59,365 bases of DNA from Tissierellales bacterium (GTDB lineage Bacteria; Bacillota; Clostridia; Tissierellales; VENL01). A program made the position numbers and the translations under genes. Shown here piece by piece: positions 1-59,365 of the stretch. The stretch covers positions 1-59,365 of the forward strand of contig JANQLB010000126.1 in assembly GCA_028280805.1 (NCBI GenBank), read 5' to 3'. The stretch's first letter is position 1; each line of letters opens with the position of its first letter. Below the pieces are notes generated by a model, which made no database searches, was not told the DNA's origin, and saw only the letters and a list, made by a program, of their open reading frames with translations.

Positions 1-94
1 TGTAAGTGACTAGCACAAAATCATAGATTTTGGCTATCTACTTGCACTCTGTGTAAGTGACTAGCACAAAATCATAGATTTTGGCTATCTACTT
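1..94. repeat. Two tandem copies of a 43-bp imperfect palindrome
   Basis: Positions 1-43 and 52-94 are identical 43-bp units with a 51-bp period. The core of each unit (AAAATC-ATA-GATTTT) is a perfect short inverted repeat, and the outer ends (AAGT...ACTT) also pair, so each copy can fold into a long imperfect hairpin. The array may continue to the left of the window. It lies downstream of the phoR-type gene and its terminator and abuts the 79-bp palindromic element at 99-177. Function unknown; it looks like a dispersed extragenic palindrome. Confidence 0.8.
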
Positions 95-98
95 AACT

Positions 99-177
99 CG
101 TCTTATCCGAATACTATAGAGTTCTTTACTCATAGCTTTAAAGCAAGAGTATTAGAATTGTAAGCTATCGGATAAAA
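99..177 (-). repeat. 79-bp MITE-like palindromic element, copy A
   Basis: On the minus strand this copy begins TTTATCCGATAGC and ends GGATAAGACG, with imperfect inverted arms of about 30 bp around an AAAGCTA centre. It closely matches the copy at 27808-27886, in opposite orientation, and partly matches 26348-26410. The element has no coding capacity. Only 4 bp separate its AAGACG end from the tandem hairpin units at 1-94. It is probably a non-autonomous mobile or structured-RNA element; no target duplication was found by eye. Confidence 0.7.
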
Positions 178-231
178 GTAACGGTATCTTTTATAATTAT
201 TATAATAAATAGATAAGACTTATGCAATTCT

Positions 232-266
232 ATAAAAAAATAAAAGAAGCCATAAACAGCTTCTTG
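232..266 (-). terminator. Terminator after the phoR-type gene
   Basis: On the minus strand an AAGAAGC/GCTTCTT stem with an 8-nt loop is followed by a T-rich tract (TTTATTTTTTT). It starts 3 bp past the kinase stop codon and ends the pgeF/phoP/phoR-type transcription unit. Confidence 0.75.
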
Positions 267-268
267 CT

Positions 269-2041
269 TTATTTTACATTCCGATTTTTAACCGGCAGAG
301 TAATTTTAAATTCTGTTCCTTTATTAACTTCACTGTTTAACTCAATTCTTCCTTTAAAAGATAACACTATGTGCTTTACTATAGCTAAACCTAAACCAGT
401 ACCACCAATTTGTCTGGTTCTAGCTTTATCAACTCTATAAAATCTTTCAAACAATCTAGATATATGTTCTTTATCAATACCAATACCTGTATCTTTTATT
501 TTAATAATAAGGTGTTTTCTTTTATAATAGCTTATTACTCTTATTTCTCCACCATTAGGAGTGTACTTTATAGCATTATCAATTAAGTTTATTAACATTT
601 GCTTAAACCAACCCGGACTGCCGTAAATGTTTGGCAGGTTTTCATCAATTTCCTCAATGATTTTAATTTTCTTCCTTTTAGCTATCTCTCCTAAGAATAG
701 ATTTACTTCGTTTATAGATTTATTAACATTTATTTTCTCTTGCTTCATTTTATTATTTTTATTCTCAATTTCAGAAAGTAATAATAAATCTTGTATTAAT
801 AAAGTCAGTCTATTTGTTTCTATATCTATTATATCTAAGAACTTATTCCTAATTTTCTCATCTTCTACAGCTCCATTCTTTAATGTTTCAACAAATCCCT
901 TGATTGAAGTCAGAGGAGTTTTTAATTCATGAGAAACATTTGCAACAAAATCTTTTCTCATCCGTTCAAGTTTTCTTATCTCTGTTATATCTTGAATTAA
1001 TATTAATACTCCAATTGTTCTAGTAGGATCATGAGATAATCTGATAGGATTTGAATATATATTTAAAATCCTATGATTAGGAGTAAATATTTCTATTTCA
1101 TCCTTTGATGAAACATTACTATTAAGAAGTTTTTGAATTAAATCATCTAAGATATTATTTCTTACAGCCTTTAAAATATATTTCCCTTTTATATCTTCTT
1201 CTTTTAAATTAAACATTTCTTCTGCGGCCGGATTAATAAACATAATCCTTTTTAAGTTGTCTAGTGCTATTACACCATTAATCATACTTGAAAGTATAGC
1301 TCTCATTTTTGTGTTACTTTCTTGAAGCTGGTTTATAGTGTCATGCAGCTTTGTACTCATTAAGTTAAAGTTTTCTGTTAGTGTGCCGAGTTCATCTTCA
1401 GATTTTAAATATAACTTTTCACCATAATTACCTTGAGCAATCTTCTTTGTAGCATTTGTAAGCTGCTTAATAGGGTCTGTTACAGTTTGAACATACCTAA
1501 AACCTAATAAAAACGCAACTAATAACCCTGCTATAATAGATATAACAATATATTCTAGCATGGTTCTATTTATGTTGTTTAGATACTCTAATGGCATTGA
1601 TAATCTAATAACAGATATTTGATTTGAGTTATGTTCAAATGGTATAGCAACGTATATCATTGCTGAATTTAAAGCATCACTGTATCTTCTGCTTATGCCT
1701 ACTTGTCCTTCAAAAGCTTTCTTAACCTCCGGTCTGTCACTATAATTCTCTAATTTACTTATATCTGCATCAGAATCTCCTACTACGCGACCATTAAAAT
1801 CTATTAAAGTTACCCTAGCATTGACTCTGTCAGAGAATAATTCTGATAGATTTTGAAAATCCAATTGATCTATATTATCGTTCTGGAATATAAATTCTTT
1901 GATAAGCATAGAATTGGTCTCAAGTCTTTTTTCTATTCCATGAATATATTCTGCTCTAAAAAGACTTAATGCAAGTATACCAGTTGTCAGAACACCAATT
2001 AAGAGTAGAGTTATAAACGCAATGAGTATTTTTCTCTGCAT
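269..2041 (-). CDS. phoR: PhoR/PnpS-type membrane sensor histidine kinase
   Basis: This sensor kinase of about 591 residues has a TM helix near residues 5-27, an extracytoplasmic domain, a second TM near 163-185, HAMP, a PAS domain, HisKA and HATPase. The phospho-acceptor H371 lies in a SHELKTP motif. The N box (LIDNAIKYTP) and a GTGLGLAIVKH G box are intact, so it should be active. The start is the ATG at 2041, preceded by AAGGTGG; an in-frame GTG nine bases upstream overlaps that ribosome site. It follows the response regulator gene by 11 bp. The HAMP-PAS layout is shared by PhoR/PnpS and WalK. The Pho-box-like repeats before pstS in this window favour a phosphate-sensing role, but WalK is not excluded. 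Confidence 0.75.
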   Translation of the reverse strand: MQRKILIAFITLLLIGVLTTGILALSLFRAEYIHGIEKRLETNSMLIKEFIFQNDNIDQLDFQNLSELFSDRVNARVTLIDFNGRVVGDSDADISKLENYSDRPEVKKAFEGQVGISRRYSDALNSAMIYVAIPFEHNSNQISVIRLSMPLEYLNNINRTMLEYIVISIIAGLLVAFLLGFRYVQTVTDPIKQLTNATKKIAQGNYGEKLYLKSEDELGTLTENFNLMSTKLHDTINQLQESNTKMRAILSSMINGVIALDNLKRIMFINPAAEEMFNLKEEDIKGKYILKAVRNNILDDLIQKLLNSNVSSKDEIEIFTPNHRILNIYSNPIRLSHDPTRTIGVLILIQDITEIRKLERMRKDFVANVSHELKTPLTSIKGFVETLKNGAVEDEKIRNKFLDIIDIETNRLTLLIQDLLLLSEIENKNNKMKQEKINVNKSINEVNLFLGEIAKRKKIKIIEEIDENLPNIYGSPGWFKQMLINLIDNAIKYTPNGGEIRVISYYKRKHLIIKIKDTGIGIDKEHISRLFERFYRVDKARTRQIGGTGLGLAIVKHIVLSFKGRIELNSEVNKGTEFKITLPVKNRNVK

Positions 2042-2052
2042 GCCGTCCACCT

Positions 2053-2745
2053 TTATTTTATTTTATATCCAACGCCTCTTATAGTTTCAATGTATTTTGG
2101 TGCTTTGTCATTTTCTTCTATCTTCTTTCTCAGGTGTCTAATATGAACATCCACTGTTCTAGTTTCACCAAAATAGTCATAACCCCATACTTCATCTAAC
2201 AGCATATTTCTAGAAAGAACTTTCCCTCTATTTTCAGCAAGAATTCTTAACAGTTCAAACTCTTTAAGCGTCAAATCAATCTTAGTATCTCCTTTTGTTA
2301 CCTCATGTTTTTCAATATCAATTTGTATATCATTTATTTTAATAATCTTACTTTCTTCTTTTTTATCATCAATACTTCTTCTTAGAACTGCCTTCATTCT
2401 TGCAGTAAGCTCTCTAACGCTAAACGGCTTGGTTAAATAATCATCTGCTCCTATTTCTAAACCTAATACTTTGTCAGTTTCCTCACTTTTAGCTGTTAGC
2501 ATTATAATAGGAATTTTTTCAGTTTCCGGGTCTTTTCTTAATCTTCTGCATACCTCTATCCCATCAATTCCGGGCAGCATCAAATCTAAAATAACTATGT
2601 CTATTTCTTCTTTTTTTGCAAGCTCCAAAGCTTTATTTCCGTCATAAGCTTCAATAACACTATAACCATTTCCTTCTAAGTTAAACTTGATAAGCTCAAC
2701 TATATGCACTTCATCATCTACTACAAGAACTTTACCATAGTTCAT
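2053..2745 (-). CDS. phoP: OmpR/PhoB-family response regulator (PhoP-like)
   Basis: The 230-residue protein has a receiver domain (acidic DD at 10-11, phospho-acceptor D54 in VILDLMLPG, conserved K in LTKPF) and a C-terminal winged-helix DNA-binding domain ending in the typical RGVGYKI motif. It is cognate to the downstream kinase. The start is the ATG at 2745 with GGAGGTG upstream. PhoP-family regulators bind direct repeats of TTAACA-like sites with an 11-bp period, and such an array occurs upstream of pstS at about 45380-45428. This supports a phosphate-starvation role over WalR, although the two families are close. Confidence 0.8.
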   Translation of the reverse strand: MNYGKVLVVDDEVHIVELIKFNLEGNGYSVIEAYDGNKALELAKKEEIDIVILDLMLPGIDGIEVCRRLRKDPETEKIPIIMLTAKSEETDKVLGLEIGADDYLTKPFSVRELTARMKAVLRRSIDDKKEESKIIKINDIQIDIEKHEVTKGDTKIDLTLKEFELLRILAENRGKVLSRNMLLDEVWGYDYFGETRTVDVHIRHLRKKIEENDKAPKYIETIRGVGYKIK

Positions 2746-2765
2746 TTACTTACACCTCCAAAAAA

Positions 2766-3587
2766 TTATAGCAATTGAATGACAGCAGCCATTCTTCCAG
2801 TCTTTCCATCTTCTTTTCTATAGGAATAGAACTTATCATTATTGCAATTTGTACATAATTTACTTATTATAATATTTTTTTGTAAAATTCCTCTACCCTT
2901 TAATATTACCATATTAGCCTGCCATAAATTAAGATACCACTTATTATCTCCCTTTGAAATCAACAGTTTTTCAAGCTTTGTAAAATTTTCGTTAAATGTT
3001 TTAAATACATTCTCACCTACTTCATAACAGCAAGGTCCAATTGAAGGTCCAATCCCAACTAAAATATCTTTAGGTAAGCAATTATATAAATCAACCATTT
3101 TATCTATTATTTTCTCGGCAATCTTACCGGCTGTACCCCTCCAACCTGCATGAGCTAATCCAATAACTTTTTTACTAGGGTCTAAAAAATACAGCGGAAC
3201 ACAGTCAGCATAAAAAGTACAAAGAGCTATTTCTCTTTTATTGGTGATAAGCCCATCAATGCCTTCTTCATTATTATTAAGAAGTATGTCTTTTGCTGTA
3301 TGGCTTTTATCTACAATTCTTATATCTGTACCATGAACCTGATTTGAAAAAGCAATACTATCAATAGATATATCTAATAATTTACATATGATTTCATAAT
3401 TTTTCCTTACATCATCTATACTGTCTTCTCTGTTTATACCAAGGTTAAGACTGTCAAAAGGTGGTTTGCTGAAACCTTTAATACGTGTAGAAAATAAATG
3501 TTTTACTAATTTTGTTCTATCAAAAGAAGGAATAGTATAATATATAACTCCATCTTTCTCTCTTTTAGTAAAATTGGACTTTATCAT
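2766..3587 (-). CDS. pgeF: Peptidoglycan editing factor PgeF (YlmD/YfiH laccase-domain family)
   Basis: The 273-residue protein has the multicopper-polyphenol-oxidase-like fold. It shows the family signatures NQVHG, a TFYADCVPL motif, a GLAHAGWRGT segment and GPSIGPCCYEVG, which carry the His/Cys metal or active-site residues. PgeF in other bacteria removes misincorporated amino acids from muropeptides or acts on purine nucleosides. Its position after ylmC and nrdR and near sigG matches the ylm region of Firmicutes. GGAGG precedes the ATG. The response regulator gene starts 20 bp downstream, so this gene is probably transcribed with phoP/phoR. Confidence 0.85.
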   Translation of the reverse strand: MIKSNFTKREKDGVIYYTIPSFDRTKLVKHLFSTRIKGFSKPPFDSLNLGINREDSIDDVRKNYEIICKLLDISIDSIAFSNQVHGTDIRIVDKSHTAKDILLNNNEEGIDGLITNKREIALCTFYADCVPLYFLDPSKKVIGLAHAGWRGTAGKIAEKIIDKMVDLYNCLPKDILVGIGPSIGPCCYEVGENVFKTFNENFTKLEKLLISKGDNKWYLNLWQANMVILKGRGILQKNIIISKLCTNCNNDKFYSYRKEDGKTGRMAAVIQLL

Positions 3588-3607
3588 AACTACCTCCTAT
3601 AAGATTT

Positions 3608-3633
3608 AAAAATAGGACTCTTAAATGAGTCCT
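3608..3633 (-). terminator. Terminator overlapping the nrdR stop codon
   Basis: On the minus strand, AGGACTC-ATTTAA-GAGTCCT is followed by ATTTTTAAA. The stem includes the last base of the nrdR stop codon. It probably attenuates read-through into pgeF. Confidence 0.7.
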
Positions 3634-4091
3634 TATTTCCTTTCACCTAACAGCTTTTCTAGTTCATCCATAAATGTATTTATATCTTTGAATTGTCTAT
3701 AAACTGATGCAAACCTTACATAGGCTACTTCATCAATATTCTTTAACCTATTCATAACTTTTTCACCGATGAATTTAGTAGTAATTTCTCTTTCTAAGGA
3801 GTTATATAACTCTCTTTCAATTTCATCAGCTATTGATTCTATATCTTTCACAGAAACTGGACGTTTTTCACATGCTCTAATAATTCCGTTCACAAGCTTA
3901 TTTCGATTATAAGATTGTCTGGTTCCATCCTTTTTTATCAAAATTAAAGGAATTTCTTCAATCTTTTCGTATGTGGTAAATCGTTTATTACAGTTTATAC
4001 ACTCTCGTCTTCTTCTAATAGTTTGTCCTTCTTCAGTAGGTCTTGAATCAATAACCTTAGTTTCATAATAACTGCAATAGGGACATTTCAT
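3633..4091 (-). CDS. nrdR: Transcriptional repressor NrdR
   Basis: The 152-residue protein has an N-terminal zinc ribbon (CPYC at 3-6 and CINC about 30 residues later) followed by an ATP-cone domain, the standard NrdR layout and length. NrdR senses ATP/dATP and represses ribonucleotide reductase genes. Its ATG at 4091 follows AAAGGTGG. It lies between the ylmC-type gene and pgeF, a common clostridial arrangement near sigG. No NrdR box was found by eye in this window. Confidence 0.92.
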
Positions 4092-4162
4092 TTAATAACC
4101 ACCTTTACTCTGGTATTAATTAAAATTATATTACAAATTCCTTTAAAAGTCTAATGTAAATA

Positions 4163-4441
4163 CTAATACACTTTTTCTACTTTATTTTCTTTATGATTTT
4201 CCCATTCAGGACTTAAATCTACAAGTACAACGTGAACACCTATCTTAATAATGTTTTCCCATCTTATGATATAATCCTCGTTTTTCCCAAAAAAACCTAA
4301 CACTCTGCCCGGACCCGGAATAATTATTGCTTCTATTTTTCCTTCCTGAAGATTTACTTCTATATCCGATATGTGACCGAGTCTGCTCCCATCTTTAACA
4401 TTTACTATTTCCTTCTCTCTTAAATCAGAAGTTTTAACCAT
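4163..4441 (-). CDS. YlmC/YmxH-family PRC-barrel sporulation protein
   Basis: This 92-residue single-domain PRC-barrel protein starts with MVKTSDLREKEIVN and has the family features DGSRLGHISD and PGPGRVLGFFGK. YlmC/YmxH proteins lie downstream of sigG in many spore formers and are associated with sporulation; their biochemical role is unclear. The start follows GAAGGTG. The 210 bp up to sigG hold the sigG terminator and AT-rich DNA. Confidence 0.85.
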   Translation of the reverse strand: MVKTSDLREKEIVNVKDGSRLGHISDIEVNLQEGKIEAIIIPGPGRVLGFFGKNEDYIIRWENIIKIGVHVVLVDLSPEWENHKENKVEKVY

Positions 4442-4604
4442 TTTATCACCTTCTCATCTTTTTTTATGTACTATTATATATATACTGGATACTTGTCTTA
4501 AAATATTCCTATACAAACAAAAAAAGATTAAGTATATATGGTTAATCTATCATTAATATTAAAACATCAGCTTTATTGTCTCTAAAAAACCCATAAAATG
4601 AACA

Positions 4605-4625
4605 TGCTTGACGAAATGTCAAGCA
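4605..4625 (-). terminator. Hairpin terminator after sigG
   Basis: A perfect GCTTGAC stem with a 5-nt loop lies about 27 bp past the sigG stop codon. The downstream U content is modest, so termination strength is uncertain. Confidence 0.55.
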
Positions 4626-4651
4626 ATTAATTTTTTAAATCTGTTTTTGTT

Positions 4652-5425
4652 TTAAATAAGTTTTCTCATATGTCTTAAAGCTGTTTTTTCTAATCTAGAA
4701 ACCTGAGCCTGAGAAATACCTATTTCTTCTGCTACCTCCATTTGAGTTTTTCCTTCATAGAATCTGAGATTAAGTATAAGTTTTTCTCTATCATTTAGCC
4801 GCCTTAATCCCTCTCTTAGTGCTATACCTTCTAACCATGTTTCATCTTCACTCTTTTCATCACTTACTTGATCCATTACATAAATTGCATCTCCACTGTC
4901 ATGATATATTGGTTCAAATAAAGAAATAGGGTCTTGTATAGCATCTAAAGCAAATACTACTTCTTCTTTAGGTAAGTTTAACTCTTTGGCAATTTCAGAA
5001 ATAGTTGGTTCTTTAGAATTTTTATTAATTAATTGATCCCTTACTTGTAATGCCTTGTAAGCAATATCTCTTAATGACCTGCTTACCCTTATAGAATTAT
5101 TGTCTCTAAGGTATCTTCTTATTTCACCTATTATCATTGGAACAGCATAAGTAGAAAATTTTACATTTTGACTAAGATCAAAATTATCAATAGCTTTTAT
5201 TAGTCCTATACAACCTACTTGGAACAAATCATCAACGTGTTCTCCTCTTTTATTAAATCTTTGAATAACACTTAATACTAATCTAAGGTTTCCTTGTATA
5301 AACTCATCTCTTGCACTCGTATCACCAGCATGTATTCTATCAAATAAAACTCTCATTTCTTTATTTGTAAGAACAGGCAATTCAGCAGTATTTACACCGC
5401 AAATCTCTACTTTATTTGTATGCAT
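4652..5425 (-). CDS. sigG: Late forespore sigma factor SigG
   Basis: About 257 residues from the chosen start. Regions 2, 3 and 4 of a sigma-70-family factor are all present (VDDLFQVGCIGLIKAIDNFD, FSTYAVPMIIGEIRRYLRDN, and a C-terminal helix-turn-helix in EEIGISQAQVSRLEK). The N-terminal NKVEICGV segment is diagnostic for SigG. The reading frame extends upstream to 5467, but the ATG at 5425 with GGAATGGAG before it aligns with known SigG N-termini. The gene is separate from sigE by about 168 bp and has its own forespore-type promoter candidate at 5473-5500, consistent with SigF/SigG control in Bacillus. Confidence 0.95.
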   Translation of the reverse strand: MHTNKVEICGVNTAELPVLTNKEMRVLFDRIHAGDTSARDEFIQGNLRLVLSVIQRFNKRGEHVDDLFQVGCIGLIKAIDNFDLSQNVKFSTYAVPMIIGEIRRYLRDNNSIRVSRSLRDIAYKALQVRDQLINKNSKEPTISEIAKELNLPKEEVVFALDAIQDPISLFEPIYHDSGDAIYVMDQVSDEKSEDETWLEGIALREGLRRLNDREKLILNLRFYEGKTQMEVAEEIGISQAQVSRLEKTALRHMRKLI

Positions 5426-5472
5426 TATAGTACTCCATTCCTTTCTGAGTTGATTTGCCCCTTTCAATAAAA

Positions 5473-5500
5473 ATTATTACCTTCTGCCCTTTTTTTATAC
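5473..5500 (-). promoter_or_regulatory. Putative SigF/SigG-type promoter of sigG
   Basis: On the minus strand, GTATA (5500-5496) and GGTAATAAT (5481-5473) are separated by 14 bp. They resemble the forespore sigma consensus (-35 near GYATA, -10 near GGNAANANT), though the spacer is about one base short. The position is about 48 bp upstream of the sigG start codon. Confidence 0.5.
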
Positions 5501-5592
5501 ACTAATTAATGTAAATAGATTAACTAATTTTTAGTAAAAAAATAAACCCTAAAAGCTTATAAACCTTTAAAGCCTTTAAGGTTATTTTTTAA

Positions 5593-6324
5593 TCAAACCA
5601 TTTTACTTATCTCTTTTTGTAATCTTCTTACAATTCTTTTTTCAAGTCTAGATATATAGGATTGTGATATTCCAAGAATATCTGCTACCTCTTTTTGAGT
5701 TTTTTCTTCTTCCTTACCAAGTCCAAACCTAAGCTTCATAATTTTTTTCTCTCTATTAGATAGATTAATCATGGCCTCTTGTAATAAATTTTTGTCAATT
5801 TCTTCCTCTAAATATTTGAATATTATATCATTTTCAGTACCTAATATATCAGAAAGTAAAAGTTCATTTCCATCCCAATCTATATTAAGAGGTTCATCAA
5901 AGGATATTTCAGATTTAGTCTTACTATTTCTCCTTAAATACATTAAGATTTCATTTTCTATACACTTAGAAGCATATGTAGCTAATTTTATATTTTTGTC
6001 TGGCTTAAAGGTGTTTACTGCCTTTATTAGTCCTATCGTTCCTATTGAAATCAAATCCTCTACACCTACTCCGGTATTATCAAATTTTCTTGCAATATAA
6101 ACTACTAATCTTAAGTTTCGTTCAATTAATACATTTTTTACATCATCATCTTTCTTTAATTTTGAAATTAAAAACTGCTCTTCTTCTTTTGATAAAGGAG
6201 GAGGTAATACCTCGCTACCTCCGATATAAAATATCTCCTCTGTGTTATAAAGTCTTAATTTTTTTAATATTTTAATATAATATAATTTCAATAATAAACT
6301 AATTTTTTTTCTAAAGATTAACAT
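5593..6324 (-). CDS. sigE: Mother-cell sigma factor SigE, with pro-sequence
   Basis: The 243-residue protein closely follows the SigE pattern. A hydrophobic, basic N-terminal pro-sequence (about residues 1-30) comes first, then [17 protein letters not shown], the region 2 core [37 protein letters not shown], and a region 4 HTH ([15 protein letters not shown]). SigE is made inactive and cleaved by SpoIIGA after septation. The gene directly follows spoIIGA (14-bp gap, GGAGG ribosome site), forming the classical spoIIG operon, and sigG comes next. Confidence 0.96.
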
Positions 6325-6338
6325 TGTTAATCGCCTCC

Positions 6339-7235
6339 TTATTTTAATATTTCTGGATGTAGCAATGCCATATACTTGTTATCAGGAGATAGAGTATTAT
6401 TATAAATCCCAACTACTATGTTAGATATAGTAGTGTGATTCTCATCTTTTAATGATACTTTATCAGGTTTAAATCCAAGAAGTAATCCATTTTCTAAACC
6501 AATAGACTTAAAAGGTATAACCCTAAACCTAATTTCATCTGTAGTTTTAGACATAATACTTGAAATAATTTCAAGATTATTTTCTTTATATTCCAGAAAA
6601 ATATTCTGAATGTTATGAGGTAGTAACTCCTTTATAGCTAAAAACTCTGCAACGATTACGGGAGTTTCTGATATTGGATCTTTTAACGAATTTCCTGTAT
6701 CCATCAATGCCATTATATCCGCCTTTTTATCTTTAAGATGAATTGTTATGGGGATAAATACCTTTTCCTTACTAATAATATTTTGAATATATCCCCAAGT
6801 AAATTTAAGTAAGATTAAAGATAAAAAGATTGCTAAAATTAGTAGTTTAATAAGTGAAGGTAATCCCTGTATGTAAAAAATTCCTCCTCCCACAAATGCT
6901 TCTATATCAAAGAAATAGAAAAACGCCAATGCAGCTCCGCCAAATACAAAAGTTACAATATAAAATGTTGCTATCTGCTTAATAAAGTAATATAATTTTG
7001 CAGGATTGAATCCAACTATTATCATTAATATAGAAACTGCTATCTTAACTAAAAACTTTGCTAAGAATTGTAATGATGGAAAAAAGACTACAAAAGCATA
7101 TAATGCTCCTATAAGGGAAGCTAAAATTAATCTGATATTACTTGTTTCTGTTCTTGTAAATCTTTTGGTAGCATATAATATAATGTAGTTAATTATTAAG
7201 TTTTCTAACAAAAAGTATTCTGCAACTATTTCCAA
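6339..7235 (-). CDS. spoIIGA: Sporulation sigma-E processing peptidase SpoIIGA
   Basis: The N-terminal half has about five membrane helices. The C-terminal half is an aspartic-protease domain with the catalytic motif [10 protein letters not shown] (D179). SpoIIGA cleaves the SigE pro-sequence. I place the start at a TTG (7235), about 6 bp behind GGGGGAG. The reading frame extends 17 codons further upstream, but those codons are unlike the family and lack a good ribosome site. The gene is cotranscribed with sigE and is probably driven by the wide-spaced promoter at 7307-7339. Confidence 0.9.
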
Positions 7236-7306
7236 TATATCTCCCCCTTTAAAGCATAATAGTGCCATTACAATACTATTATTCACATGTCCTTATTTTT
7301 ATGACT

Positions 7307-7339
7307 ATTATATATTATTTCTTATTAGAAATTTGTCAT
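7307..7339 (-). promoter_or_regulatory. Putative spoIIG promoter (wide-spaced, Spo0A-type)
   Basis: On the minus strand, ATGACA (7339-7334) and TATAAT (7312-7307) are 21 bp apart. In B. subtilis the spoIIG promoter has an unusually wide 22-bp spacer and depends on Spo0A. TGACAAA-like and TTCGAC-like sequences overlap and precede the -35, weakly resembling 0A boxes. Confidence 0.42.
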
Positions 7340-7351
7340 ATCCTGAAGTCG

Positions 7352-7390
7352 AAAAAAAGGATAATTTCCTAAGTAGGAAATTATCCTTTT
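7352..7390 (-). terminator. Strong terminator after ftsZ
   Basis: A perfect 16-bp stem (AAAAGGATAATTTCCT with an AAGT loop) is followed on the minus strand by seven T residues. It separates the division cluster from spoIIGA-sigE and lies just before the spoIIG promoter candidate. Confidence 0.88.
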
Positions 7391-7438
7391 AAATTCATGT
7401 TGTTAAGTACAATAATCTTTAAATTATATTTATGTTTT

Positions 7439-8539
7439 TTATGGTTTGTATTTTTTCCTCAAAAAAGTAGGTATATCAAGGTCATCAGATTCATAATACT
7501 TCTTGTCCTTAGCGTTTTTGTCCTTATTAAGGTTATTTGCGTTTTTTAACTTACTGCTGACACTATTGTCATTATCCTTCTTTTTAAGATCAGTAAACCC
7601 TGTTGCTATAACAGTAATTTTCAACTCATCTTTAAGATTTTCGTCTACTCCTGCACCAAAAATTATATTAGCATCTGGATCAACAGACTGCCTAATAAGG
7701 TCAGCAGCTTCATTGACCTCAAATAATCCAAGATTTTTACCACCTGTTATATTTAAAAGTACACCTTTAGCACCATCAATAGAAGTTTCTAATAAAGGGC
7801 TTTGTATTGCTTGTTTAGCAGCTTCAGTTGCTCTATTTTCTCCACTGCCCTTACCTATACCCATATGTGCTAAACCTTGATTAGCCATTACAGTCTTCAC
7901 ATCAGCAAAGTCTAGGTTTATCAAAGCAGGTAATGCTATTAAATCAGATATACCTTGAATACCTTGTCTTAAAACATCATCTGCGATTCTAAAAGCATCT
8001 ATGATTGTAGTCTTTTTTTCTACAACCTGTAACAGCCTGTCATTTGGTATTGTAACTAAAGTATCAACTTTGTCTCTAAGTTTATCTATTCCTTTTTCAG
8101 CATGAACCATTCTTCTTCTGCCTTCAAATATAAAGGGCTTAGTCACAACTCCAACTGTTAATATCCCTAGCTCCTTTGCAGCTTCTGCAACTATAGGTGC
8201 AGCTCCAGTTCCTGTTCCTCCTCCCATACCGGCTGTAACAAATACCATATCGGCACCTTCTAAAGCCTGTATGATTTCATTCCTGCTTTCCTCGGCAGCC
8301 TTCATTCCAATTTCAGGGTTAGCACCAGCACCTAATCCTCTGGTAAGTTTTTCTCCTATCTGTACTTTTATTTCAGCCTTTGAAGAGTATAAAGCCTGTT
8401 TATCAGTGTTTATGGCAATAAAATCTACTCCTTGGACGTTATTCTCTATCATTCTATTTACAGCGTTATTACCGCCTCCGCCTACTCCAATTACTTTTAT
8501 ATGAGCAAATTGTTCTATATCTACATCGAATTCAAACAC
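7439..8539 (-). CDS. ftsZ: Cell division GTPase FtsZ
   Basis: The 366-residue tubulin-like GTPase has the GTP-binding motif GGGTGTGAA near residues 107-115, the N-terminal [15 protein letters not shown] loop, and a synergy-loop region in the [14 protein letters not shown] area. A flexible linker leads to the conserved C-terminal peptide [12 protein letters not shown], which binds FtsA and other partners. It follows ftsA closely and ends the division operon, with a strong terminator downstream. Confidence 0.98.
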
Positions 8540-8563
8540 ATAATGACCTCCTTATCTTTAGAA

Positions 8564-9808
8564 TTAAAAATACTCGTCCCAGATTCTCTTTATTTTAGAC
8601 ATAACATTATTTTTCTTTGTTTTTCCTCTATGAGCATGACTTTTTACATCCACGTTATTATATTCTACATAATAATTAAATTTCCTCTTTAATGCATAAT
8701 TAATTAATCCAACTGACGTTGAAAAAACCGGATGCTTAACTCCGATATAATTAGGTTGTCCAATTCTTACAGGCATATTAAGTATTTTACTTGCTAGGTC
8801 AGCAGAACCTTTAAGATAACTTACTCCGCCTCCAGTTAAAACTACTCCTGCAAGAACATCATCTTTGAGTCTGTTGTTAATCAATAATTGATTAGTTAAC
8901 TCGAATATCTCACTTATTCTAGCACCAATTATCTCTAATAACTCAGCCTCAGACACTTTTATTTTTTGATCTATTCCAATAGGTAATACTTCAAGTTCAT
9001 TTTCTAAGTTTGGGTCTTCACTATAAGCAATTCCATATTTCTTTTTAATCTCTTCACTTTTGTCAAACGGAATTCTAAGACCAATAGAAATATCATTTGT
9101 AATATGATTTCCTGCAATAGGTAAAATATTAGAGTACTTTAATCTATTGTTCTTAAATAATGAAATATCACTTGTTCCTGCACCAATGTCAATTAAGAGT
9201 ACACCTAATTCTTTTTCATCCTTTGTCAGAATGGATTCTGCAAGTGCAAAAGGTTCCATAATTATACCCATTGAATTAAACCCAGCTTTGTTTATACTCT
9301 TTAATAAATTTAAAGAAGTTGTGGTTGAGCTTGTTATTATGCTAGCTTCAACCTCTAATCTTATACCTGACATACCTATCGGGTCTTTTATTTCGTCATA
9401 ACCATCAACAATATACTGCTCAGGTATTACATCAATTATCTGCTGTCCTTGAGGTATAGGAACAATTGCAGCAGAATTTAAGACTCTAGTAACATCATCA
9501 ACATCTATTTCTCCACCTTCTCCTGAAATAGCAATTATACCCTTGTTGTTTATGACATTACAATACCCTCCCGGCAAATTTATGTAAATGGATTCTACTT
9601 CAGTATCTGCCATATTTTCAGCTTGCTCTACTGCTTTGATAACATCTTGACTAACAGCTTCTATATCAACAACAACGCCTTTTCTCATACCATTACTTAT
9701 GCTGTTCCCTATTCCTATTATCTGTAGATTATTAGTTTTATCTACACGAGCAATAATAGCACATACTTTAGAGGTTCCTAAATCTATTGAAGTTATAATT
9801 TCACCCAT
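8564..9808 (-). CDS. ftsA: Cell division actin-like ATPase FtsA
   Basis: About 414 residues with the actin-fold phosphate motifs (SIDLGTSKVCAII at the N-terminus and LLIDIGAGTSDISLF in the middle), the adenosine motif (VVLTGGGVSYLKG) and a C-terminal amphipathic basic helix (KIKRIWDEYF) for membrane targeting. FtsA tethers FtsZ to the membrane. The start is the ATG at 9808 behind AAGGAGCTAG; an upstream in-frame ATG at 9838 overlaps no ribosome site. The gene sits directly upstream of ftsZ. Confidence 0.95.
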   Translation of the reverse strand: MGEIITSIDLGTSKVCAIIARVDKTNNLQIIGIGNSISNGMRKGVVVDIEAVSQDVIKAVEQAENMADTEVESIYINLPGGYCNVINNKGIIAISGEGGEIDVDDVTRVLNSAAIVPIPQGQQIIDVIPEQYIVDGYDEIKDPIGMSGIRLEVEASIITSSTTTSLNLLKSINKAGFNSMGIIMEPFALAESILTKDEKELGVLLIDIGAGTSDISLFKNNRLKYSNILPIAGNHITNDISIGLRIPFDKSEEIKKKYGIAYSEDPNLENELEVLPIGIDQKIKVSEAELLEIIGARISEIFELTNQLLINNRLKDDVLAGVVLTGGGVSYLKGSADLASKILNMPVRIGQPNYIGVKHPVFSTSVGLINYALKRKFNYYVEYNNVDVKSHAHRGKTKKNNVMSKIKRIWDEYF

Positions 9809-9862
9809 ATTATCTAGCTCCTTCTTTAATAATGGCATTGTTTAATGCATAGTCATGCTTAA

Positions 9863-10207
9863 TTAATCAGCAGAGTTGCTTTTTCCAATAATATGTCTTC
9901 TTATTATAGCAAAATTTTGGAATAGTCTTACTCCAAAAGCAAAAACAGCTGCATAATAAAGAGGAACAGCTAAACGGTCTCCAATATACGCTAAGAAAGC
10001 TGCTAAGATTGCATTGCCAAAAAATCCTGAAATAAAGATTCTAGCATCAAATACCTCTTCCATGTTTGCTCTTATACCTCCAAAAACAGAGTCCATACAA
10101 GCTAATATTGCAACAGAAATATACAAAGAATAGTCCGGAGAATATGTTATAGGCAAATAAAGCCCTACACCCACTCCAATTAAAATTCCGATTAAAGCTA
10201 ATAACAT
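9863..10207 (-). CDS. sbp: Small basic protein Sbp (DUF1290)
   Basis: The 114-residue membrane protein has about three TM helices and the DUF1290 pattern (PDYSLYISVAILACMDSVFGG...EEVFDARIFISGFFGN). Sbp genes typically lie between the DUF881 genes and ftsA in Firmicutes; the function is not established. The ATG follows GAAGGTG and is 2 bp past the stop of the preceding DUF881 gene, indicating translational coupling. Confidence 0.88.
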   Translation of the reverse strand: MLLALIGILIGVGVGLYLPITYSPDYSLYISVAILACMDSVFGGIRANMEEVFDARIFISGFFGNAILAAFLAYIGDRLAVPLYYAAVFAFGVRLFQNFAIIRRHIIGKSNSAD

Positions 10208-10209
10208 TT

Positions 10210-10938
10210 TTACTCACCTTCTTTTATAGGTTTTGCGTACTTAAAATCTATATCCCCATTATATTTAGGGATTAATAAAAAATTACTTAAAGATGTCTCT
10301 AGTTTTAAACCGTAAATATCTCTTAGTTTAAATCCATAAGTGCCTGGAGCATTAACTGCTGCATTTAGAACTTTTGGATTTCCTATTGCTTTAATAACAA
10401 AAGGTATTGGATAAGTCCTTCCGTTTATTCTTATAGTCGGTCCATTACATTCAATTTCTGAAGTAGATAAAACCCTCTGACCGTTAACACTAACAGCTTC
10501 TGCTCCGCCAATCTTTAAATCATTAACTAACCTTTGAACATCCAAATCATGTACTAAAAAATCCCTTATATCATCTCCTATTTCAACTTCAGCTTCACTA
10601 TCTGAAATAACAACTATAATACCAGATCCTTGAACATCTTTTAAACCGGCTGTAAACTTTACATTTTCAATTTCTTCTGAAATCAAATCTGAAACATTAC
10701 CATTTTCTTCAACAGCCGTTTTATATTTTTGTATTTCTTCTTCTGTATTTTTTACTAATGCCTTTAAATCAGAAATTTGCTTTTTATTGTTTTCAATATC
10801 TTGCCTCATGTTGTAAACAGATTTTAATGAAACCTCTTGGTAATCGTTTAAATCAAATTTTATATTAGTAATTAGCATAATTCCTAATATAAAAGACATA
10901 AAAAACAATATACCATTATGATTTGTCTTTTTCTTCAT
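10210..10938 (-). CDS. DUF881 family protein (second copy)
   Basis: The 242-residue protein has one N-terminal TM (residues 9-27), a coiled-coil stretch (about 40-80) and a C-terminal DUF881 domain (GSGIIVVISDSEAE, NDLKIGGAEAVSVNGQRV, IRINGRTYPIPFVIKAIG). DUF881 proteins accompany division genes in Firmicutes and Actinobacteria; their role is unknown. It is paralogous to the gene just upstream (10956-11681), with 17 bp between them. Confidence 0.85.
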   Translation of the reverse strand: MKKKTNHNGILFFMSFILGIMLITNIKFDLNDYQEVSLKSVYNMRQDIENNKKQISDLKALVKNTEEEIQKYKTAVEENGNVSDLISEEIENVKFTAGLKDVQGSGIIVVISDSEAEVEIGDDIRDFLVHDLDVQRLVNDLKIGGAEAVSVNGQRVLSTSEIECNGPTIRINGRTYPIPFVIKAIGNPKVLNAAVNAPGTYGFKLRDIYGLKLETSLSNFLLIPKYNGDIDFKYAKPIKEGE

Positions 10939-10955
10939 AAAAACCCTCCTAAGGG

Positions 10956-11681
10956 CTAATCATTTAAAATATTAGCAGGTTGAGCATATCTAAAATCTTG
11001 AATTTTATTATATTTAGGAATTTCAATATTTGAATGTTGTGTGATTTTTACTTCAATACCATAGTATCCCATCTCCCAAACAACATTACCCTTCATCATT
11101 AAAGCATTTTCTAAATTATGTGAATTACCAATTGCTTTAATTTCAACAGGAGTAGTAGATGACACTCCATTGATAACTAAATGATTTCCTGCTGCTTCAA
11201 TTTCAGTATAACTGGTATATCTTTGATTGTTAATTGATATAGCTTCAGCACCAGAAGCATTTAACTTACTAATAATTGTGATAAGCCAATCATAGTTTTG
11301 AACAACAGTACTGCTTCCATCCCAATATTCTGCATCACCTTTTGGGTCATCAATAATAACAACAATACCTTCTCCTTCTAAAGCCTCATAACCTCCTAAA
11401 ATTCTATATTTTTGTAAATCGTCAAGTAAGTTCTGCACATAAGTATTATTATCTGCTTCACCCGTTTCATATTGTTTAACTTTATTTTCAAGGTTATTAA
11501 GCTCATTGGTTAAAATTTGTTTTTCTTCTTTAAGTCTTTTTAGCTCTAAAATTAATTGCTCTGACCTTTGAGTTGGAACATAATCCCCTTCTCCAAAAGT
11601 TTTCTTTACGGTTTTAAATTGTATAGCTAAAACTATACCTAGAACTATACAAACTATTATTAAAGCTAATTTATTTTTCAT
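10956..11681 (-). CDS. DUF881 family protein (first copy)
   Basis: The 241-residue protein is organised like its downstream paralogue: N-terminal TM (5-22), coiled coil (about 40-72), then DUF881 with GEGIVVIIDDPKGD and NASGAEAISINNQRY. The tandem pair between ftsQ and sbp is a conserved Firmicute arrangement. It has a strong AGGAGG ribosome site and lies 11 bp downstream of ftsQ. Confidence 0.85.
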   Translation of the reverse strand: MKNKLALIIVCIVLGIVLAIQFKTVKKTFGEGDYVPTQRSEQLILELKRLKEEKQILTNELNNLENKVKQYETGEADNNTYVQNLLDDLQKYRILGGYEALEGEGIVVIIDDPKGDAEYWDGSSTVVQNYDWLITIISKLNASGAEAISINNQRYTSYTEIEAAGNHLVINGVSSTTPVEIKAIGNSHNLENALMMKGNVVWEMGYYGIEVKITQHSNIEIPKYNKIQDFRYAQPANILND

Positions 11682-11692
11682 ATAAAATCCTC

Positions 11693-12472
11693 CTAATTAC
11701 TCTTTAAAGTAAACACTGCATCCTCACCTTGAGTTAAATCTATAAAACCTCTTGATGCATTATCTTCATTTAAATCTCCACTTTCATATAATTTGTTAAG
11801 TATTTCAACAACAAACCTTAATTTATATTTTACATTATTTAACCCACCAAATGCAACTGTAGTTCCAGTTTTTAGTCGGAAATTAATGAGTTTATTGTTA
11901 ATATATTCTATTTCGTCAATTTCCTCATATAAACCTACTATATCAGATAATTTAAGGAAATTAACAATATCATCAATATTTTCATCATCGTTTAATAATA
12001 GTTTATTACCCAACTGAGGGTTATTTATTTGAAGTCCGTTAATAATTGGTATATTTTTATTTTCTTTAGTTGTAGATATGTTTATTAAAACTCCTTCATT
12101 ATCTAAACACAAAACGGACCCAATATATGAAATTATCATAAAATCTACTCTTTCTTTAACATTCATAATTATCTTGTTAGGCAAGCTTCTCTTTATATCA
12201 GCTTCCTTTATATAAGGAAGTGTAGTTAGATTATTCTCTAAATCAGAAATATTTATAATAAATATATTTTCATCTCTTACTAATCCTGATGCCATAATTA
12301 TTTCATCATTGGTAAGCTTGTTATTATTTATAACTTCAATGACAGTTACATTAAAAAAATCAGTTTTAGTAAACAATACAAAAAAAATACTTAATAAAAA
12401 GAATAAAATAACAATTATAAGTCCAATCTTCTTTTTTTTAATTTTCTTCTCAATCTTACTTGTTTTTCTCAT
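11693..12472 (-). CDS. ftsQ: Cell division protein FtsQ/DivIB
   Basis: The 259-residue bitopic membrane protein has a basic N-terminal tail and a TM at about residues 16-36. A POTRA domain follows (FFNVTVIEVINNNKLTNDEII), then the beta domain with a typical SLPNKIIMNVKER segment. It bridges the early and late divisome with FtsL and DivIC. The gene lies between murA and the DUF881 pair, preceded by GGAGGTG. Confidence 0.85.
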   Translation of the reverse strand: MRKTSKIEKKIKKKKIGLIIVILFFLLSIFFVLFTKTDFFNVTVIEVINNNKLTNDEIIMASGLVRDENIFIINISDLENNLTTLPYIKEADIKRSLPNKIIMNVKERVDFMIISYIGSVLCLDNEGVLINISTTKENKNIPIINGLQINNPQLGNKLLLNDDENIDDIVNFLKLSDIVGLYEEIDEIEYINNKLINFRLKTGTTVAFGGLNNVKYKLRFVVEILNKLYESGDLNEDNASRGFIDLTQGEDAVFTLKSN

Positions 12473-12514
12473 AGTAGCTACACCTCCAGATAATGAAGCT
12501 TGTCCTAATGAAAC

Positions 12515-12535
12515 ATAGCAGCAAAAAGCTGCTAT
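12515..12535 (-). terminator. Hairpin at the murA-ftsQ junction
   Basis: An ATAGCAGC stem with an AAAAA/TTTTT loop overlaps the murA stop codon (12532-12534). It is followed on the minus strand by GTTTCATT, a weak U tract. It may be a partial terminator or an mRNA 3' end stabiliser within the operon. Confidence 0.45.
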
Positions 12536-13785
12536 AGTACTCTCTTTATGTCTGCCCCTAAAGTCTCAAGTACTTTTTCCAAACTGTCATACCCTCTATC
12601 TATATGATAAATATTATCTATTTCAGTAGTTCCTTTTGCTGATAATGCAGAGAGAACTAAACTTGCTCCACCTCTTAAGTCCTTTGCACTAACCTTTGCA
12701 CCGGTTAAGTTATTTACTCCCTTAATAACTGCAGCTTTTCCAACAGTTTGTATATTAGCACCCATCCTTATAAGCTCTTCAACATGCTTAAACCTGTTTT
12801 CAAATATAGTTTCCTTTATTATACTTGTTCCATTACCAATAGTTAACAAAGCCATCATCTGAGCCTGCATGTCAGTAGGAAATCCAGGGTATGGCAATGT
12901 CTGTACAGTTTCTATTGCATTAGGTGTTCTAGGTCCAATTATTTTTAATGTAGTACAATTGTTATAAACCATACACCCTGCTTCACGTAACTTAGCTATA
13001 ATTGATTGAATATGTTCAACTTCAATGTTCTTAAGGACAACTTCTCCACCAGTTATAGCTGAAGCTACCATATAAGTACCTGCAACTATTCTATCCGGAA
13101 TTATTGTATGATCTGCACTATCTAGCTTATCTACACCGTCTACTCTTATTACACTTGTGCCACCTCCATAAACCTTTGCACCAATTGTATTAAGATAATT
13201 CTGTAAATCAATAATTTCTGGTTCTCTAGCTGCATTTCTAATAACTGTAGATCCCTTCGCTTTAACAGCAGCCATCATTATGTTTTCCGTCGCACCTACA
13301 CTTGGATAATCAAGCTGTATTTCACAACCTTTTAGGTTTTCTGCTTTACAATATAGAAAGCCGTGTAATTCTTCGATATTTGCTCCTAACTCTCTTAAAC
13401 CTTTAAGATGTAAATCAATAGGTCTAGGACCAATTTCACATCCTCCGGGATAGCTTATCTCTACTTCTCCACATCTTGTTAACATAGCACCTAATAAAAC
13501 TATAGATGAACGCATTTCTCTTACAAGATCTTCTGGAATTCTTACTTTGTTAAGATTTCTAGAATCTACATGAATCATATTGTCCATTTTATTTATCTTG
13601 CACCCAACAGATAATAAAATTTGCTGCATAATACCTACATCTCTCAGGTCTGGTGTATTTAAAATCGTACTGTTTTTTCCATTTATAACTGTTGCTGCTA
13701 GGATTGGGAGTACTGAGTTTTTTGCGCCACTAACTAATGCTTCTCCAACCAGTCTCTTGCCACCCTCTATTATAAATTTTTCCAT
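12532..13785 (-). CDS. murA: UDP-GlcNAc 1-carboxyvinyltransferase MurA
   Basis: The 417-residue EPSP-synthase-fold enzyme transfers enolpyruvate to UDP-GlcNAc in the first committed step of peptidoglycan synthesis. The catalytic loop carries C116 in GGCEIGPRPIDLHL, so the fosfomycin-sensitive Cys form is present. Substrate-binding signatures SGAKNSVLP and LRGGASLVL are also seen. It lies between murG and ftsQ. The start follows GGAGGTGGAAGG. Confidence 0.95.
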   Translation of the reverse strand: MEKFIIEGGKRLVGEALVSGAKNSVLPILAATVINGKNSTILNTPDLRDVGIMQQILLSVGCKINKMDNMIHVDSRNLNKVRIPEDLVREMRSSIVLLGAMLTRCGEVEISYPGGCEIGPRPIDLHLKGLRELGANIEELHGFLYCKAENLKGCEIQLDYPSVGATENIMMAAVKAKGSTVIRNAAREPEIIDLQNYLNTIGAKVYGGGTSVIRVDGVDKLDSADHTIIPDRIVAGTYMVASAITGGEVVLKNIEVEHIQSIIAKLREAGCMVYNNCTTLKIIGPRTPNAIETVQTLPYPGFPTDMQAQMMALLTIGNGTSIIKETIFENRFKHVEELIRMGANIQTVGKAAVIKGVNNLTGAKVSAKDLRGGASLVLSALSAKGTTEIDNIYHIDRGYDSLEKVLETLGADIKRVL

Positions 13786-13878
13786 CCTTCCACCTCCAGA
13801 ATATACATATATATGTTAAAAAACGAAAGTATATAACTATATTATGCATATTCTAGATAGGTGTTACTTTGTTAAGTA

Positions 13879-14991
13879 TTATCTATCGGCTAAATTAGTT
13901 ATAATTTTAACTATCTTTCTTGTAGCATCAACTTTTCCTAATTTTCTGCTGTTAACAGCCATCTTATCTAGTCTTTTTTTATCATTAAGCAAATCTAGAA
14001 TAAGTGTATTTAAACGATTTCCGTCTAAGTCCTTTTCTAATATCATTATCCCGGCACCATTGTTTTCTACTGCTCTAGCATTAAATTCTTGATGGTTATC
14101 AGTTGTATATGATTTAGGAATAACAATACAAGGTGATCCTATTGCAGTAACCTCTGCGATAGAAATTGCTCCAGCACTTATTATAACTAAATCAGATATA
14201 GCTTGTGCCTTAGGCATCTCAAATAGATAAGGTACAACTGTGATATTTTCATTTAAAGAAATATCTATGCCTTTAGATTTAAGACCTTTCATAAAATCTT
14301 CATATAATCTTTTACCTGTAACATGAATAACTTGAATAGTTCTATTATTAACATTTTTTTCTATCACTCTTAGCATAGCTTCGTTTAGTTTTTTTTGTCC
14401 CCAGCTTCCTCCAAATGATAATACTACTTTTTTATTTGGACTTATATTTAAACTTTTATAAGATTCATTTTTATTGATATTTAATATACTCTCTCTTATA
14501 GGATTCCCAGTAATTACAAGTTTTTTGTGATTTTTAAAATGTTTTTTTGATTCTTCAAAACTCAAAGCTACTTTATCTACAAATCTAGATAAAATTTTAT
14601 TTGTAATACCGGGTAAAGCATTCTGTTCATGAATAAGTGTAGGAATACCTTTAAGAGATGCTGTTAAAACTACAGGACCACAAACGTATCCTCCGGTTCC
14701 TATAACAATATTTGGTGAAAAATCTTTAATCACCTTTCTCGCATCATTTAATCCTAAGAAAACTTCCTTTAAAGATTTTAAAGTATCAAATGAAAGCTTA
14801 CGTGCAAATCCCTTAACTCTTATTGCCTGAAACTCAAAGCCTTCTTTTGGTATAATTTCTGACTCCATACTATTTCTTGTACCCACATATAAAATTTTTG
14901 AATCAGAATAATCTTCTTTTATCTTCTTAGCAATAGCCAAGGCTGGATATATATGACCTCCAGTACCTCCACCAGTAATTAATACCTTCAA
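13879..14991 (-). CDS. murG: UDP-GlcNAc transferase MurG (lipid II synthase)
   Basis: The 370-residue GT-B glycosyltransferase opens with the ITGGGTGGHIYPALA glycine loop. The second domain has SFGGSWGQKKLN and the sugar-nucleotide site SAGAISIAEVTAIGSPCIVIP. It converts lipid I to lipid II at the cytoplasmic membrane face. The start is a TTG codon at 14991, behind AGGAG, because no ATG is available near the conserved N-terminus. It is 6 bp from the ftsW stop. Confidence 0.95.
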   Translation of the reverse strand: MKVLITGGGTGGHIYPALAIAKKIKEDYSDSKILYVGTRNSMESEIIPKEGFEFQAIRVKGFARKLSFDTLKSLKEVFLGLNDARKVIKDFSPNIVIGTGGYVCGPVVLTASLKGIPTLIHEQNALPGITNKILSRFVDKVALSFEESKKHFKNHKKLVITGNPIRESILNINKNESYKSLNISPNKKVVLSFGGSWGQKKLNEAMLRVIEKNVNNRTIQVIHVTGKRLYEDFMKGLKSKGIDISLNENITVVPYLFEMPKAQAISDLVIISAGAISIAEVTAIGSPCIVIPKSYTTDNHQEFNARAVENNGAGIMILEKDLDGNRLNTLILDLLNDKKRLDKMAVNSRKLGKVDATRKIVKIITNLADR

Positions 14992-14997
14992 TTATAT

Positions 14998-16110
14998 TCA
15001 ACTCCTATCTAAATCAGTATGTCTAGAAATATTAAGCAAAATTCCAACTGCTGACATGTATACCATTAAAGATGTTCCTCCATAGCTTATAAAAGGAAGG
15101 GGTATACCTGTTGGAGGAATTGATGAAGTAACAACACCAATATGTATTAACGATTGTACAGTAATAAGTGCTACTATACCTGAAGCTAAAAAGCATCCAA
15201 ATAGATTATCTGTATTTAAAGCAATTCTGATTCCACGCCATATTACCAAAAGAAATAATATAATTACTGTAACACATCCTATGAAACCAAGTTCTTCACC
15301 AATTATTGCAAATATAAAATCATTATGAGGTTCCGGAATATAAAAAAATTTCTGCCTGCTTTTTCCTAAGCCTGATCCAAAAAGTCCTCCTGAACCCAAA
15401 GCATATAAAGACTGAATAACCTGCCAGCCAGCAGTCTGCCTATATTTAAATGGGTCTAAAAAAGCTAATATTCTGCCCCTTCTGAATTCGTCTCCAAATA
15501 AAATAATGGCAGTAGCTCCTAATCCGCCTAAAGCTCCAAAAATCGCTAAATAGAAGAATCTTAGTCCTGCTATAAACAAAATTAATACTAAAGTTATCCC
15601 TAATACAGCACTTGTACTCAAATCATCCTGTATTGCTATTGTACCACATGATATTGCAATTATTATTAAAGAAGGTATAACTCCTTGTGTAAAGCTTTTT
15701 ATTTTCTCTTTTTTCTTTGTTAAAAAATATGATATATATATTATAGAGCCAATCTTCATGGCATCTGACGGCATAAATGTAGTAAAACCAAGGTCAATCC
15801 ATCTTCTAGCTCCTTTTATCTCAATACCTAAAGGAGTAAATATTAGTAAGTTTAAAACTATACATGATAAAAAAATTACTTTAGCAAGCTTATTTAATTT
15901 CCAATAGGGAAAATTCATGAAAAAAATCATACCAACAAAACCTATAGAACCAGCTATAAGCTGTTTTCTTAAAAAATGATACCCGTCTTGTATGGAAGGA
16001 TCATGTAATGCTTTTGGCCAGCTTGAACTAAATACCATAATAATCCCTATAATAACTAAAAGCATAGTAGAAATCATAAGGGTAAAATCGCTGGCTTTTC
16101 TTTTCGACAT
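14998..16110 (-). CDS. ftsW: SEDS peptidoglycan glycosyltransferase FtsW/SpoVE
   Basis: The 370-residue protein has about ten TM helices and the SEDS signatures MFSSSWP, ALGSGGLFGSGLGKSRQK, PEPHNDFIFAIIGEELG and PLPFISYGGTS. FtsW/SpoVE polymerises glycan together with a class B PBP, and two candidate partners lie upstream in the same cluster. Whether this is the vegetative FtsW or the sporulation SpoVE cannot be decided from sequence; only one SEDS gene lies here. Confidence 0.92.
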   Translation of the reverse strand: MSKRKASDFTLMISTMLLVIIGIIMVFSSSWPKALHDPSIQDGYHFLRKQLIAGSIGFVGMIFFMNFPYWKLNKLAKVIFLSCIVLNLLIFTPLGIEIKGARRWIDLGFTTFMPSDAMKIGSIIYISYFLTKKKEKIKSFTQGVIPSLIIIAISCGTIAIQDDLSTSAVLGITLVLILFIAGLRFFYLAIFGALGGLGATAIILFGDEFRRGRILAFLDPFKYRQTAGWQVIQSLYALGSGGLFGSGLGKSRQKFFYIPEPHNDFIFAIIGEELGFIGCVTVIILFLLVIWRGIRIALNTDNLFGCFLASGIVALITVQSLIHIGVVTSSIPPTGIPLPFISYGGTSLMVYMSAVGILLNISRHTDLDRS

Positions 16111-16111
16111 A

Positions 16112-17470
16112 TTAAGCCCTCCTTAAACTTTCAATGCTATCAATAAATTCTTCTCCTCTTTTTTCATAGCTCTCATACATATCCCAGCTTGCACAAGCCG
16201 GTGAAAGTAATACATTATCTCCGTTAGTAGATATTTTAAAGCTTAATGATACAGCTTCTTTCATAGTCTTTACTATATGTATATTATTATATCCTAATCT
16301 TATTGCAGTGTTTTTAATTTTTTCTGCGGTTTCTCCAAGTAGTATAAGTGCCTTAACCTTACTATTAAAACTTTGAATAAAATCAGTAAAATCACTACCC
16401 TTATCTATACCACCGGCTATTAGAATAATAGGACTATTAATTGCTTTAATAGCTGCTATAGAAGAAACTGGATTAGTTCCTTTTGAATCATTATAAAAAG
16501 TAACTCCATTTATATTGTCAACATACTTTAATCTATGCTCTATTCCCTTAAATTCTCTAAGAGTCTTTGCAATAATTTTTAATTCAACACCCATAACCCA
16601 TGCTGTACTAACTGCTGCCAGAGCATTTTCTAAATTATGTTTACCCGGTATTCTAATTTCAGAAGAAGATATAATAATTTTAGATTTTTGACCATCATTT
16701 ACAACAATATTACTATTATCTACATATACTCCTCTATCTAAAACATTTTTTGTACTAAAATAAACTATCTTAGATTTTAATTCTTTTTTCATTTCTCTGA
16801 CAATATTGTCATCATAATTTAAAATAGTATAGTCGTTGTAATCCTGATTTACAAAACTTTTTTTCTTAGCGTTAACATAGTTTTCAAAAGTCTTATGCCA
16901 GTTAATATGGTCCGGAGTAATATTTAGAATAACACTTACATCAGGCTTAAAGTCTTTTGTGCTTTCTAATTGAAAACTACTAGCTTCTACTACAAATATA
17001 TCATCTTCATTGGCATTTACTATTTCCCAAAGAATACCTACTCCTATATTACCTGTAACACAACAATTAGTATCTGTGTTTTTAAATATTTCTCCAACTA
17101 AGGCTGTTGTAGTAGTTTTTCCATTAGTTCCGGTAATAGCTATAATTTTATTGTTTGAAATCCTATATGCAAGTTCTATATCTGTAATAATTTCTATGTT
17201 CTTATCCTTAGCCATTTTAAATAGTGGAATTTCTAATGGTACACCCGGACTTTTTATTATTAAATCAATATTTTTTAAATCTACATCATTACTGCCTAAA
17301 ATATATTGAACATCTATGTCTTTTAGCTCATTTATACAATCTTTTAAATCATCTATTCCTTTCATATCAGTTATAATAATATCAGCTCCAAGCTTATATA
17401 ATGCCTTTGCTGTAGAAACACCACTTATAGCTAAACCAACGATTAATATGTTTTTATTTTTTAAGTTCAT
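16112..17470 (-). CDS. murD: UDP-MurNAc-L-Ala-D-Glu ligase MurD
   Basis: The Mur ligase has about 452 residues. It has an N-terminal Rossmann domain (NILIVGLAISGVSTAKAL), a central ATPase with GTNGKTTTTALV, and a C-terminal domain with YNDSKGTNP and LLSPACASWDMYESYEKRG, the last typical of MurD. The ATG at 17470 behind GAAGGTG is preferred over an in-frame GTG within the ribosome site. It lies between mraY and ftsW in the canonical order. Confidence 0.95.
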   Translation of the reverse strand: MNLKNKNILIVGLAISGVSTAKALYKLGADIIITDMKGIDDLKDCINELKDIDVQYILGSNDVDLKNIDLIIKSPGVPLEIPLFKMAKDKNIEIITDIELAYRISNNKIIAITGTNGKTTTTALVGEIFKNTDTNCCVTGNIGVGILWEIVNANEDDIFVVEASSFQLESTKDFKPDVSVILNITPDHINWHKTFENYVNAKKKSFVNQDYNDYTILNYDDNIVREMKKELKSKIVYFSTKNVLDRGVYVDNSNIVVNDGQKSKIIISSSEIRIPGKHNLENALAAVSTAWVMGVELKIIAKTLREFKGIEHRLKYVDNINGVTFYNDSKGTNPVSSIAAIKAINSPIILIAGGIDKGSDFTDFIQSFNSKVKALILLGETAEKIKNTAIRLGYNNIHIVKTMKEAVSLSFKISTNGDNVLLSPACASWDMYESYEKRGEEFIDSIESLRRA

Positions 17471-17491
17471 AAAAATCACCTTCTTTATCTT

Positions 17492-18454
17492 TTAACTTAT
17501 ACTTAACAGGCCTATTAAACAAAGTATAACAGTAGCTATCCAGAATACAATTACTACTTTGGTTTCATGCCAGCCTTTCTCTTCATAGTGATGGTGTAGA
17601 GGACTCATCCTAAAAACTCTTTTACCGGTTAGCTTATAGGAAGTTACTTGAATAATTACAGATAATGTTTCTGCAAAATATATTCCTCCAACAATAGGTA
17701 AAATTAAAGGTAGATTTAAAATTATTGCTGATGAAACAACTGCACCGCCCAAAGCCAAAGAACCTGTATCTCCCATAATAACTTTTGCCGGATGTGAGTT
17801 ATATCTTAAGAAGCCTAAGCAGCCTCCCACCAATGCTGCTGAGAATATGGCAACACTTTCTGAACCCACTTTTATAGCTACCAGACTAAAGAATGCCATA
17901 ACTATTAACGTTACTCCTGACGCCAAACCATCCAGTCCATCTGTTAAATTTACACTATTTACTGTTCCAACCACTACAAAAGCTATAAACGGTATATATA
18001 AATATCCTAAATCAAATGTAGTGTTCAAAAACGGAACAATTATTTCAGTACCTGCAATTGATGTATTAGACTGATAAATAGCAAGAATTACTGCTAATAT
18101 TATCTGCATAATCAGCTTTTGATAAGCTCTTAAACCAAGATTTCTTTTAAGAACAACCTTTATAAAGTCATCTATAAATCCAATAAGTCCAAAACCTAAA
18201 GTCGCAGTTAAAAGTATTATTAAGTCATTATTTATTACTCCAGAGGTTAAAATCGTTATAACTAGAGCAATTAAAAAAATTAATCCACCTATTGTAGGTG
18301 TTCCGCTCTTTTTAAAATGGCTTTTAGGACCTTCCTTTCTAATACTTTGACCAATTTTCAGCCTTCTTAAAAACGGTATTAATAAAGCTCCAAGAATTAG
18401 AGTTATAACAAAAGAAATAATAATAATTCGTATCATGTCCTTATACTCAAGCAT
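17492..18454 (-). CDS. mraY: Phospho-MurNAc-pentapeptide translocase MraY
   Basis: About 320 residues with ten TM helices. Conserved aspartate and histidine motifs are present: GFIDDFIKV, SVNLTDGLDGLASG, MGDTGSLALGG and MSPLHHHYE. MraY forms lipid I. The start is the ATG at 18454 behind AGGAGCTTG. The upstream neighbour is murE, so murF, normally between them, is missing from this position. Confidence 0.95.
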   Translation of the reverse strand: MLEYKDMIRIIIISFVITLILGALLIPFLRRLKIGQSIRKEGPKSHFKKSGTPTIGGLIFLIALVITILTSGVINNDLIILLTATLGFGLIGFIDDFIKVVLKRNLGLRAYQKLIMQIILAVILAIYQSNTSIAGTEIIVPFLNTTFDLGYLYIPFIAFVVVGTVNSVNLTDGLDGLASGVTLIVMAFFSLVAIKVGSESVAIFSAALVGGCLGFLRYNSHPAKVIMGDTGSLALGGAVVSSAIILNLPLILPIVGGIYFAETLSVIIQVTSYKLTGKRVFRMSPLHHHYEEKGWHETKVVIVFWIATVILCLIGLLSIS

Positions 18455-18548
18455 TTTCAAGCTCCTCTCATGTGAAAATCTATTTTACAACTATCAAACA
18501 AGTATGTTTAGATTAATAATTACAAGTATGAATAAAAAATAACAATGA

Positions 18549-20018
18549 TTAGTTACCTTCATCTAATTCACATAAAGCCTCCATAACAATTTCTCTTTCA
18601 TTAAAAGGCTTTTTCTCTCTTCCTATAATAATATAATTTTCGTGACCTTTTCCCGCTAATAAAATTACATCATTAGTTTTACTGTTTTTTATAGCATATT
18701 TTATTGCTTCTCTCCTATCAATTATAGATACATAATTATTAGAGACCTTTTTAACTCCTCTTTCAACTTCTTGTATAATTCTTTCCGGATTCTCTGTTCG
18801 GGGATTATCAGAAGTAATTATACAGAAATCACTATTTTTTGCTACTATTTCTCCCATAGCTGCTCTCTTAGACCTATCTCTATCTCCTCCGGCTCCAAAG
18901 ACTATGATTCTTCTTCCTTTAGCAAACTGTTCTATAGTTTCTAAAGCCTTTTTTAAACTATCAGGAGTATGAGCTGAATCAATAATTACTGTAAAATCTC
19001 TATTAGTTGGAACTGTTTCAAACCTACCTGCAACTCCTTTAATTAATTCAAGTCCTTTCTTAATAGTCGGTAAAGAAATATTATAAGCTATACCGCAACA
19101 AGCAGCTGCTAAAGCATTATAAACAGTAAAAAGTCCAGGCATATTCATAGTTATATCTATACTGTCGTTTGGAGTATTAAGTCTAAATTTAACACCCTCA
19201 CCTCTATACTCTATATTTGTAGCATAAATATCTGCATCTTTTTCTATTCCATATGTTAATACTTTAACTCCAAGTTTACTAATTTCTTTAACTATAACCT
19301 CTCCATATTCATCGTCAATATTAATAATATTACATTTATTAGTTTTATAAAATAGCTTAATCTTTGCATTAAGATAATTTTCGAGAGTTTTATGATAATC
19401 TAAATGATCTACAGTAAGATTCGTAAAAACTCCAATATCAAATTCACAGTAGTCTACTCTATGAAGTTCTAAAGCATGAGATGAAGCTTCCATAGTGCAA
19501 ATTTCTACTTTCGATTCTACCATTTGGTTTAATATCTTTTGAAGCTCTAAAGATTCTGGAGTAGTATTCTTACTTTTATATAATTTCCCATTGATTATAT
19601 TCCCTATACTCCCAATAATCCCTACATTTTTGCCTTCAGCTTTAAAAACGGCATCAATAAGATAAGTAGTAGTAGTCTTACCATTAGTTCCAGTGACTCC
19701 AATTATGCCTAGTTTTTTTGAAGGTTCATCATAAAAGGTAGAAGCAACCTTTGCTAAAGCAATTCTTGTGTTATTAACTCTTATTATAGTTACATCTCTA
19801 TCTAAGTTAATATTTTTTTTAGCAATAACCGCACAAGCTCCACTATCTACTGCTTGAGTTATATATTTATGACCATCTACAGTAAAACCTTCCAGAGCTA
19901 CAAATAAGCTGTTTTTTTTAATTTTTCTGGAATCATGCTGTATTTCATCTATTTCTAAATCTGTGTTTCCATTTATGCTTATGATGTCCAATTCTTTTAT
20001 TAAGTCTAATAGCTTCAT
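18549..20018 (-). CDS. murE: UDP-MurNAc-tripeptide ligase MurE
   Basis: The 489-residue Mur ligase has the ATP motif GVTGTNGKTTTTYLI, the carbamylated-lysine region, and C-terminal FGAGGDRDRSKR and DNPRTENPERI. The DNPR signature is associated with meso-diaminopimelate-adding MurE, so mDAP peptidoglycan is inferred. A hairpin at 20098-20130 separates it from the upstream PBP gene, so it may also have its own promoter. Confidence 0.93.
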   Translation of the reverse strand: MKLLDLIKELDIISINGNTDLEIDEIQHDSRKIKKNSLFVALEGFTVDGHKYITQAVDSGACAVIAKKNINLDRDVTIIRVNNTRIALAKVASTFYDEPSKKLGIIGVTGTNGKTTTTYLIDAVFKAEGKNVGIIGSIGNIINGKLYKSKNTTPESLELQKILNQMVESKVEICTMEASSHALELHRVDYCEFDIGVFTNLTVDHLDYHKTLENYLNAKIKLFYKTNKCNIINIDDEYGEVIVKEISKLGVKVLTYGIEKDADIYATNIEYRGEGVKFRLNTPNDSIDITMNMPGLFTVYNALAAACCGIAYNISLPTIKKGLELIKGVAGRFETVPTNRDFTVIIDSAHTPDSLKKALETIEQFAKGRRIIVFGAGGDRDRSKRAAMGEIVAKNSDFCIITSDNPRTENPERIIQEVERGVKKVSNNYVSIIDRREAIKYAIKNSKTNDVILLAGKGHENYIIIGREKKPFNEREIVMEALCELDEGN

Positions 20019-20097
20019 CTGTTACACCTCACACAAATTAGTCAAAACTCCCTATTAGATAATATCATATATTTAAAAATTATAATAGCCTAATAAA

Positions 20098-20130
20098 GGG
20101 CAATTTCAAAGTCTTGGTTTGAAGTTGCCC
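20098..20130 (-). terminator. Hairpin between the spoVD-type PBP and murE
   Basis: A 13-bp imperfect stem (GGGCAACTTCAAA / TTTGAAATTGCCC) lies 13 bp past the PBP stop codon. The minus-strand tail is only CCCTTTATTAGG, a weak U tract, so it is probably a partial terminator. Confidence 0.55.
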
Positions 20131-20142
20131 AAAAAAATTTTT

Positions 20143-22320
20143 TTACCAGTTTTTATCTATAAATTCAACTTCAATCAGAGAATTAAAATCTACCTCTGTA
20201 CCAGCTTTTGGTTCTTGATTAATTACAATTCCATTACCTTCAAATTTAAAACGCAGACTTAGCTGGTTTAAAGTTTCTACTACTTCATCTGATGATTTTC
20301 CCATTAGATTAGGAACAACTACTGTATTTACTTCATTTCTTTTTGTTTGTAAGTATAATTCAATGTTTGACCCTTTATTTACATTTACATTTGGCATTGG
20401 AAACTGATCAATAACTTTAGCATCTGCTTCTACATCTAAAGTTTCCGTACTATATTTAAATCCTAATGTACTAAGTATTCGAGCTGCTTCATTTAACGTC
20501 TTATTTCTCAAATCGGGAACAGCTACCTTACTCTGATTTGCTTTCTCTAACTCTTGTTGAGTATATTTTAATTCAATCTCCAGATAATCTAAAACTTCTT
20601 TTGTTACCTCACCGGCAACCGGAGCTGCTATCTGACCACCATAATATATGCCTGCACTAGGTTCATCAATCATTGCTAATACTACAACCTCCGGATTATC
20701 AGTAGGAGCTGTGGCTAAAAATGAAGCTACATATTTACCAGATACATATCTTCCATCAATTACTTTTTGAGCTGTTCCAGTTTTTCCCCCTATCCTATAT
20801 CCGGGATAATAAGCCTTACCTCCTGTACCTTCTGTAACAACAGAATTAAGAATTTCAAGCATAGTTTTAGATGTCTCTTCAGAAATTGGATTCCCTTTAA
20901 TTTTTGGCTTGAATTCGTGAATGACATTTCCACTTTGATCAGTCAAATTCTTCACAAGTCTGGGTTCCATAAGTTTTCCGCCATTAGCTATGGCAGATGC
21001 AGCAGTTACAAGCTGAATTGGCGTAATTGCAATGCCCTGACCAAATGAAATAGTTGCAAGATTAACTTCTCTCATATATTCTGGTCTGGTTACGATACCC
21101 GTTTCCTCACCACTTAACTCTATTCCTGTTTTATATCCAAAGCCAAATGCTTTAATATACTCATACATCTTTTCCTGACCTAGCCTTAATCCAACCTCAA
21201 CAAACACCTCATTACACGAATTTTCAACTCCTACAACGAATGACTGACTTCCATGAGGTCTATAGTATCTCCAGCACTTTATTGGCTTAGGACTTTTTAC
21301 CTGTCTAACAAATCCATCACAATAAAATTGACTATTAGGAGTAACAACTTTTTCTTCTAATCCAGCAGCTGCGGTTATTATCTTAAAAGTAGACCCCGGC
21401 TCGTATATATCGCTTATGGTATAGGGTCTCCAAATAGCGTTCCATTCCTTAACAAGCTGATCTTCGGGCAGACTACCCCAGATTTCTTTTAAATTTTCAT
21501 CTAGGGGTTCTCTAGGTTCATTAGGATCATAATCAGGCTTTGTAGCCATTGCTAAAATATCTCCAGTTTGAGGCTGCATAACTAATACTGCAACTCTCTT
21601 TGCTTTATTCTTTACTTGAGCCTCTAATGCAGCCTTTTCAGCAATATGTTGAATTGTTTCATCTATAGTCAAGGTAGCATTTAATCCTGATTCCGGCTCG
21701 ACTATTCTCTCTACATCTTCTGGAAGCTGTCTTCCAAATGAATCTGTATTTTGAATTAGTTTCCCTGGTGTACCGGTAAGATATTTATCATAAGTTCTCT
21801 CTAAACCATAAAGTCCTCTGTTATCAATATCAGTAAAACCTAAAATATATGATGCAAAGTTACCATATGGATAGTATCTTTTATTACTAGGAACTACAAT
21901 GATACCATCCAGAGCAGCTTCCCTTAGCTTATTTACCTCTTCTTCTTCTATCCACTGCTTAATCTTAACTATACTTTGTCTCTTAGTAATTTTATTATAT
22001 ACTTCATCTTCATCCATATCTAATATTTTTGCTAGTATACTTGAAGTTTTTCTAGGATTTACAACATCAGCAGGAGTACAATCTACAGTAAATGCACTTA
22101 TATTTATTGAAAGAGGTTTTCCATTTCTATCATAAATTATTCCTCTTTTAGGCTTTATGGGAATATTTTTAGCCCATTGTTCCAGTGCTTTTTCTTTTAA
22201 AAATTGTCCCCAAAACAATTGAACATAACTCAATCTTATCATAAGTGCAAATAGTAAAAATAAAACAGCAAAAAATATAAACACTAATCTCTTTTTTGTA
22301 GAAATAGTAGGTGAGGACAT
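20143..22320 (-). CDS. spoVD: Class B PBP with PASTA domains (SpoVD type)
   Basis: The 725-residue transpeptidase has an N-terminal TM (about 10-30), a dimerisation domain, and a transpeptidase domain with S310 in EPGSTFK, an SCNE motif and GGKTGTAQ. Two C-terminal PASTA domains follow (about 595-660 and 660-722; VPDLRNKTLNEAARIL, VPNLMGKSSDEVVETL). In Bacillus the PASTA form in this position is the sporulation enzyme SpoVD, but clostridial vegetative PBPs can also carry PASTA. The gene directly follows a paralogue without PASTA, 79 bp upstream. Confidence 0.88.
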   Translation of the reverse strand: MSSPTISTKKRLVFIFFAVLFLLFALMIRLSYVQLFWGQFLKEKALEQWAKNIPIKPKRGIIYDRNGKPLSINISAFTVDCTPADVVNPRKTSSILAKILDMDEDEVYNKITKRQSIVKIKQWIEEEEVNKLREAALDGIIVVPSNKRYYPYGNFASYILGFTDIDNRGLYGLERTYDKYLTGTPGKLIQNTDSFGRQLPEDVERIVEPESGLNATLTIDETIQHIAEKAALEAQVKNKAKRVAVLVMQPQTGDILAMATKPDYDPNEPREPLDENLKEIWGSLPEDQLVKEWNAIWRPYTISDIYEPGSTFKIITAAAGLEEKVVTPNSQFYCDGFVRQVKSPKPIKCWRYYRPHGSQSFVVGVENSCNEVFVEVGLRLGQEKMYEYIKAFGFGYKTGIELSGEETGIVTRPEYMREVNLATISFGQGIAITPIQLVTAASAIANGGKLMEPRLVKNLTDQSGNVIHEFKPKIKGNPISEETSKTMLEILNSVVTEGTGGKAYYPGYRIGGKTGTAQKVIDGRYVSGKYVASFLATAPTDNPEVVVLAMIDEPSAGIYYGGQIAAPVAGEVTKEVLDYLEIELKYTQQELEKANQSKVAVPDLRNKTLNEAARILSTLGFKYSTETLDVEADAKVIDQFPMPNVNVNKGSNIELYLQTKRNEVNTVVVPNLMGKSSDEVVETLNQLSLRFKFEGNGIVINQEPKAGTEVDFNSLIEVEFIDKNW

Positions 22321-22399
22321 TTTTTTAACCTCCTAATACACATAATGATAATTTCAAATTTTATTTTTCCAGTGTATTTTAAGAAAGTTAATCAATAGG

Positions 22400-24166
22400 T
22401 TAATTAAGCTGTGGGGCAACGTTTAGATATTTTAAAGTATCTTCTACTACTTTTGCTGCTATAGGTGCAGCTACTTTTCCTCCGTGAATGTTAATATCCG
22501 GATTAGGTTCATCTACAATAACTAATACTACAATTTTAGGATCGTTTACAGGTGCAACAGCAACAAATGATGAAATAAATTTATCTTCAGAGTACTTTCC
22601 ATCTATAGGTTTTTGAGCAGTTCCACTTTTTCCACCAACTCTATAGCCCGGAACGTAACCATATTTCCCTGTTCCTTCGTTAACAACCTTCTCAAACATA
22701 TAAAGCAAAGTTTTTGATGTTTCCTTGGAAATAACTTTCCTTATCATGTGGGGTTCAAAATGTTCTAGAATTTTCTTATCCTCATCAATTACATTTTTAA
22801 CAATTCTCGGCTGCATAAGTATACCATCATTAGCTATTGCTGAAATAGCGGATAACAGTTGTATAGGAGTAACTGATATACCTTGACCGTAAGACATAGT
22901 TGCAAGCCTTATCTGCCTCAGAGATTCATCCTCATTCGGAACAATGCCTGATGACTCACCTAATAAGTCAATTCCCGTTTTTTCACCAAATCCAAATGCA
23001 TTTATATATTTCATCAAATTTTCCTGACCAAGAAGTTGTGATACCTCTACAAAGACTGGATTGCATGAATTCTGCATACTTTCTAAAAAAGTTTGTTCTC
23101 CGTGAGGGTCATAATGTCTCCAACATTTTAATGTACCACCCGGTACTTTTATGTAACCATCGCTGTAAAATTTAGTGTCTAATGTCAACAGATTTTCTTC
23201 TAATGCAGCAGCAGCAGTAATAACCTTAAAAGTAGAACCCGGTTCATATACATCTGTTATAGGATGAGGCTTCCACAAACTATTCCATTCTATTTCCAAT
23301 TCCTTCTGGCTTAATCCTTCCCATCTTTGCATTGTATCCATATTTATTGGCACTCTTGGTGTATTAGGATTATAATCAGGTTTTGAAACCATTGCCAGAA
23401 TATCACCTGTATTAGGCTCCATAATGAATACTGTAGCTCTTAAAGCACCATTATCTATTAAACCTTGAGTAGCAGCTTTTTCTGCAAAATGCTGAATAGT
23501 TTCGTCTATGGTTAATACGATATCATTACCGGGCTTAGGCTCAATACGCCTTTCATTATCATATGGAAGCTGTCTTCCCCAAGTATCAGTATTTATAATT
23601 AATCTTCCAGGCGTACCTCTTAAATATTTGTCATAACTTTTTTCTATTCCGTACAAACCATCTGTGTCAATATTTGTAAAACCAATAATATGAGAAGCTC
23701 GATTATTCATTGGATAATAGCGTTTTGAATTAGATACTACTACTATTCCATTTATTCTTTCTTCCTTAAGTTTATCTCCTACTTCTTTGTCCACCCAATC
23801 CTTTAGTTTTACATATCTTTCATTAGAAATTATCATCTCATGAATTTCTTCTTTATCAATTTCTAAGTAAGTTGATAATTTCTCTGCAGTTTCTAATGGA
23901 TCTTTAACATCAGGTGTTATACATTCAATCTTATAACCATCAATACTTATAGCTAATCTTTTAACTCCTTTTCTATCATATATAACTCCTCTTTTAGGAT
24001 CAATTTTTATATCTCTCGCCCACTGCTCTAAAGCATCTTTTTTTAAGTCTGCTCCAATAACAATTTGAAAAAAACCCAATCTTGAAACCAATACAAAAAA
24101 AATAATAAACATTATACCCGTAAAAACAATAATTCTTAATCTAGCAGATTTAAGGGGTGATTTCAT
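22400..24166 (-). CDS. Class B PBP without PASTA (FtsI/PBP2B type)
   Basis: The 588-residue transpeptidase is paralogous to the next gene. It has an N-terminal TM, then S311 in EPGSTFK, SCNP and GGKSGTAQ, where the usual KTG is KSG, an accepted variant. It lacks PASTA domains and ends soon after the transpeptidase fold. It follows the ftsL-like gene by 14 bp, so it is the probable divisome PBP, but the assignment between the two paralogues is an inference from position. Confidence 0.85.
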   Translation of the reverse strand: MKSPLKSARLRIIVFTGIMFIIFFVLVSRLGFFQIVIGADLKKDALEQWARDIKIDPKRGVIYDRKGVKRLAISIDGYKIECITPDVKDPLETAEKLSTYLEIDKEEIHEMIISNERYVKLKDWVDKEVGDKLKEERINGIVVVSNSKRYYPMNNRASHIIGFTNIDTDGLYGIEKSYDKYLRGTPGRLIINTDTWGRQLPYDNERRIEPKPGNDIVLTIDETIQHFAEKAATQGLIDNGALRATVFIMEPNTGDILAMVSKPDYNPNTPRVPINMDTMQRWEGLSQKELEIEWNSLWKPHPITDVYEPGSTFKVITAAAALEENLLTLDTKFYSDGYIKVPGGTLKCWRHYDPHGEQTFLESMQNSCNPVFVEVSQLLGQENLMKYINAFGFGEKTGIDLLGESSGIVPNEDESLRQIRLATMSYGQGISVTPIQLLSAISAIANDGILMQPRIVKNVIDEDKKILEHFEPHMIRKVISKETSKTLLYMFEKVVNEGTGKYGYVPGYRVGGKSGTAQKPIDGKYSEDKFISSFVAVAPVNDPKIVVLVIVDEPNPDINIHGGKVAAPIAAKVVEDTLKYLNVAPQLN

Positions 24167-24180
24167 AGCTAAAGTCCCCC

Positions 24181-24645
24181 TTATAAAAGTCCAAATACTT
24201 TATTAATAAATCCTCTAAAGGATTTTAAAAATACGAAACTCTGCTTTTTTTCTTGAGCTGTTTCTTCTTCAAATACTTCCTCATCAACGTTTACATAAAC
24301 AGTCTGACTACTAGTAGGATAATCCATTCCTAACTGATCCTTAGCCATTGACTCAAGCCATTGAGATTCCAGTATTTTATCTAATTCAATCTGTAAATCG
24401 TCTTTTTGACTCGATAAATTAGAAATTTCTTTGTCTAAATTAGAAATTTCCATTCTAATCTGAGCTATATGTGTATATCTTAACAGTAAAGATAAACATA
24501 TAAGTAATGCAATAGTTATAGAACAAAGCAACCTAAGTTTTGCATTTGATTTTCTATTTGATTTTTTCTTCTTGACTTTTATATCAGTTTTTCTAGGATT
24601 TCTTCGTTCAGTATAATAATATTGTTCTCGTTTTGCTACTACCAA
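24181..24645 (-). CDS. ftsL: FtsL-like cell division protein
   Basis: The 154-residue bitopic protein has a very basic N-terminus (about 20-40), one TM (about 40-60), and a leucine-rich coiled coil (about 63-98; ISNLDKEISNLSSQKDDLQIEL) followed by AKDQLGMDYPT, which is typical of FtsL/DivIC. It lies between rsmH and the PBP, the standard ftsL position. The start is a TTG at 24645, 7 bp behind AGGGGTG. The family is poorly conserved, so position carries much of the weight. Confidence 0.82.
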   Translation of the reverse strand: MVVAKREQYYYTERRNPRKTDIKVKKKKSNRKSNAKLRLLCSITIALLICLSLLLRYTHIAQIRMEISNLDKEISNLSSQKDDLQIELDKILESQWLESMAKDQLGMDYPTSSQTVYVNVDEEVFEEETAQEKKQSFVFLKSFRGFINKVFGLL

Positions 24646-24675
24646 ATTTATTCACCCCTTTTATATTTTAGAACA

Positions 24676-25608
24676 CTAAACTTTTTCAGCTATTCTAAGC
24701 TTTGCACTTCTTGATCTAGGATTGTTTAAAAGCTCATCCTTAGATGGAGTTATTGGCTTTCTTGTAATTATTTTTATATCTCTTTGTTTATTACATTGAC
24801 ATATTGGATACTGAACAGGACAGATACAATCTAAACTTAACTCCTTTAAGGTTTGTTTAACTATTCTATCCTCTAGTGAATGAAAAGTTATTATGCATAT
24901 CCTCCCGCTGGGTTTTAAAGCTTTAACTATATTTACGACAGCATCTTTTAATATATCTAACTCCTGATTAACTTCAATTCTTATAGCTTGAAAAGTTCTT
25001 TTTGCTGGATGAGGACCATTACGTCTGGCACCAGAAGGTATAGCTTTTTTTATAACGTCTACTAATTCTAAAGTTGTATCAATAGTCTTTTCTTCTCTTT
25101 CTCTAACAATAAAATCTGCAATTCTACTCGCCCATTTTTCTTCACCATATCGTCTGATTATTGAAAGCAATTCATTCTTAGAGTAATTATTAACTATGTC
25201 CCATGCCGATACCTTTTGATTAGGATTCATCCTCATATCAAGTGATGCATCTTTATTATAGGAAAAACCTCTGTCTGCTACATCTAATTGATGAGAAGAT
25301 ACCCCTAAATCTAAAATCATTCCATCTATATTTTTTATCTTTAACTCTTCTAATATAGACTTTATATTGCTAAAATTATTATGTACTAATACTACATTAT
25401 CTAAAAAATCCTTAAGCTCATCCTGAGCCTTTTGAATTGCATTTAGGTCTTGATCTATACCTATTAAAAATCCTTCCTTTAAATGTTTAACTATTTCCTT
25501 AGAATGACCGGCACCACCAAGCGTACCATCTGCATATATACCGTCTCTCTTAATATTTAATCCATCTATACATTCTTTTAACAATACTGATGTATGTTCA
25601 AAGTTCAT
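24676..25608 (-). CDS. rsmH: 16S rRNA m4C1402 methyltransferase RsmH
   Basis: About 310 residues. Family motifs seen are [23 protein letters not shown] (SAM loop), [28 protein letters not shown] and the C-terminal [13 protein letters not shown] and [14 protein letters not shown]. RsmH methylates C1402 of 16S rRNA. The ATG at 25608 behind GAGGTGG is chosen over an in-frame GTG within that site. It follows mraZ, as in most bacteria. Confidence 0.96.
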
Positions 25609-25670
25609 ATTTTCCACCTCTAATTACTTTAAATTATATATAGTATTTGTTAAAATCCTATATATATGAT

Positions 25671-26102
25671 CTATATACCTAATTCAGCCATTTTTTCCGC
25701 TATATTTTCATAGCTTAAGTCGTCGTCGTCATTATATTTATTCCATTCTTCACTGCTCCAAATTTCTATTCTGGTAGATACACCTATGATAACTGCATCT
25801 TTATCAAGCTTACAGTGTTCACGAAGATTACTAGGTATTAATGCTCTGCCTTGTTTATCTAGTTCACATTCTGTTGCTCCTGAAAAGAAGAATCTTACAA
25901 AAGCTCTAGCATCTTTCCTGGTTAAAGGCAGTGATTTTAGTTTGTTTTGAACAATATTCCATTCATTAGTCGGGTAAACAAAAAGACAATTATCTAAACC
26001 TTTGGTAATTATAAAAGTTTCTCCCAGCTCATCTCTAAGTTTAGAAGGTATTATTATCCTTCCTTTATTATCTAATGAATGATTATATTCACCAATAAAC
26101 AT
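25671..26102 (-). CDS. mraZ: Transcriptional regulator MraZ
   Basis: The 143-residue protein has two SpoVT/AbrB-like repeats ([20 protein letters not shown] at the start, and [20 protein letters not shown] from about residue 75). MraZ regulates its own dcw cluster by binding repeated boxes. The frame extends 19 codons upstream, but the ATG at 26102 with GGAGTGAG gives the family length and N-terminus. Three GTGG boxes at 10-bp spacing lie just upstream (26134-26157), inside that unused extension. Confidence 0.95.
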
Positions 26103-26133
26103 ACATCTCACTCCATTTTCATGGGTAATCTCT

Positions 26134-26157
26134 CCACTAACCACCACTTTATACCAC
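26134..26157 (-). promoter_or_regulatory. MraZ box: three GTGG repeats at 10-bp period
   Basis: On the minus strand, GTGG occurs at 26157-26154, 26147-26144 and 26137-26134, exactly 10 bp apart, about 32 bp before the mraZ ATG. MraZ proteins bind tandem TGG-containing repeats with one-turn spacing, so this is the expected autoregulatory operator. Confidence 0.7.
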
Positions 26158-26275
26158 ATTAATGTTTACTTCTATAATAAAATTTAAAATCCTTTATTTT
26201 TTTAAATTTTCCCAAAAAAAAATAAAACAGCCCATATAAGTATGACTGTAATAAAAAAATTTAAGGAATTAAAGA

Positions 26276-26329
26276 GACAGGTAAGTTGATTAGACAAACC
26301 CAGAATCATGTGAAATCAACGTACCTGTC
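26276..26329. repeat. REP-like hairpin with 16-bp arms
   Basis: GACAGGTAAGTTGATT (26276-26291) and AATCAACGTACCTGTC (26314-26329) are inverted with one mismatch around a 22-nt loop. It resembles the palindromes dispersed in clostridial genomes next to IS200-like REP transposases. It lies between mraZ and the membrane protein gene, 18 bp from a partial 79-bp element. Apart from these two elements and the MraZ box, I see nothing in the 26103-26416 stretch. Confidence 0.7.
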
Positions 26330-26347
26330 CCCGTTATTTTATTAATA

Positions 26348-26410
26348 TTTATCAAATAGCTTACAATTCTAATACTCCTGCTTCTAAAGCTATTGGTAAA
26401 GAACTGTTTT
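26348..26410 (+). repeat. 79-bp MITE-like element, partial copy C
   Basis: This copy shares the ATAGCTTACAATTCTAATACTC arm (with a changed start, TATCAAATAGC), then the AAAGCTAT centre and GGTAAAGAACTG, with copies A and B. It lacks the GGATAAGACG end, so it is decayed or truncated. It lies just past the stop codon of the DUF5692-like gene and may supply its 3' hairpin. Confidence 0.6.
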
Positions 26411-26416
26411 GAGTGT

Positions 26417-27379
26417 TTACTCTTTTACAGAGTTTAAGAGTTTTAAATCTTGGTTTAGGTTATTGGCAATCAAGCTCTTCTTATAGTATTTCGTATTGGA
26501 ATATATTTCTTCTTTTAATGGATTTTTTCTGTCCCTTATGATTGTGTAAATCATATATGTAAATACACCTACATTAAATAGAAATGCTATAATACTGATG
26601 GTCATAAGCCCGCTTTCGTTATATGTAGGAAGTATTTGGAAATACTCACTTTGTTGAAAATCTACGGACAGAGAGAACATAGCATAAAGCGATAAAATCT
26701 GAGCTCTGTGCTGAAGCCACACTCCTCTTTTGAATACATATTCTGCAATAAGTGCAGCTAGTAAGATACCAAATCCGGCATACATTGACCTTGTTGAAAT
26801 ACAATTGTAAACATACGCAAAATTCCATAATGTATAACCTATGATGTACATCCAAGTCATATCGGGCCAAACCATATCTCTTGATTTATCTCTTGATACT
26901 TTGATGCCAACAAATCCTGTTAGAGTTATTATACATAAAATTCCTGCTACTGCATTTAAAATATTCCAGACACCACCAAGTATAACGATCCCTCCCGGAT
27001 CGACTTCCAAGACTTTATAGTTTGCAAATACTTCAAATTCTCTATAAACCGCTTCTGATATGTTTAATGATAAAATGGTTACAGGGAATATAGCAGCAAA
27101 TTTTCTTTCACCTAGTTTGGTGAATCTAATCAGCATAAAACCATAAACGCCTATTAATGCTGATACGACTTTAACCCATCCAAACCATGTTCTTCCAGTT
27201 GGTGAGCCTAGTACATCTGTGAATACCAATACCGCCAATACTACAGGCAGGACACAGTACACTAATACGGATAATACTTTTGATCTTCTTGTAGCTTCAT
27301 TCATTATCAGCAATGCAGCTACAAACAAAACAAATACAGCAAAGCTCCCTACTGTTATACCTTCAAATAATAATCCCAC
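26417..27379 (-). CDS. Multi-pass membrane protein (DUF5692-like)
   Basis: The 320-residue protein has about nine or ten hydrophobic helices spread evenly from residues 8 to 285, then a polar C-terminal tail (about 285-320). The sequence resembles the uncharacterised DUF5692 family (for example MTWMYIIGYTLWNFAYVYNC), but I recognise it only loosely and cannot give a function. The start is a GTG at 27379 behind AAGGAGG. It lies 56 bp after hypA and is probably the last gene of the hypB-oxidoreductase-hypA operon. The shared operon could mean a role in nickel or metabolite transport; that is conjecture. Confidence 0.6.
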   Translation of the reverse strand: MGLLFEGITVGSFAVFVLFVAALLIMNEATRRSKVLSVLVYCVLPVVLAVLVFTDVLGSPTGRTWFGWVKVVSALIGVYGFMLIRFTKLGERKFAAIFPVTILSLNISEAVYREFEVFANYKVLEVDPGGIVILGGVWNILNAVAGILCIITLTGFVGIKVSRDKSRDMVWPDMTWMYIIGYTLWNFAYVYNCISTRSMYAGFGILLAALIAEYVFKRGVWLQHRAQILSLYAMFSLSVDFQQSEYFQILPTYNESGLMTISIIAFLFNVGVFTYMIYTIIRDRKNPLKEEIYSNTKYYKKSLIANNLNQDLKLLNSVKE

Positions 27380-27435
27380 AATAAAACCTCCTTCTTAATA
27401 ATATCTCAAATTTTTTAAACACATCTTAATTCTAT

Positions 27436-27777
27436 TTAATATGCTACAATTTCTTTAATATTAAATTCCTGCCCTGAAATTAATTCATATTGATTTGCAT
27501 CACATTGAGGGCAAATTTTCCTGTACTTTATAACATTATAGACTTCATTGCAATTCTTACATTTTGCATTGGCAGGAAGTACAATTATCTCTAGTTTTGT
27601 ATCTTCATATGCAGTTTCACTAACTGCTGCCGGATAACACTCTTCAAGAAATCTAGGTATTGCCTGAGATAATTGTCCAACCTCTAATACAATTTTATCG
27701 ACTCTTGTCAGTTGATTTTCTTGTGCAAATCTATCAACTATTTTAATAACTTCGTAAACGATGCCTAGTTCATGCAT
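27436..27777 (-). CDS. hypA: Nickel metallochaperone HypA
   Basis: The 113-residue protein starts MHELG, where the His2 nickel ligand must follow the initiator Met. The zinc site is two CxxC pairs (CKNC and CPQC, residues about 87-106). HypA delivers nickel, with HypB, to NiFe hydrogenase precursors and in some bacteria to urease. No hydrogenase or urease genes lie in this window. It is separated from the upstream oxidoreductase gene by a hairpin and a 79-bp palindromic element. Confidence 0.92.
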   Translation of the reverse strand: MHELGIVYEVIKIVDRFAQENQLTRVDKIVLEVGQLSQAIPRFLEECYPAAVSETAYEDTKLEIIVLPANAKCKNCNEVYNVIKYRKICPQCDANQYELISGQEFNIKEIVAY

Positions 27778-27807
27778 GAAGCTTCACCTCAATTTCTATG
27801 GAGTAAA

Positions 27808-27886
27808 TTTATCCGATAGCTTACAATTCTAATACTCACTCTTATAAAGCTATGAGTAAAGAATTGCATAGTATCCGGATAAGACG
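27808..27886 (+). repeat. 79-bp MITE-like palindromic element, copy B
   Basis: The element runs from TTTATCCGATAGC to CCGGATAAGACG, with about 30-bp imperfect inverted arms around CTTATAAAGCTA. It is the best-preserved palindrome of the three copies. It lies inside an operon, between the oxidoreductase gene and hypA, so it is transcribed and should fold in the mRNA. It could set differential expression or be a processing site. Confidence 0.72.
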
Positions 27887-27893
27887 ACTATGC

Positions 27894-27923
27894 GTTCAGA
27901 TGGAGTTAAAACTCCACCTGAAC
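27894..27923 (-). other. 13-bp mRNA hairpin downstream of the oxidoreductase gene
   Basis: On the minus strand, GTTCAGGTGGAGT and ACTCCATCTGAAC pair over all 13 positions if one G-U is allowed; the plus strand has an A-C mismatch there. No U tract follows, so it is a poor terminator and more likely an RNA stabiliser or part of the adjacent repeat element, 7 bp away. Confidence 0.6.
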
Positions 27924-27934
27924 TGAGTCTTACT

Positions 27935-30709
27935 TTATCTTGTTTTTGTAAAAGGATTGATTTTATTTGCCATTATTTTGACTTTTCTAACTAATACTTT
28001 CTTAATAACAGCCTTTGGTAAATCTGCAATATCATAACCTTTAACATCATAAATTTTCTCAAGCTTAATCGCATCAAATTTACACTTAAGTGTACATGCT
28101 CCACATCCAACGCATAAGTATTCATCTATTTTAGTAGCACCACAATCTAGACATCTTGCTGTTTCCTTCTTAATCTGATCTTCTGTCAACATTCCTCTTA
28201 AATCTTTAAAAGTCGTTTTTGACACATTGCCATCTACATGATTAGTTCTTTGTCTTACAGTACCGTCATACCCTTGAGGTTCAGTCAGGTTATCTTTATC
28301 AAAAACCTTATAGGAATGTGTATCTCTACCAAATACTAATGACTGGCCTCTCTGAACAAATCTGTGAATGGAGACCGCGGCCTCTTTACCTAATGCTATG
28401 GCATCAATGGCGAACTTTGGACCACTAGCAACATCTCCGCCTGCAAAAATATCGGCTTTTGAGCTTTGAAGAGTCACATGATCAACTTCAATCGTGTTTC
28501 TATTGGTCAATTTTACAGCTTCACCTTCTAATAAATTTCCATATTTGAATGTTTGTCCTGCTGATAATAAAACGTAGTCACATTCAACTATCTTTTTATC
28601 TGCTTCATCAAACTGCGGATTGAATCTGCCATCTGCATCGAATACTAAAAGACAACGCTTAAATTCAACCCCTGTCACTTTACCGTTTTCTGTTATAATC
28701 CTTGTTGGTCCCCAGGAATTATTGATGTTTACATCTTCCGCTAATGCCTCTTCTACTTCTTCAGCATGTGCAGGCATATTCTCTCTTGTTTCTAAGCAGA
28801 AAATATCTGTTTGCACAACACTATTAAGTCTTACAGCAGATCTGGCAACATCAATGGCAACATTACCTCCACCGATGACTACTACTTTACCTTTTACGTT
28901 GGTTGGTTGAGATAAGTTAATCATTCTAAGGAAATCTACTCCGCTTAATACTTCATTGGCATCTTCCCCTTCTAAACCTAGTTTTCTGCCTGATTGTGCA
29001 CCGATAGCAACATAGAATGCATTAAAACCTTTATCTCTAAGTTCTTGGATTGGTACATCTTTTCCAACTTCAACACCTGTTTCAAACTTAACACCCATCT
29101 CCCTTATTATATCAATCTCTGCTTCAATAACATCTTTTTCAAGTCTGTAGGATGGTATTCCTAAAGTTAACATACCGCCCAGCTTATTTTCTTTTTCAAA
29201 TACGGTTACATCATACCCATAAATAGACAGATCATAAGCACATGTTAACCCTGAAGGTCCTCCGCCTATAATGGCAATCTTCTTGTCACTGTAATCATGC
29301 CTTTTTCTCGGTATGTAACGAACATCTTTGTTTAAATCCTGCTCTGCAATAAACTTCTTTATATCATCAACGGCTACAGCTTCATCAATATCACCACGTG
29401 TACAGTCCTCTTCACATAATCTTGGACAGACACGTCCACAAACTGCCGGAAATGGATTATGTTTTTTAATCAATTCTAAAGCTTCCGTATATCTTCCTTG
29501 AGAAGCCAGCTTAACATAACCCTGTACCGGAATGTGTGCAGGACAATTGGTAATACAAGGAGCTGTACCGGAGTCTATCGTATTTTTTCTATTAACTCTG
29601 TAATCACTGTTCCATTTATCTTCCTTCCACTCTGTATTTCTTGGTGTTATTTTAATCATCTTTTCATCAATTGGTTCTTTTGAACATAGTTTTTGTCCAA
29701 GTCTTAAAGCGTTTGTCGGGCAGACATCCACACACTCACCACAAGCAACACATTTAGATTCATCAACCGTTGATTTGTAATTGGACCTTACAATGTCATT
29801 ATTCACATATTCATTGGCAAGTCTCATAGCATAGCAGCCACATCCACAGCAGTTACAAATGGCGTGAGTGTGTCCGGGTTCATCCAGGTTTGGAATAGAA
29901 TGCATTAAACCATTGTCTTCTGCTTTTTTAATAATTTCAAAAGCCTCTTCTCTGGTGATTTCACGACCACGTCCTGTTTTTATGTAATACTCAGCTGCGT
30001 GATCTAATTGAATACACATATTTTCTTTTAAATGTCCGCAACCTTCTCCCATCTCTTCACGAGAGGTTCTACAAGAACAATCAGATACGGTGAAAACATC
30101 TGCTTCGTTTAAATGTTTTGACAATTCTTCATAAGAAGCTCTTCTTGAATTTCCATCAATAGATCTTTCAATAGGCAGTACACGCATTGGTCCTGAACCT
30201 ACAGGCATTATACCTGCTGCCATAGGTCCTCTTTTACTTCCGAAATAGTAGAAGGCTTCCGCTACTTCCGGATACTTAGCAACTATTTCTTTATTGTTAT
30301 TAATCATCTCTAAATGTCCCGGAACAAAGATGTCCTGCCAATACATATCTACTCCATCTATTGTATTAACAAAAGCAACTCCGGCCCAAGCAATATAATC
30401 CAATGCCTCTTTTACCTTTTCATATGGTTCTCCTGAAGTTTTTACAACATCTTCTGCACTGAGTTTTTCACGGAACTCTAGGTGCATTGCTATTTTAGCT
30501 TGATATTCATCAAGAATTGGAGCAAGTGCATAGTATTCAGGTCCAAATGGAATTGCTTCCCTTCCTGTTCCAGCCTTTGTTCTTCCGATCTTGTTTGCAA
30601 GATCCAATATTTCTTGCCTATACTCTCTTCCATCCACATCTGCCCAAGTTAAAGCAAAATTAAATCGTTCTGACTTGTTAAAATTTGTTTTTTCTTGTTT
30701 TTTTGTCAT
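27935..30709 (-). CDS. GltD-like FAD/NAD(P) oxidoreductase with multiple Fe-S clusters
   Basis: The 924-residue multidomain protein starts with an unfamiliar N-terminal domain (about 1-190). Cys-rich segments follow (CSCRT at 211, CNCCGCGCY at 285), then a ferredoxin motif (CVACGECVDVCP, 320-331). Next is a glutamate-synthase-small-subunit-type Fe-S domain (CITNCPAHIP at 385, CGRVCPRLCEEDC at 424). The FAD fold begins at 478 (IAIIGGGPSGLTCA) and an NAD(P) fold follows (VVVIGGGNVAIDVARSA). The C-terminal cluster has CLDCG and CVGCGACTLKC. It may bifurcate or shuttle electrons between NAD(P)H and ferredoxin; the substrate is unknown. It is 4 bp from hypB, so it is cotranscribed with a nickel-insertion GTPase, an unusual context. 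Confidence 0.8.
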   Translation of the reverse strand: MTKKQEKTNFNKSERFNFALTWADVDGREYRQEILDLANKIGRTKAGTGREAIPFGPEYYALAPILDEYQAKIAMHLEFREKLSAEDVVKTSGEPYEKVKEALDYIAWAGVAFVNTIDGVDMYWQDIFVPGHLEMINNNKEIVAKYPEVAEAFYYFGSKRGPMAAGIMPVGSGPMRVLPIERSIDGNSRRASYEELSKHLNEADVFTVSDCSCRTSREEMGEGCGHLKENMCIQLDHAAEYYIKTGRGREITREEAFEIIKKAEDNGLMHSIPNLDEPGHTHAICNCCGCGCYAMRLANEYVNNDIVRSNYKSTVDESKCVACGECVDVCPTNALRLGQKLCSKEPIDEKMIKITPRNTEWKEDKWNSDYRVNRKNTIDSGTAPCITNCPAHIPVQGYVKLASQGRYTEALELIKKHNPFPAVCGRVCPRLCEEDCTRGDIDEAVAVDDIKKFIAEQDLNKDVRYIPRKRHDYSDKKIAIIGGGPSGLTCAYDLSIYGYDVTVFEKENKLGGMLTLGIPSYRLEKDVIEAEIDIIREMGVKFETGVEVGKDVPIQELRDKGFNAFYVAIGAQSGRKLGLEGEDANEVLSGVDFLRMINLSQPTNVKGKVVVIGGGNVAIDVARSAVRLNSVVQTDIFCLETRENMPAHAEEVEEALAEDVNINNSWGPTRIITENGKVTGVEFKRCLLVFDADGRFNPQFDEADKKIVECDYVLLSAGQTFKYGNLLEGEAVKLTNRNTIEVDHVTLQSSKADIFAGGDVASGPKFAIDAIALGKEAAVSIHRFVQRGQSLVFGRDTHSYKVFDKDNLTEPQGYDGTVRQRTNHVDGNVSKTTFKDLRGMLTEDQIKKETARCLDCGATKIDEYLCVGCGACTLKCKFDAIKLEKIYDVKGYDIADLPKAVIKKVLVRKVKIMANKINPFTKTR

Positions 30710-30713
30710 TGCT

Positions 30714-31379
30714 TTACCCCCTTTTTCTTAATTGCTGTCTAATCCAATTTGTCCATTCTTTAACACCTTCTCCGGTTTTAGCCGAGATAGGAAAGATAAT
30801 AATATCTTTGTTTAGCTTTCTTACTCTTTCTTCAAGTAAATCTATTCTAAAATCAAAATGTTCGATAGCATCAATTTTGTTAACTATAAGTACATCCACT
30901 TTTCCAAATATCATAGGATATTTTAAAGGTTTATCATCACCTTCAGGAACACTTAATATGGCTACATTTTTCATTGCTCCTGTATCATATCCTGACGGAC
31001 ATATTAAATTGCCGATGTTTTCTAAAAAAACCAGATCCAATTCTTCTACACCTAATTCATCAATTCCTTGTTTTGTCATCGTAGCATCTAAATGACACAT
31101 CCCGTCAGTGTGCAGCTGGATAGCTTTTGCTCCTGCTTCTTGAACAGTTTTAGCATCAACATCAGAGTCAACATCTGCTTCCATAACACCAATTTTAAAT
31201 TCATCTTTTAAAGCTTTAATCGTACTCACAAGTGTCATTGTCTTTCCACTACCTGGTGATGACATGATATTAATAAGATAAGTCCCTTGTTTCTTTAATT
31301 CATCTCTTGTAGCTTCAGCAACTTTAGCATTATCTTCATGGATATTTTTCTTGATAGTAAAAACTTTTAATTTATTCAT
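30714..31379 (-). CDS. hypB: Hydrogenase nickel incorporation GTPase HypB
   Basis: The 221-residue SIMIBI GTPase has P-loop SSPGSGKT (41-47), metal-site C95-H96 in GMCHLD, C127 in NLICPSG, and the guanine motif NKID. The N-terminus has no His-rich stretch, so it is the insertion form without nickel storage. It works with HypA. It opens a minus-strand operon (hypB, oxidoreductase, hypA, membrane protein). A promoter candidate is at 31410-31438 and TGTTTACA motifs lie upstream. Confidence 0.92.
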   Translation of the reverse strand: MNKLKVFTIKKNIHEDNAKVAEATRDELKKQGTYLINIMSSPGSGKTMTLVSTIKALKDEFKIGVMEADVDSDVDAKTVQEAGAKAIQLHTDGMCHLDATMTKQGIDELGVEELDLVFLENIGNLICPSGYDTGAMKNVAILSVPEGDDKPLKYPMIFGKVDVLIVNKIDAIEHFDFRIDLLEERVRKLNKDIIIFPISAKTGEGVKEWTNWIRQQLRKRG

Positions 31380-31409
31380 TTTATACCTCCAACAACTGAT
31401 TATATCTTG

Positions 31410-31438
31410 ATTATAGCAAGAGAAAAACGTTTACACAA
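31410..31438 (-). promoter_or_regulatory. Promoter of the hypB operon
   Basis: On the minus strand, TTGTGT (31438-31433) and TATAAT (31415-31410) are 17 bp apart, about 31 bp before the hypB ATG. A GTTTACA motif on the opposite strand (31429-31435) overlaps the -35 region, a position suited to repression. Confidence 0.6.
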
Positions 31439-31589
31439 CAGAGATTTTCCTACGAATTTTTGAAGAAATTACTTTGCCAAAGTGTTTACAAGTTAAAAAT
31501 TATTGTAAATCTAAATAATTGTGCTGTTTTCAACATAATTATATATATAAACTGTAAACAGAAAGCCAAAGTAATTTTTTTTGTAAACA
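31429..31589. promoter_or_regulatory. Four TGTTTACA-type motifs and a 24-bp inverted repeat
   Basis: GTTTACA occurs at 31429-31435, TGTTTACA at 31483-31490, and its complement TGTAAACA at 31553-31560 and 31582-31589. Positions 31467-31490 and 31553-31576 form a larger inverted repeat (AATTACTTTG...GTTTACA arms, about 18 of 24 matching) with a 62-bp gap. The left arm also contains the palindrome ACTTTGCCAAAGT. This lies in the divergent region between hypB and the plus-strand pair, so one factor could control both. The 31380-31717 stretch contains no gene. Confidence 0.55.
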
Positions 31590-31633
31590 GCATTTGATAC
31601 TCGTATTTTTATATATAGTTATTTTTTTTACTA

Positions 31634-31662
31634 TTGAAAGAACTCACTTAGAATGATAAAAT
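31634..31662 (+). promoter_or_regulatory. Promoter of the transposase-like gene
   Basis: TTGAAA (31634-31639) and TAAAAT (31657-31662) are 17 bp apart, about 55 bp upstream of the start codon at 31718. Confidence 0.6.
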
Positions 31663-31717
31663 GTAACTGTATATTTTATCTACAAAGATATTTAATTCTT
31701 AAATCATGGTGATTTTT

Positions 31718-32704
31718 ATGCACAAAAACCTTAAGTTTAATATCATATTAGAAGGACAAATAAACAGTGTAAGTGAGACTTGTCGAAAATATAACATTTC
31801 AAGGACTATTTATTATCGTTGGTTAAAAAGATATAAAGCTTTAGGTATCGAAGGTCTAGACGATACTAAGAAAGATTTTGTCCCTAAAAATAAAACAAGC
31901 ATTGAGATAGAAAATGCATTGTTTAATCTTATCAAGATATACCCTCATTATGGACCTAAATCAATTAAGTACTTGTTAGAAGAAATAGGATATAAAATAA
32001 GTGAATCAGCAGTTTTTAATATCATGAAAAGACATAATCTTACAAATAAGGAAAATAGAATTAGATTCGCGAAAAAGAAAGAGAATAATATTACTAACGT
32101 TCTTCCTCCTTTAAGTGAACTAAACAGCGGAGAATGCTGGATATCATGGGTGGCAGATTACGGAGAATTTAAAAGTATAGGTAACATATATGAATATTCT
32201 ATCTTTGATTTTAAGAGTAGAATAGCGTGTTCAAGGCTGTATCATGATGTTTCATATAGTAATCTTGAAAATCTGTTAACTGCAGTAGCTATTCCAATAG
32301 CACAAACGCTGAACTTTACTGCAAAGTATTTATGCTTTTTTCAAGATTCAAAAATCATAAAAAAAACTGAAAATATCTTTAACTCAAAAATTAGTAAAAT
32401 ACTTCAGGATAATGGAATTGATGTAAAAATACATATTCTTAAATCAAATGATACCTTTACTAATATCAATAATTTAAGAAAACAATATACAGAGGGTTGT
32501 CTATCTTTTCTAATGCCTTTAATCTATAAAGGTATGTCATTTAACGAGCTTAAAATCCAGTTTCAAAAATACATTAGAGCATATAATATAAACCATAAAA
32601 TAACATTTGAGAACGAGATATGTTCTCCTATCGAATACCATAGTATATTAACCAATAATGACCTTATCTTGCCTTTATGGGCATATATTGATAGGCAGTA
32701 CTGA
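31718..32704 (+). CDS. IS481/IS3-like transposase homologue, probably domesticated
   Basis: The 328-residue protein has an N-terminal helix-turn-helix (SVSETCRKYNISRTIYYRWLKRYKALG), a second HTH-like region (YPHYGPKSIKYLLEEIGYKIS), then an RNase-H-like integrase core. The first Asp is in WVADYGEF and the second probably in FQDSKI. The usual third acidic residue (DN..E) is not recognisable in TNINNLRKQY, so catalysis is doubtful. No terminal inverted repeats flank the gene. It has its own promoter and is 10 bp from the next gene, suggesting a regulator derived from a transposase. The start at 31718 follows GGTGAT; an ATG at 31706 is the alternative. Confidence 0.6.
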   Translation: MHKNLKFNIILEGQINSVSETCRKYNISRTIYYRWLKRYKALGIEGLDDTKKDFVPKNKTSIEIENALFNLIKIYPHYGPKSIKYLLEEIGYKISESAVFNIMKRHNLTNKENRIRFAKKKENNITNVLPPLSELNSGECWISWVADYGEFKSIGNIYEYSIFDFKSRIACSRLYHDVSYSNLENLLTAVAIPIAQTLNFTAKYLCFFQDSKIIKKTENIFNSKISKILQDNGIDVKIHILKSNDTFTNINNLRKQYTEGCLSFLMPLIYKGMSFNELKIQFQKYIRAYNINHKITFENEICSPIEYHSILTNNDLILPLWAYIDRQY

Positions 32705-32714
32705 AGGGGATTTT

Positions 32715-33932
32715 ATGAAATTAGCAATTATTGGAGCAGGTTTTAGCGGAATGCTTGCAGCATATTTATTGAATAAAAAAGGAATAGATGTTACGGTTTA
32801 TGAAAAACAGGAATGCATAGGTGGTCATTGTAGAACATTTGCAAGTAAAGACATATGCTTTGAACTTGGAACAGTTTTTTCTTTCGCCAAACAAATTAAA
32901 GAGCTGTTAATCGAACTACAAGTTGACTATACTGAACGTTTTACCTACAGAAACTTTTTGAATAAAAATTTTAATAATGTTGAACAAATGTCAAGAGAAA
33001 ATGTAATTTTACTAATGGATGAACTAGCTAAACTTAAAGTGATTTTGGAAAAATACTCTATATCACTTCAAACTGTTGACTATGGATATGTTCACGAAGA
33101 ATTATTGATGCCACTATGCAAATTTCTCAGAAAACATGATCTGAGAATTATCTGTAAAGTCATTGCACCTCACCTTTCCTCTTATGGATTTGGAAATATA
33201 TGCAGTATACAGGCTTACTATGCATTTAAGATATTTAGTATAGATATAATATACTCTTTTATTCGTGGAGATAAGCTTTTGTTTATTAACAAAGGTACTT
33301 CTGAACTCATTAGAAAACTTAGTCAAAACATATCGGATATAAGATATTCTATGGAAGTTAATAATGTAGAGGTTATAGGTGATAAAGTAAAAGTTGAAAC
33401 TACATTTGATTCTCACTATTATGACAAAGTGCTTATTACTGCAAAACTTCCACGAGACGTCATTAAGGATGATTTATATAATCAATTAATGAAGAAAATT
33501 GATACAAATCCATTTGTCACATGTGCATATGAAATTAGCAACAAAAACCTAGTAACTACATATTATAAAGCTCATCTAGGTAAAAAAGGTAAAATACAGT
33601 TTTTCCATACTTTTAAACAAAATAACAGAACCATACTTACTGCCTATGCGTATGGAACTATCCATAAGGGTTTAATCGATGGAATAACACATGATATTCA
33701 AAAATCAGCAATCGATGTAAAACATTTAATAACAGCTAAGCAATGGTATATATTTCCACATTTGAAAAAGGATAATCTAACACAGAATTTTTATAAGGAT
33801 ATAAATGAAAGACAGAAGGTTAGTAATATTTTCTTAATCGGTTCATTATTAACTGAGCCTGCAATAGATAATTTATATCAATCAGTCAAGAATTCTGTAA
33901 ATGAAATATTAAAGAGATATAATACTAAATGA
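32715..33932 (+). CDS. FAD-dependent amine-oxidase/phytoene-desaturase-like oxidoreductase
   Basis: The 405-residue flavoprotein has an N-terminal Rossmann dinucleotide fold (AIIGAGFSGMLAAYLL, GxGxxG at 7-12), then VYEKQECIGGHCRT, typical of the NAD_binding_8 amine-oxidase superfamily. The C-terminal IFLIGSLLTEPAIDNLYQS segment is the FAD-closing part. The substrate cannot be predicted. The ATG at 32715 behind AAGGGGA is chosen because the upstream extension overlaps the transposase-like gene. The two genes form an operon-like pair. Confidence 0.72.
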   Translation: MKLAIIGAGFSGMLAAYLLNKKGIDVTVYEKQECIGGHCRTFASKDICFELGTVFSFAKQIKELLIELQVDYTERFTYRNFLNKNFNNVEQMSRENVILLMDELAKLKVILEKYSISLQTVDYGYVHEELLMPLCKFLRKHDLRIICKVIAPHLSSYGFGNICSIQAYYAFKIFSIDIIYSFIRGDKLLFINKGTSELIRKLSQNISDIRYSMEVNNVEVIGDKVKVETTFDSHYYDKVLITAKLPRDVIKDDLYNQLMKKIDTNPFVTCAYEISNKNLVTTYYKAHLGKKGKIQFFHTFKQNNRTILTAYAYGTIHKGLIDGITHDIQKSAIDVKHLITAKQWYIFPHLKKDNLTQNFYKDINERQKVSNIFLIGSLLTEPAIDNLYQSVKNSVNEILKRYNTK

Positions 33933-34312
33933 TAACAGCTTAACATAGTTGTGATATACTCACCTTTCAGTGAGTCGTTCCAGTTATGAAAGAATAGTTA
34001 TCTATGTTACAATTTATGGAATACACTTAGTTTTAAAATATTTAATGTATAAAAAGAAAAAAACGTAGAAGCTTTAAATCCTGTATAATTGTAACTCGAT
34101 TATTACTGATCTTAGGATTTATTTGACTTTACAATAATTTTTACAGATTGATGGGAGCTTTGCAATATCATAAATTTATGCTATTGCAAAGCTCCTTTTT
34201 AAAAATTGCAAAAGGCACAGTTTGAACTGAACCTATTAATCTATCTAACAAAAAATCTCCCTGTAACACACCTCAAGAGAATTGCTCTTGCTGATTAAAT
34301 TATCTTTTAATT
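33933..34312. other. Intergenic stretch with short palindromes
   Basis: I see no gene here. It contains ACTCAC-CTTTCA-GTGAGT (about 33958-33975), a TAACATAG/CTATGTTA pair around it, the strong terminator at 34154-34200 and a small CAAGAG/CTCTTG hairpin near 34273-34290. Confidence 0.5.
34154..34200 (+). terminator. Strong plus-strand terminator
   Basis: GGAGCTTTGCAATA pairs with TATTGCAAAGCTCC, and the inner CATAAATTTATG is also self-complementary, giving a nearly continuous 42-nt hairpin followed by TTTTT. It lies about 220 bp after the FAD oxidoreductase gene and is the likely end of that transcript. Confidence 0.8.
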
Positions 34313-34453
34313 CTAATATCCCAGCTTATAATACTGATTAATAAGCTGATCAAGCTCAACACTTAACTTATAAATATCATCATAGCAGGTACCATCTACT
34401 ATATACTTATTAAGCTTGTCCCTTAGATTAACAATTTTTTCATTAAGTTTCAT
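34313..34453 (-). CDS. Spo0E-like aspartyl-phosphate phosphatase
   Basis: A 46-codon gene starts with ATG at 34453 behind AAGGTGGG and ends in TAG. The peptide starts MKLNEKIVNLRDKLN and contains the LSVELDQLINQYY signature of Spo0E/YnzD-type phosphatases (an S-x-E-L-D core in the second helix of a two-helix hairpin). Such proteins dephosphorylate Spo0A~P and restrain sporulation. The length and heptad-like leucine pattern fit the family. It is monocistronic, with no clear terminator. Confidence 0.85.
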   Translation of the reverse strand: MKLNEKIVNLRDKLNKYIVDGTCYDDIYKLSVELDQLINQYYKLGY

Positions 34454-34629
34454 ATTAATCCCACCTTTTTTAGAGGTGAATAAATCTTATAATAAAAATA
34501 TCTACGAGGTCAAAGACATCATAAGGCGTTTTACACTAATTTACCTTATTTTACATAAAGTATCTTGCTTTTTTGTCGTTTATTAGACAATTTCACCTAT
34601 GTTTTGTTTTTTATTTTATTATACTTCCT

Positions 34630-35385
34630 TTATTCTACATTATTGCTGCCATCTAGTAAATAATTCTTTCTTCTAATGTAAAATAATATTACTACCCCTA
34701 CTATTAATACAATACTAATTATCTGAGCTACTCTCATAGGTCCTACCATAAGACTGTCAGTACGTAACCCTTCTATAAAAAATCTCGCAAATGAATATAA
34801 AGCTACATATAATAAAAATACTTCACCTCTAACCTTTACTCTATTTTTTCTATACCAGAGTAAAAAGAAAAATACCAAAAAATTCCATAAAGATTCATAT
34901 AGAAAAGTTGGATGATACTTAACTCCATCTATCATTAATCCCCAAGGTAAATCAGTTTCTACGCCATGAGCTTCTTGGTTTATAAAATTACCCCATCTAC
35001 CTATAGCTTGACCTAATATAATGCTAGGTGCACATATATCTGCCATTTTCCAGAAACTTAATTTTTTTATTCTTGTAAAAATTAAAGCCACTATAACTGC
35101 CGCAATTATTCCCCCGTGAATAGCTAAGCCTCCGCCTCTAATATCAACAATTCTCCATAAACTATCTCGATATTCTTCCCATTTAAATATTACATAATAT
35201 ATCCTTGATCCTATAATAGCAGCAGGAATAGCAAAAATAAGTAAATCAATTATGTATTCTTCATTAAATCCAATTCTTTTTGCTTCTCTTAACGCTAAAA
35301 TTGCTCCAATTAACATTCCTAATGCTATAATAATTCCGTACCATCTAACAGCCAGACCAAATATTTCAAATGCTACTGGATTCAT
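34630..35385 (-). CDS. lgt: Prolipoprotein diacylglyceryl transferase Lgt
   Basis: The 251-residue protein has about seven TM helices. Lgt signatures are RWYGIIIALG, a GGLAIHGGI motif and GQAIGRWGNFINQEAHG, with the catalytic Arg and His. It attaches diacylglycerol to lipobox cysteines, and two predicted lipoproteins (the YhcN-like protein and PstS) lie downstream in this window. GGAGG precedes the ATG. A hairpin separates it from the upstream M16 peptidase gene. Confidence 0.95.
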   Translation of the reverse strand: MNPVAFEIFGLAVRWYGIIIALGMLIGAILALREAKRIGFNEEYIIDLLIFAIPAAIIGSRIYYVIFKWEEYRDSLWRIVDIRGGGLAIHGGIIAAVIVALIFTRIKKLSFWKMADICAPSIILGQAIGRWGNFINQEAHGVETDLPWGLMIDGVKYHPTFLYESLWNFLVFFFLLWYRKNRVKVRGEVFLLYVALYSFARFFIEGLRTDSLMVGPMRVAQIISIVLIVGVVILFYIRRKNYLLDGSNNVE

Positions 35386-35411
35386 TGTAGAACCTCCTTT
35401 TGAGAAAAATT

Positions 35412-35434
35412 AACTACTAGATTTGCTAGTAGTT
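35412..35434 (-). terminator. Terminator between the yfmH-type gene and lgt
   Basis: AACTACTAG/CTAGTAGTT with a 5-nt loop is flanked by T-rich tracts on both strands (AATTTTT on the minus side). It lies about 50 bp past the stop of the M16 peptidase gene. Confidence 0.7.
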
Positions 35435-35485
35435 GTTTTTTTACCTACATTAAAATTATATTTTTATAAAACTTGAATGTCAACA

Positions 35486-36775
35486 CTACTTAGGTAAAAT
35501 AAGTGATAAAGTATAGTTATCTAATGTGAGATGCTGATTAAATCTATCTTCTAAGTCCTCAAAATTAATACTTTCCATAATATCTAAATAATTTAAGATA
35601 CAAGAGTTGTTAAAATAATGTGCTACAAAAGAGTTAGCTATAAACTCAATTGAGTTAAATTCCATTACATGCTGACCAATTGTTTTCTTTTTTATTCGAT
35701 TAAAGCTATCTTTTGATAGCCCAACGTGTTTTTGTTCCTCTATATAATCTAAAACTTTATTTAAGAAAATCTCAGGTTTCTCTGAATCTCCACTCATAAT
35801 TGTATAACCATAGTCTTTATGAGCTACAAACTGACATCCAAAAGAGTTATTAATCAAACCTTCTTCATACATCTTTTTATAAAACTCTGTACTCTCTCCA
35901 AATAGCATCTCAAGTAAAATTTTTGTTGAAATTTCCTTATATATAAGTTTGTCGCCATCAAATCCAATATCTAAATCCTTAAATCCTATATTAAACATAG
36001 GGGTAGCCACTGATAAATGTTCCTCTACTCTTTTTTTATTAATACTATTAGGTTCATCATCATATTCTCTCTTGATACTTCCTTCATAAATTTTTATATC
36101 TTTGGGTTGATTTTTCTTAACTACATCTATTGCTTTTTGGAAATCTATGTCTCCTATCATAAATAAAATCATATTCTTGGGATTATAAAAGGTATTGTAG
36201 CATTTATAAAGATCATCTTTATTAATTTTATTAATACTTTCAATGGTTCCTGCAATATCTATTTTTACTGGATGATTTTGATACATACCATCTAGGCAGT
36301 TAAAAAAAACTTTCCATTCTGGTGAATCATCATACATACGAATTTCCTGTTCTATTATTCCCTTTTCCTTGTTAACATTATCTTCAGTGAAATAAGGGGT
36401 TTGAACAAAGCTTACTAATAGGTCTAGATTTTCATAAAACCTATCGGTACAAGAAAATAGATATGAAGTTTGATTAAAGTTTGTAAATGCATTAACATAA
36501 GAACCTAACTGAGAGAATTTATTAAATATATTCTCTTCTGGGTCTTCAAAAAGCTTATGTTCTAAGAAATGAGCTATTCCCTCAGGAAATTCGCTGAAAT
36601 CACTCTCTCCAATAGGTACAAATTTATTATCATTAGATCCATAATTAGCTGAATAAATTGCATGTTTCTTTAAGTAATTTTTTTTAGGCATATAAAATAT
36701 CTTTAATCCATTATCTAGCTCTTTAAAATAAATTTCTTCATTAAGTTTATCACTAACCACTTTATCCTCTAACAT
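35486..36775 (-). CDS. yfmH: M16-family peptidase, YfmH type
   Basis: The 429-residue pitrilysin-family protein has the inverted zinc motif HFLEH (in EGIAHFLEHKLFE) and the downstream glutamate region (KEKGIIEQEIRMYDD), so it should be catalytically competent. It is paired with an inactive homologue directly upstream. Bacillus YfmH and YfmF are linked to 5-aminopentanol modification of elongation factor P. AGGAGG precedes the ATG, 15 bp after the partner's stop. Confidence 0.82.
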   Translation of the reverse strand: MLEDKVVSDKLNEEIYFKELDNGLKIFYMPKKNYLKKHAIYSANYGSNDNKFVPIGESDFSEFPEGIAHFLEHKLFEDPEENIFNKFSQLGSYVNAFTNFNQTSYLFSCTDRFYENLDLLVSFVQTPYFTEDNVNKEKGIIEQEIRMYDDSPEWKVFFNCLDGMYQNHPVKIDIAGTIESINKINKDDLYKCYNTFYNPKNMILFMIGDIDFQKAIDVVKKNQPKDIKIYEGSIKREYDDEPNSINKKRVEEHLSVATPMFNIGFKDLDIGFDGDKLIYKEISTKILLEMLFGESTEFYKKMYEEGLINNSFGCQFVAHKDYGYTIMSGDSEKPEIFLNKVLDYIEEQKHVGLSKDSFNRIKKKTIGQHVMEFNSIEFIANSFVAHYFNNSCILNYLDIMESINFEDLEDRFNQHLTLDNYTLSLILPK

Positions 36776-36790
36776 TAGAACTCCTCCTAT

Positions 36791-38062
36791 TTATTCTTTT
36801 TTTGCAAGAAAGTAAATGGTATCTAAATGAGTTTTTTCAACAGCTTTAATAATATCTTCCTTTTCTACATTTCTAATATCTTCAATAATTTCATAAATAT
36901 CTCTACCGTCTTGTGTTAAAGACTGACTTAAATAGAATTCTAATAATGAATAATTACTGTCAGTCATACTTCTTATTGCTGTAATAGTAGAGTTTTTAAA
37001 TTCTTCTATATCTTCTTTAGTAAAATTACCTTCCTTTAACTCTTCAATTTCTCTTTTAATAATATCTAACGTTCTATCAAAATTTTCAAATTCAATTCCA
37101 CAGGTAATTATAACTATAGATTTATATTTATAAGATCTAGAGTAAATATAATACGCTAAACTCTCATCTTCTCTAACAGTTCTAAACAATTTTGAGTTTG
37201 GTCCGCCGCCCAATATCTTATTAGCTAATACTAAAGCCTCATAAAGTTTACTTTCATATGGTATATTCGTCCTTAATCCTAAGCTTAATTTCCCTTGATT
37301 TATATCCATTTTTTCATTGACCATATTTTTTGTTTGTACTAGCTTTAAGACATTCTCTCTAGGAATGTTTATGATTTCTCCTCTTTTAAAATTAAAACTA
37401 TTCTTTATTTCATTTACGGCATCATCAATAGTTATATCTCCAATTACACTTATCTCAATTGGACTTGTTTGTATAATATTTTTATAGTGATTGTATAAGT
37501 CTTTGCTATCAATTTCTTCTAAATCTTTCACGTAACCATATTTATACAAGCTGAATTTTTCATTTTTACACATTTCTTCAATGCATCTATCTACAGCATA
37601 AGTTTTCTTATCGTTGATTCTACTAGATATTCTTTTTCTTAAGTTTTCTTTTTCTTGAGAAACATATTTTTCTAAAAAACTATTATTTTCAGTATAAGGA
37701 TTGTTTACTATTTCATTTAACATTGATATTACTTTATTAAATAAATTCTTCTCTTGAACAAATGCTTTATTGACAAATTCTATGCTAATTCTAATTAACT
37801 GTCTTTCTCCTTTTTTACTAACATCTATGCTAAGGTTTGCACCATACAAATCTTCTAACTTTCTCTGAATATCTAAAGATGATTTATATTTATGACTTCC
37901 CTGCCTTAAAATTAATGGAATTAAAGCATTTTTTGTAACTTCATCCTTTTTTAAAGGACGGATTATGTATATGCTAATAAGATTTGTTTTAAATTTATCT
38001 GTTGTTATTAAATTTAGATGTACTCCTTCATCAATTTTTTTTCTTAGGTTTTTCAAAGTCAT
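36791..38062 (-). CDS. yfmF: M16-family peptidase homologue, YfmF type (non-catalytic partner)
   Basis: About 423 residues. The protein has the two-domain M16 fold but no HxxEH zinc motif; in its place is LILRQGSHKYKS. In M16 heterodimers the second subunit commonly lacks zinc and contributes substrate binding (GPNSKLFRTVRED). The ATG at 38062 follows GAAGGAGG; codons upstream to 38107 overlap the neighbouring gene and are not part of it. It forms an operon with yfmH and probably with the membrane protein upstream. Confidence 0.8.
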   Translation of the reverse strand: MTLKNLRKKIDEGVHLNLITTDKFKTNLISIYIIRPLKKDEVTKNALIPLILRQGSHKYKSSLDIQRKLEDLYGANLSIDVSKKGERQLIRISIEFVNKAFVQEKNLFNKVISMLNEIVNNPYTENNSFLEKYVSQEKENLRKRISSRINDKKTYAVDRCIEEMCKNEKFSLYKYGYVKDLEEIDSKDLYNHYKNIIQTSPIEISVIGDITIDDAVNEIKNSFNFKRGEIINIPRENVLKLVQTKNMVNEKMDINQGKLSLGLRTNIPYESKLYEALVLANKILGGGPNSKLFRTVREDESLAYYIYSRSYKYKSIVIITCGIEFENFDRTLDIIKREIEELKEGNFTKEDIEEFKNSTITAIRSMTDSNYSLLEFYLSQSLTQDGRDIYEIIEDIRNVEKEDIIKAVEKTHLDTIYFLAKKE

Positions 38063-38081
38063 TAATTTACCTCCTTCTTTT

Positions 38082-39290
38082 TTAGTTCCATGTTTTAAGC
38101 ATTTCAACTTGTATTTTATTTCTTATTTCATATATAAAATCATAGCTATTTAAAAAACCGTCAACAACTTTAATCTTAACTCCGTCCGGGAGCTTTACAT
38201 CTTTTTTTAGATGCTCTAAAATAGTGTTATTCTGTATATAGTTTACCTGAGGATCTATATATATACAAATAATTTCTCCTACTCCATATTCTAAAAGTGC
38301 TTTAACCTCATGGGTGTATTTTGGCTCTATGTGTATATCCCATCCTAATCTTATCTTCTCTTCAGGAAAATTTAAAATTTCTACTAAATAATCATTAATT
38401 TTTTTACGAAACATAATATTCTGTTTAATTGATGTAATAAACTCACTATCCTCTTTACTACTTTCCCCTTTTCCAATCATAACAATTCCAGTATTAAGAA
38501 TTTCATCTTCTGTTATATTATTGTTAATTTTTCTTAAATATGTTTTAACTATTGTTTCATTATCCCATAAAGGATTAGTATATCTAATTTGAATATTTCT
38601 ATTAAACAGCTTCATTTTATTAATACGACTTTGTAATAAGTAATAGCTTTCATCTTCTGTTAAAAAAATCGGAGCAACTATAATTTTATCAAACCCATCT
38701 TGAACTATTTCAATTAATGTTTCTTCAATATATTTTTTATCATAAAGGTATCCAATATACACTTTGTTATTTTTTGGTAGTAGACTTTGTAATCTAGAAG
38801 CAACTTGCTGTATATTTTCTTTGTGTTGACTTTTACCAATACTTTTATAGCTATCTTTTTTATTATTTAATAAAAATGGAGACTTTAATATATCTATTTT
38901 CTTATTCCTAAGTGTGATATTACTTAATTCAATAGATATGTCATACATTGGACTTTCTCCATTATACACTAACATAACAGCTATTTCATCATTTTCCTTA
39001 TCAAGATGTATATTGTCATGTTTAATATTATATTTTTGAGTAAATAAGAAAAAAATAGTGAAAACACATGTAATTACAACAGTTATTAATATGACTATTA
39101 ATCGTTTATTATAAACTTTTTTTAATTTTCTATGTAATAGACAAGATTTTAGAACAAAAAATAATGATATGAAAGCTAATCCAATAAAAATATTCTCCCA
39201 AGGATCATTATATACAAATGAAAGTATCTGAAAAAATACAAAAGCTGATGTAAATAAAATTTCTCTATTTAAAAAATTCTTTATATTCAT
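38082..39290 (-). CDS. Membrane-anchored protein with a chelatase-fold domain (CbiX/ferrochelatase-like)
   Basis: The 402-residue protein has three N-terminal hydrophobic helices (about 10-31, 33-49, 64-86) followed by an extramembrane region. Two segments look like class II chelatase half-domains: AVMLVYNGESP...KVYIGYLYDKKYIEETLIEIVQDGFDKIIVAPIFLT, and GIVMIGKGESS...EYGVGEIICIYIDPQ. The metal-binding His found at the strand ends of CbiX/SirB is replaced by Asn or Lys, so chelatase activity is uncertain. It precedes yfmF by 19 bp. The fold assignment rests on pattern only. Confidence 0.5.
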   Translation of the reverse strand: MNIKNFLNREILFTSAFVFFQILSFVYNDPWENIFIGLAFISLFFVLKSCLLHRKLKKVYNKRLIVILITVVITCVFTIFFLFTQKYNIKHDNIHLDKENDEIAVMLVYNGESPMYDISIELSNITLRNKKIDILKSPFLLNNKKDSYKSIGKSQHKENIQQVASRLQSLLPKNNKVYIGYLYDKKYIEETLIEIVQDGFDKIIVAPIFLTEDESYYLLQSRINKMKLFNRNIQIRYTNPLWDNETIVKTYLRKINNNITEDEILNTGIVMIGKGESSKEDSEFITSIKQNIMFRKKINDYLVEILNFPEEKIRLGWDIHIEPKYTHEVKALLEYGVGEIICIYIDPQVNYIQNNTILEHLKKDVKLPDGVKIKVVDGFLNSYDFIYEIRNKIQVEMLKTWN

Positions 39291-39391
39291 TTACATCCCC
39301 CAATTATTGTTTCTTACTTATTTCCTTTGTAAATAATATGTCTTTAAAGCTTAATTATGAGAATTGTTCTAAATTAACTTTTCTTATCAGT

Positions 39392-39422
39392 AAAAAAGAA
39401 CCTAAACTCTAGGTTTAGGCTC
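39392..39422 (-). terminator. Terminator after the YhcN-like lipoprotein gene
   Basis: On the minus strand, GAGCCTAAAC and GTTTAGGTTC pair (one G-U) around a 5-nt loop, followed by TTTTTT. Confidence 0.85.
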
Positions 39423-39436
39423 TATTCTTAATTTAA

Positions 39437-40039
39437 TTACATGTTTCTTGTAATCATATCCATTATGTCTCTTATTTCATTGGTGAATTCTGTTACTGGT
39501 CTTCCTCTCCTCATTGATAATACAACGTTATTTATTCTATCATACATTCCTTGGTCGGTAGTTACTCTAACTTCATTTATCCTATTATCTGTAGTTCTTA
39601 CAGTTGACTCAATTCTTCTTCTCATATCTTCAGAAACCCTATTAGCATTATTGTTTGCCATATCTACACCAACAATTGCAGTGTTATCAGAAATAACTAC
39701 TGCAGCCCGCCTTACCTCATTCATTTGTAATAACGCCTGAGTAATTCTTTCTGACCTTTGGGTCATGTCATTGTTATTCATATTATTCATGCGATTACCT
39801 GTGTCGTCGTCACCATCAATTATGCCGTCTCCATCTTCAATATTGTTTTTATCCATATTGTTTTTATCCATATTGTTGTTCCTCATGTTGTCATTACCCA
39901 TGTTGTTATTACCTCTATTATTGTTCATATTATTATTTGGATCGTTAGGCTTTTCTACGGCTGGCTGACAACCGATAACAGCTACTATTACCAATAATAA
40001 TGCTAATCCAATATAAGAAAAAGCTTTTATTTTATTCAA
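39437..40039 (-). CDS. YhcN/YlaJ-family sporulation lipoprotein
   Basis: About 200 residues with a lipoprotein signal ending in VIGC (Cys about residue 24). A low-complexity Asn/Met/Asp-rich region (about 30-92, with repeated NNMDKNN-like units) follows, then a C-terminal YhcN/YlaJ domain (ITQALLQMNEVRRAAVVISDNTAIVGVDM) that resembles a spore-cortex-associated fold. Family members localise to the forespore or spore. The start is a TTG at 40039, 8 bp behind AGGAGG; an in-frame GTG overlaps the ribosome site. It is a likely Lgt substrate. Confidence 0.8.
   Translation of the reverse strand: MNKIKAFSYIGLALLLVIVAVIGCQPAVEKPNDPNNNMNNNRGNNNMGNDNMRNNNMDKNNMDKNNIEDGDGIIDGDDDTGNRMNNMNNNDMTQRSERITQALLQMNEVRRAAVVISDNTAIVGVDMANNNANRVSEDMRRRIESTVRTTDNRINEVRVTTDQGMYDRINNVVLSMRRGRPVTEFTNEIRDIMDMITRNM
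39845..39930. repeat. Short tandem repeats coding Asn/Met-rich linker
   Basis: Degenerate 15-18 bp units (ATATTGTTTTTATCC and ATGTTGTTATTACC-like on the plus strand) encode N-M-D-K-N-N type repeats in the lipoprotein linker. The array is likely to vary in length by slippage. Confidence 0.65.
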
Positions 40040-40107
40040 TTTTTCCACCTCCTAAAATTATTTTTCCTATAAAATTAAAAAATATTTATTCCAAAAAAAT
40101 CATAAAA

Positions 40108-40138
40108 AAATAAAAAACACCCATTTTCATGAGTGTTT
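40108..40138 (-). terminator. Terminator after phoU
   Basis: On the minus strand, AAACACTCAT-GAAA-ATGGGTGTTT (one mismatch) is followed by TTTATTTTTTT. It overlaps the phoU stop codon and ends the pst-phoU operon. Confidence 0.8.
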
Positions 40139-40784
40139 AAAATTCTAGTCTATGACCTGTGGTCATATAAAAAATTCCTTCACAAATATTAGTAGCATGA
40201 TCTGCAATTCTTTCTAGATATCTACCTATTAATAGTAAGTTAATTATCTGCGGCATAGTATCTTTATCATTGGTCAATATCTCAAGCAGTTCTAAATATA
40301 TCTGTTGATATAATTCATCAACTTTATCATCCATAATAGCTACTTCTTTAGCCATTTGCGGATCTTCATTAATAAAGCTGTCAAGACTCATTCTAATCAT
40401 TTCTTGAGCTATTTCAGCCATTTTAGGTATATCTTCTAAAGGTTTAATAAGCTTCTTATTACATAATGATTTTGTGACTTTAGCAATATTTACTCCATGA
40501 TCACCTATTCTTTCTAAATCTGTGATTATTTTAAGTATTGTACTAACTATTCTTAAATCTTTTGCTAAAGGCTGTTGAAGTGCTAAAACATCTAAGCATT
40601 TATCTTCTATGTCTATTTCCATCTGATCTGATTTTCCTTCTAATTCAAAAACCTTATCTAAAAGGTCTAAATCTTGATTAATTAAGGCTTTTACTGCAAT
40701 ACCTATTTCTTCTTCAACTATTGCACCCATTTTAATAAGCTGTCGCTTTAAACATTCTAACTGTTCGTCAAAGTGCTTTCTCAA
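40137..40784 (-). CDS. phoU: Phosphate signalling protein PhoU
   Basis: About 215 residues forming two PhoU three-helix repeats. Metal-binding-like E/D motifs are DLERIGDHGVNIAK in repeat 1 and YLERIADHATNICEGIFY in repeat 2. PhoU modulates signalling from the Pst transporter to the PhoR kinase. I place the start at a TTG (40784; MRKHFDEQ) 8 bp behind AGGGAG, matching the family N-terminus. The gene follows pstB. Confidence 0.93.
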   Translation of the reverse strand: MRKHFDEQLECLKRQLIKMGAIVEEEIGIAVKALINQDLDLLDKVFELEGKSDQMEIDIEDKCLDVLALQQPLAKDLRIVSTILKIITDLERIGDHGVNIAKVTKSLCNKKLIKPLEDIPKMAEIAQEMIRMSLDSFINEDPQMAKEVAIMDDKVDELYQQIYLELLEILTNDKDTMPQIINLLLIGRYLERIADHATNICEGIFYMTTGHRLEF

Positions 40785-40932
40785 ATTATTCACTCCCTTC
40801 AAATACATTAATAAAATTAATCTATCTATATAAACATAATGTTTTTTTCTTACTTAATATATAATATACAGTTTAAAATATATTTTTGCAAGTAATCAAT
40901 AAACGTATTCAATTTAATTTTAATTTTTTTGC

Positions 40933-41688
40933 TTAACCAAATCTACCTGTTATATAATCTTCTGTTCTCTTATCATCAGGATTTGAAAAGATTTTTTTTG
41001 TATCTCCCATTTCAATTAAATCGCCCAGTAAAAAAAATGCGGTTTTATCAGAAATTCTTCCAGCCTGCTGCATTGAGTGAGTCACTATAACAATTGTGTA
41101 CTCTTTCTTTAGATCTTCTGTAAGTTCTTCTATTCTCCCTGTTGCTATCGGGTCTAGTGCAGATGTTGGTTCATCCATTAATAACACTTCAGGTTCAACA
41201 GCTAAAGCTCTGGCAATACAAAGTCTTTGCTGCTGTCCGCCGGAGAAACCTAAAGCATTTTTCTTTAATCTATCCTTTGCTTCATCCCATATAGCAGCTG
41301 ATCTTAAGCTTTTTTCTACTATTTCATCTAGAATACTTTTCTTTTTAACACCATGTGATCTAGGTCCATATGCAACATTATCATATACACTCATAGGAAA
41401 CGGATTTGGTTTTTGAAAAACCATTCCTACCCTTTTTCTTAATTTGATTACATCAACATCTTTATATATATCTTCACCATCTAACATAACGTTTCCATCA
41501 ATCTTAACTCCTTCTATCAGGTCATTCATTCTGTTTAAAGTTTTTATAAAAGTTGATTTTCCACATCCGGAAGGTCCAATTAAAGCTGTTATCTTCCTTT
41601 CTTCAATATCAATGTTTATGTTCTTTAAAGCTTGGAAATCTCCGTAATATAAATTCAAATCTTTAACTGTAATTTTCATATTATTCAT
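40933..41688 (-). CDS. pstB: Phosphate ABC transporter ATPase PstB
   Basis: The 251-residue ABC ATPase has Walker [11 protein letters not shown], a Q loop at [19 protein letters not shown] (PstB-typical), signature [15 protein letters not shown], Walker [14 protein letters not shown] and H-loop [10 protein letters not shown]. The ATG at 41688 behind GAGAGGGG is preferred over an upstream GTG. It lies 25 bp downstream of pstA. Confidence 0.96.
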
Positions 41689-41713
41689 AATCGTCACCCC
41701 TCTCAGTATTCAT

Positions 41714-42544
41714 TTAGCTATTCTTTTTATTTAACCGTGAAGCAAGTTTATTAGCAATAAAATTAATGACTATAACTACTAATATCAGAACTGTAGCGGT
41801 TGCATATGCCTTATCCATAGAAATACCTTCTTTTGCTAAATAATACATATGTACTGATAGAGTTCTTCCTCCATCCATAATGCTTTTAGGAAGTGCTTTT
41901 GCAGTCCCGGCAGTTAAAAAAACTGCTGCTGTTTCTCCAATAATTCTTCCTATACTTAATATTACAGCCGTAAGAATACCGGGTAAGGCACTAGGTAATA
42001 TAACTTTTCTAATGGTACGAAGCTTAGAAGCTCCCAATCCTAAACTACCTTCTCTATATATATTAGGTACTGCTTTTAATGACTCTTCTGTAGTACGTAC
42101 GACTGTGGGAAGTACCATTATACTTAAGGTAAGGGCACCAGATAACATCGACCATCTAAAACCCAGCATAGTTACAAAGAATATTAAACCAAATAGTCCG
42201 AAAACTATTGATGGAATTCCTGCAAGACTTTCTGTTGCAAAACGAATAATCCTAACTATTTTACCGGGCTTTGCATACTCTACAAGGTAAATAGCAGAAA
42301 AGATACCTATAGGTGTTGCAATAAGTATAGTAATAAAAATGATATATAGTGTACTGATAATATAAGGGAATATACCTCCCTCAATCTGACCTTCCTGGAA
42401 TTCAGTAAGAAATTCCCAGCTTACATGTGCAATTCCATTTGATATAACATATATTAGAATCCATATCATTGTTCCTAAAGTTATTATTGATGATAAAATT
42501 ATAAATAATTTCATAAAGTTATCTGATAAATTTCTTTTTTTCAA
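41714..42544 (-). CDS. pstA: Phosphate ABC transporter permease PstA
   Basis: About 277 residues with six TM helices and the permease EAA-like loop (EGSLGLGASKLRTIRKVILPSALPGILTA). It pairs with PstC to form the channel. The start is either a GTG at 42553, overlapping the pstC stop by 8 bp, or a TTG at 42544 behind AGGTG; I prefer the TTG. Both imply translational coupling to pstC. Confidence 0.92.
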   Translation of the reverse strand: MKKRNLSDNFMKLFIILSSIITLGTMIWILIYVISNGIAHVSWEFLTEFQEGQIEGGIFPYIISTLYIIFITILIATPIGIFSAIYLVEYAKPGKIVRIIRFATESLAGIPSIVFGLFGLIFFVTMLGFRWSMLSGALTLSIMVLPTVVRTTEESLKAVPNIYREGSLGLGASKLRTIRKVILPSALPGILTAVILSIGRIIGETAAVFLTAGTAKALPKSIMDGGRTLSVHMYYLAKEGISMDKAYATATVLILVVIVINFIANKLASRLNKKNS

Positions 42545-42545
42545 T

Positions 42546-43496
42546 TTATTCACCTACTTTGTGGGTAATAAAATTCAAAGCTATATTAAGTAACATAATA
42601 AATACAAATAATACTATTCCTGTAGCAAACAAAGAGTTTTCATGAAGACCGGGAGAAGCGTATGACATCTCCAAAGCAATATGTGCAGTCATTGGTCGTA
42701 CTGAATCAGAAATAGAAGTTGGAAACTTTATAGAATTTCCTGCAACCAATATTACTGCCATAGTTTCTCCAATAGCTCTACCTATCCCTAAAATAACGGC
42801 AGCAAATATACCGGATTTTGCAGCAGGTATCATAACCTTAAAAATTGTCTGTATATGAGTAGCACCCATTGCTAAAGAACCTTCTTTATATTCTATAGGT
42901 ACAGCTTTTATTGCTGCAATAGAAATGTTTATTATCGTAGGCAGAATCATTATACTTAATATAATGATTGCAGCCAGCATGCTGTTACCCCCACCTTTAA
43001 GCTGTCTACCATAGGCTTCATAAATCATAGGAACAATAATAATTAGTCCAAAAAAACCATAAACCACTGACGGTATTCCTGCAAGCAATTCAACTGCGGG
43101 CTTCATAATTTTAACAAGCCATTTAGGTGCAATTTCAGCAATAAAAACTGCTGTTAAAATACCTATAGGAACTCCTATTATAATTGCCCCTAATGTTATA
43201 TAAATTGAAGATAAAATCATAGTTATTATATGATAAATATCTGCTCCCGGCTGCCAGAGATATACTTTTCCTCCGAGCTCGGTTGTTCCAAACATAAAGT
43301 TAAAAATACCTATTTCTAACATAGCAGGTCCGCCCTTGGCGAAGATAAATATTGTAATAGTAGCTATACTAATTATTGCCATACAGGCTGATATGAAAAA
43401 AATCTTCTCTACAAATTTTTCCCATAAAACAGTCGACTTACTTTTCTTCATATTCAAACTGGCTTGAGAAATATTAGAATTATCTACTCTTTCCAT
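42546..43496 (-). CDS. pstC: Phosphate ABC transporter permease PstC
   Basis: About 316 residues with an N-terminal cytoplasmic tail, six TM helices and the EAA loop (EGSLAMGATHIQTIFKVMIPAAKSGIFAA). The ATG at 43496 follows GGAGGTGG. Upstream codons to 43577 run through a perfect hairpin and are not part of the protein. It lies 134 bp after pstS; the gap contains that hairpin. Confidence 0.94.
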   Translation of the reverse strand: MERVDNSNISQASLNMKKSKSTVLWEKFVEKIFFISACMAIISIATITIFIFAKGGPAMLEIGIFNFMFGTTELGGKVYLWQPGADIYHIITMILSSIYITLGAIIIGVPIGILTAVFIAEIAPKWLVKIMKPAVELLAGIPSVVYGFFGLIIIVPMIYEAYGRQLKGGGNSMLAAIIILSIMILPTIINISIAAIKAVPIEYKEGSLAMGATHIQTIFKVMIPAAKSGIFAAVILGIGRAIGETMAVILVAGNSIKFPTSISDSVRPMTAHIALEMSYASPGLHENSLFATGIVLFVFIMLLNIALNFITHKVGE

Positions 43497-43543
43497 TGCT
43501 ATACCACCTCCATTACATATATTTGAACTACTCTTAAAAGAAC

Positions 43544-43574
43544 GTAGACTCCACAATAGAATTGTGGAGTCTAC
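43544..43574 (-). terminator. Perfect hairpin between pstS and pstC
   Basis: A perfect 14-bp stem (GTAGACTCCACAAT) with a 3-nt loop is followed on the minus strand by GTTCTTTTA. It probably causes partial termination or 3' protection, so that pstS is expressed above the membrane and ATPase genes, as in other pst operons. Confidence 0.75.
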
Positions 43575-43630
43575 CATCTAAAATTATATCATTACAGTTA
43601 AATATGTTCGTTAAGTATTTGTTAAGTTTA

Positions 43631-45292
43631 TTACTTAACCGGTATAGCTTTTTTACTAACTATGTCTTGACCTTTGTCTGAAAATGCAAAATCTATGAAA
43701 GTTTCAGTTACTATATCAATTTCTCCTTTAGTTAACATTAAGAATGGTCTGTAAACTGGATACTTTTCAGATTTTATGTTTTCAACACTAGGCTCTATAC
43801 CATCAACTTTTACAGTCTTTATTTCATCGTTTATATACGATAACGAAAGATAACCAATTGCATCTTCTTTATCTGCTACATTAGCTCTTACCGTACCATT
43901 ACCTTCACCTATTATAGCATCACTAGTAAGAGCACTTACTTTCTTATCATTTATCTTTTCTTCTAATCCAACTATATCTTCAAAAGCTCCTCTTGTTCCA
44001 GAACCAGCTTCTCTACTTATTACGATGATTTCTTTATTACTTCCGCCAACTTCGCTCCAGTTAGTGATTTCACCTTTGAATATTTTTTGTACTTGTTCCA
44101 TTGTTAAATCATTTACAGCTGTATTACTTGGATGAACTACAACAGCAACACCATCAAAAGCTAATATGTGCTTAGTTAATCCCCAATCTTCTTCTTCTGT
44201 CTTAAGGTTTCTTGAAGCAGTACCGATTTGTGCAGTTGCATTGTCTGCAGCCTTAACTCCTGATGAAGAACCTATTCCTTGATAGTTAACTTTGATACCC
44301 GGATATTTAGCCATGAAACTATCTGCTACTAATTCAGCTACCGGCTGTACTGAGGTTGATCCAGCTATTTCAAGTGTTGCATCTAAACTAACCGGGATAG
44401 CACCTTCAGAAGCTACAAGCATTTGTCCTTCTGTACTGAATGCAAAATCTAAGAAAGCTTGAGTAGATTCATCTAACTCACCTTTTGTTAACATTAAGAA
44501 TGGTCTGTAGATTGGATATTTTTCAGTTAAAATATTATCAACTATTGGTTCAACACCATTAACCTTAACTGTCTTTATTTCATCATTTATATAAGATAAC
44601 GACAGATAACCAATTGCATTTTCTTTTTCTGCTACGTTAGCTCTTACCGTACCATTACCTTCTGCTATTATAGCATCCTCTGTAAGAGCACTTACCTTCT
44701 TGTCATTTATCTTTTCTTCTAATCCAACTATATCTTCAAAAGCTCCTCTTGTTCCAGAACCAGCTTCTCTACTTACTACGATGATTTCTTTATTATTTCC
44801 TCCAACTTCGTTCCAGTTAGTGATTTCACCTTTGAATATTTTTTGTACTTGTTCCATTGTTAAATCATTTACAACTGTATTACTTGTGTGAACTACAACA
44901 GCAACACCATCAAAAGCTATTACGTGTTTAGTTAATCCCCAGTCTTCTTCTTCTGTCTTAAGATTTCTTGAAGCAGTACCGATTTGTGCAGTTGCATTGT
45001 CTGCAGCCTTAACTCCTGATGAAGAACCTATTCCTTGGTAGTTAACCTTAATGTTTGGGTTGTGTGCCATGAATCCACCTGCTAATGCTTCTCCTACAGG
45101 TTGCACTGAAGTTGATCCAGCAATTTCAATAACGCCCTCACCAGTATTTTTTCCATTGTTATTTTCTTGTTCGTTTTGATTGTCTTCTCCTGATGTATCT
45201 TTGTCATTATTACAGCCTACTGCTAAAAATGAAACTGCTAAAAGCACTATTAAAGCAATTGTTAATAACTTTGTGTTCTTAAAAAAATTCAT
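43631..45292 (-). CDS. pstS: PstS phosphate-binding lipoprotein with two fused binding domains
   Basis: The 553-residue lipoprotein has a lipobox Cys at residue 27 (LAVGC) and an acidic Asn-rich linker. Two consecutive, nearly identical phosphate-binding domains follow (about 55-304 and 307-553). Both contain IAGSTSVQPV, YQGIGSSSGVKAADN, FDGVAVVVH and SREAGSGTRGAFEDIV, the phosphate-contact motifs. The coding repeats are offset by exactly 756 bp (252 codons), so the gene arose by in-frame tandem duplication. Single-domain PstS is usual. The ATG at 45292 follows AAAGGGG. It is first in the pst operon, with Pho-box-like repeats upstream. Confidence 0.95.
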   Translation of the reverse strand: MNFFKNTKLLTIALIVLLAVSFLAVGCNNDKDTSGEDNQNEQENNNGKNTGEGVIEIAGSTSVQPVGEALAGGFMAHNPNIKVNYQGIGSSSGVKAADNATAQIGTASRNLKTEEEDWGLTKHVIAFDGVAVVVHTSNTVVNDLTMEQVQKIFKGEITNWNEVGGNNKEIIVVSREAGSGTRGAFEDIVGLEEKINDKKVSALTEDAIIAEGNGTVRANVAEKENAIGYLSLSYINDEIKTVKVNGVEPIVDNILTEKYPIYRPFLMLTKGELDESTQAFLDFAFSTEGQMLVASEGAIPVSLDATLEIAGSTSVQPVAELVADSFMAKYPGIKVNYQGIGSSSGVKAADNATAQIGTASRNLKTEEEDWGLTKHILAFDGVAVVVHPSNTAVNDLTMEQVQKIFKGEITNWSEVGGSNKEIIVISREAGSGTRGAFEDIVGLEEKINDKKVSALTSDAIIGEGNGTVRANVADKEDAIGYLSLSYINDEIKTVKVDGIEPSVENIKSEKYPVYRPFLMLTKGEIDIVTETFIDFAFSDKGQDIVSKKAIPVK

Positions 45293-45352
45293 TATATTAT
45301 CCCCTTTCAAAATATTTTTTTTTATAAATCCCTTATCTTTTGTACATGTAGA

Positions 45353-45428
45353 AGTATAGCAATAAAATTTCCTATGTGTGTTTAGGTACTGTTAATGGTT
45401 GGTTAAGATGGAGTTAAAATTGTTTAAG
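45353..45428 (-). promoter_or_regulatory. Pho-box array and promoter of pstS
   Basis: On the minus strand, TTAAC/TTAAAC-like hexamers read outward from 45428. The core sites start opposite plus-strand GTTAA/GTTTA at 380, 391, 402 and 413 (45380-45413), exactly 11 bp apart, with a fifth near 45422-45427. This matches the PhoP-box design of TTAACA direct repeats. A -10 candidate TATACT lies at 45358-45353, about 22 bp downstream of the last repeat, where an activator would replace a weak -35. Confidence 0.72.
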
Positions 45429-45624
45429 CCTTTTCAGTTTTGTATAGAACATAATTTTAATACCTTCCTCTTATTACCATCAGTATATTATGAAGTTCTT
45501 TAAAATACTATATTTCGACATTTATTTTTAAAATATTTTTTTTATTTACCTTTTATATATATGTTTATACAACTTAACAAAGTGTTAACAATGCTGAAAA
45601 ACCCTTATTTTAAAATCCTTTCCA

Positions 45625-45653
45625 TTGAAGTATACTGAATCTTAGTGTATAAT
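45625..45653 (+). promoter_or_regulatory. SigA-type promoter of ychF
   Basis: TTGAAG (45625-45630) and TATAAT (45648-45653) are 17 bp apart, about 42 bp before the ychF ATG. The 45293-45694 interval otherwise holds the pstS regulatory region and AT-rich sequence. Confidence 0.8.
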
Positions 45654-45694
45654 TTATTAGTGCATTTTAGAAGTCTAATCGAAAGGAAGATATT

Positions 45695-46786
45695 ATGAAA
45701 CTAGGAATTGTAGGTTTACCTAATGTAGGTAAAAGTACATTATTTAATGCAATTACATCTGCAAAAGCAGATTCTGCTAATTATCCGTTCTGCACAATTG
45801 AACCAAATATAGGTGTTGTTACTGTTCCGGATGAAAGACTTGATTTTTTAGAGAAAATATATGATTCAAAGAAAAAAATTCCAACTGCTATTGAATTCTT
45901 TGATATAGCAGGATTAGTAAAGGGTGCAAGTAACGGTGAAGGTCTTGGTAATAAGTTTCTATCTCATATTAGAGAAGTTCAAGCTGTAGTTCATGTTGTT
46001 AGATGTTTTGAGGATGAGAATATTACTCATGTGGAGGGAAATATTGATCCTTTGCGAGATATTGAAATCATTGACTTAGAATTAATATTATCAGATTTAG
46101 AAATAATGAGTAGAAGACTCTCAAAAACAGAAAAGCTTGCAAAAAGCGATAAATCTCTTTTAAGAGAAGTTACAATTATTAAGAAAATTGTAGAAGCTTT
46201 AGAATCAGGAAAACCGGCACGAATATTAGAGTTTGATGAAGAAGATACGAAATTCGTTAATCATTTAAATCTATTATCAAATAAACCGGTGCTTTATGCC
46301 ACAAATATCTCTGAAGAAGATATTATTAATGATGGTGATAATAAATATGTAGATTTTGTAAGACAGCACGCTGATAATCAAGGAGCAGAGGTTATTACAC
46401 TATGCGGTAAAATTGAATCAGAAATTTCAGAGTTGGAGGAAGAAGAAAAAAAGGAATTTTTAAGCGAGCTTGGATTAACAGAATCAGGATTAGATAAACT
46501 AATAAAAGCAAGCTATAAACTTCTTGGTTTAATTTCTTTCTTAACCGCAGGTCCAAAAGAAGTTAGAGCATGGACGATTAAGAACGGAATTAAAGCACCT
46601 CAGGCAGCCGGAAAAATTCACTCGGATATTGAAAAAGGCTTTATACGAGCTGAAGTTATTCATTTTACTGAACTGAAAAAATGTGAAACTATTACTAGAG
46701 CTAAAGAAAAAGGTCTGTTAAGACTTGAAGGTAAGGAATACATTATGAAGGATGGAGATGTAGTAGAATTTAGGTTTAACGTGTAA
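45695..46786 (+). CDS. ychF: Redox-regulated ATPase/GTPase YchF (OLA1 family)
   Basis: The 363-residue Obg-family P-loop protein has G1 GLPNVGKST (residues 6-14), NYPFCTIEPNIGVV, a G3 region FFDIAGLVKGAS, and the G4-equivalent YATNISEED. A C-terminal TGS domain follows (RAWTIKNGIKAPQAAGKIHSDIEKGFIRAEVI). YchF hydrolyses ATP and binds ribosomes. GAAAGGAAG precedes the ATG. It is monocistronic. Confidence 0.97.
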   Translation: MKLGIVGLPNVGKSTLFNAITSAKADSANYPFCTIEPNIGVVTVPDERLDFLEKIYDSKKKIPTAIEFFDIAGLVKGASNGEGLGNKFLSHIREVQAVVHVVRCFEDENITHVEGNIDPLRDIEIIDLELILSDLEIMSRRLSKTEKLAKSDKSLLREVTIIKKIVEALESGKPARILEFDEEDTKFVNHLNLLSNKPVLYATNISEEDIINDGDNKYVDFVRQHADNQGAEVITLCGKIESEISELEEEEKKEFLSELGLTESGLDKLIKASYKLLGLISFLTAGPKEVRAWTIKNGIKAPQAAGKIHSDIEKGFIRAEVIHFTELKKCETITRAKEKGLLRLEGKEYIMKDGDVVEFRFNV

Positions 46787-46886
46787 ATAAAAACGTCCAC
46801 AAAAATAATTTTTCATCATCCACAAACGCTTTAATTTCAATGTTTATAGCTGATTTTTAGAAATTAAATAAAGCAGTATTATGTAA

Positions 46887-47081
46887 GTTTACTGCCATTT
46901 TACTGTAATCAATATAAAAACACCTTTATCTCTTGACTATTTGATTAAGGGAACATCATCTGAGACTAATAAACCGAAGGATGAAACTGAGCTACAACAA
47001 TTAATTAGTAAATGTTCACAGAAAGAAATTTATGTCATTACAGATATAGTTAAAGCTATTTTGCCTCATATAGAACTGTAG
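46887..47081 (+). pseudogene. C-terminal remnant of an XRE-type regulator
   Basis: An open frame without a start codon encodes TPLSLDYLIKGTSSETNKPKDE and ELQQLISKCSQKEIYVITDIVKAILPHIEL, ending in TAG. The P-L-S-L-D-Y-L-x-x-G segment followed by a helical tail is typical of the end of XRE-family helix-turn-helix regulators. The DNA-binding part is absent and a stop codon lies immediately upstream (46884-46886). It is probably debris from an integrated element. Confidence 0.5.
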
Positions 47082-47637
47082 CTTTTTTAACCTGATTAAA
47101 GCAAGTGTTTTTGAATTTTATTAATAAATATAAAATAAATTCTATTATTATATTTGTAAATTTTTCAAAAATTCTATAAATTATAAAAATGAATATAGAC
47201 TCAGCATGAGATATTACCGCTTGGAAAAATTGTTTTTATTAAAAGAACTCTGTCAGGTTAGTTTTTAGTTGATACTATACCCTGGCAGAGTTAATTATTA
47301 TACTTATTCTAAGTGTTTCCAGAAAATATATATAATTTTTTGTCCTATAGATTTTCAGAATTAGGCTAAGCTATATATTCAAGCTATTCTATTGTACCTG
47401 ACCAATTCTTGTACAAATTGATTTTTTCACTCAAATGATTAAAATTATCCATTCTACTCCTTTAAGTAACATTTGTTTTATAATATATGCAAATCAATAT
47501 ACTACAGTTTAGTATTTTCTTGTCAAAAAATCCTATAACCATTAATTTTCCAATCGCTATAGTCGATATTCCAATTTGCTATTTCATATTAGCTCATGCA
47601 TTTGTAAATTAAACTTATAAAAATTCAAAAAATTAAT
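47082..47637. other. Gene-poor, AT-rich decayed stretch
   Basis: I see no intact gene. Stop codons are frequent in all frames I examined. A hairpin at 47246-47292 is the only structured element. The region separates the conserved ychF from the defence-like operon and looks like an integration boundary. Confidence 0.5.
47246..47292. repeat. 12-bp inverted repeat
   Basis: AACTCTGTCAGG (47246-47257) and CCTGGCAGAGTT (47281-47292) pair over 12 positions on plus-strand RNA with one G-U; the minus strand has one mismatch. On the minus strand it is followed by CTTTTAATAAAA. It could end the defence-like operon (about 345 bp past its last stop) or the remnant gene. Confidence 0.5.
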
Positions 47638-48318
47638 CTATATTTCTATCTTTAAATTACTTTCAATTATAACTTTATTATTTTCATAACAAGCACTAAA
47701 ACCCTTAACTTTCATTCCTCTATCAATACATCTAAGAAGTAAGTTTGAATACTCATTGAATTCTTTATTGATTATCACTTTTTTTACTACCGAGCTTAAT
47801 GAAACAAAATAGTAGTCTATTCGCCATCCTAGCTCTAATAGCTTTAACAAGTTGTTTAGCTGCTTTAACGCCCGTTCAGAAAAAACTGTTGGAAATAGTG
47901 ATTGTTTTCTTATAGCAATCAATCCTTTCGCTTCAACTATCAACTTTTCTTTACCATGAAGCAATAGATCTGCTTTATAATCATTAATAGTTTTTTCTCT
48001 AAAAATTTTTGTATAAAAATAATTTTTATTATTCATCTTAATATATTCTTCAACTAAGCTGTTGACAATGTTAAGATTTAGCATAATATACTTTCCATAA
48101 TACTTTACTGCAAAGACACTGTATTTTGTCCTTGTTTTTTTTCCTTTGTTAACAGTTAATAACACCTTTTTATTTTCCAACTTTATATAGTTATCTAATT
48201 TGGATGAGCTAGGTATATAACATTCGTGTATTTCATTTTTAATTAATATATTGCAAAGAAATCTATTTTTACATTCATTTATAAAAATACCCTCAACTAT
48301 ATCTCGGTTTATTTCCAA
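47638..48318 (-). CDS. SfsA-like nuclease
   Basis: The 226-residue protein follows the SfsA layout: an N-terminal OB-like domain (CYIPSSSKLDNY..., VNKGKKTRTKYSVFAV), then a PD-(D/E)xK-type domain with D117 in YKADLLL and E129-A-K131 in LIVEAKG, followed by VFSERALKQLNNLLKLLELGWRIDYYFV. SfsA proteins are housekeeping DNA/RNA nucleases. This one is divergent (the FPDAVTERG motif reads FPTVFSERA) and is the last gene of the operon, 37 bp after the FtsK-like gene. The start is a TTG at 48318 with only a distant GAGAGG. Its role as an effector nuclease is inferred from context. Confidence 0.65.
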   Translation of the reverse strand: MEINRDIVEGIFINECKNRFLCNILIKNEIHECYIPSSSKLDNYIKLENKKVLLTVNKGKKTRTKYSVFAVKYYGKYIMLNLNIVNSLVEEYIKMNNKNYFYTKIFREKTINDYKADLLLHGKEKLIVEAKGLIAIRKQSLFPTVFSERALKQLNNLLKLLELGWRIDYYFVSLSSVVKKVIINKEFNEYSNLLLRCIDRGMKVKGFSACYENNKVIIESNLKIEI

Positions 48319-48355
48319 AGTTCTAACAGCCTCTCTTTTTGAAATTTCATTACAA

Positions 48356-51300
48356 TTAAATTTTTTCTTCTAAATATTCTTCCAATTCTTCCTCACTAAT
48401 ATATAATCCCTGAATTCTTGAAATATTACCATTGAGAGATAGTAGCATATCACCTTTTCCTAATAAGTCTTCTGCTCCTGGAGCGTCTAAGATAGTCATA
48501 GAGTCTTGATGAGCTGGCAATCTAAAGGATATCCTACAAGGAATATTTGCTTTCAAGTTTGAAGTTACTATATCTGCACTTGGCCTTTGGGTAGCAATAA
48601 CAAGATGTATTCCAACATTCCGAGCTATATACGCTAATCTTGTAACCTTTGCTTCAAACTCTTTTCTCAAACTTAGCATATCTGCTGCCTGTATTAAGTC
48701 TGCATATTCATCAATAACAACTACTAACGGCTTAAGCTGATTGTGAGGGTTCTTTTTATTATAGGAAAAAAGATCTCTTGCTCTGCAGCTCGTTAATAGA
48801 TTCTGTCTTCTTTTTAATTCTTCATCTGCTAATGTACTTATCATTTCCACAGCTTCTTTAGGTTCAATTATAACTTTCTTATCCCTAAGATACTGTAATT
48901 GATTAAAAAATACAAAGTCTGTTCTTTTTGGATCAATTAAGATAATTTCAATATTCTCTTGTGAGTGTTTATGCATTAGACATACCAAGACAGTATATAG
49001 GAATATAGTCTTTCCCGAACCAGTTGAGCCTGCAACAAGCATGTGCGGAGCCTTGGCTATATCAATTATTTTAAAATCTCCACTTCCTTCCTGACCAACA
49101 ATAATATTTAAATTTCCTACTAGGGTGTCATTTGGTAGAAGAAACAAGTTATGATTCAATCCTATAACATCACTCTTTTCTCTTGGAATATCAATATAAA
49201 CAAGGTTTGTTCCTCTTTCGTTTCCGATAGCCACTTCAAATGTTGCTTCCATTTCTCTTGTAATATCAGCTTTATACTTTACTATTTTTTGCAATGTTTC
49301 ACCTGATTTTAATCTTACTCTAAACCTTATATACCTTGGTGCTACATGAACTTTCTCGGGATCAATTTCTCTAATATTAATGTTGTAGTCATCTAATATT
49401 CTGAATAAACGCTTTGTTTTTGCATCTATGCTCTCTTTAGATATTGAAAAAAACATCCCTAAATTGTCATCCGTAGTAGGCTTAAGATCATTGATTTTAC
49501 TATAATTTGTTTTATTAGAAGCTGTATTTTTGTCTTTATTAATATCATTATCTATATAATCTTTTTCTTTAACTTCATCTATAGAATTATTATTAATATT
49601 CATTATATTATCTAAAAATACACTATCATTCTTATTCTTCATATCCTCATAATCGTTCTTATATTTAGTATTCCCCATATTCTGCTCTTTCTTAAAGATA
49701 CTCTGACCAGTGTTTTTCATATATTCAAAATTCAATGCTTCAATATCATTGCTTAGCTTTTTCATTAATTCATTACAATTTTGAACTACTTTTTTTGCAA
49801 ATTTATTGTTGATCTTCACTAGTTTTAAAGGTTTTTCTTTGTCAAATGTTATTTCTTCTACTTCTCCGTGCTCTCCAAAATCAATAAAATATATAAATTG
49901 ATTAATTTCTATATCAATTTCTCCAGCAAACAATTTATTTAATTTTTCAGTCCAGTCCTTTTTAAGTCGTTTTGGTAAGAGCAACTGATAAAATGCTTGA
50001 AAAATTTGAAGCCTTAATACTTCTCTTCGTGATGTGCTAGTTATTCTACTTTTATGCATAAATACTTCTTCAATTATTTTGTATATTGCATTTACTTGTT
50101 CGACAGCTCTCCCATGTATATCATTTTTATCGTAATCAATTGAAAAATCATTTGAATGTGTTTTGACTTCAATAATATCAATATATGCCTTATGATTATC
50201 AAACCTTATTCCAATCAAATCTGATAAATAATTTTCTTCTCTTTCATCTAACCATCTATGAGCCACATCAGTATCTAAGCTTGCTAAAATGCTCACTCCT
50301 GACTTATATCTATACCATTCATATGCTACAGCTAGACCCAAATTACCTTTAATTTGATTCTCATTAAATGATCTAATACTAGCATTTGAGATTGAGTTTA
50401 ATATACCTTTTTCATTTAAAAGTTGTATATCTATTATTATATTTTGTACACACTCTTCTTTAGGATCATAATTTCCAGAACGACGTAAAAAGCTATTAAA
50501 TTCTCTATTATATTTATCCCATTTATCAGTGTATACACCTATATCTCTATAATTTATAGATTTATAATATAACCTTTTTCTGGTATCCAAGCTATCGAAC
50601 TCTATATTCTTCAAGTTTTGATCAGCAATTATTAGCCACTCAGTCTTACTAAGTAGGTTGTTGAATTGTTTTTTTGATATTGGCGATTCTATCAAAACAC
50701 TATTGTGATAATCTCTGGGCTTATCATTAAGCTTTTGGATTAACTTATTATAGTCTGAAAAGAAATATCCTTCCGAAGCTGGAGTTATAAGAACATTATC
50801 ATAGTACTGATCATATTCAAAAACATTTGGTATGCATAGTGGATGAATTTTCACAAGTTCATTAGAAGATACATTTCCTGCTAACTTCTGATTAGGATCA
50901 AATAATATAATCATATGGTATTCATCATTAGCTTCTTCAGTAAATTCCTCATAGCTTATTTTTTTATCGTGTAATTTTATATTATAATTTGGATTGCTAA
51001 TAGATTGAAATCTACCAAGTATACTTTCATCTACATTATCAAAACTACTCCAATCTTTATCAGTTTCCTTTGTTCTATAAATATGCAAATCTAAACCTAA
51101 TACTTCATGACTAGAATTCTTTAGCACTTCCTTAAAAACATATAGTGCCTTCCCCATATCCGGTGGATTTACCATAGCAATCCTTAATCTAAATAGACTA
51201 TGAGGAAACAGATTTATGTATTTGCTTGTTAGCATTTGAATAACTTCTAGTCCATGAGCTAAATTTATTACTTGCTGTTCAGTAGAATATATAGGTAAGT

Positions 51301-53035
51301 TTCCTAGCTTTGATACTTCTGGTATAATGACATATTCAGTTTTTGTAATAAATCCACTTACATAGGTTGCAGTTAATGGATTTGGTATTTCATTTGATTT
51401 CCTTATTACAAATTCCTTATCATCATTATCTAAATTAGATATCTTAATTTCATTTGCAAGTTCAATATATTTCCATAAGTATATTGGGTTTAAAGATGTT
51501 GGAATTGCATGTAAAAAATCATCACCTTTAAAGTATACCATGTCCAAAGCGTTAATTAATAGAATTACATGCTTTGCACCCCTAGAACTATATTCAATCA
51601 TTTTACTATAATTATCATTAAGAACAGATATCAAACTACTGTATATATCAATATATCTAGAGTACAATTTTAGTTTATCTGCACTTTCTGCTACCTTTAG
51701 CATAGGTGCATCTGCTAATCTAAATTTAGAGTCTACAATCTTATATCTAACTTCAACAAAACTACTGAATATAGATAGTAGTTTTACATCTTCTCCTATA
51801 TCCCCTTGAAAATTACCTAAAAACTCTTCTATCTCTTTAATAATATCCTCATTAAAACTTTCATAGTCATATCTTTCAAGATTCTTCAAGCAATCTATAG
51901 GATTGCTTTCATTTACATAAATAATTCCTCCATAGCTATCACTACTGACAAAAGTATCTATTAAATTTACAATTTCAGGTATAATCTCAATATTAATTGG
52001 TTTGTCATCAGTACTAATTTTTATTCTTCCTTTTTTATTTTTATCCTGTTCTTCAACATGCTTGTTAAATTGCTCCTCAATCGTGTCTAGTACTTCTTTT
52101 ATTTGCTCTTCATCCTTGTCTATTATTAAGCTTGCTCCTAAAGCTTCTGAGGATTTTATCTTTGGCTTCTTTATATTTGGCTTATTTTCTGTAGAACTTC
52201 TCTTACGCCTGCTTACAGACTTAAAAAACTCTTCTACCTCACTTAAAAAAAGATTCTTTAAAATTGCTATATCTCTACTCCTATAAAACTTTAGAATATT
52301 AGAGCTTAAGTAAATATTACTTTTCTTTGCTTTTGATTGGATAATCTTTCTATCAGATTCATCCAAAGTGCTTATCCTTACTACCATCTTATAATTTTCT
52401 AATAGTAGTTTTCTAATTTTTGAAGGCTTATTAGCTTGTTCTAGCCTTACATCTATCATTAACCCTAATTTATATAACTCTGAAATAGCTTTTTCAGTAT
52501 AATTTTTTTCATTTGTGTCCTCCAAAGCCTTATAATAATTCACTAGCTTTAAAAGAGATACAGTTTTTGCTAATTCTTTTGAATTTAGAGCCTTCCATAA
52601 GTTTTTAACTGGCTCATTTTTTGAAACTTTATTTATACCTGCTTTACAAATGTGTCTGTATACTTCGTCAACCTTTATTGAACTATACCATCTTAATGAT
52701 GACAACTTAGGTACATATCTCTTTACAATTACAATTCTAGTTAATTTAGGGTCTCCATTATTTCTATATTCTTCTGCATCTTCAACCGAATAGAATAAAT
52801 TATTGTATATGTTAAATTTTTCTTTATATTTTTCAACTTCATGCTTCTCCAGTCCAGCAAAAAATATACAGAAGTCATGATCATTTAATTGATCTCTTCT
52901 TGAGAATAAATTATCAACAAAATACTCATATGAAAATTCAGTAAAATCTTTGATTACTATTCCATATTCCTTCTCATTCACTTTATTAAAAATCAAATCA
53001 GATATAAATACTGCCAATAAATCATAACCATTCAT
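48356..53035 (-). CDS. FtsK/HerA-type DNA translocase with internal nuclease-like motif (DptH-like)
   Basis: The 1559-residue protein carries a C-terminal FtsK/SpoIIIE motor: Walker A GSTGSGKT (1336-1343), IILIDPKRTDF, Walker B VVVIDEYADL (about 1438-1447) and VIATQRPS (about 1479). Upstream, D939...D953 and E956-V-K958 (SDLIGIRFDNHKAYIDIIEVK region) fit a PD-(D/E)xK nuclease core. A basic, charged linker lies near residues 275-300 and a long low-complexity Asn/Asp/Lys linker between motif and motor. Its size, motor type and place after two smaller genes match DptH/DndH of phosphorothioation-dependent restriction. AAAGGAGAG precedes the ATG, 1 bp after the previous stop. Homology to DptH is inferred, not proven. 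Confidence 0.62.
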   Translation of the reverse strand: MNGYDLLAVFISDLIFNKVNEKEYGIVIKDFTEFSYEYFVDNLFSRRDQLNDHDFCIFFAGLEKHEVEKYKEKFNIYNNLFYSVEDAEEYRNNGDPKLTRIVIVKRYVPKLSSLRWYSSIKVDEVYRHICKAGINKVSKNEPVKNLWKALNSKELAKTVSLLKLVNYYKALEDTNEKNYTEKAISELYKLGLMIDVRLEQANKPSKIRKLLLENYKMVVRISTLDESDRKIIQSKAKKSNIYLSSNILKFYRSRDIAILKNLFLSEVEEFFKSVSRRKRSSTENKPNIKKPKIKSSEALGASLIIDKDEEQIKEVLDTIEEQFNKHVEEQDKNKKGRIKISTDDKPINIEIIPEIVNLIDTFVSSDSYGGIIYVNESNPIDCLKNLERYDYESFNEDIIKEIEEFLGNFQGDIGEDVKLLSIFSSFVEVRYKIVDSKFRLADAPMLKVAESADKLKLYSRYIDIYSSLISVLNDNYSKMIEYSSRGAKHVILLINALDMVYFKGDDFLHAIPTSLNPIYLWKYIELANEIKISNLDNDDKEFVIRKSNEIPNPLTATYVSGFITKTEYVIIPEVSKLGNLPIYSTEQQVINLAHGLEVIQMLTSKYINLFPHSLFRLRIAMVNPPDMGKALYVFKEVLKNSSHEVLGLDLHIYRTKETDKDWSSFDNVDESILGRFQSISNPNYNIKLHDKKISYEEFTEEANDEYHMIILFDPNQKLAGNVSSNELVKIHPLCIPNVFEYDQYYDNVLITPASEGYFFSDYNKLIQKLNDKPRDYHNSVLIESPISKKQFNNLLSKTEWLIIADQNLKNIEFDSLDTRKRLYYKSINYRDIGVYTDKWDKYNREFNSFLRRSGNYDPKEECVQNIIIDIQLLNEKGILNSISNASIRSFNENQIKGNLGLAVAYEWYRYKSGVSILASLDTDVAHRWLDEREENYLSDLIGIRFDNHKAYIDIIEVKTHSNDFSIDYDKNDIHGRAVEQVNAIYKIIEEVFMHKSRITSTSRREVLRLQIFQAFYQLLLPKRLKKDWTEKLNKLFAGEIDIEINQFIYFIDFGEHGEVEEITFDKEKPLKLVKINNKFAKKVVQNCNELMKKLSNDIEALNFEYMKNTGQSIFKKEQNMGNTKYKNDYEDMKNKNDSVFLDNIMNINNNSIDEVKEKDYIDNDINKDKNTASNKTNYSKINDLKPTTDDNLGMFFSISKESIDAKTKRLFRILDDYNINIREIDPEKVHVAPRYIRFRVRLKSGETLQKIVKYKADITREMEATFEVAIGNERGTNLVYIDIPREKSDVIGLNHNLFLLPNDTLVGNLNIIVGQEGSGDFKIIDIAKAPHMLVAGSTGSGKTIFLYTVLVCLMHKHSQENIEIILIDPKRTDFVFFNQLQYLRDKKVIIEPKEAVEMISTLADEELKRRQNLLTSCRARDLFSYNKKNPHNQLKPLVVVIDEYADLIQAADMLSLRKEFEAKVTRLAYIARNVGIHLVIATQRPSADIVTSNLKANIPCRISFRLPAHQDSMTILDAPGAEDLLGKGDMLLSLNGNISRIQGLYISEEELEEYLEEKI

Positions 53036-53036
53036 A

Positions 53037-54524
53037 TTATCTCTCCTTTATAAAGATTGTGTTTAGTCCATCGGCATATTTTTTCCCATACCCCATTGAC
53101 ATAAATATATCTGTAATTATTTCAGCGTTTTCTACAAATTGTCCAATCAAATCTCCAGGTGCATTATTACTTATGTTCCATTTTACTAACCTATTATAAT
53201 CTTCTTCAGGATTATATCCTACAATTATTCCAAAATTGTTCCAAAGTCTTTCGCCAAATTCATTTACAGTTATTTCTTCGTACATTTCAGCATCAATCAC
53301 AGTCATTAATAATGTTTCTAGAAAAAAAGGTACTGGAGTAAATCTTTTTCTCTTTGTGTTCTGTGGTCCTATTAATCCAATCTTTAATCCAAAACTACTA
53401 ATAAAATCTGCTGGACTTGTGAAATCACTAGTAAAGAGCATAAATCTTGTTGCTTCAATAAAAGACTTATAGTGATCCTTTATATCTTCATAAAACCCCA
53501 TATATATTGATAGATACATATTATTTCTTGCGTTACTATCCATTCCTTTTTTTACTTGTAAATCCATTCCATTTATTAGGTCAATAAGTTGATCATGCGA
53601 ATATGTATTATAACCTCTTATATCGAATATTTGCTTTAAACCAAATTCAAAATACTCTTCTACTCTTTGCTTAGCAATAACTAAAGATTCTGCACTTGCA
53701 TATTTAATAGCTGATAAATCTGCCTTAGAATCAAAAACTATTGGTACATTATCATCGATAGAATAATTGCTGTTTATGTCCAAAATTTTTGAAATCAGAT
53801 GGAAGATAATTAAAAAGCAAGATATTAAAACCACTCTTTGTAAGGTTATTAATTTATCCTCTTTCAAAAACATACAATTCTTAGTCAAAGTTTCTAGAGC
53901 ATGCCTAATTTTTAGCTCTGTTTTTCCATTTTTTATTTTTTTATCCTGCAATTTCTTTTTATTTGAAGCATTTTTAACTTCTTTTGTATAGTATTTTACA
54001 ATCGGTTCTGCAATCATACTATATTCATCATCCTCAGAATCGAGACAATTTTTTATCATATCAATACAATTTGACTTGTCGCCAAAGGATTTTTCAGTTA
54101 AAATATCGTATAAGAAACTATGCATGCTTGATTCAGATGGAACACTACCTCTTACCTGTCTCTTTGAAACTATATTAATAACAGTATTAGGCAATGATGC
54201 ATACGCACTACTATCAGGATTAAACAATTTTCTTAAGTACAATCTTAAAGTGTTTAGCTCCTCATCTGATATATTATCTACTTCATTAATAATTTCTCTA
54301 AACTCTTCTTTTATTTTTCCAGCACTGTTTACTTCTTTTCCCCCAGAGCTCCTTACAACCCATTTATTTAAATCTTCAATATCATAGTTTTTTTCTAATA
54401 TTAATCTAAATAAACCATTTGCTATATGTACAGGCTTCGTACCACTCGAGGTTGGTGTATAACCTATATAATCATCAAATACTTCTCTGGCAAATTTATC
54501 TAATTTATCCTTTTTCCCAGTCAT
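53037..54524 (-). CDS. Uncharacterised protein in DptG position
   Basis: The 495-residue protein has no motif I recognise. It is mainly helical, with a Lys-rich middle (about 180-205) and a hydrophobic segment (about 230-250; VVLISCFLIIFHLISKI) that could be a membrane helix or buried core. The C-terminal half is richer in aromatic residues (MYLSIYMGFYEDIKDHYKSF). It lies between the DptF-like ATPase and the FtsK-like motor, the place of dptG in dptFGH loci, with similar length. AGGGGG precedes the ATG. It is probably a structural subunit of the same complex. Confidence 0.45.
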   Translation of the reverse strand: MTGKKDKLDKFAREVFDDYIGYTPTSSGTKPVHIANGLFRLILEKNYDIEDLNKWVVRSSGGKEVNSAGKIKEEFREIINEVDNISDEELNTLRLYLRKLFNPDSSAYASLPNTVINIVSKRQVRGSVPSESSMHSFLYDILTEKSFGDKSNCIDMIKNCLDSEDDEYSMIAEPIVKYYTKEVKNASNKKKLQDKKIKNGKTELKIRHALETLTKNCMFLKEDKLITLQRVVLISCFLIIFHLISKILDINSNYSIDDNVPIVFDSKADLSAIKYASAESLVIAKQRVEEYFEFGLKQIFDIRGYNTYSHDQLIDLINGMDLQVKKGMDSNARNNMYLSIYMGFYEDIKDHYKSFIEATRFMLFTSDFTSPADFISSFGLKIGLIGPQNTKRKRFTPVPFFLETLLMTVIDAEMYEEITVNEFGERLWNNFGIIVGYNPEEDYNRLVKWNISNNAPGDLIGQFVENAEIITDIFMSMGYGKKYADGLNTIFIKER

Positions 54525-54534
54525 AAATTTCCCC

Positions 54535-56082
54535 CTATTTAAAAATATATTTATTCTCCATAATTGCTATTTCGTACTTTTGATTATTTGTTCTATCTTG
54601 AATAGTGAAACTATTTTTCTTTCCATTCTGAGAATATTTTTTTAGATTATTTATAAATTTAAATATTTTAAACTTATATTTTTGCGGTATTAATTGAGGT
54701 GGATATCCTTCTTCTATTTGAGTTAGCAATTTAAAAAAATTAAAATCAATTTTCAAGTCAATATTTTGCTTTTTATCACTAACTCTAAACATAAAGTGGT
54801 CAGGCTCATATTCCATATCAACTAATGCTTCAGATAATGACGGTATTAATAATTCAATTTCTCTATAATAAATATCTCTATTCGATATTGCTGTTTTAGG
54901 CTCATTTTTAAAATTATATTGATGCATTGTCCATATTTTCAATTCATTTTCATCTATATCACTTGGATTAAAAAACTTATTTATACCTAGAATAATTCTT
55001 TTTTTTATTTCCTCAGGCCTGTCCTGAACCATAGCTAAAACATTTCCAAAATTATAAAAACTTTCCTTCATTTGTTTAAGCAGTTCTTTGCCTTTTTCGT
55101 TTTCAAAATAAAATTTTCTTTTTAGTGCTTTAAAACTTTCCTTAGCCTCATCTATGTTTTCAATATCTCTTGGTAAGACTATGTTCTCATATTCAAAATG
55201 CCAACTCTCAGTCATTTCTCCATTCCATAATTTCTCGTCAATTTCTGGTATTGTAAAATTTACTGGATCAAAAACTTTTATTACTTCAAATAAATTATTG
55301 TTTCCATTAAAAAGTGAATTATAATAATATCCTGAGTTATTTCCTTCTAACAAATCTTCATTAACAAAAATATATGCAAATAAGCCTATTATATCTCTAG
55401 TCACAAAGTGTATACCGGTGTTAGAAATTAATTTGAATATTTCAAACAGTCTTTCTTGAACCTTTGGTAGAGATAAGGCATAATGATTATTACTCACATA
55501 TTTCTTTTTTTTATCCTTTTCCAGAGCTGTATTTATAAGTTCTAGCATTAATTTCATTGATCTTTCTAAAAAATTATCCACTAATAAGTTTCTACAGTTT
55601 AAATCAAGTATGACTATTTTATCTTTATTGTAGGTAGTATTCTTTTCATAAACAATACTTTGTTTTCTTTGATTTTCAATAGCTTTATAATACTCTTTAT
55701 ATTTATTTTTTAGTTTATCTAGAAGTTCTTTCAATGGATATTCGTTTATCGCTATAATACAAGGCCTTTCGTCTTTTATAGCTACATCAAGCTTTTGAAT
55801 GAATTCATCATAATCCTTTACTCTATTAGCATCTAACTCAACAAAAGTATTCTTTTCACTTAACACATTCTTCACCTTATCTAAGTAATTAATTATATAT
55901 GTCTTTCCATCTCCAGGGTTTCCTGTTAGGAATACTACTCTTCTTTCATCTACAAACTTCTCAATCATTTTTTCAACATCTGATTCTATATGGAGTAGTT
56001 CAAGGTGTTCCTTTTCAAAAACATCAGCATAGCTATTTCTATTGTTATACAGCTTAGAAATAAAATCTAAATTTAATTCCAT
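54535..56082 (-). CDS. P-loop ATPase, DptF-like
   Basis: The 515-residue protein has Walker A GNPGDGKT at residues 54-61, followed by a short acidic motif (FVELDANRVKDYDEF) and a putative Walker B or sensor strand (CIIAINEYPLKEL, about 107-119). A second strand, KIVILDLNCRNLL, is near 155. The rest is helical without known motifs. The N-terminal LLHIESDVEKMIEKF before the P-loop, and the order ATPase-unknown-large motor, recall DptF of the DptFGH restriction module. AGGGGG precedes the ATG, 12 bp after the DruA-like stop. Confidence 0.58.
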   Translation of the reverse strand: MELNLDFISKLYNNRNSYADVFEKEHLELLHIESDVEKMIEKFVDERRVVFLTGNPGDGKTYIINYLDKVKNVLSEKNTFVELDANRVKDYDEFIQKLDVAIKDERPCIIAINEYPLKELLDKLKNKYKEYYKAIENQRKQSIVYEKNTTYNKDKIVILDLNCRNLLVDNFLERSMKLMLELINTALEKDKKKKYVSNNHYALSLPKVQERLFEIFKLISNTGIHFVTRDIIGLFAYIFVNEDLLEGNNSGYYYNSLFNGNNNLFEVIKVFDPVNFTIPEIDEKLWNGEMTESWHFEYENIVLPRDIENIDEAKESFKALKRKFYFENEKGKELLKQMKESFYNFGNVLAMVQDRPEEIKKRIILGINKFFNPSDIDENELKIWTMHQYNFKNEPKTAISNRDIYYREIELLIPSLSEALVDMEYEPDHFMFRVSDKKQNIDLKIDFNFFKLLTQIEEGYPPQLIPQKYKFKIFKFINNLKKYSQNGKKNSFTIQDRTNNQKYEIAIMENKYIFK

Positions 56083-56094
56083 ACCAATAGCCCC

Positions 56095-58161
56095 CTAAAA
56101 ATCTTTACTTAATATTACAGAATTTTTATTAAAGTCTCTAAATCTTGTCTCAATATCAACATTATATATCCTCTTGTAGAGCCATCTTTTCTTCCAAAAC
56201 TCTATTAGTTTTTTTGTCTCATTATCTATATTATCTTTATCAAAGTAATACTTTACATCATTTTCTATTCCAGTTAAGAATTCTTTTGTATTCTTCGCTA
56301 ATTCAATTCCATATACAATTCTGTAAAAGTGATGTTTTAAAAAGTCTGAATATGTTATCCCAATAGCTTTAAGTCCAGCTACTATCAGTCTCATACGAGG
56401 GCTAGTGCCTTCGCCAAAAACATTATTAATCTTTCTCCCTCCATCAATTATTTCAAGCATTTTTGTTATTAATGAAGTTGTCTCTTCAGAAAAATAAACT
56501 GAGCCATAACCTTCTGTTTTTCCTAACTCCTTAAATTGTAGATTGAAGTCTTCATCTTGTTCAATTTTTATTCTATTATACTGGCTACTTCCAATACTGT
56601 ATAAACTGGTAGTTCCTAAGAATGCAAGTCTCGAATCTCTTATAACTTTTTCCCCTTTCATTCTAGATGCAATTTCACTAATTTGCTTCTTATATTTCTC
56701 TTCATAATCATTAATTGCTTTAGGACTACATGTTAAAATACTTACTAATTTTCCTCCTAACAACTCATTGTACGGAGGGATTGCACCGCATACAATGATT
56801 TCCATCATATTTGATCCTATTTTATTTTTTCTGTTAGCTATTAATGCAGTAGTAATATTTCGTCTTTCATCAGAAGAATTTAAAAGCCTTTCTAATTCTT
56901 CAACACTATTATCCGTATTTATTTCCTTATACCTGATTTTTGCTTTTAGCAACTTTGCCAATTCACCAGCTCTTTTTTTCTTAAATAAATTTGTGTTTGA
57001 TTCTTCAAAATAATTGATCTCGCCCTTACTTCTTTTATTATTCAAATCTGACCTTCTAAAATATTCAGCCAGTCCATTTAGCTTTTCAACAATTTCCTCA
57101 TTAGGGTTTAATATATCATCTTTGTTTAGTAAATCATCCCATCTTATTTCTTCTATTGCTTTTTCAATAAAATCTTTTAGTGTATGTAACACGTCTCTAC
57201 TATATTTTTTAATTCGCTCCTTATACTCATAATCTGATTCTAAATAAATCATTTTCTCGTTTGGTCTGCTATTATATATATTGCCTTTTAGCATCACTCT
57301 GTTCTTTTCCACTTTATACTTTCTCATCATGTTTTCTTTTATATTTTCTATAGTCCAGCCTATGTATCTATCTCTTACGTTTAAATTCAGCATTGTATTT
57401 CCTAAAGCTGCTATTCCTATTACTGGATTAAATGGCTGAGCCGCATCTCTTACTAAGTAATAAACATTTCTTCCTGGAGTATTTTTATATGGGATAGACC
57501 ATGTATATCTAAAATACCTCCATATCTCTCTTAATTTATATCCCGTAAATTCATCTTTTGCATCATCAGCCAATTGTAAATATGGTTCGACAATTTCTTC
57601 GTTAATTTCGCAATTATTATCTTTTAAGTTCTTATATTCTTCAATTTTAGATAATAAAACTTCGCTATCTCCTATTAAATTCTTTATACTGACTTTCTTT
57701 CCTTCAATTTCTTTTTCTTTTTCCATTCTATTAATGAATTTTTTTACACTTTCTTTATTCAGCTGTGCTTTTCTCTCAATATCTAAGCTTTTTCGCAGAA
57801 CATACTTCGATGTATTTTTTTTCATCTCAGGAGGTCCTAGATATATGATGTCCTGAAAAATTCTAATCCTCCACCCCTGTACTAATAAATCTCTTAATAT
57901 ACATAAACTTACTAACAGTTTTCTCAAATCATTAGAATTATTTTGATTTAATATGGACATCTTTTCTCTAATTATTTCATTCATATATTTATATCTATAT
58001 TCATGCATTTTTTGACTGATTTTGTAACAAGTATTAGATAAGTCTTTCTTATAGCTACTTTTCAATGTTGGATCAAATTTTATATACCCACTAATATATT
58101 TTTCTTTATCTTCATTAACAGAATATGCTATATCCAGATATTCAGCTAAATTACTTTCCAT
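56095..58161 (-). CDS. DruA-like protein (DUF4338)
   Basis: About 688 residues. The central region contains the DUF4338 hallmark: YFRYTWSIPYKNTPGRNVYY, then LVRDAAQPFNPVIGIAALGN and VRDRYIGWT (about 215-275). The C-terminal part has a second hallmark, SSQYNRI, EGYGSVYFSEETTSLI (about 548-565) and LKHHFYRIVYGIELAKNTKEFL (about 610). DruA is the signature protein of type I Druantia anti-phage systems; its activity is not settled. The usual partner helicase DruE is not in the window. I prefer the ATG at 58161, behind AGGGTG; the ATG at 58176 also overlaps the preceding gene. Confidence 0.72.
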   Translation of the reverse strand: MESNLAEYLDIAYSVNEDKEKYISGYIKFDPTLKSSYKKDLSNTCYKISQKMHEYRYKYMNEIIREKMSILNQNNSNDLRKLLVSLCILRDLLVQGWRIRIFQDIIYLGPPEMKKNTSKYVLRKSLDIERKAQLNKESVKKFINRMEKEKEIEGKKVSIKNLIGDSEVLLSKIEEYKNLKDNNCEINEEIVEPYLQLADDAKDEFTGYKLREIWRYFRYTWSIPYKNTPGRNVYYLVRDAAQPFNPVIGIAALGNTMLNLNVRDRYIGWTIENIKENMMRKYKVEKNRVMLKGNIYNSRPNEKMIYLESDYEYKERIKKYSRDVLHTLKDFIEKAIEEIRWDDLLNKDDILNPNEEIVEKLNGLAEYFRRSDLNNKRSKGEINYFEESNTNLFKKKRAGELAKLLKAKIRYKEINTDNSVEELERLLNSSDERRNITTALIANRKNKIGSNMMEIIVCGAIPPYNELLGGKLVSILTCSPKAINDYEEKYKKQISEIASRMKGEKVIRDSRLAFLGTTSLYSIGSSQYNRIKIEQDEDFNLQFKELGKTEGYGSVYFSEETTSLITKMLEIIDGGRKINNVFGEGTSPRMRLIVAGLKAIGITYSDFLKHHFYRIVYGIELAKNTKEFLTGIENDVKYYFDKDNIDNETKKLIEFWKKRWLYKRIYNVDIETRFRDFNKNSVILSKDF

Positions 58162-58564
58162 TCTGCTCACCCTCATCCTGTATGTCTAATACATTATTTT
58201 CTAAAAATTTATCAATAAGTTTCCTAATTACTGTAGATCTATCTTCATTATTTCTTACACAATAATCTTCTAATGCATTAAATGTCTTTTCTTCTAATCT
58301 AACAGAAACTTTTCTACTTTTTGTTTTACTATAATTGCAAGGTCTACCTTTCTTTCTCTTTTTTATGGAAAATTCATGATTTCTTTCGTTAAATACAATA
58401 TCTAAATATCCATATTTTTTTAAAAAATTCATCTCTCTAATGCACATATTATCCCATTGTTTAGCTGGAGAGGCATGTGTATAATTAACTCTTTCTACTC
58501 GTTGAATAAGCATTTTATAAAACTCATTAAACTCATCAAAATTCTTACATCTCTTTTCAGTCAT
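58151..58564 (-). CDS. Ribbon-helix-helix DNA-binding protein
   Basis: The 137-residue protein has an N-terminal helical region (1-60) of unknown type and a basic linker (KKRKKGRPCNYSK). A C-terminal MetJ/Arc-type ribbon-helix-helix follows (RKVSVRLEEKTFNALEDYCVRNNEDRSTVIRKLIDKFLE, about 84-122). Such proteins usually autoregulate. A 9-bp-arm palindrome lies 15 bp upstream of its start codon (58579-58599). It overlaps the DruA-like start by 11 bp, indicating coupled translation. Confidence 0.75.
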   Translation of the reverse strand: MTEKRCKNFDEFNEFYKMLIQRVERVNYTHASPAKQWDNMCIREMNFLKKYGYLDIVFNERNHEFSIKKRKKGRPCNYSKTKSRKVSVRLEEKTFNALEDYCVRNNEDRSTVIRKLIDKFLENNVLDIQDEGEQNGK

Positions 58565-58578
58565 ATAATCAACCTCAC

Positions 58579-58599
58579 ATTTATTGTCCTACAATAAAT
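58579..58599. promoter_or_regulatory. 21-bp palindrome, candidate RHH operator
   Basis: ATTTATTGT-CCT-ACAATAAAT is a perfect inverted repeat with 9-bp arms, lying between the BrxA-like gene and the RHH gene. Ribbon-helix-helix factors bind short symmetric operators near their own genes, so this is the best operator candidate in the locus. Confidence 0.5.
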
Positions 58600-58613
58600 C
58601 ATAATCAATCTTA

Positions 58614-59225
58614 TCATTTTCTATTTAATATTTCAATTATTCTATTATCACCCAAGCCAATAACGTATTTTATTAATTCTTTTTTTATATCAGCAGACAC
58701 AATTCTCTTTTCTTTTATACCTATTAGTAATCCTGATTTATAAAGTATGTTAATATAAACCTGTCCTAGTTTAGTTCTAACATAAGGCTTCCAACTAGCT
58801 ACTACTAAACTTTGATTTTTCTTAGCTTCAAAGAAATTAACAATATCTCCTTTTGCTATTACTTTATTACTAGAATAAATCCTTGCTGCATAAACTTCCT
58901 TAACAAATTCATAGAAAAGTAGATTGTTTTTCATAACTAAATATAGTGCAACTATCTTACTATCATTCTCATTTCCATTAATTAATAAATCTGATAGATA
59001 ATCATCAAGAAAAATCATTCTTCTAATAATAACAGGAATAATTCTTTTAACCTGTTTGATTGATCTATAGTTAAATAAATTCTCTTCTATAACCCTTGAT
59101 CTAATTTCTTCATCTTTGAATCCTGATAATTTTAGCTCAACAATAGTTTTAGTTTCCTCATATAAAAAAGGCTCACTTGTTAAACTAGAGCTATATTGCA
59201 CTACACTATACAACTTGTTGTACAT
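58614..59225 (-). CDS. brxA: BrxA-family protein (DUF1819)
   Basis: About 203 residues matching the DUF1819 pattern: YSSSLTSEPFLYEET near the N-terminus, GFKDEEIRSRVIEENLFNYRS, a central LLFYEFVKEVYAARI, KGDIVNFFEAK and SWKPYVRTKLGQVYINILYKSGLL. BrxA is a small helical DNA-binding protein first seen in BREX phage-exclusion loci. No BrxB, BrxC, PglX or PglZ follows here. The ATG at 59225 is 8 bp behind GGAGG; an in-frame TTG directly precedes it. It is the first gene of the operon within view. Confidence 0.8.
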   Translation of the reverse strand: MYNKLYSVVQYSSSLTSEPFLYEETKTIVELKLSGFKDEEIRSRVIEENLFNYRSIKQVKRIIPVIIRRMIFLDDYLSDLLINGNENDSKIVALYLVMKNNLLFYEFVKEVYAARIYSSNKVIAKGDIVNFFEAKKNQSLVVASWKPYVRTKLGQVYINILYKSGLLIGIKEKRIVSADIKKELIKYVIGLGDNRIIEILNRK

Positions 59226-59248
59226 CAAACATACCTCCTAAATAAATA

Positions 59249-59280
59249 GGGACTAATATAGCCTTAACTATACTAATCCC
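59249..59280 (-). promoter_or_regulatory. Leader hairpin upstream of the brxA-like gene
   Basis: On minus-strand RNA, GGGATTAGTATAG pairs with CTATATTAGTCCC over all 13 positions (two G-U) around a 6-nt loop; on plus-strand RNA two C-A mismatches break it. A TATTTATTT tract and then the GGAGG ribosome site follow. It may be an attenuator in the brxA leader or the terminator of a gene beyond the window. Confidence 0.6.
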
Positions 59281-59304
59281 TTGATTTTGCTTTTATTCAC
59301 TTGT

Positions 59305-59333
59305 ACTGTAATTTACTGCAACAGTACTGCAAC
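59305..59333. repeat. ACTGCAAC direct repeats before the defence-like operon
   Basis: ACTGCAAC occurs at 59315-59322 and 59326-59333 (11-bp spacing), preceded by a related TACTGTAA. Helical phasing suggests a protein-binding site. It lies about 90-110 bp upstream of the brxA-like start, in the likely promoter region. No clear -35/-10 pair could be fixed. Confidence 0.4.
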
Positions 59334-59365
59334 CTCTACAATATTAAATGGAAATAATCATATTT

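What the first reader, a model, noticed from the sequence alone, without database searches (positions are those of the whole stretch)
47638..59225. Candidate undescribed defence system joining BREX, Druantia and Dpt-type parts
Seven minus-strand genes with gaps of -11 to about 49 bp encode, in order, BrxA-like, RHH, DruA-like, DptF-like ATPase, DptG-position protein, DptH-like FtsK motor with nuclease motif, and SfsA-like nuclease. BrxA belongs to BREX, DruA to Druantia, and DptFGH to phosphorothioation-dependent restriction. I know of no described system with this combination, and the defining partners of all three are absent from the window. The tight spacing and the bordering gene-poor DNA argue for one mobile functional unit.
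Basis: partly seen in the sequence, partly recalled or inferred. Interest (0 to 1): 0.93.

Follow-up and report, generated by a model that had tools for sequence, protein, structure and literature searches.

The report
DruA-DptFGH restriction-type defence operon
A DNA motor-nuclease gene set (DptF-DptG-DptH) sits beside, or is fused to, a gene for a protein modelled as an acetyltransferase (DruA) in many unrelated bacteria and archaea; it likely defends cells against foreign DNA, with DruA predicted to write a new kind of protective DNA tag in place of the sulfur tag used by the known DptFGH systems.

Summary
DruA-DptF-DptG-DptH, often with SfsA, recurs as a block: of 67 non-redundant relatives of this DptF, DruA lies directly upstream in 36, is fused in 28 and sits at the far end in 1; one is cut by a contig end and one lacks it. 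BrxA was found beside no other copy, nor RHH, so "joining BREX" is not supported. These DptFs form a clade apart from nine canonical dptF, whose loci lack DruA. Of 40 genomes with the block, dndC is over cut-off in 1 and DUF4007 in 4; the window's has neither. DruA is modelled as a GNAT acyltransferase with a conserved CoA-loop-like motif. DptH has nuclease and motor motifs and a methyltransferase fold without catalytic motif. I infer that DruA marks self DNA by acylation and DptFGH restricts unmarked DNA; this is untested. PMC10853773 noted DUF4338-DndF fusions as occasional and guessed a suicide effector.

The parts
58614..59225 (-). BrxA-family DNA-binding protein; accessory gene of this copy, not a recurring part of the block
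   Evidence: PF08849 4.1e-46, PADLOC BrxA 164.8 bits; no second copy among 7129 ORFs of 85 sequences, in 16 further loci, or beside the block in 39 other genomes
58151..58564 (-). RHH (Arc-like) DNA-binding protein, probable regulator; overlaps the start of druA; found only in the window
   Evidence: phrog_876 3.8e-9 and weaker Arc-like families; Pfam ParG/RHH below cut-off
56095..58176 (-). DruA (DUF4338): modelled GNAT-fold acyltransferase, predicted DNA-marking enzyme; core gene
54535..56082 (-). DptF-like P-loop subunit; core gene
   Evidence: SspF 3.7e-12, DndF 6.5e-11; hhalign 99.7% to canonical DptF; LTGNPGDGKT and NE in the Walker B position conserved
53037..54524 (-). DptG-like subunit, likely DNA-binding; most often the fastest-diverging core gene
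   Evidence: SspG 8.7e-6; hhalign 94-97% to canonical DptG; lowest of the four identities in 894 of 1540 pairs
48356..53035 (-). DptH-like motor-nuclease: methyltransferase fold without catalytic motif (about 590-840), PD-(D/E)XK nuclease (D939, E956, K958), FtsK/HerA ATPase (about 1306-1555); core gene
47638..48318 (-). SfsA-family PD-(D/E)XK nuclease; frequent accessory gene of the block
   Evidence: PF03749 3.9e-14, PF17746 2.4e-7; full length in 30 of 67 clusters; of 36 loci with it, 32 have it behind DptH on the same strand, 3 in front of the block, 1 on the other strand; D and E-x-K conserved
59303..59333 (.). repeated TACTGCAAC-type sites upstream of brxA, possible operator
   Evidence: two exact 9-mers 11 bp apart plus a third near copy; function not tested

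Best explanation
The operon core DruA-DptF-DptG-DptH, often with SfsA, recurs as one unit across bacteria and archaea, and it is likely a restriction-type defence in which DruA, modelled as a GNAT acyltransferase, is predicted to mark self DNA by acylating a base and the DptFGH complex is predicted to translocate along and cut DNA that lacks the mark. Shown by calls: recurrence, fusion, co-divergence, the GNAT-like model and conserved loop, the nuclease and motor motifs, the missing methyltransferase motif in DptH, and the rarity of dndC and DUF4007 in the host genomes. Inferred: that DruA acts on DNA, that the mark is an acyl group, that DptG and DptH read sequence or mark, that SfsA is an extra nuclease, and that BrxA and RHH only regulate the window's copy.
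Confidence: 0.4

Rival explanations
1. DruA is a backup or suicide effector: when DptFGH is triggered or blocked, the GNAT acetylates host proteins or charged tRNA and stops growth, as proposed for DUF4338-DndF fusions.
Against: DruA is in 65 of 67 clusters rather than occasional and has the highest identity of the four core subunits; effectors are usually swapped. It is a protein of about 690 residues with conserved positions in both halves, not a small toxin.
Confidence: 0.25
2. DruA is a regulator or licensing subunit: it acetylates DptF/G/H or binds acyl-CoA or DNA ends to switch the complex on, with no DNA mark.
For: Repeated fusion to DptF puts DruA inside the complex. DruA also lies beside other ATP-driven partners, DruE helicase and GHKL ATPases.
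Against: Leaves self/non-self discrimination unexplained in genomes without dndC and DUF4007.
Confidence: 0.22
3. The block is an ordinary PT-dependent restriction module that works with a PT system elsewhere in the genome.
For: All three Dpt subunits are homologous to canonical ones. Paenibacillus athensensis carries dndC over the cut-off; 7 more genomes have weak matches; 4 have DUF4007.
Against: 35 of 40 genomes, the window's included, have neither dndC over cut-off nor DUF4007; separate clade. SspD itself was not searched and many genomes are drafts; DUF4007 as a marker of SspB is recalled.
Confidence: 0.05
4. All seven genes form one BREX-Druantia-Dpt hybrid in which BrxA is a required part.
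For: BrxA and RHH lie 49 bp apart and RHH overlaps druA, so they are probably co-transcribed.
Against: BrxA and RHH beside no other copy of the block examined, though 72 of 78 loci with DruA hold at least 1200 bp in front of it; no PglZ match in the genome. The contig ends just upstream of BrxA.
Confidence: 0.05

Closest known systems
DndFGH / DptFGH / SspFGH (PT-dependent restriction; standalone DndFGH of PMC10853773)
   Same: Three homologous subunits in the same order; DptF with Walker A and NE in the Walker B position; DptH with degenerate methyltransferase fold, PD-(D/E)XK nuclease and FtsK/HerA motor.
   Different: Separate DptF clade; PT markers rare in hosts; DruA beside or fused to DptF; often SfsA nearby.
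DUF4338(GNAT)-DndF fusions noted by Rakesh, Aravind and Krishnan 2024 (PMC10853773)
   Same: The fused form is the same architecture.
   Different: There it is one of six listed N-terminal fusions, called occasional and read as a suicide co-effector. Here DruA is near-obligate for this DptF clade, split in 37 of 67 clusters, with SfsA in 30 of 67. The main text has no 'DruA', 'Druantia' or 'SfsA'; its supplements were not seen.
Druantia type I
   Same: DruA family; DruE is near the block in L003, L037, L038, L040, L042, L067, L074, L078 and L123.
   Different: No DruE match in the window's genome; DptFGH is not part of Druantia as I know it.
BREX-related capture systems (PMC12839542)
   Same: A HerA/FtsK motor joined to BREX-type parts and sometimes a GNAT.
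   Different: Those have PglZ, DUF6079 and DUF4007; neither PglZ nor DUF4007 was found in the window's genome; DUF6079 was not searched.
Phage Mom DNA-acylation systems
   Same: GNAT superfamily and coupling to nuclease domains (PMC7824862 passages).
   Different: No sequence link found; substrate of DruA unknown.

Membership tests
DndFGH/DptFGH-type restriction complex | DptF, DptG, DptH homologues in order | tested here: met
   hhalign 99.7 (nine canonical sequences), 94-97 (six) and 99.8% (six)
DndFGH/DptFGH-type restriction complex | DptH with REase motif and FtsK/HerA motor | tested here: met
   D939, E956, K958 invariant in 48 rows (8 of 56 rows were left out, one of which, L057, has lost the motif); FtsK_SpoIIIE 3.2e-33
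PT-dependent restriction | dnd or ssp modification genes in the same genome | tested here: not met
   No dndC and no DUF4007 match in G000; over cut-off in 1 and 4 of 40 genomes. SspD not searched; G000 is 89.5% complete
Druantia type I | DruA | tested here: met
   PADLOC DruA 478 bits
Druantia type I | DruE helicase | tested here: not met
   No match in G000, while 12 of 14 control genomes ring with this broad helicase model; present near some related loci
Druantia type I | DruB, DruC, DruD | tested here: inconclusive
   None among the seven window proteins; the rest of the genome was not searched for them
BREX | BrxA | tested here: met
   PF08849 4.1e-46
BREX | PglZ | tested here: not met
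   No PF08665 match in G000; genome 89.5% complete
BREX | BrxC ATPase and PglX methyltransferase | not tested
   Not searched in the genome; not among the seven genes
GNAT acyltransferase (DruA) | GNAT fold | tested here: met
GNAT acyltransferase (DruA) | acyl-CoA pyrophosphate loop and alpha-4 tyrosine | tested here: inconclusive
   C462, G463, Y468, G474, K475 and Y532 invariant in 70 rows; assigning them to the loop and helix is mine
DNA-acylating GNAT (Mom-like) | acts on a DNA base | not testable with these tools
   needs nucleoside mass spectrometry

The most novel reading that the evidence does not exclude
DruA is a DNA base acyltransferase, the first such mark in a cellular defence system, and one shared modification enzyme serves three different machines: DptFGH, the DruE helicase set, and GHKL-ATPase partners. 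The operon is then a new restriction-modification class in which acyl marks replace phosphorothioate.
Probability: 0.28. Interest if true: 0.88.

Novelty: new variant of a known kind. Interest (0 to 1): 0.62.

Why it matters
DptFGH is known as the cutter that reads phosphorothioate DNA, yet PMC10853773 reports that the modification genes are commonly decoupled from DndFGH and calls the features enigmatic and paradoxical (abstract). A near-obligate partner modelled as an acyltransferase offers a concrete, testable answer for one clade: a different mark. It would also give DruA, whose biochemical role is open as far as I know, a first assay, because the DptFGH version is modular and has natural fusions.

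Tried and rejected
BREX membership: rejected; BrxA and RHH do not recur beside the block and PglZ gave no match. PT dependence as the general rule: rejected. A methyltransferase inside DptH as the modifier: rejected, since 0 of 48 rows carry [SDN]PP[YFW] and 1 of 48 a GxGxG in residues 586-730. A conserved separate modification gene in the flanks: not found; the largest flank clusters reach 8 loci (a DruE-like helicase and a small HTH protein), and methyltransferase families match at most 2 of 81 downstream members each. Searches were given 110 of 131 listed upstream ORFs plus the window's BrxA, 80 of 117 listed downstream ORFs plus the window's SfsA, and each shows only its first 25 families. 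Solved structures by sequence: none for DruA, P-loop noise for DptF, two chance-level hits for DptG, FtsK-type motors and distant P-loops for DptH. RNA families at 44000-59365: none. tRNAs in the window: none. DruA in phage records: no match.

Rows dropped or special: L079-L081 (weak or no HMM match). L001 is the window's own copy; one search's 87 ORFs include it, one search does not. L019 and others with cut DptF are not in the 67 clusters. Split includes L039, where DruA lies convergent behind DptH. L065, L072, L075, L078 hold a second DptF, divergent, without its own DruA; L069 is a broken copy. L007, L020 and L054 were counted as having DruA, with cut or broken other parts. Searches were given the window's genome and 39 of the 80 related loci. 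L127 (G447) is probably the same genome as L034 and is not counted. The tree is a quick one without the mixture model; it warned of long branches meeting, among them part of the canonical set, L076 and L126.

Papers: PMC10853773, abstract, outline, passages and sections 19, 20, 21, 25; PMC12839542, passages and section 36; PMC12458937, abstract, outline, passages and section 5; PMC12904381, passages and part 1 of the reference list; PMC7824862, PMC12707154 and PMC13192584, passages only. All others: search listings only. What KacT and AtaT do, and DUF4007 as a mark of SspB, are recalled; the DptG wHTH reading rests on PMC10853773.

Full report
What is there. The seven minus-strand genes are real and tightly packed. 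Pfam, PADLOC, NCBIfam and PHROG scans give BrxA, an Arc-like RHH protein, DruA, DptF, DptG, DptH and SfsA. DptF, DptG and the N-terminal part of DptH are weakly or not seen by these scans, but profile-profile alignment to canonical Dpt proteins (nine DptF, six DptG, six DptH) confirms all three.

Recurrence. A DptF alignment (A2, 45 rows) brought 80 loci in genome contigs, the best 80 of 81, and 3 in viral contigs. HMMs grown from the window proteins were run on 7129 ORFs of 85 sequences. Of 87 DptF ORFs over 60 bits, 36 are fused to DruA, 42 have DruA directly upstream on the same strand and 9 have neither; those nine are the window's own cut copy (L001), a contig edge (L015), a convergent DruA (L039), second copies in four two-set loci (L065, L072, L075, L078), half of a broken gene (L069) and one true absence (L076). 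78 loci with near-full DptF give 67 clusters at 90% identity; 65 have DruA: 28 fused, 33 split with DruA within 375 bp upstream of DptF, L007, L020 and L054 with DruA upstream but cut or broken parts, and L039. Full-length SfsA is in 30; of the 36 loci with any SfsA, 32 have it behind DptH on the same strand, 3 in front of the block and 1 on the other strand. Isolate genomes cover Bacillota, Bacteroidota, Myxococcota, Actinomycetota and haloarchaea; MAG records add further phyla but may be mis-binned.

Starting from DruA. In plasmids, each of the 7 records with DptF also holds DruA. DruA matched 14 plasmid records in all; 4 near-full DruAs have no DptF in the record and 3 are partial. Of those four I opened two: L120 has a GHKL ATPase in front of DruA, L121 a DruE behind it. 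In viral contigs 3 of 8 DruA loci have DptF (the same contigs as; DptH seen in 2), 3 have DruE and 2 have neither; a GHKL ATPase lies directly upstream in 4. So DruA is shared between contexts.

A separate clade. Nine canonical dptF (six named dptF by their records, dnd genes annotated beside four: L128, L130, L132, L134; L124, L131 and L133 bear no annotation here) score 38-95 bits against the window-type HMM, and none of their stretches has DruA. On a quick tree they are one side of a fully supported branch and the window-type DptFs the other; fused and split need at least 4 changes. L076 and L126, related DptFs without DruA, are long branches at the base and their place is unsure; the tree warned of long branches meeting.

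DruA is core. In 56 loci with all four full genes DruA has the highest identity in 1499 of 1540 pairs (medians DruA 35, DptF 26, DptG 22, DptH 23%), and the four identities correlate at 0.95-0.98. In 34 split clusters DruA and DptF distances correlate at 0.909 against at most 0.352 in 2000 permutations. In the 33 loci with SfsA, SfsA is more conserved still (43% against 38% for DruA).

No common PT mark. dndC is over its cut-off in 1 of 40 genomes with the block (7 more under it) and DUF4007 in 4 of 40; 35 have neither over cut-off, the window's included. In G232 a weak dndC match lies beside a DUF4007 gene. The window's genome also has no PglZ or DruE match. Of 199 genomes, the window's and 198 relatives, only the window's has a real DptF match (631.6 bits; 50 others pass E 0.001 but at 24.4 bits or less), so the block is sporadic.

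BrxA and RHH. Neither was found again among the 7129 ORFs; BrxA also not in 16 further loci. With its Pfam model BrxA is in 6 of 40 genomes; the five other copies share no sequence with the block's locus and lie on contigs of other lengths. They are probably regulators of this copy. The contig ends about 140 bp upstream of brxA, so a lost neighbour cannot be excluded.

Mechanism. The block has a motor, a nuclease, likely DNA-binding parts and one candidate modifying enzyme. I therefore favour restriction with DruA as the marker, by analogy with Mom GNATs that acylate adenine and are found fused to nucleases, and in line with a review that lists Druantia as modification-based, though by methylation (its source preprint is not held). 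The published alternative is a suicide effector. I put about 0.4 on the marker model, 0.25 on the effector and 0.22 on a licensing role; that the block is a real recurring system I hold at about 0.93.

Print status. Searches for DruA with BrxA or DptH, Druantia with SspH and BREX, DUF4338, DruA with Druantia, DndFGH names, SfsA with antiphage terms, Druantia with DndFGH, DruE and Druantia type I listed no paper whose listing, or the parts I opened, describes this block; only the fusion note in PMC10853773 touches it. Most listed papers were not opened, lists were cut, and subscription papers and most preprints are outside the library.

Noticed in passing
window 43631-45310 (-): A PstS-like phosphate-binding protein of 559 aa made of two very similar tandem copies of the binding domain (read from the translation; the name is mine).
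   Followed up: no
window 59303-59333: Short repeats (TACTGCAAC twice, 11 bp apart, plus a near copy) upstream of brxA; a possible RHH operator.
   Followed up: partly
L065, L072, L075, L078: Two divergent DptF genes with one DruA between them; DptG and DptH of the second set seen in L065 and L072. Perhaps a paired version of the system.
   Followed up: no
L003, L037, L038, L040, L042, L067, L074, L078, L123: A DruE helicase lies near the DruA-DptFGH block, so Druantia-type and Dpt-type parts can lie around one DruA.
   Followed up: partly
L120, L142, L143, L144, L145: GHKL (HSP90-like) ATPase gene directly upstream of DruA, with or without DruE: a third DruA context.
   Followed up: partly
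L135 (Natronorubrum aibiense plasmid): dptF, dptG and an FtsK-type gene with two divergent Dam-family methyltransferase genes and no dnd gene annotated in the stretch: perhaps another replacement mark.
   Followed up: no
L126 (G279:C25): A DptF relative (123 bits) without DruA, followed by ORFs of 504, 1042, 340 and 568 aa: possibly another variant.
   Followed up: no
L083, L084 (IMG/VR contigs): The fused form with SfsA lies on contigs filed as viral; L084 has a DptF identical to that of Muricomes intestini L051, so carriage on a mobile element is likely.
   Followed up: partly
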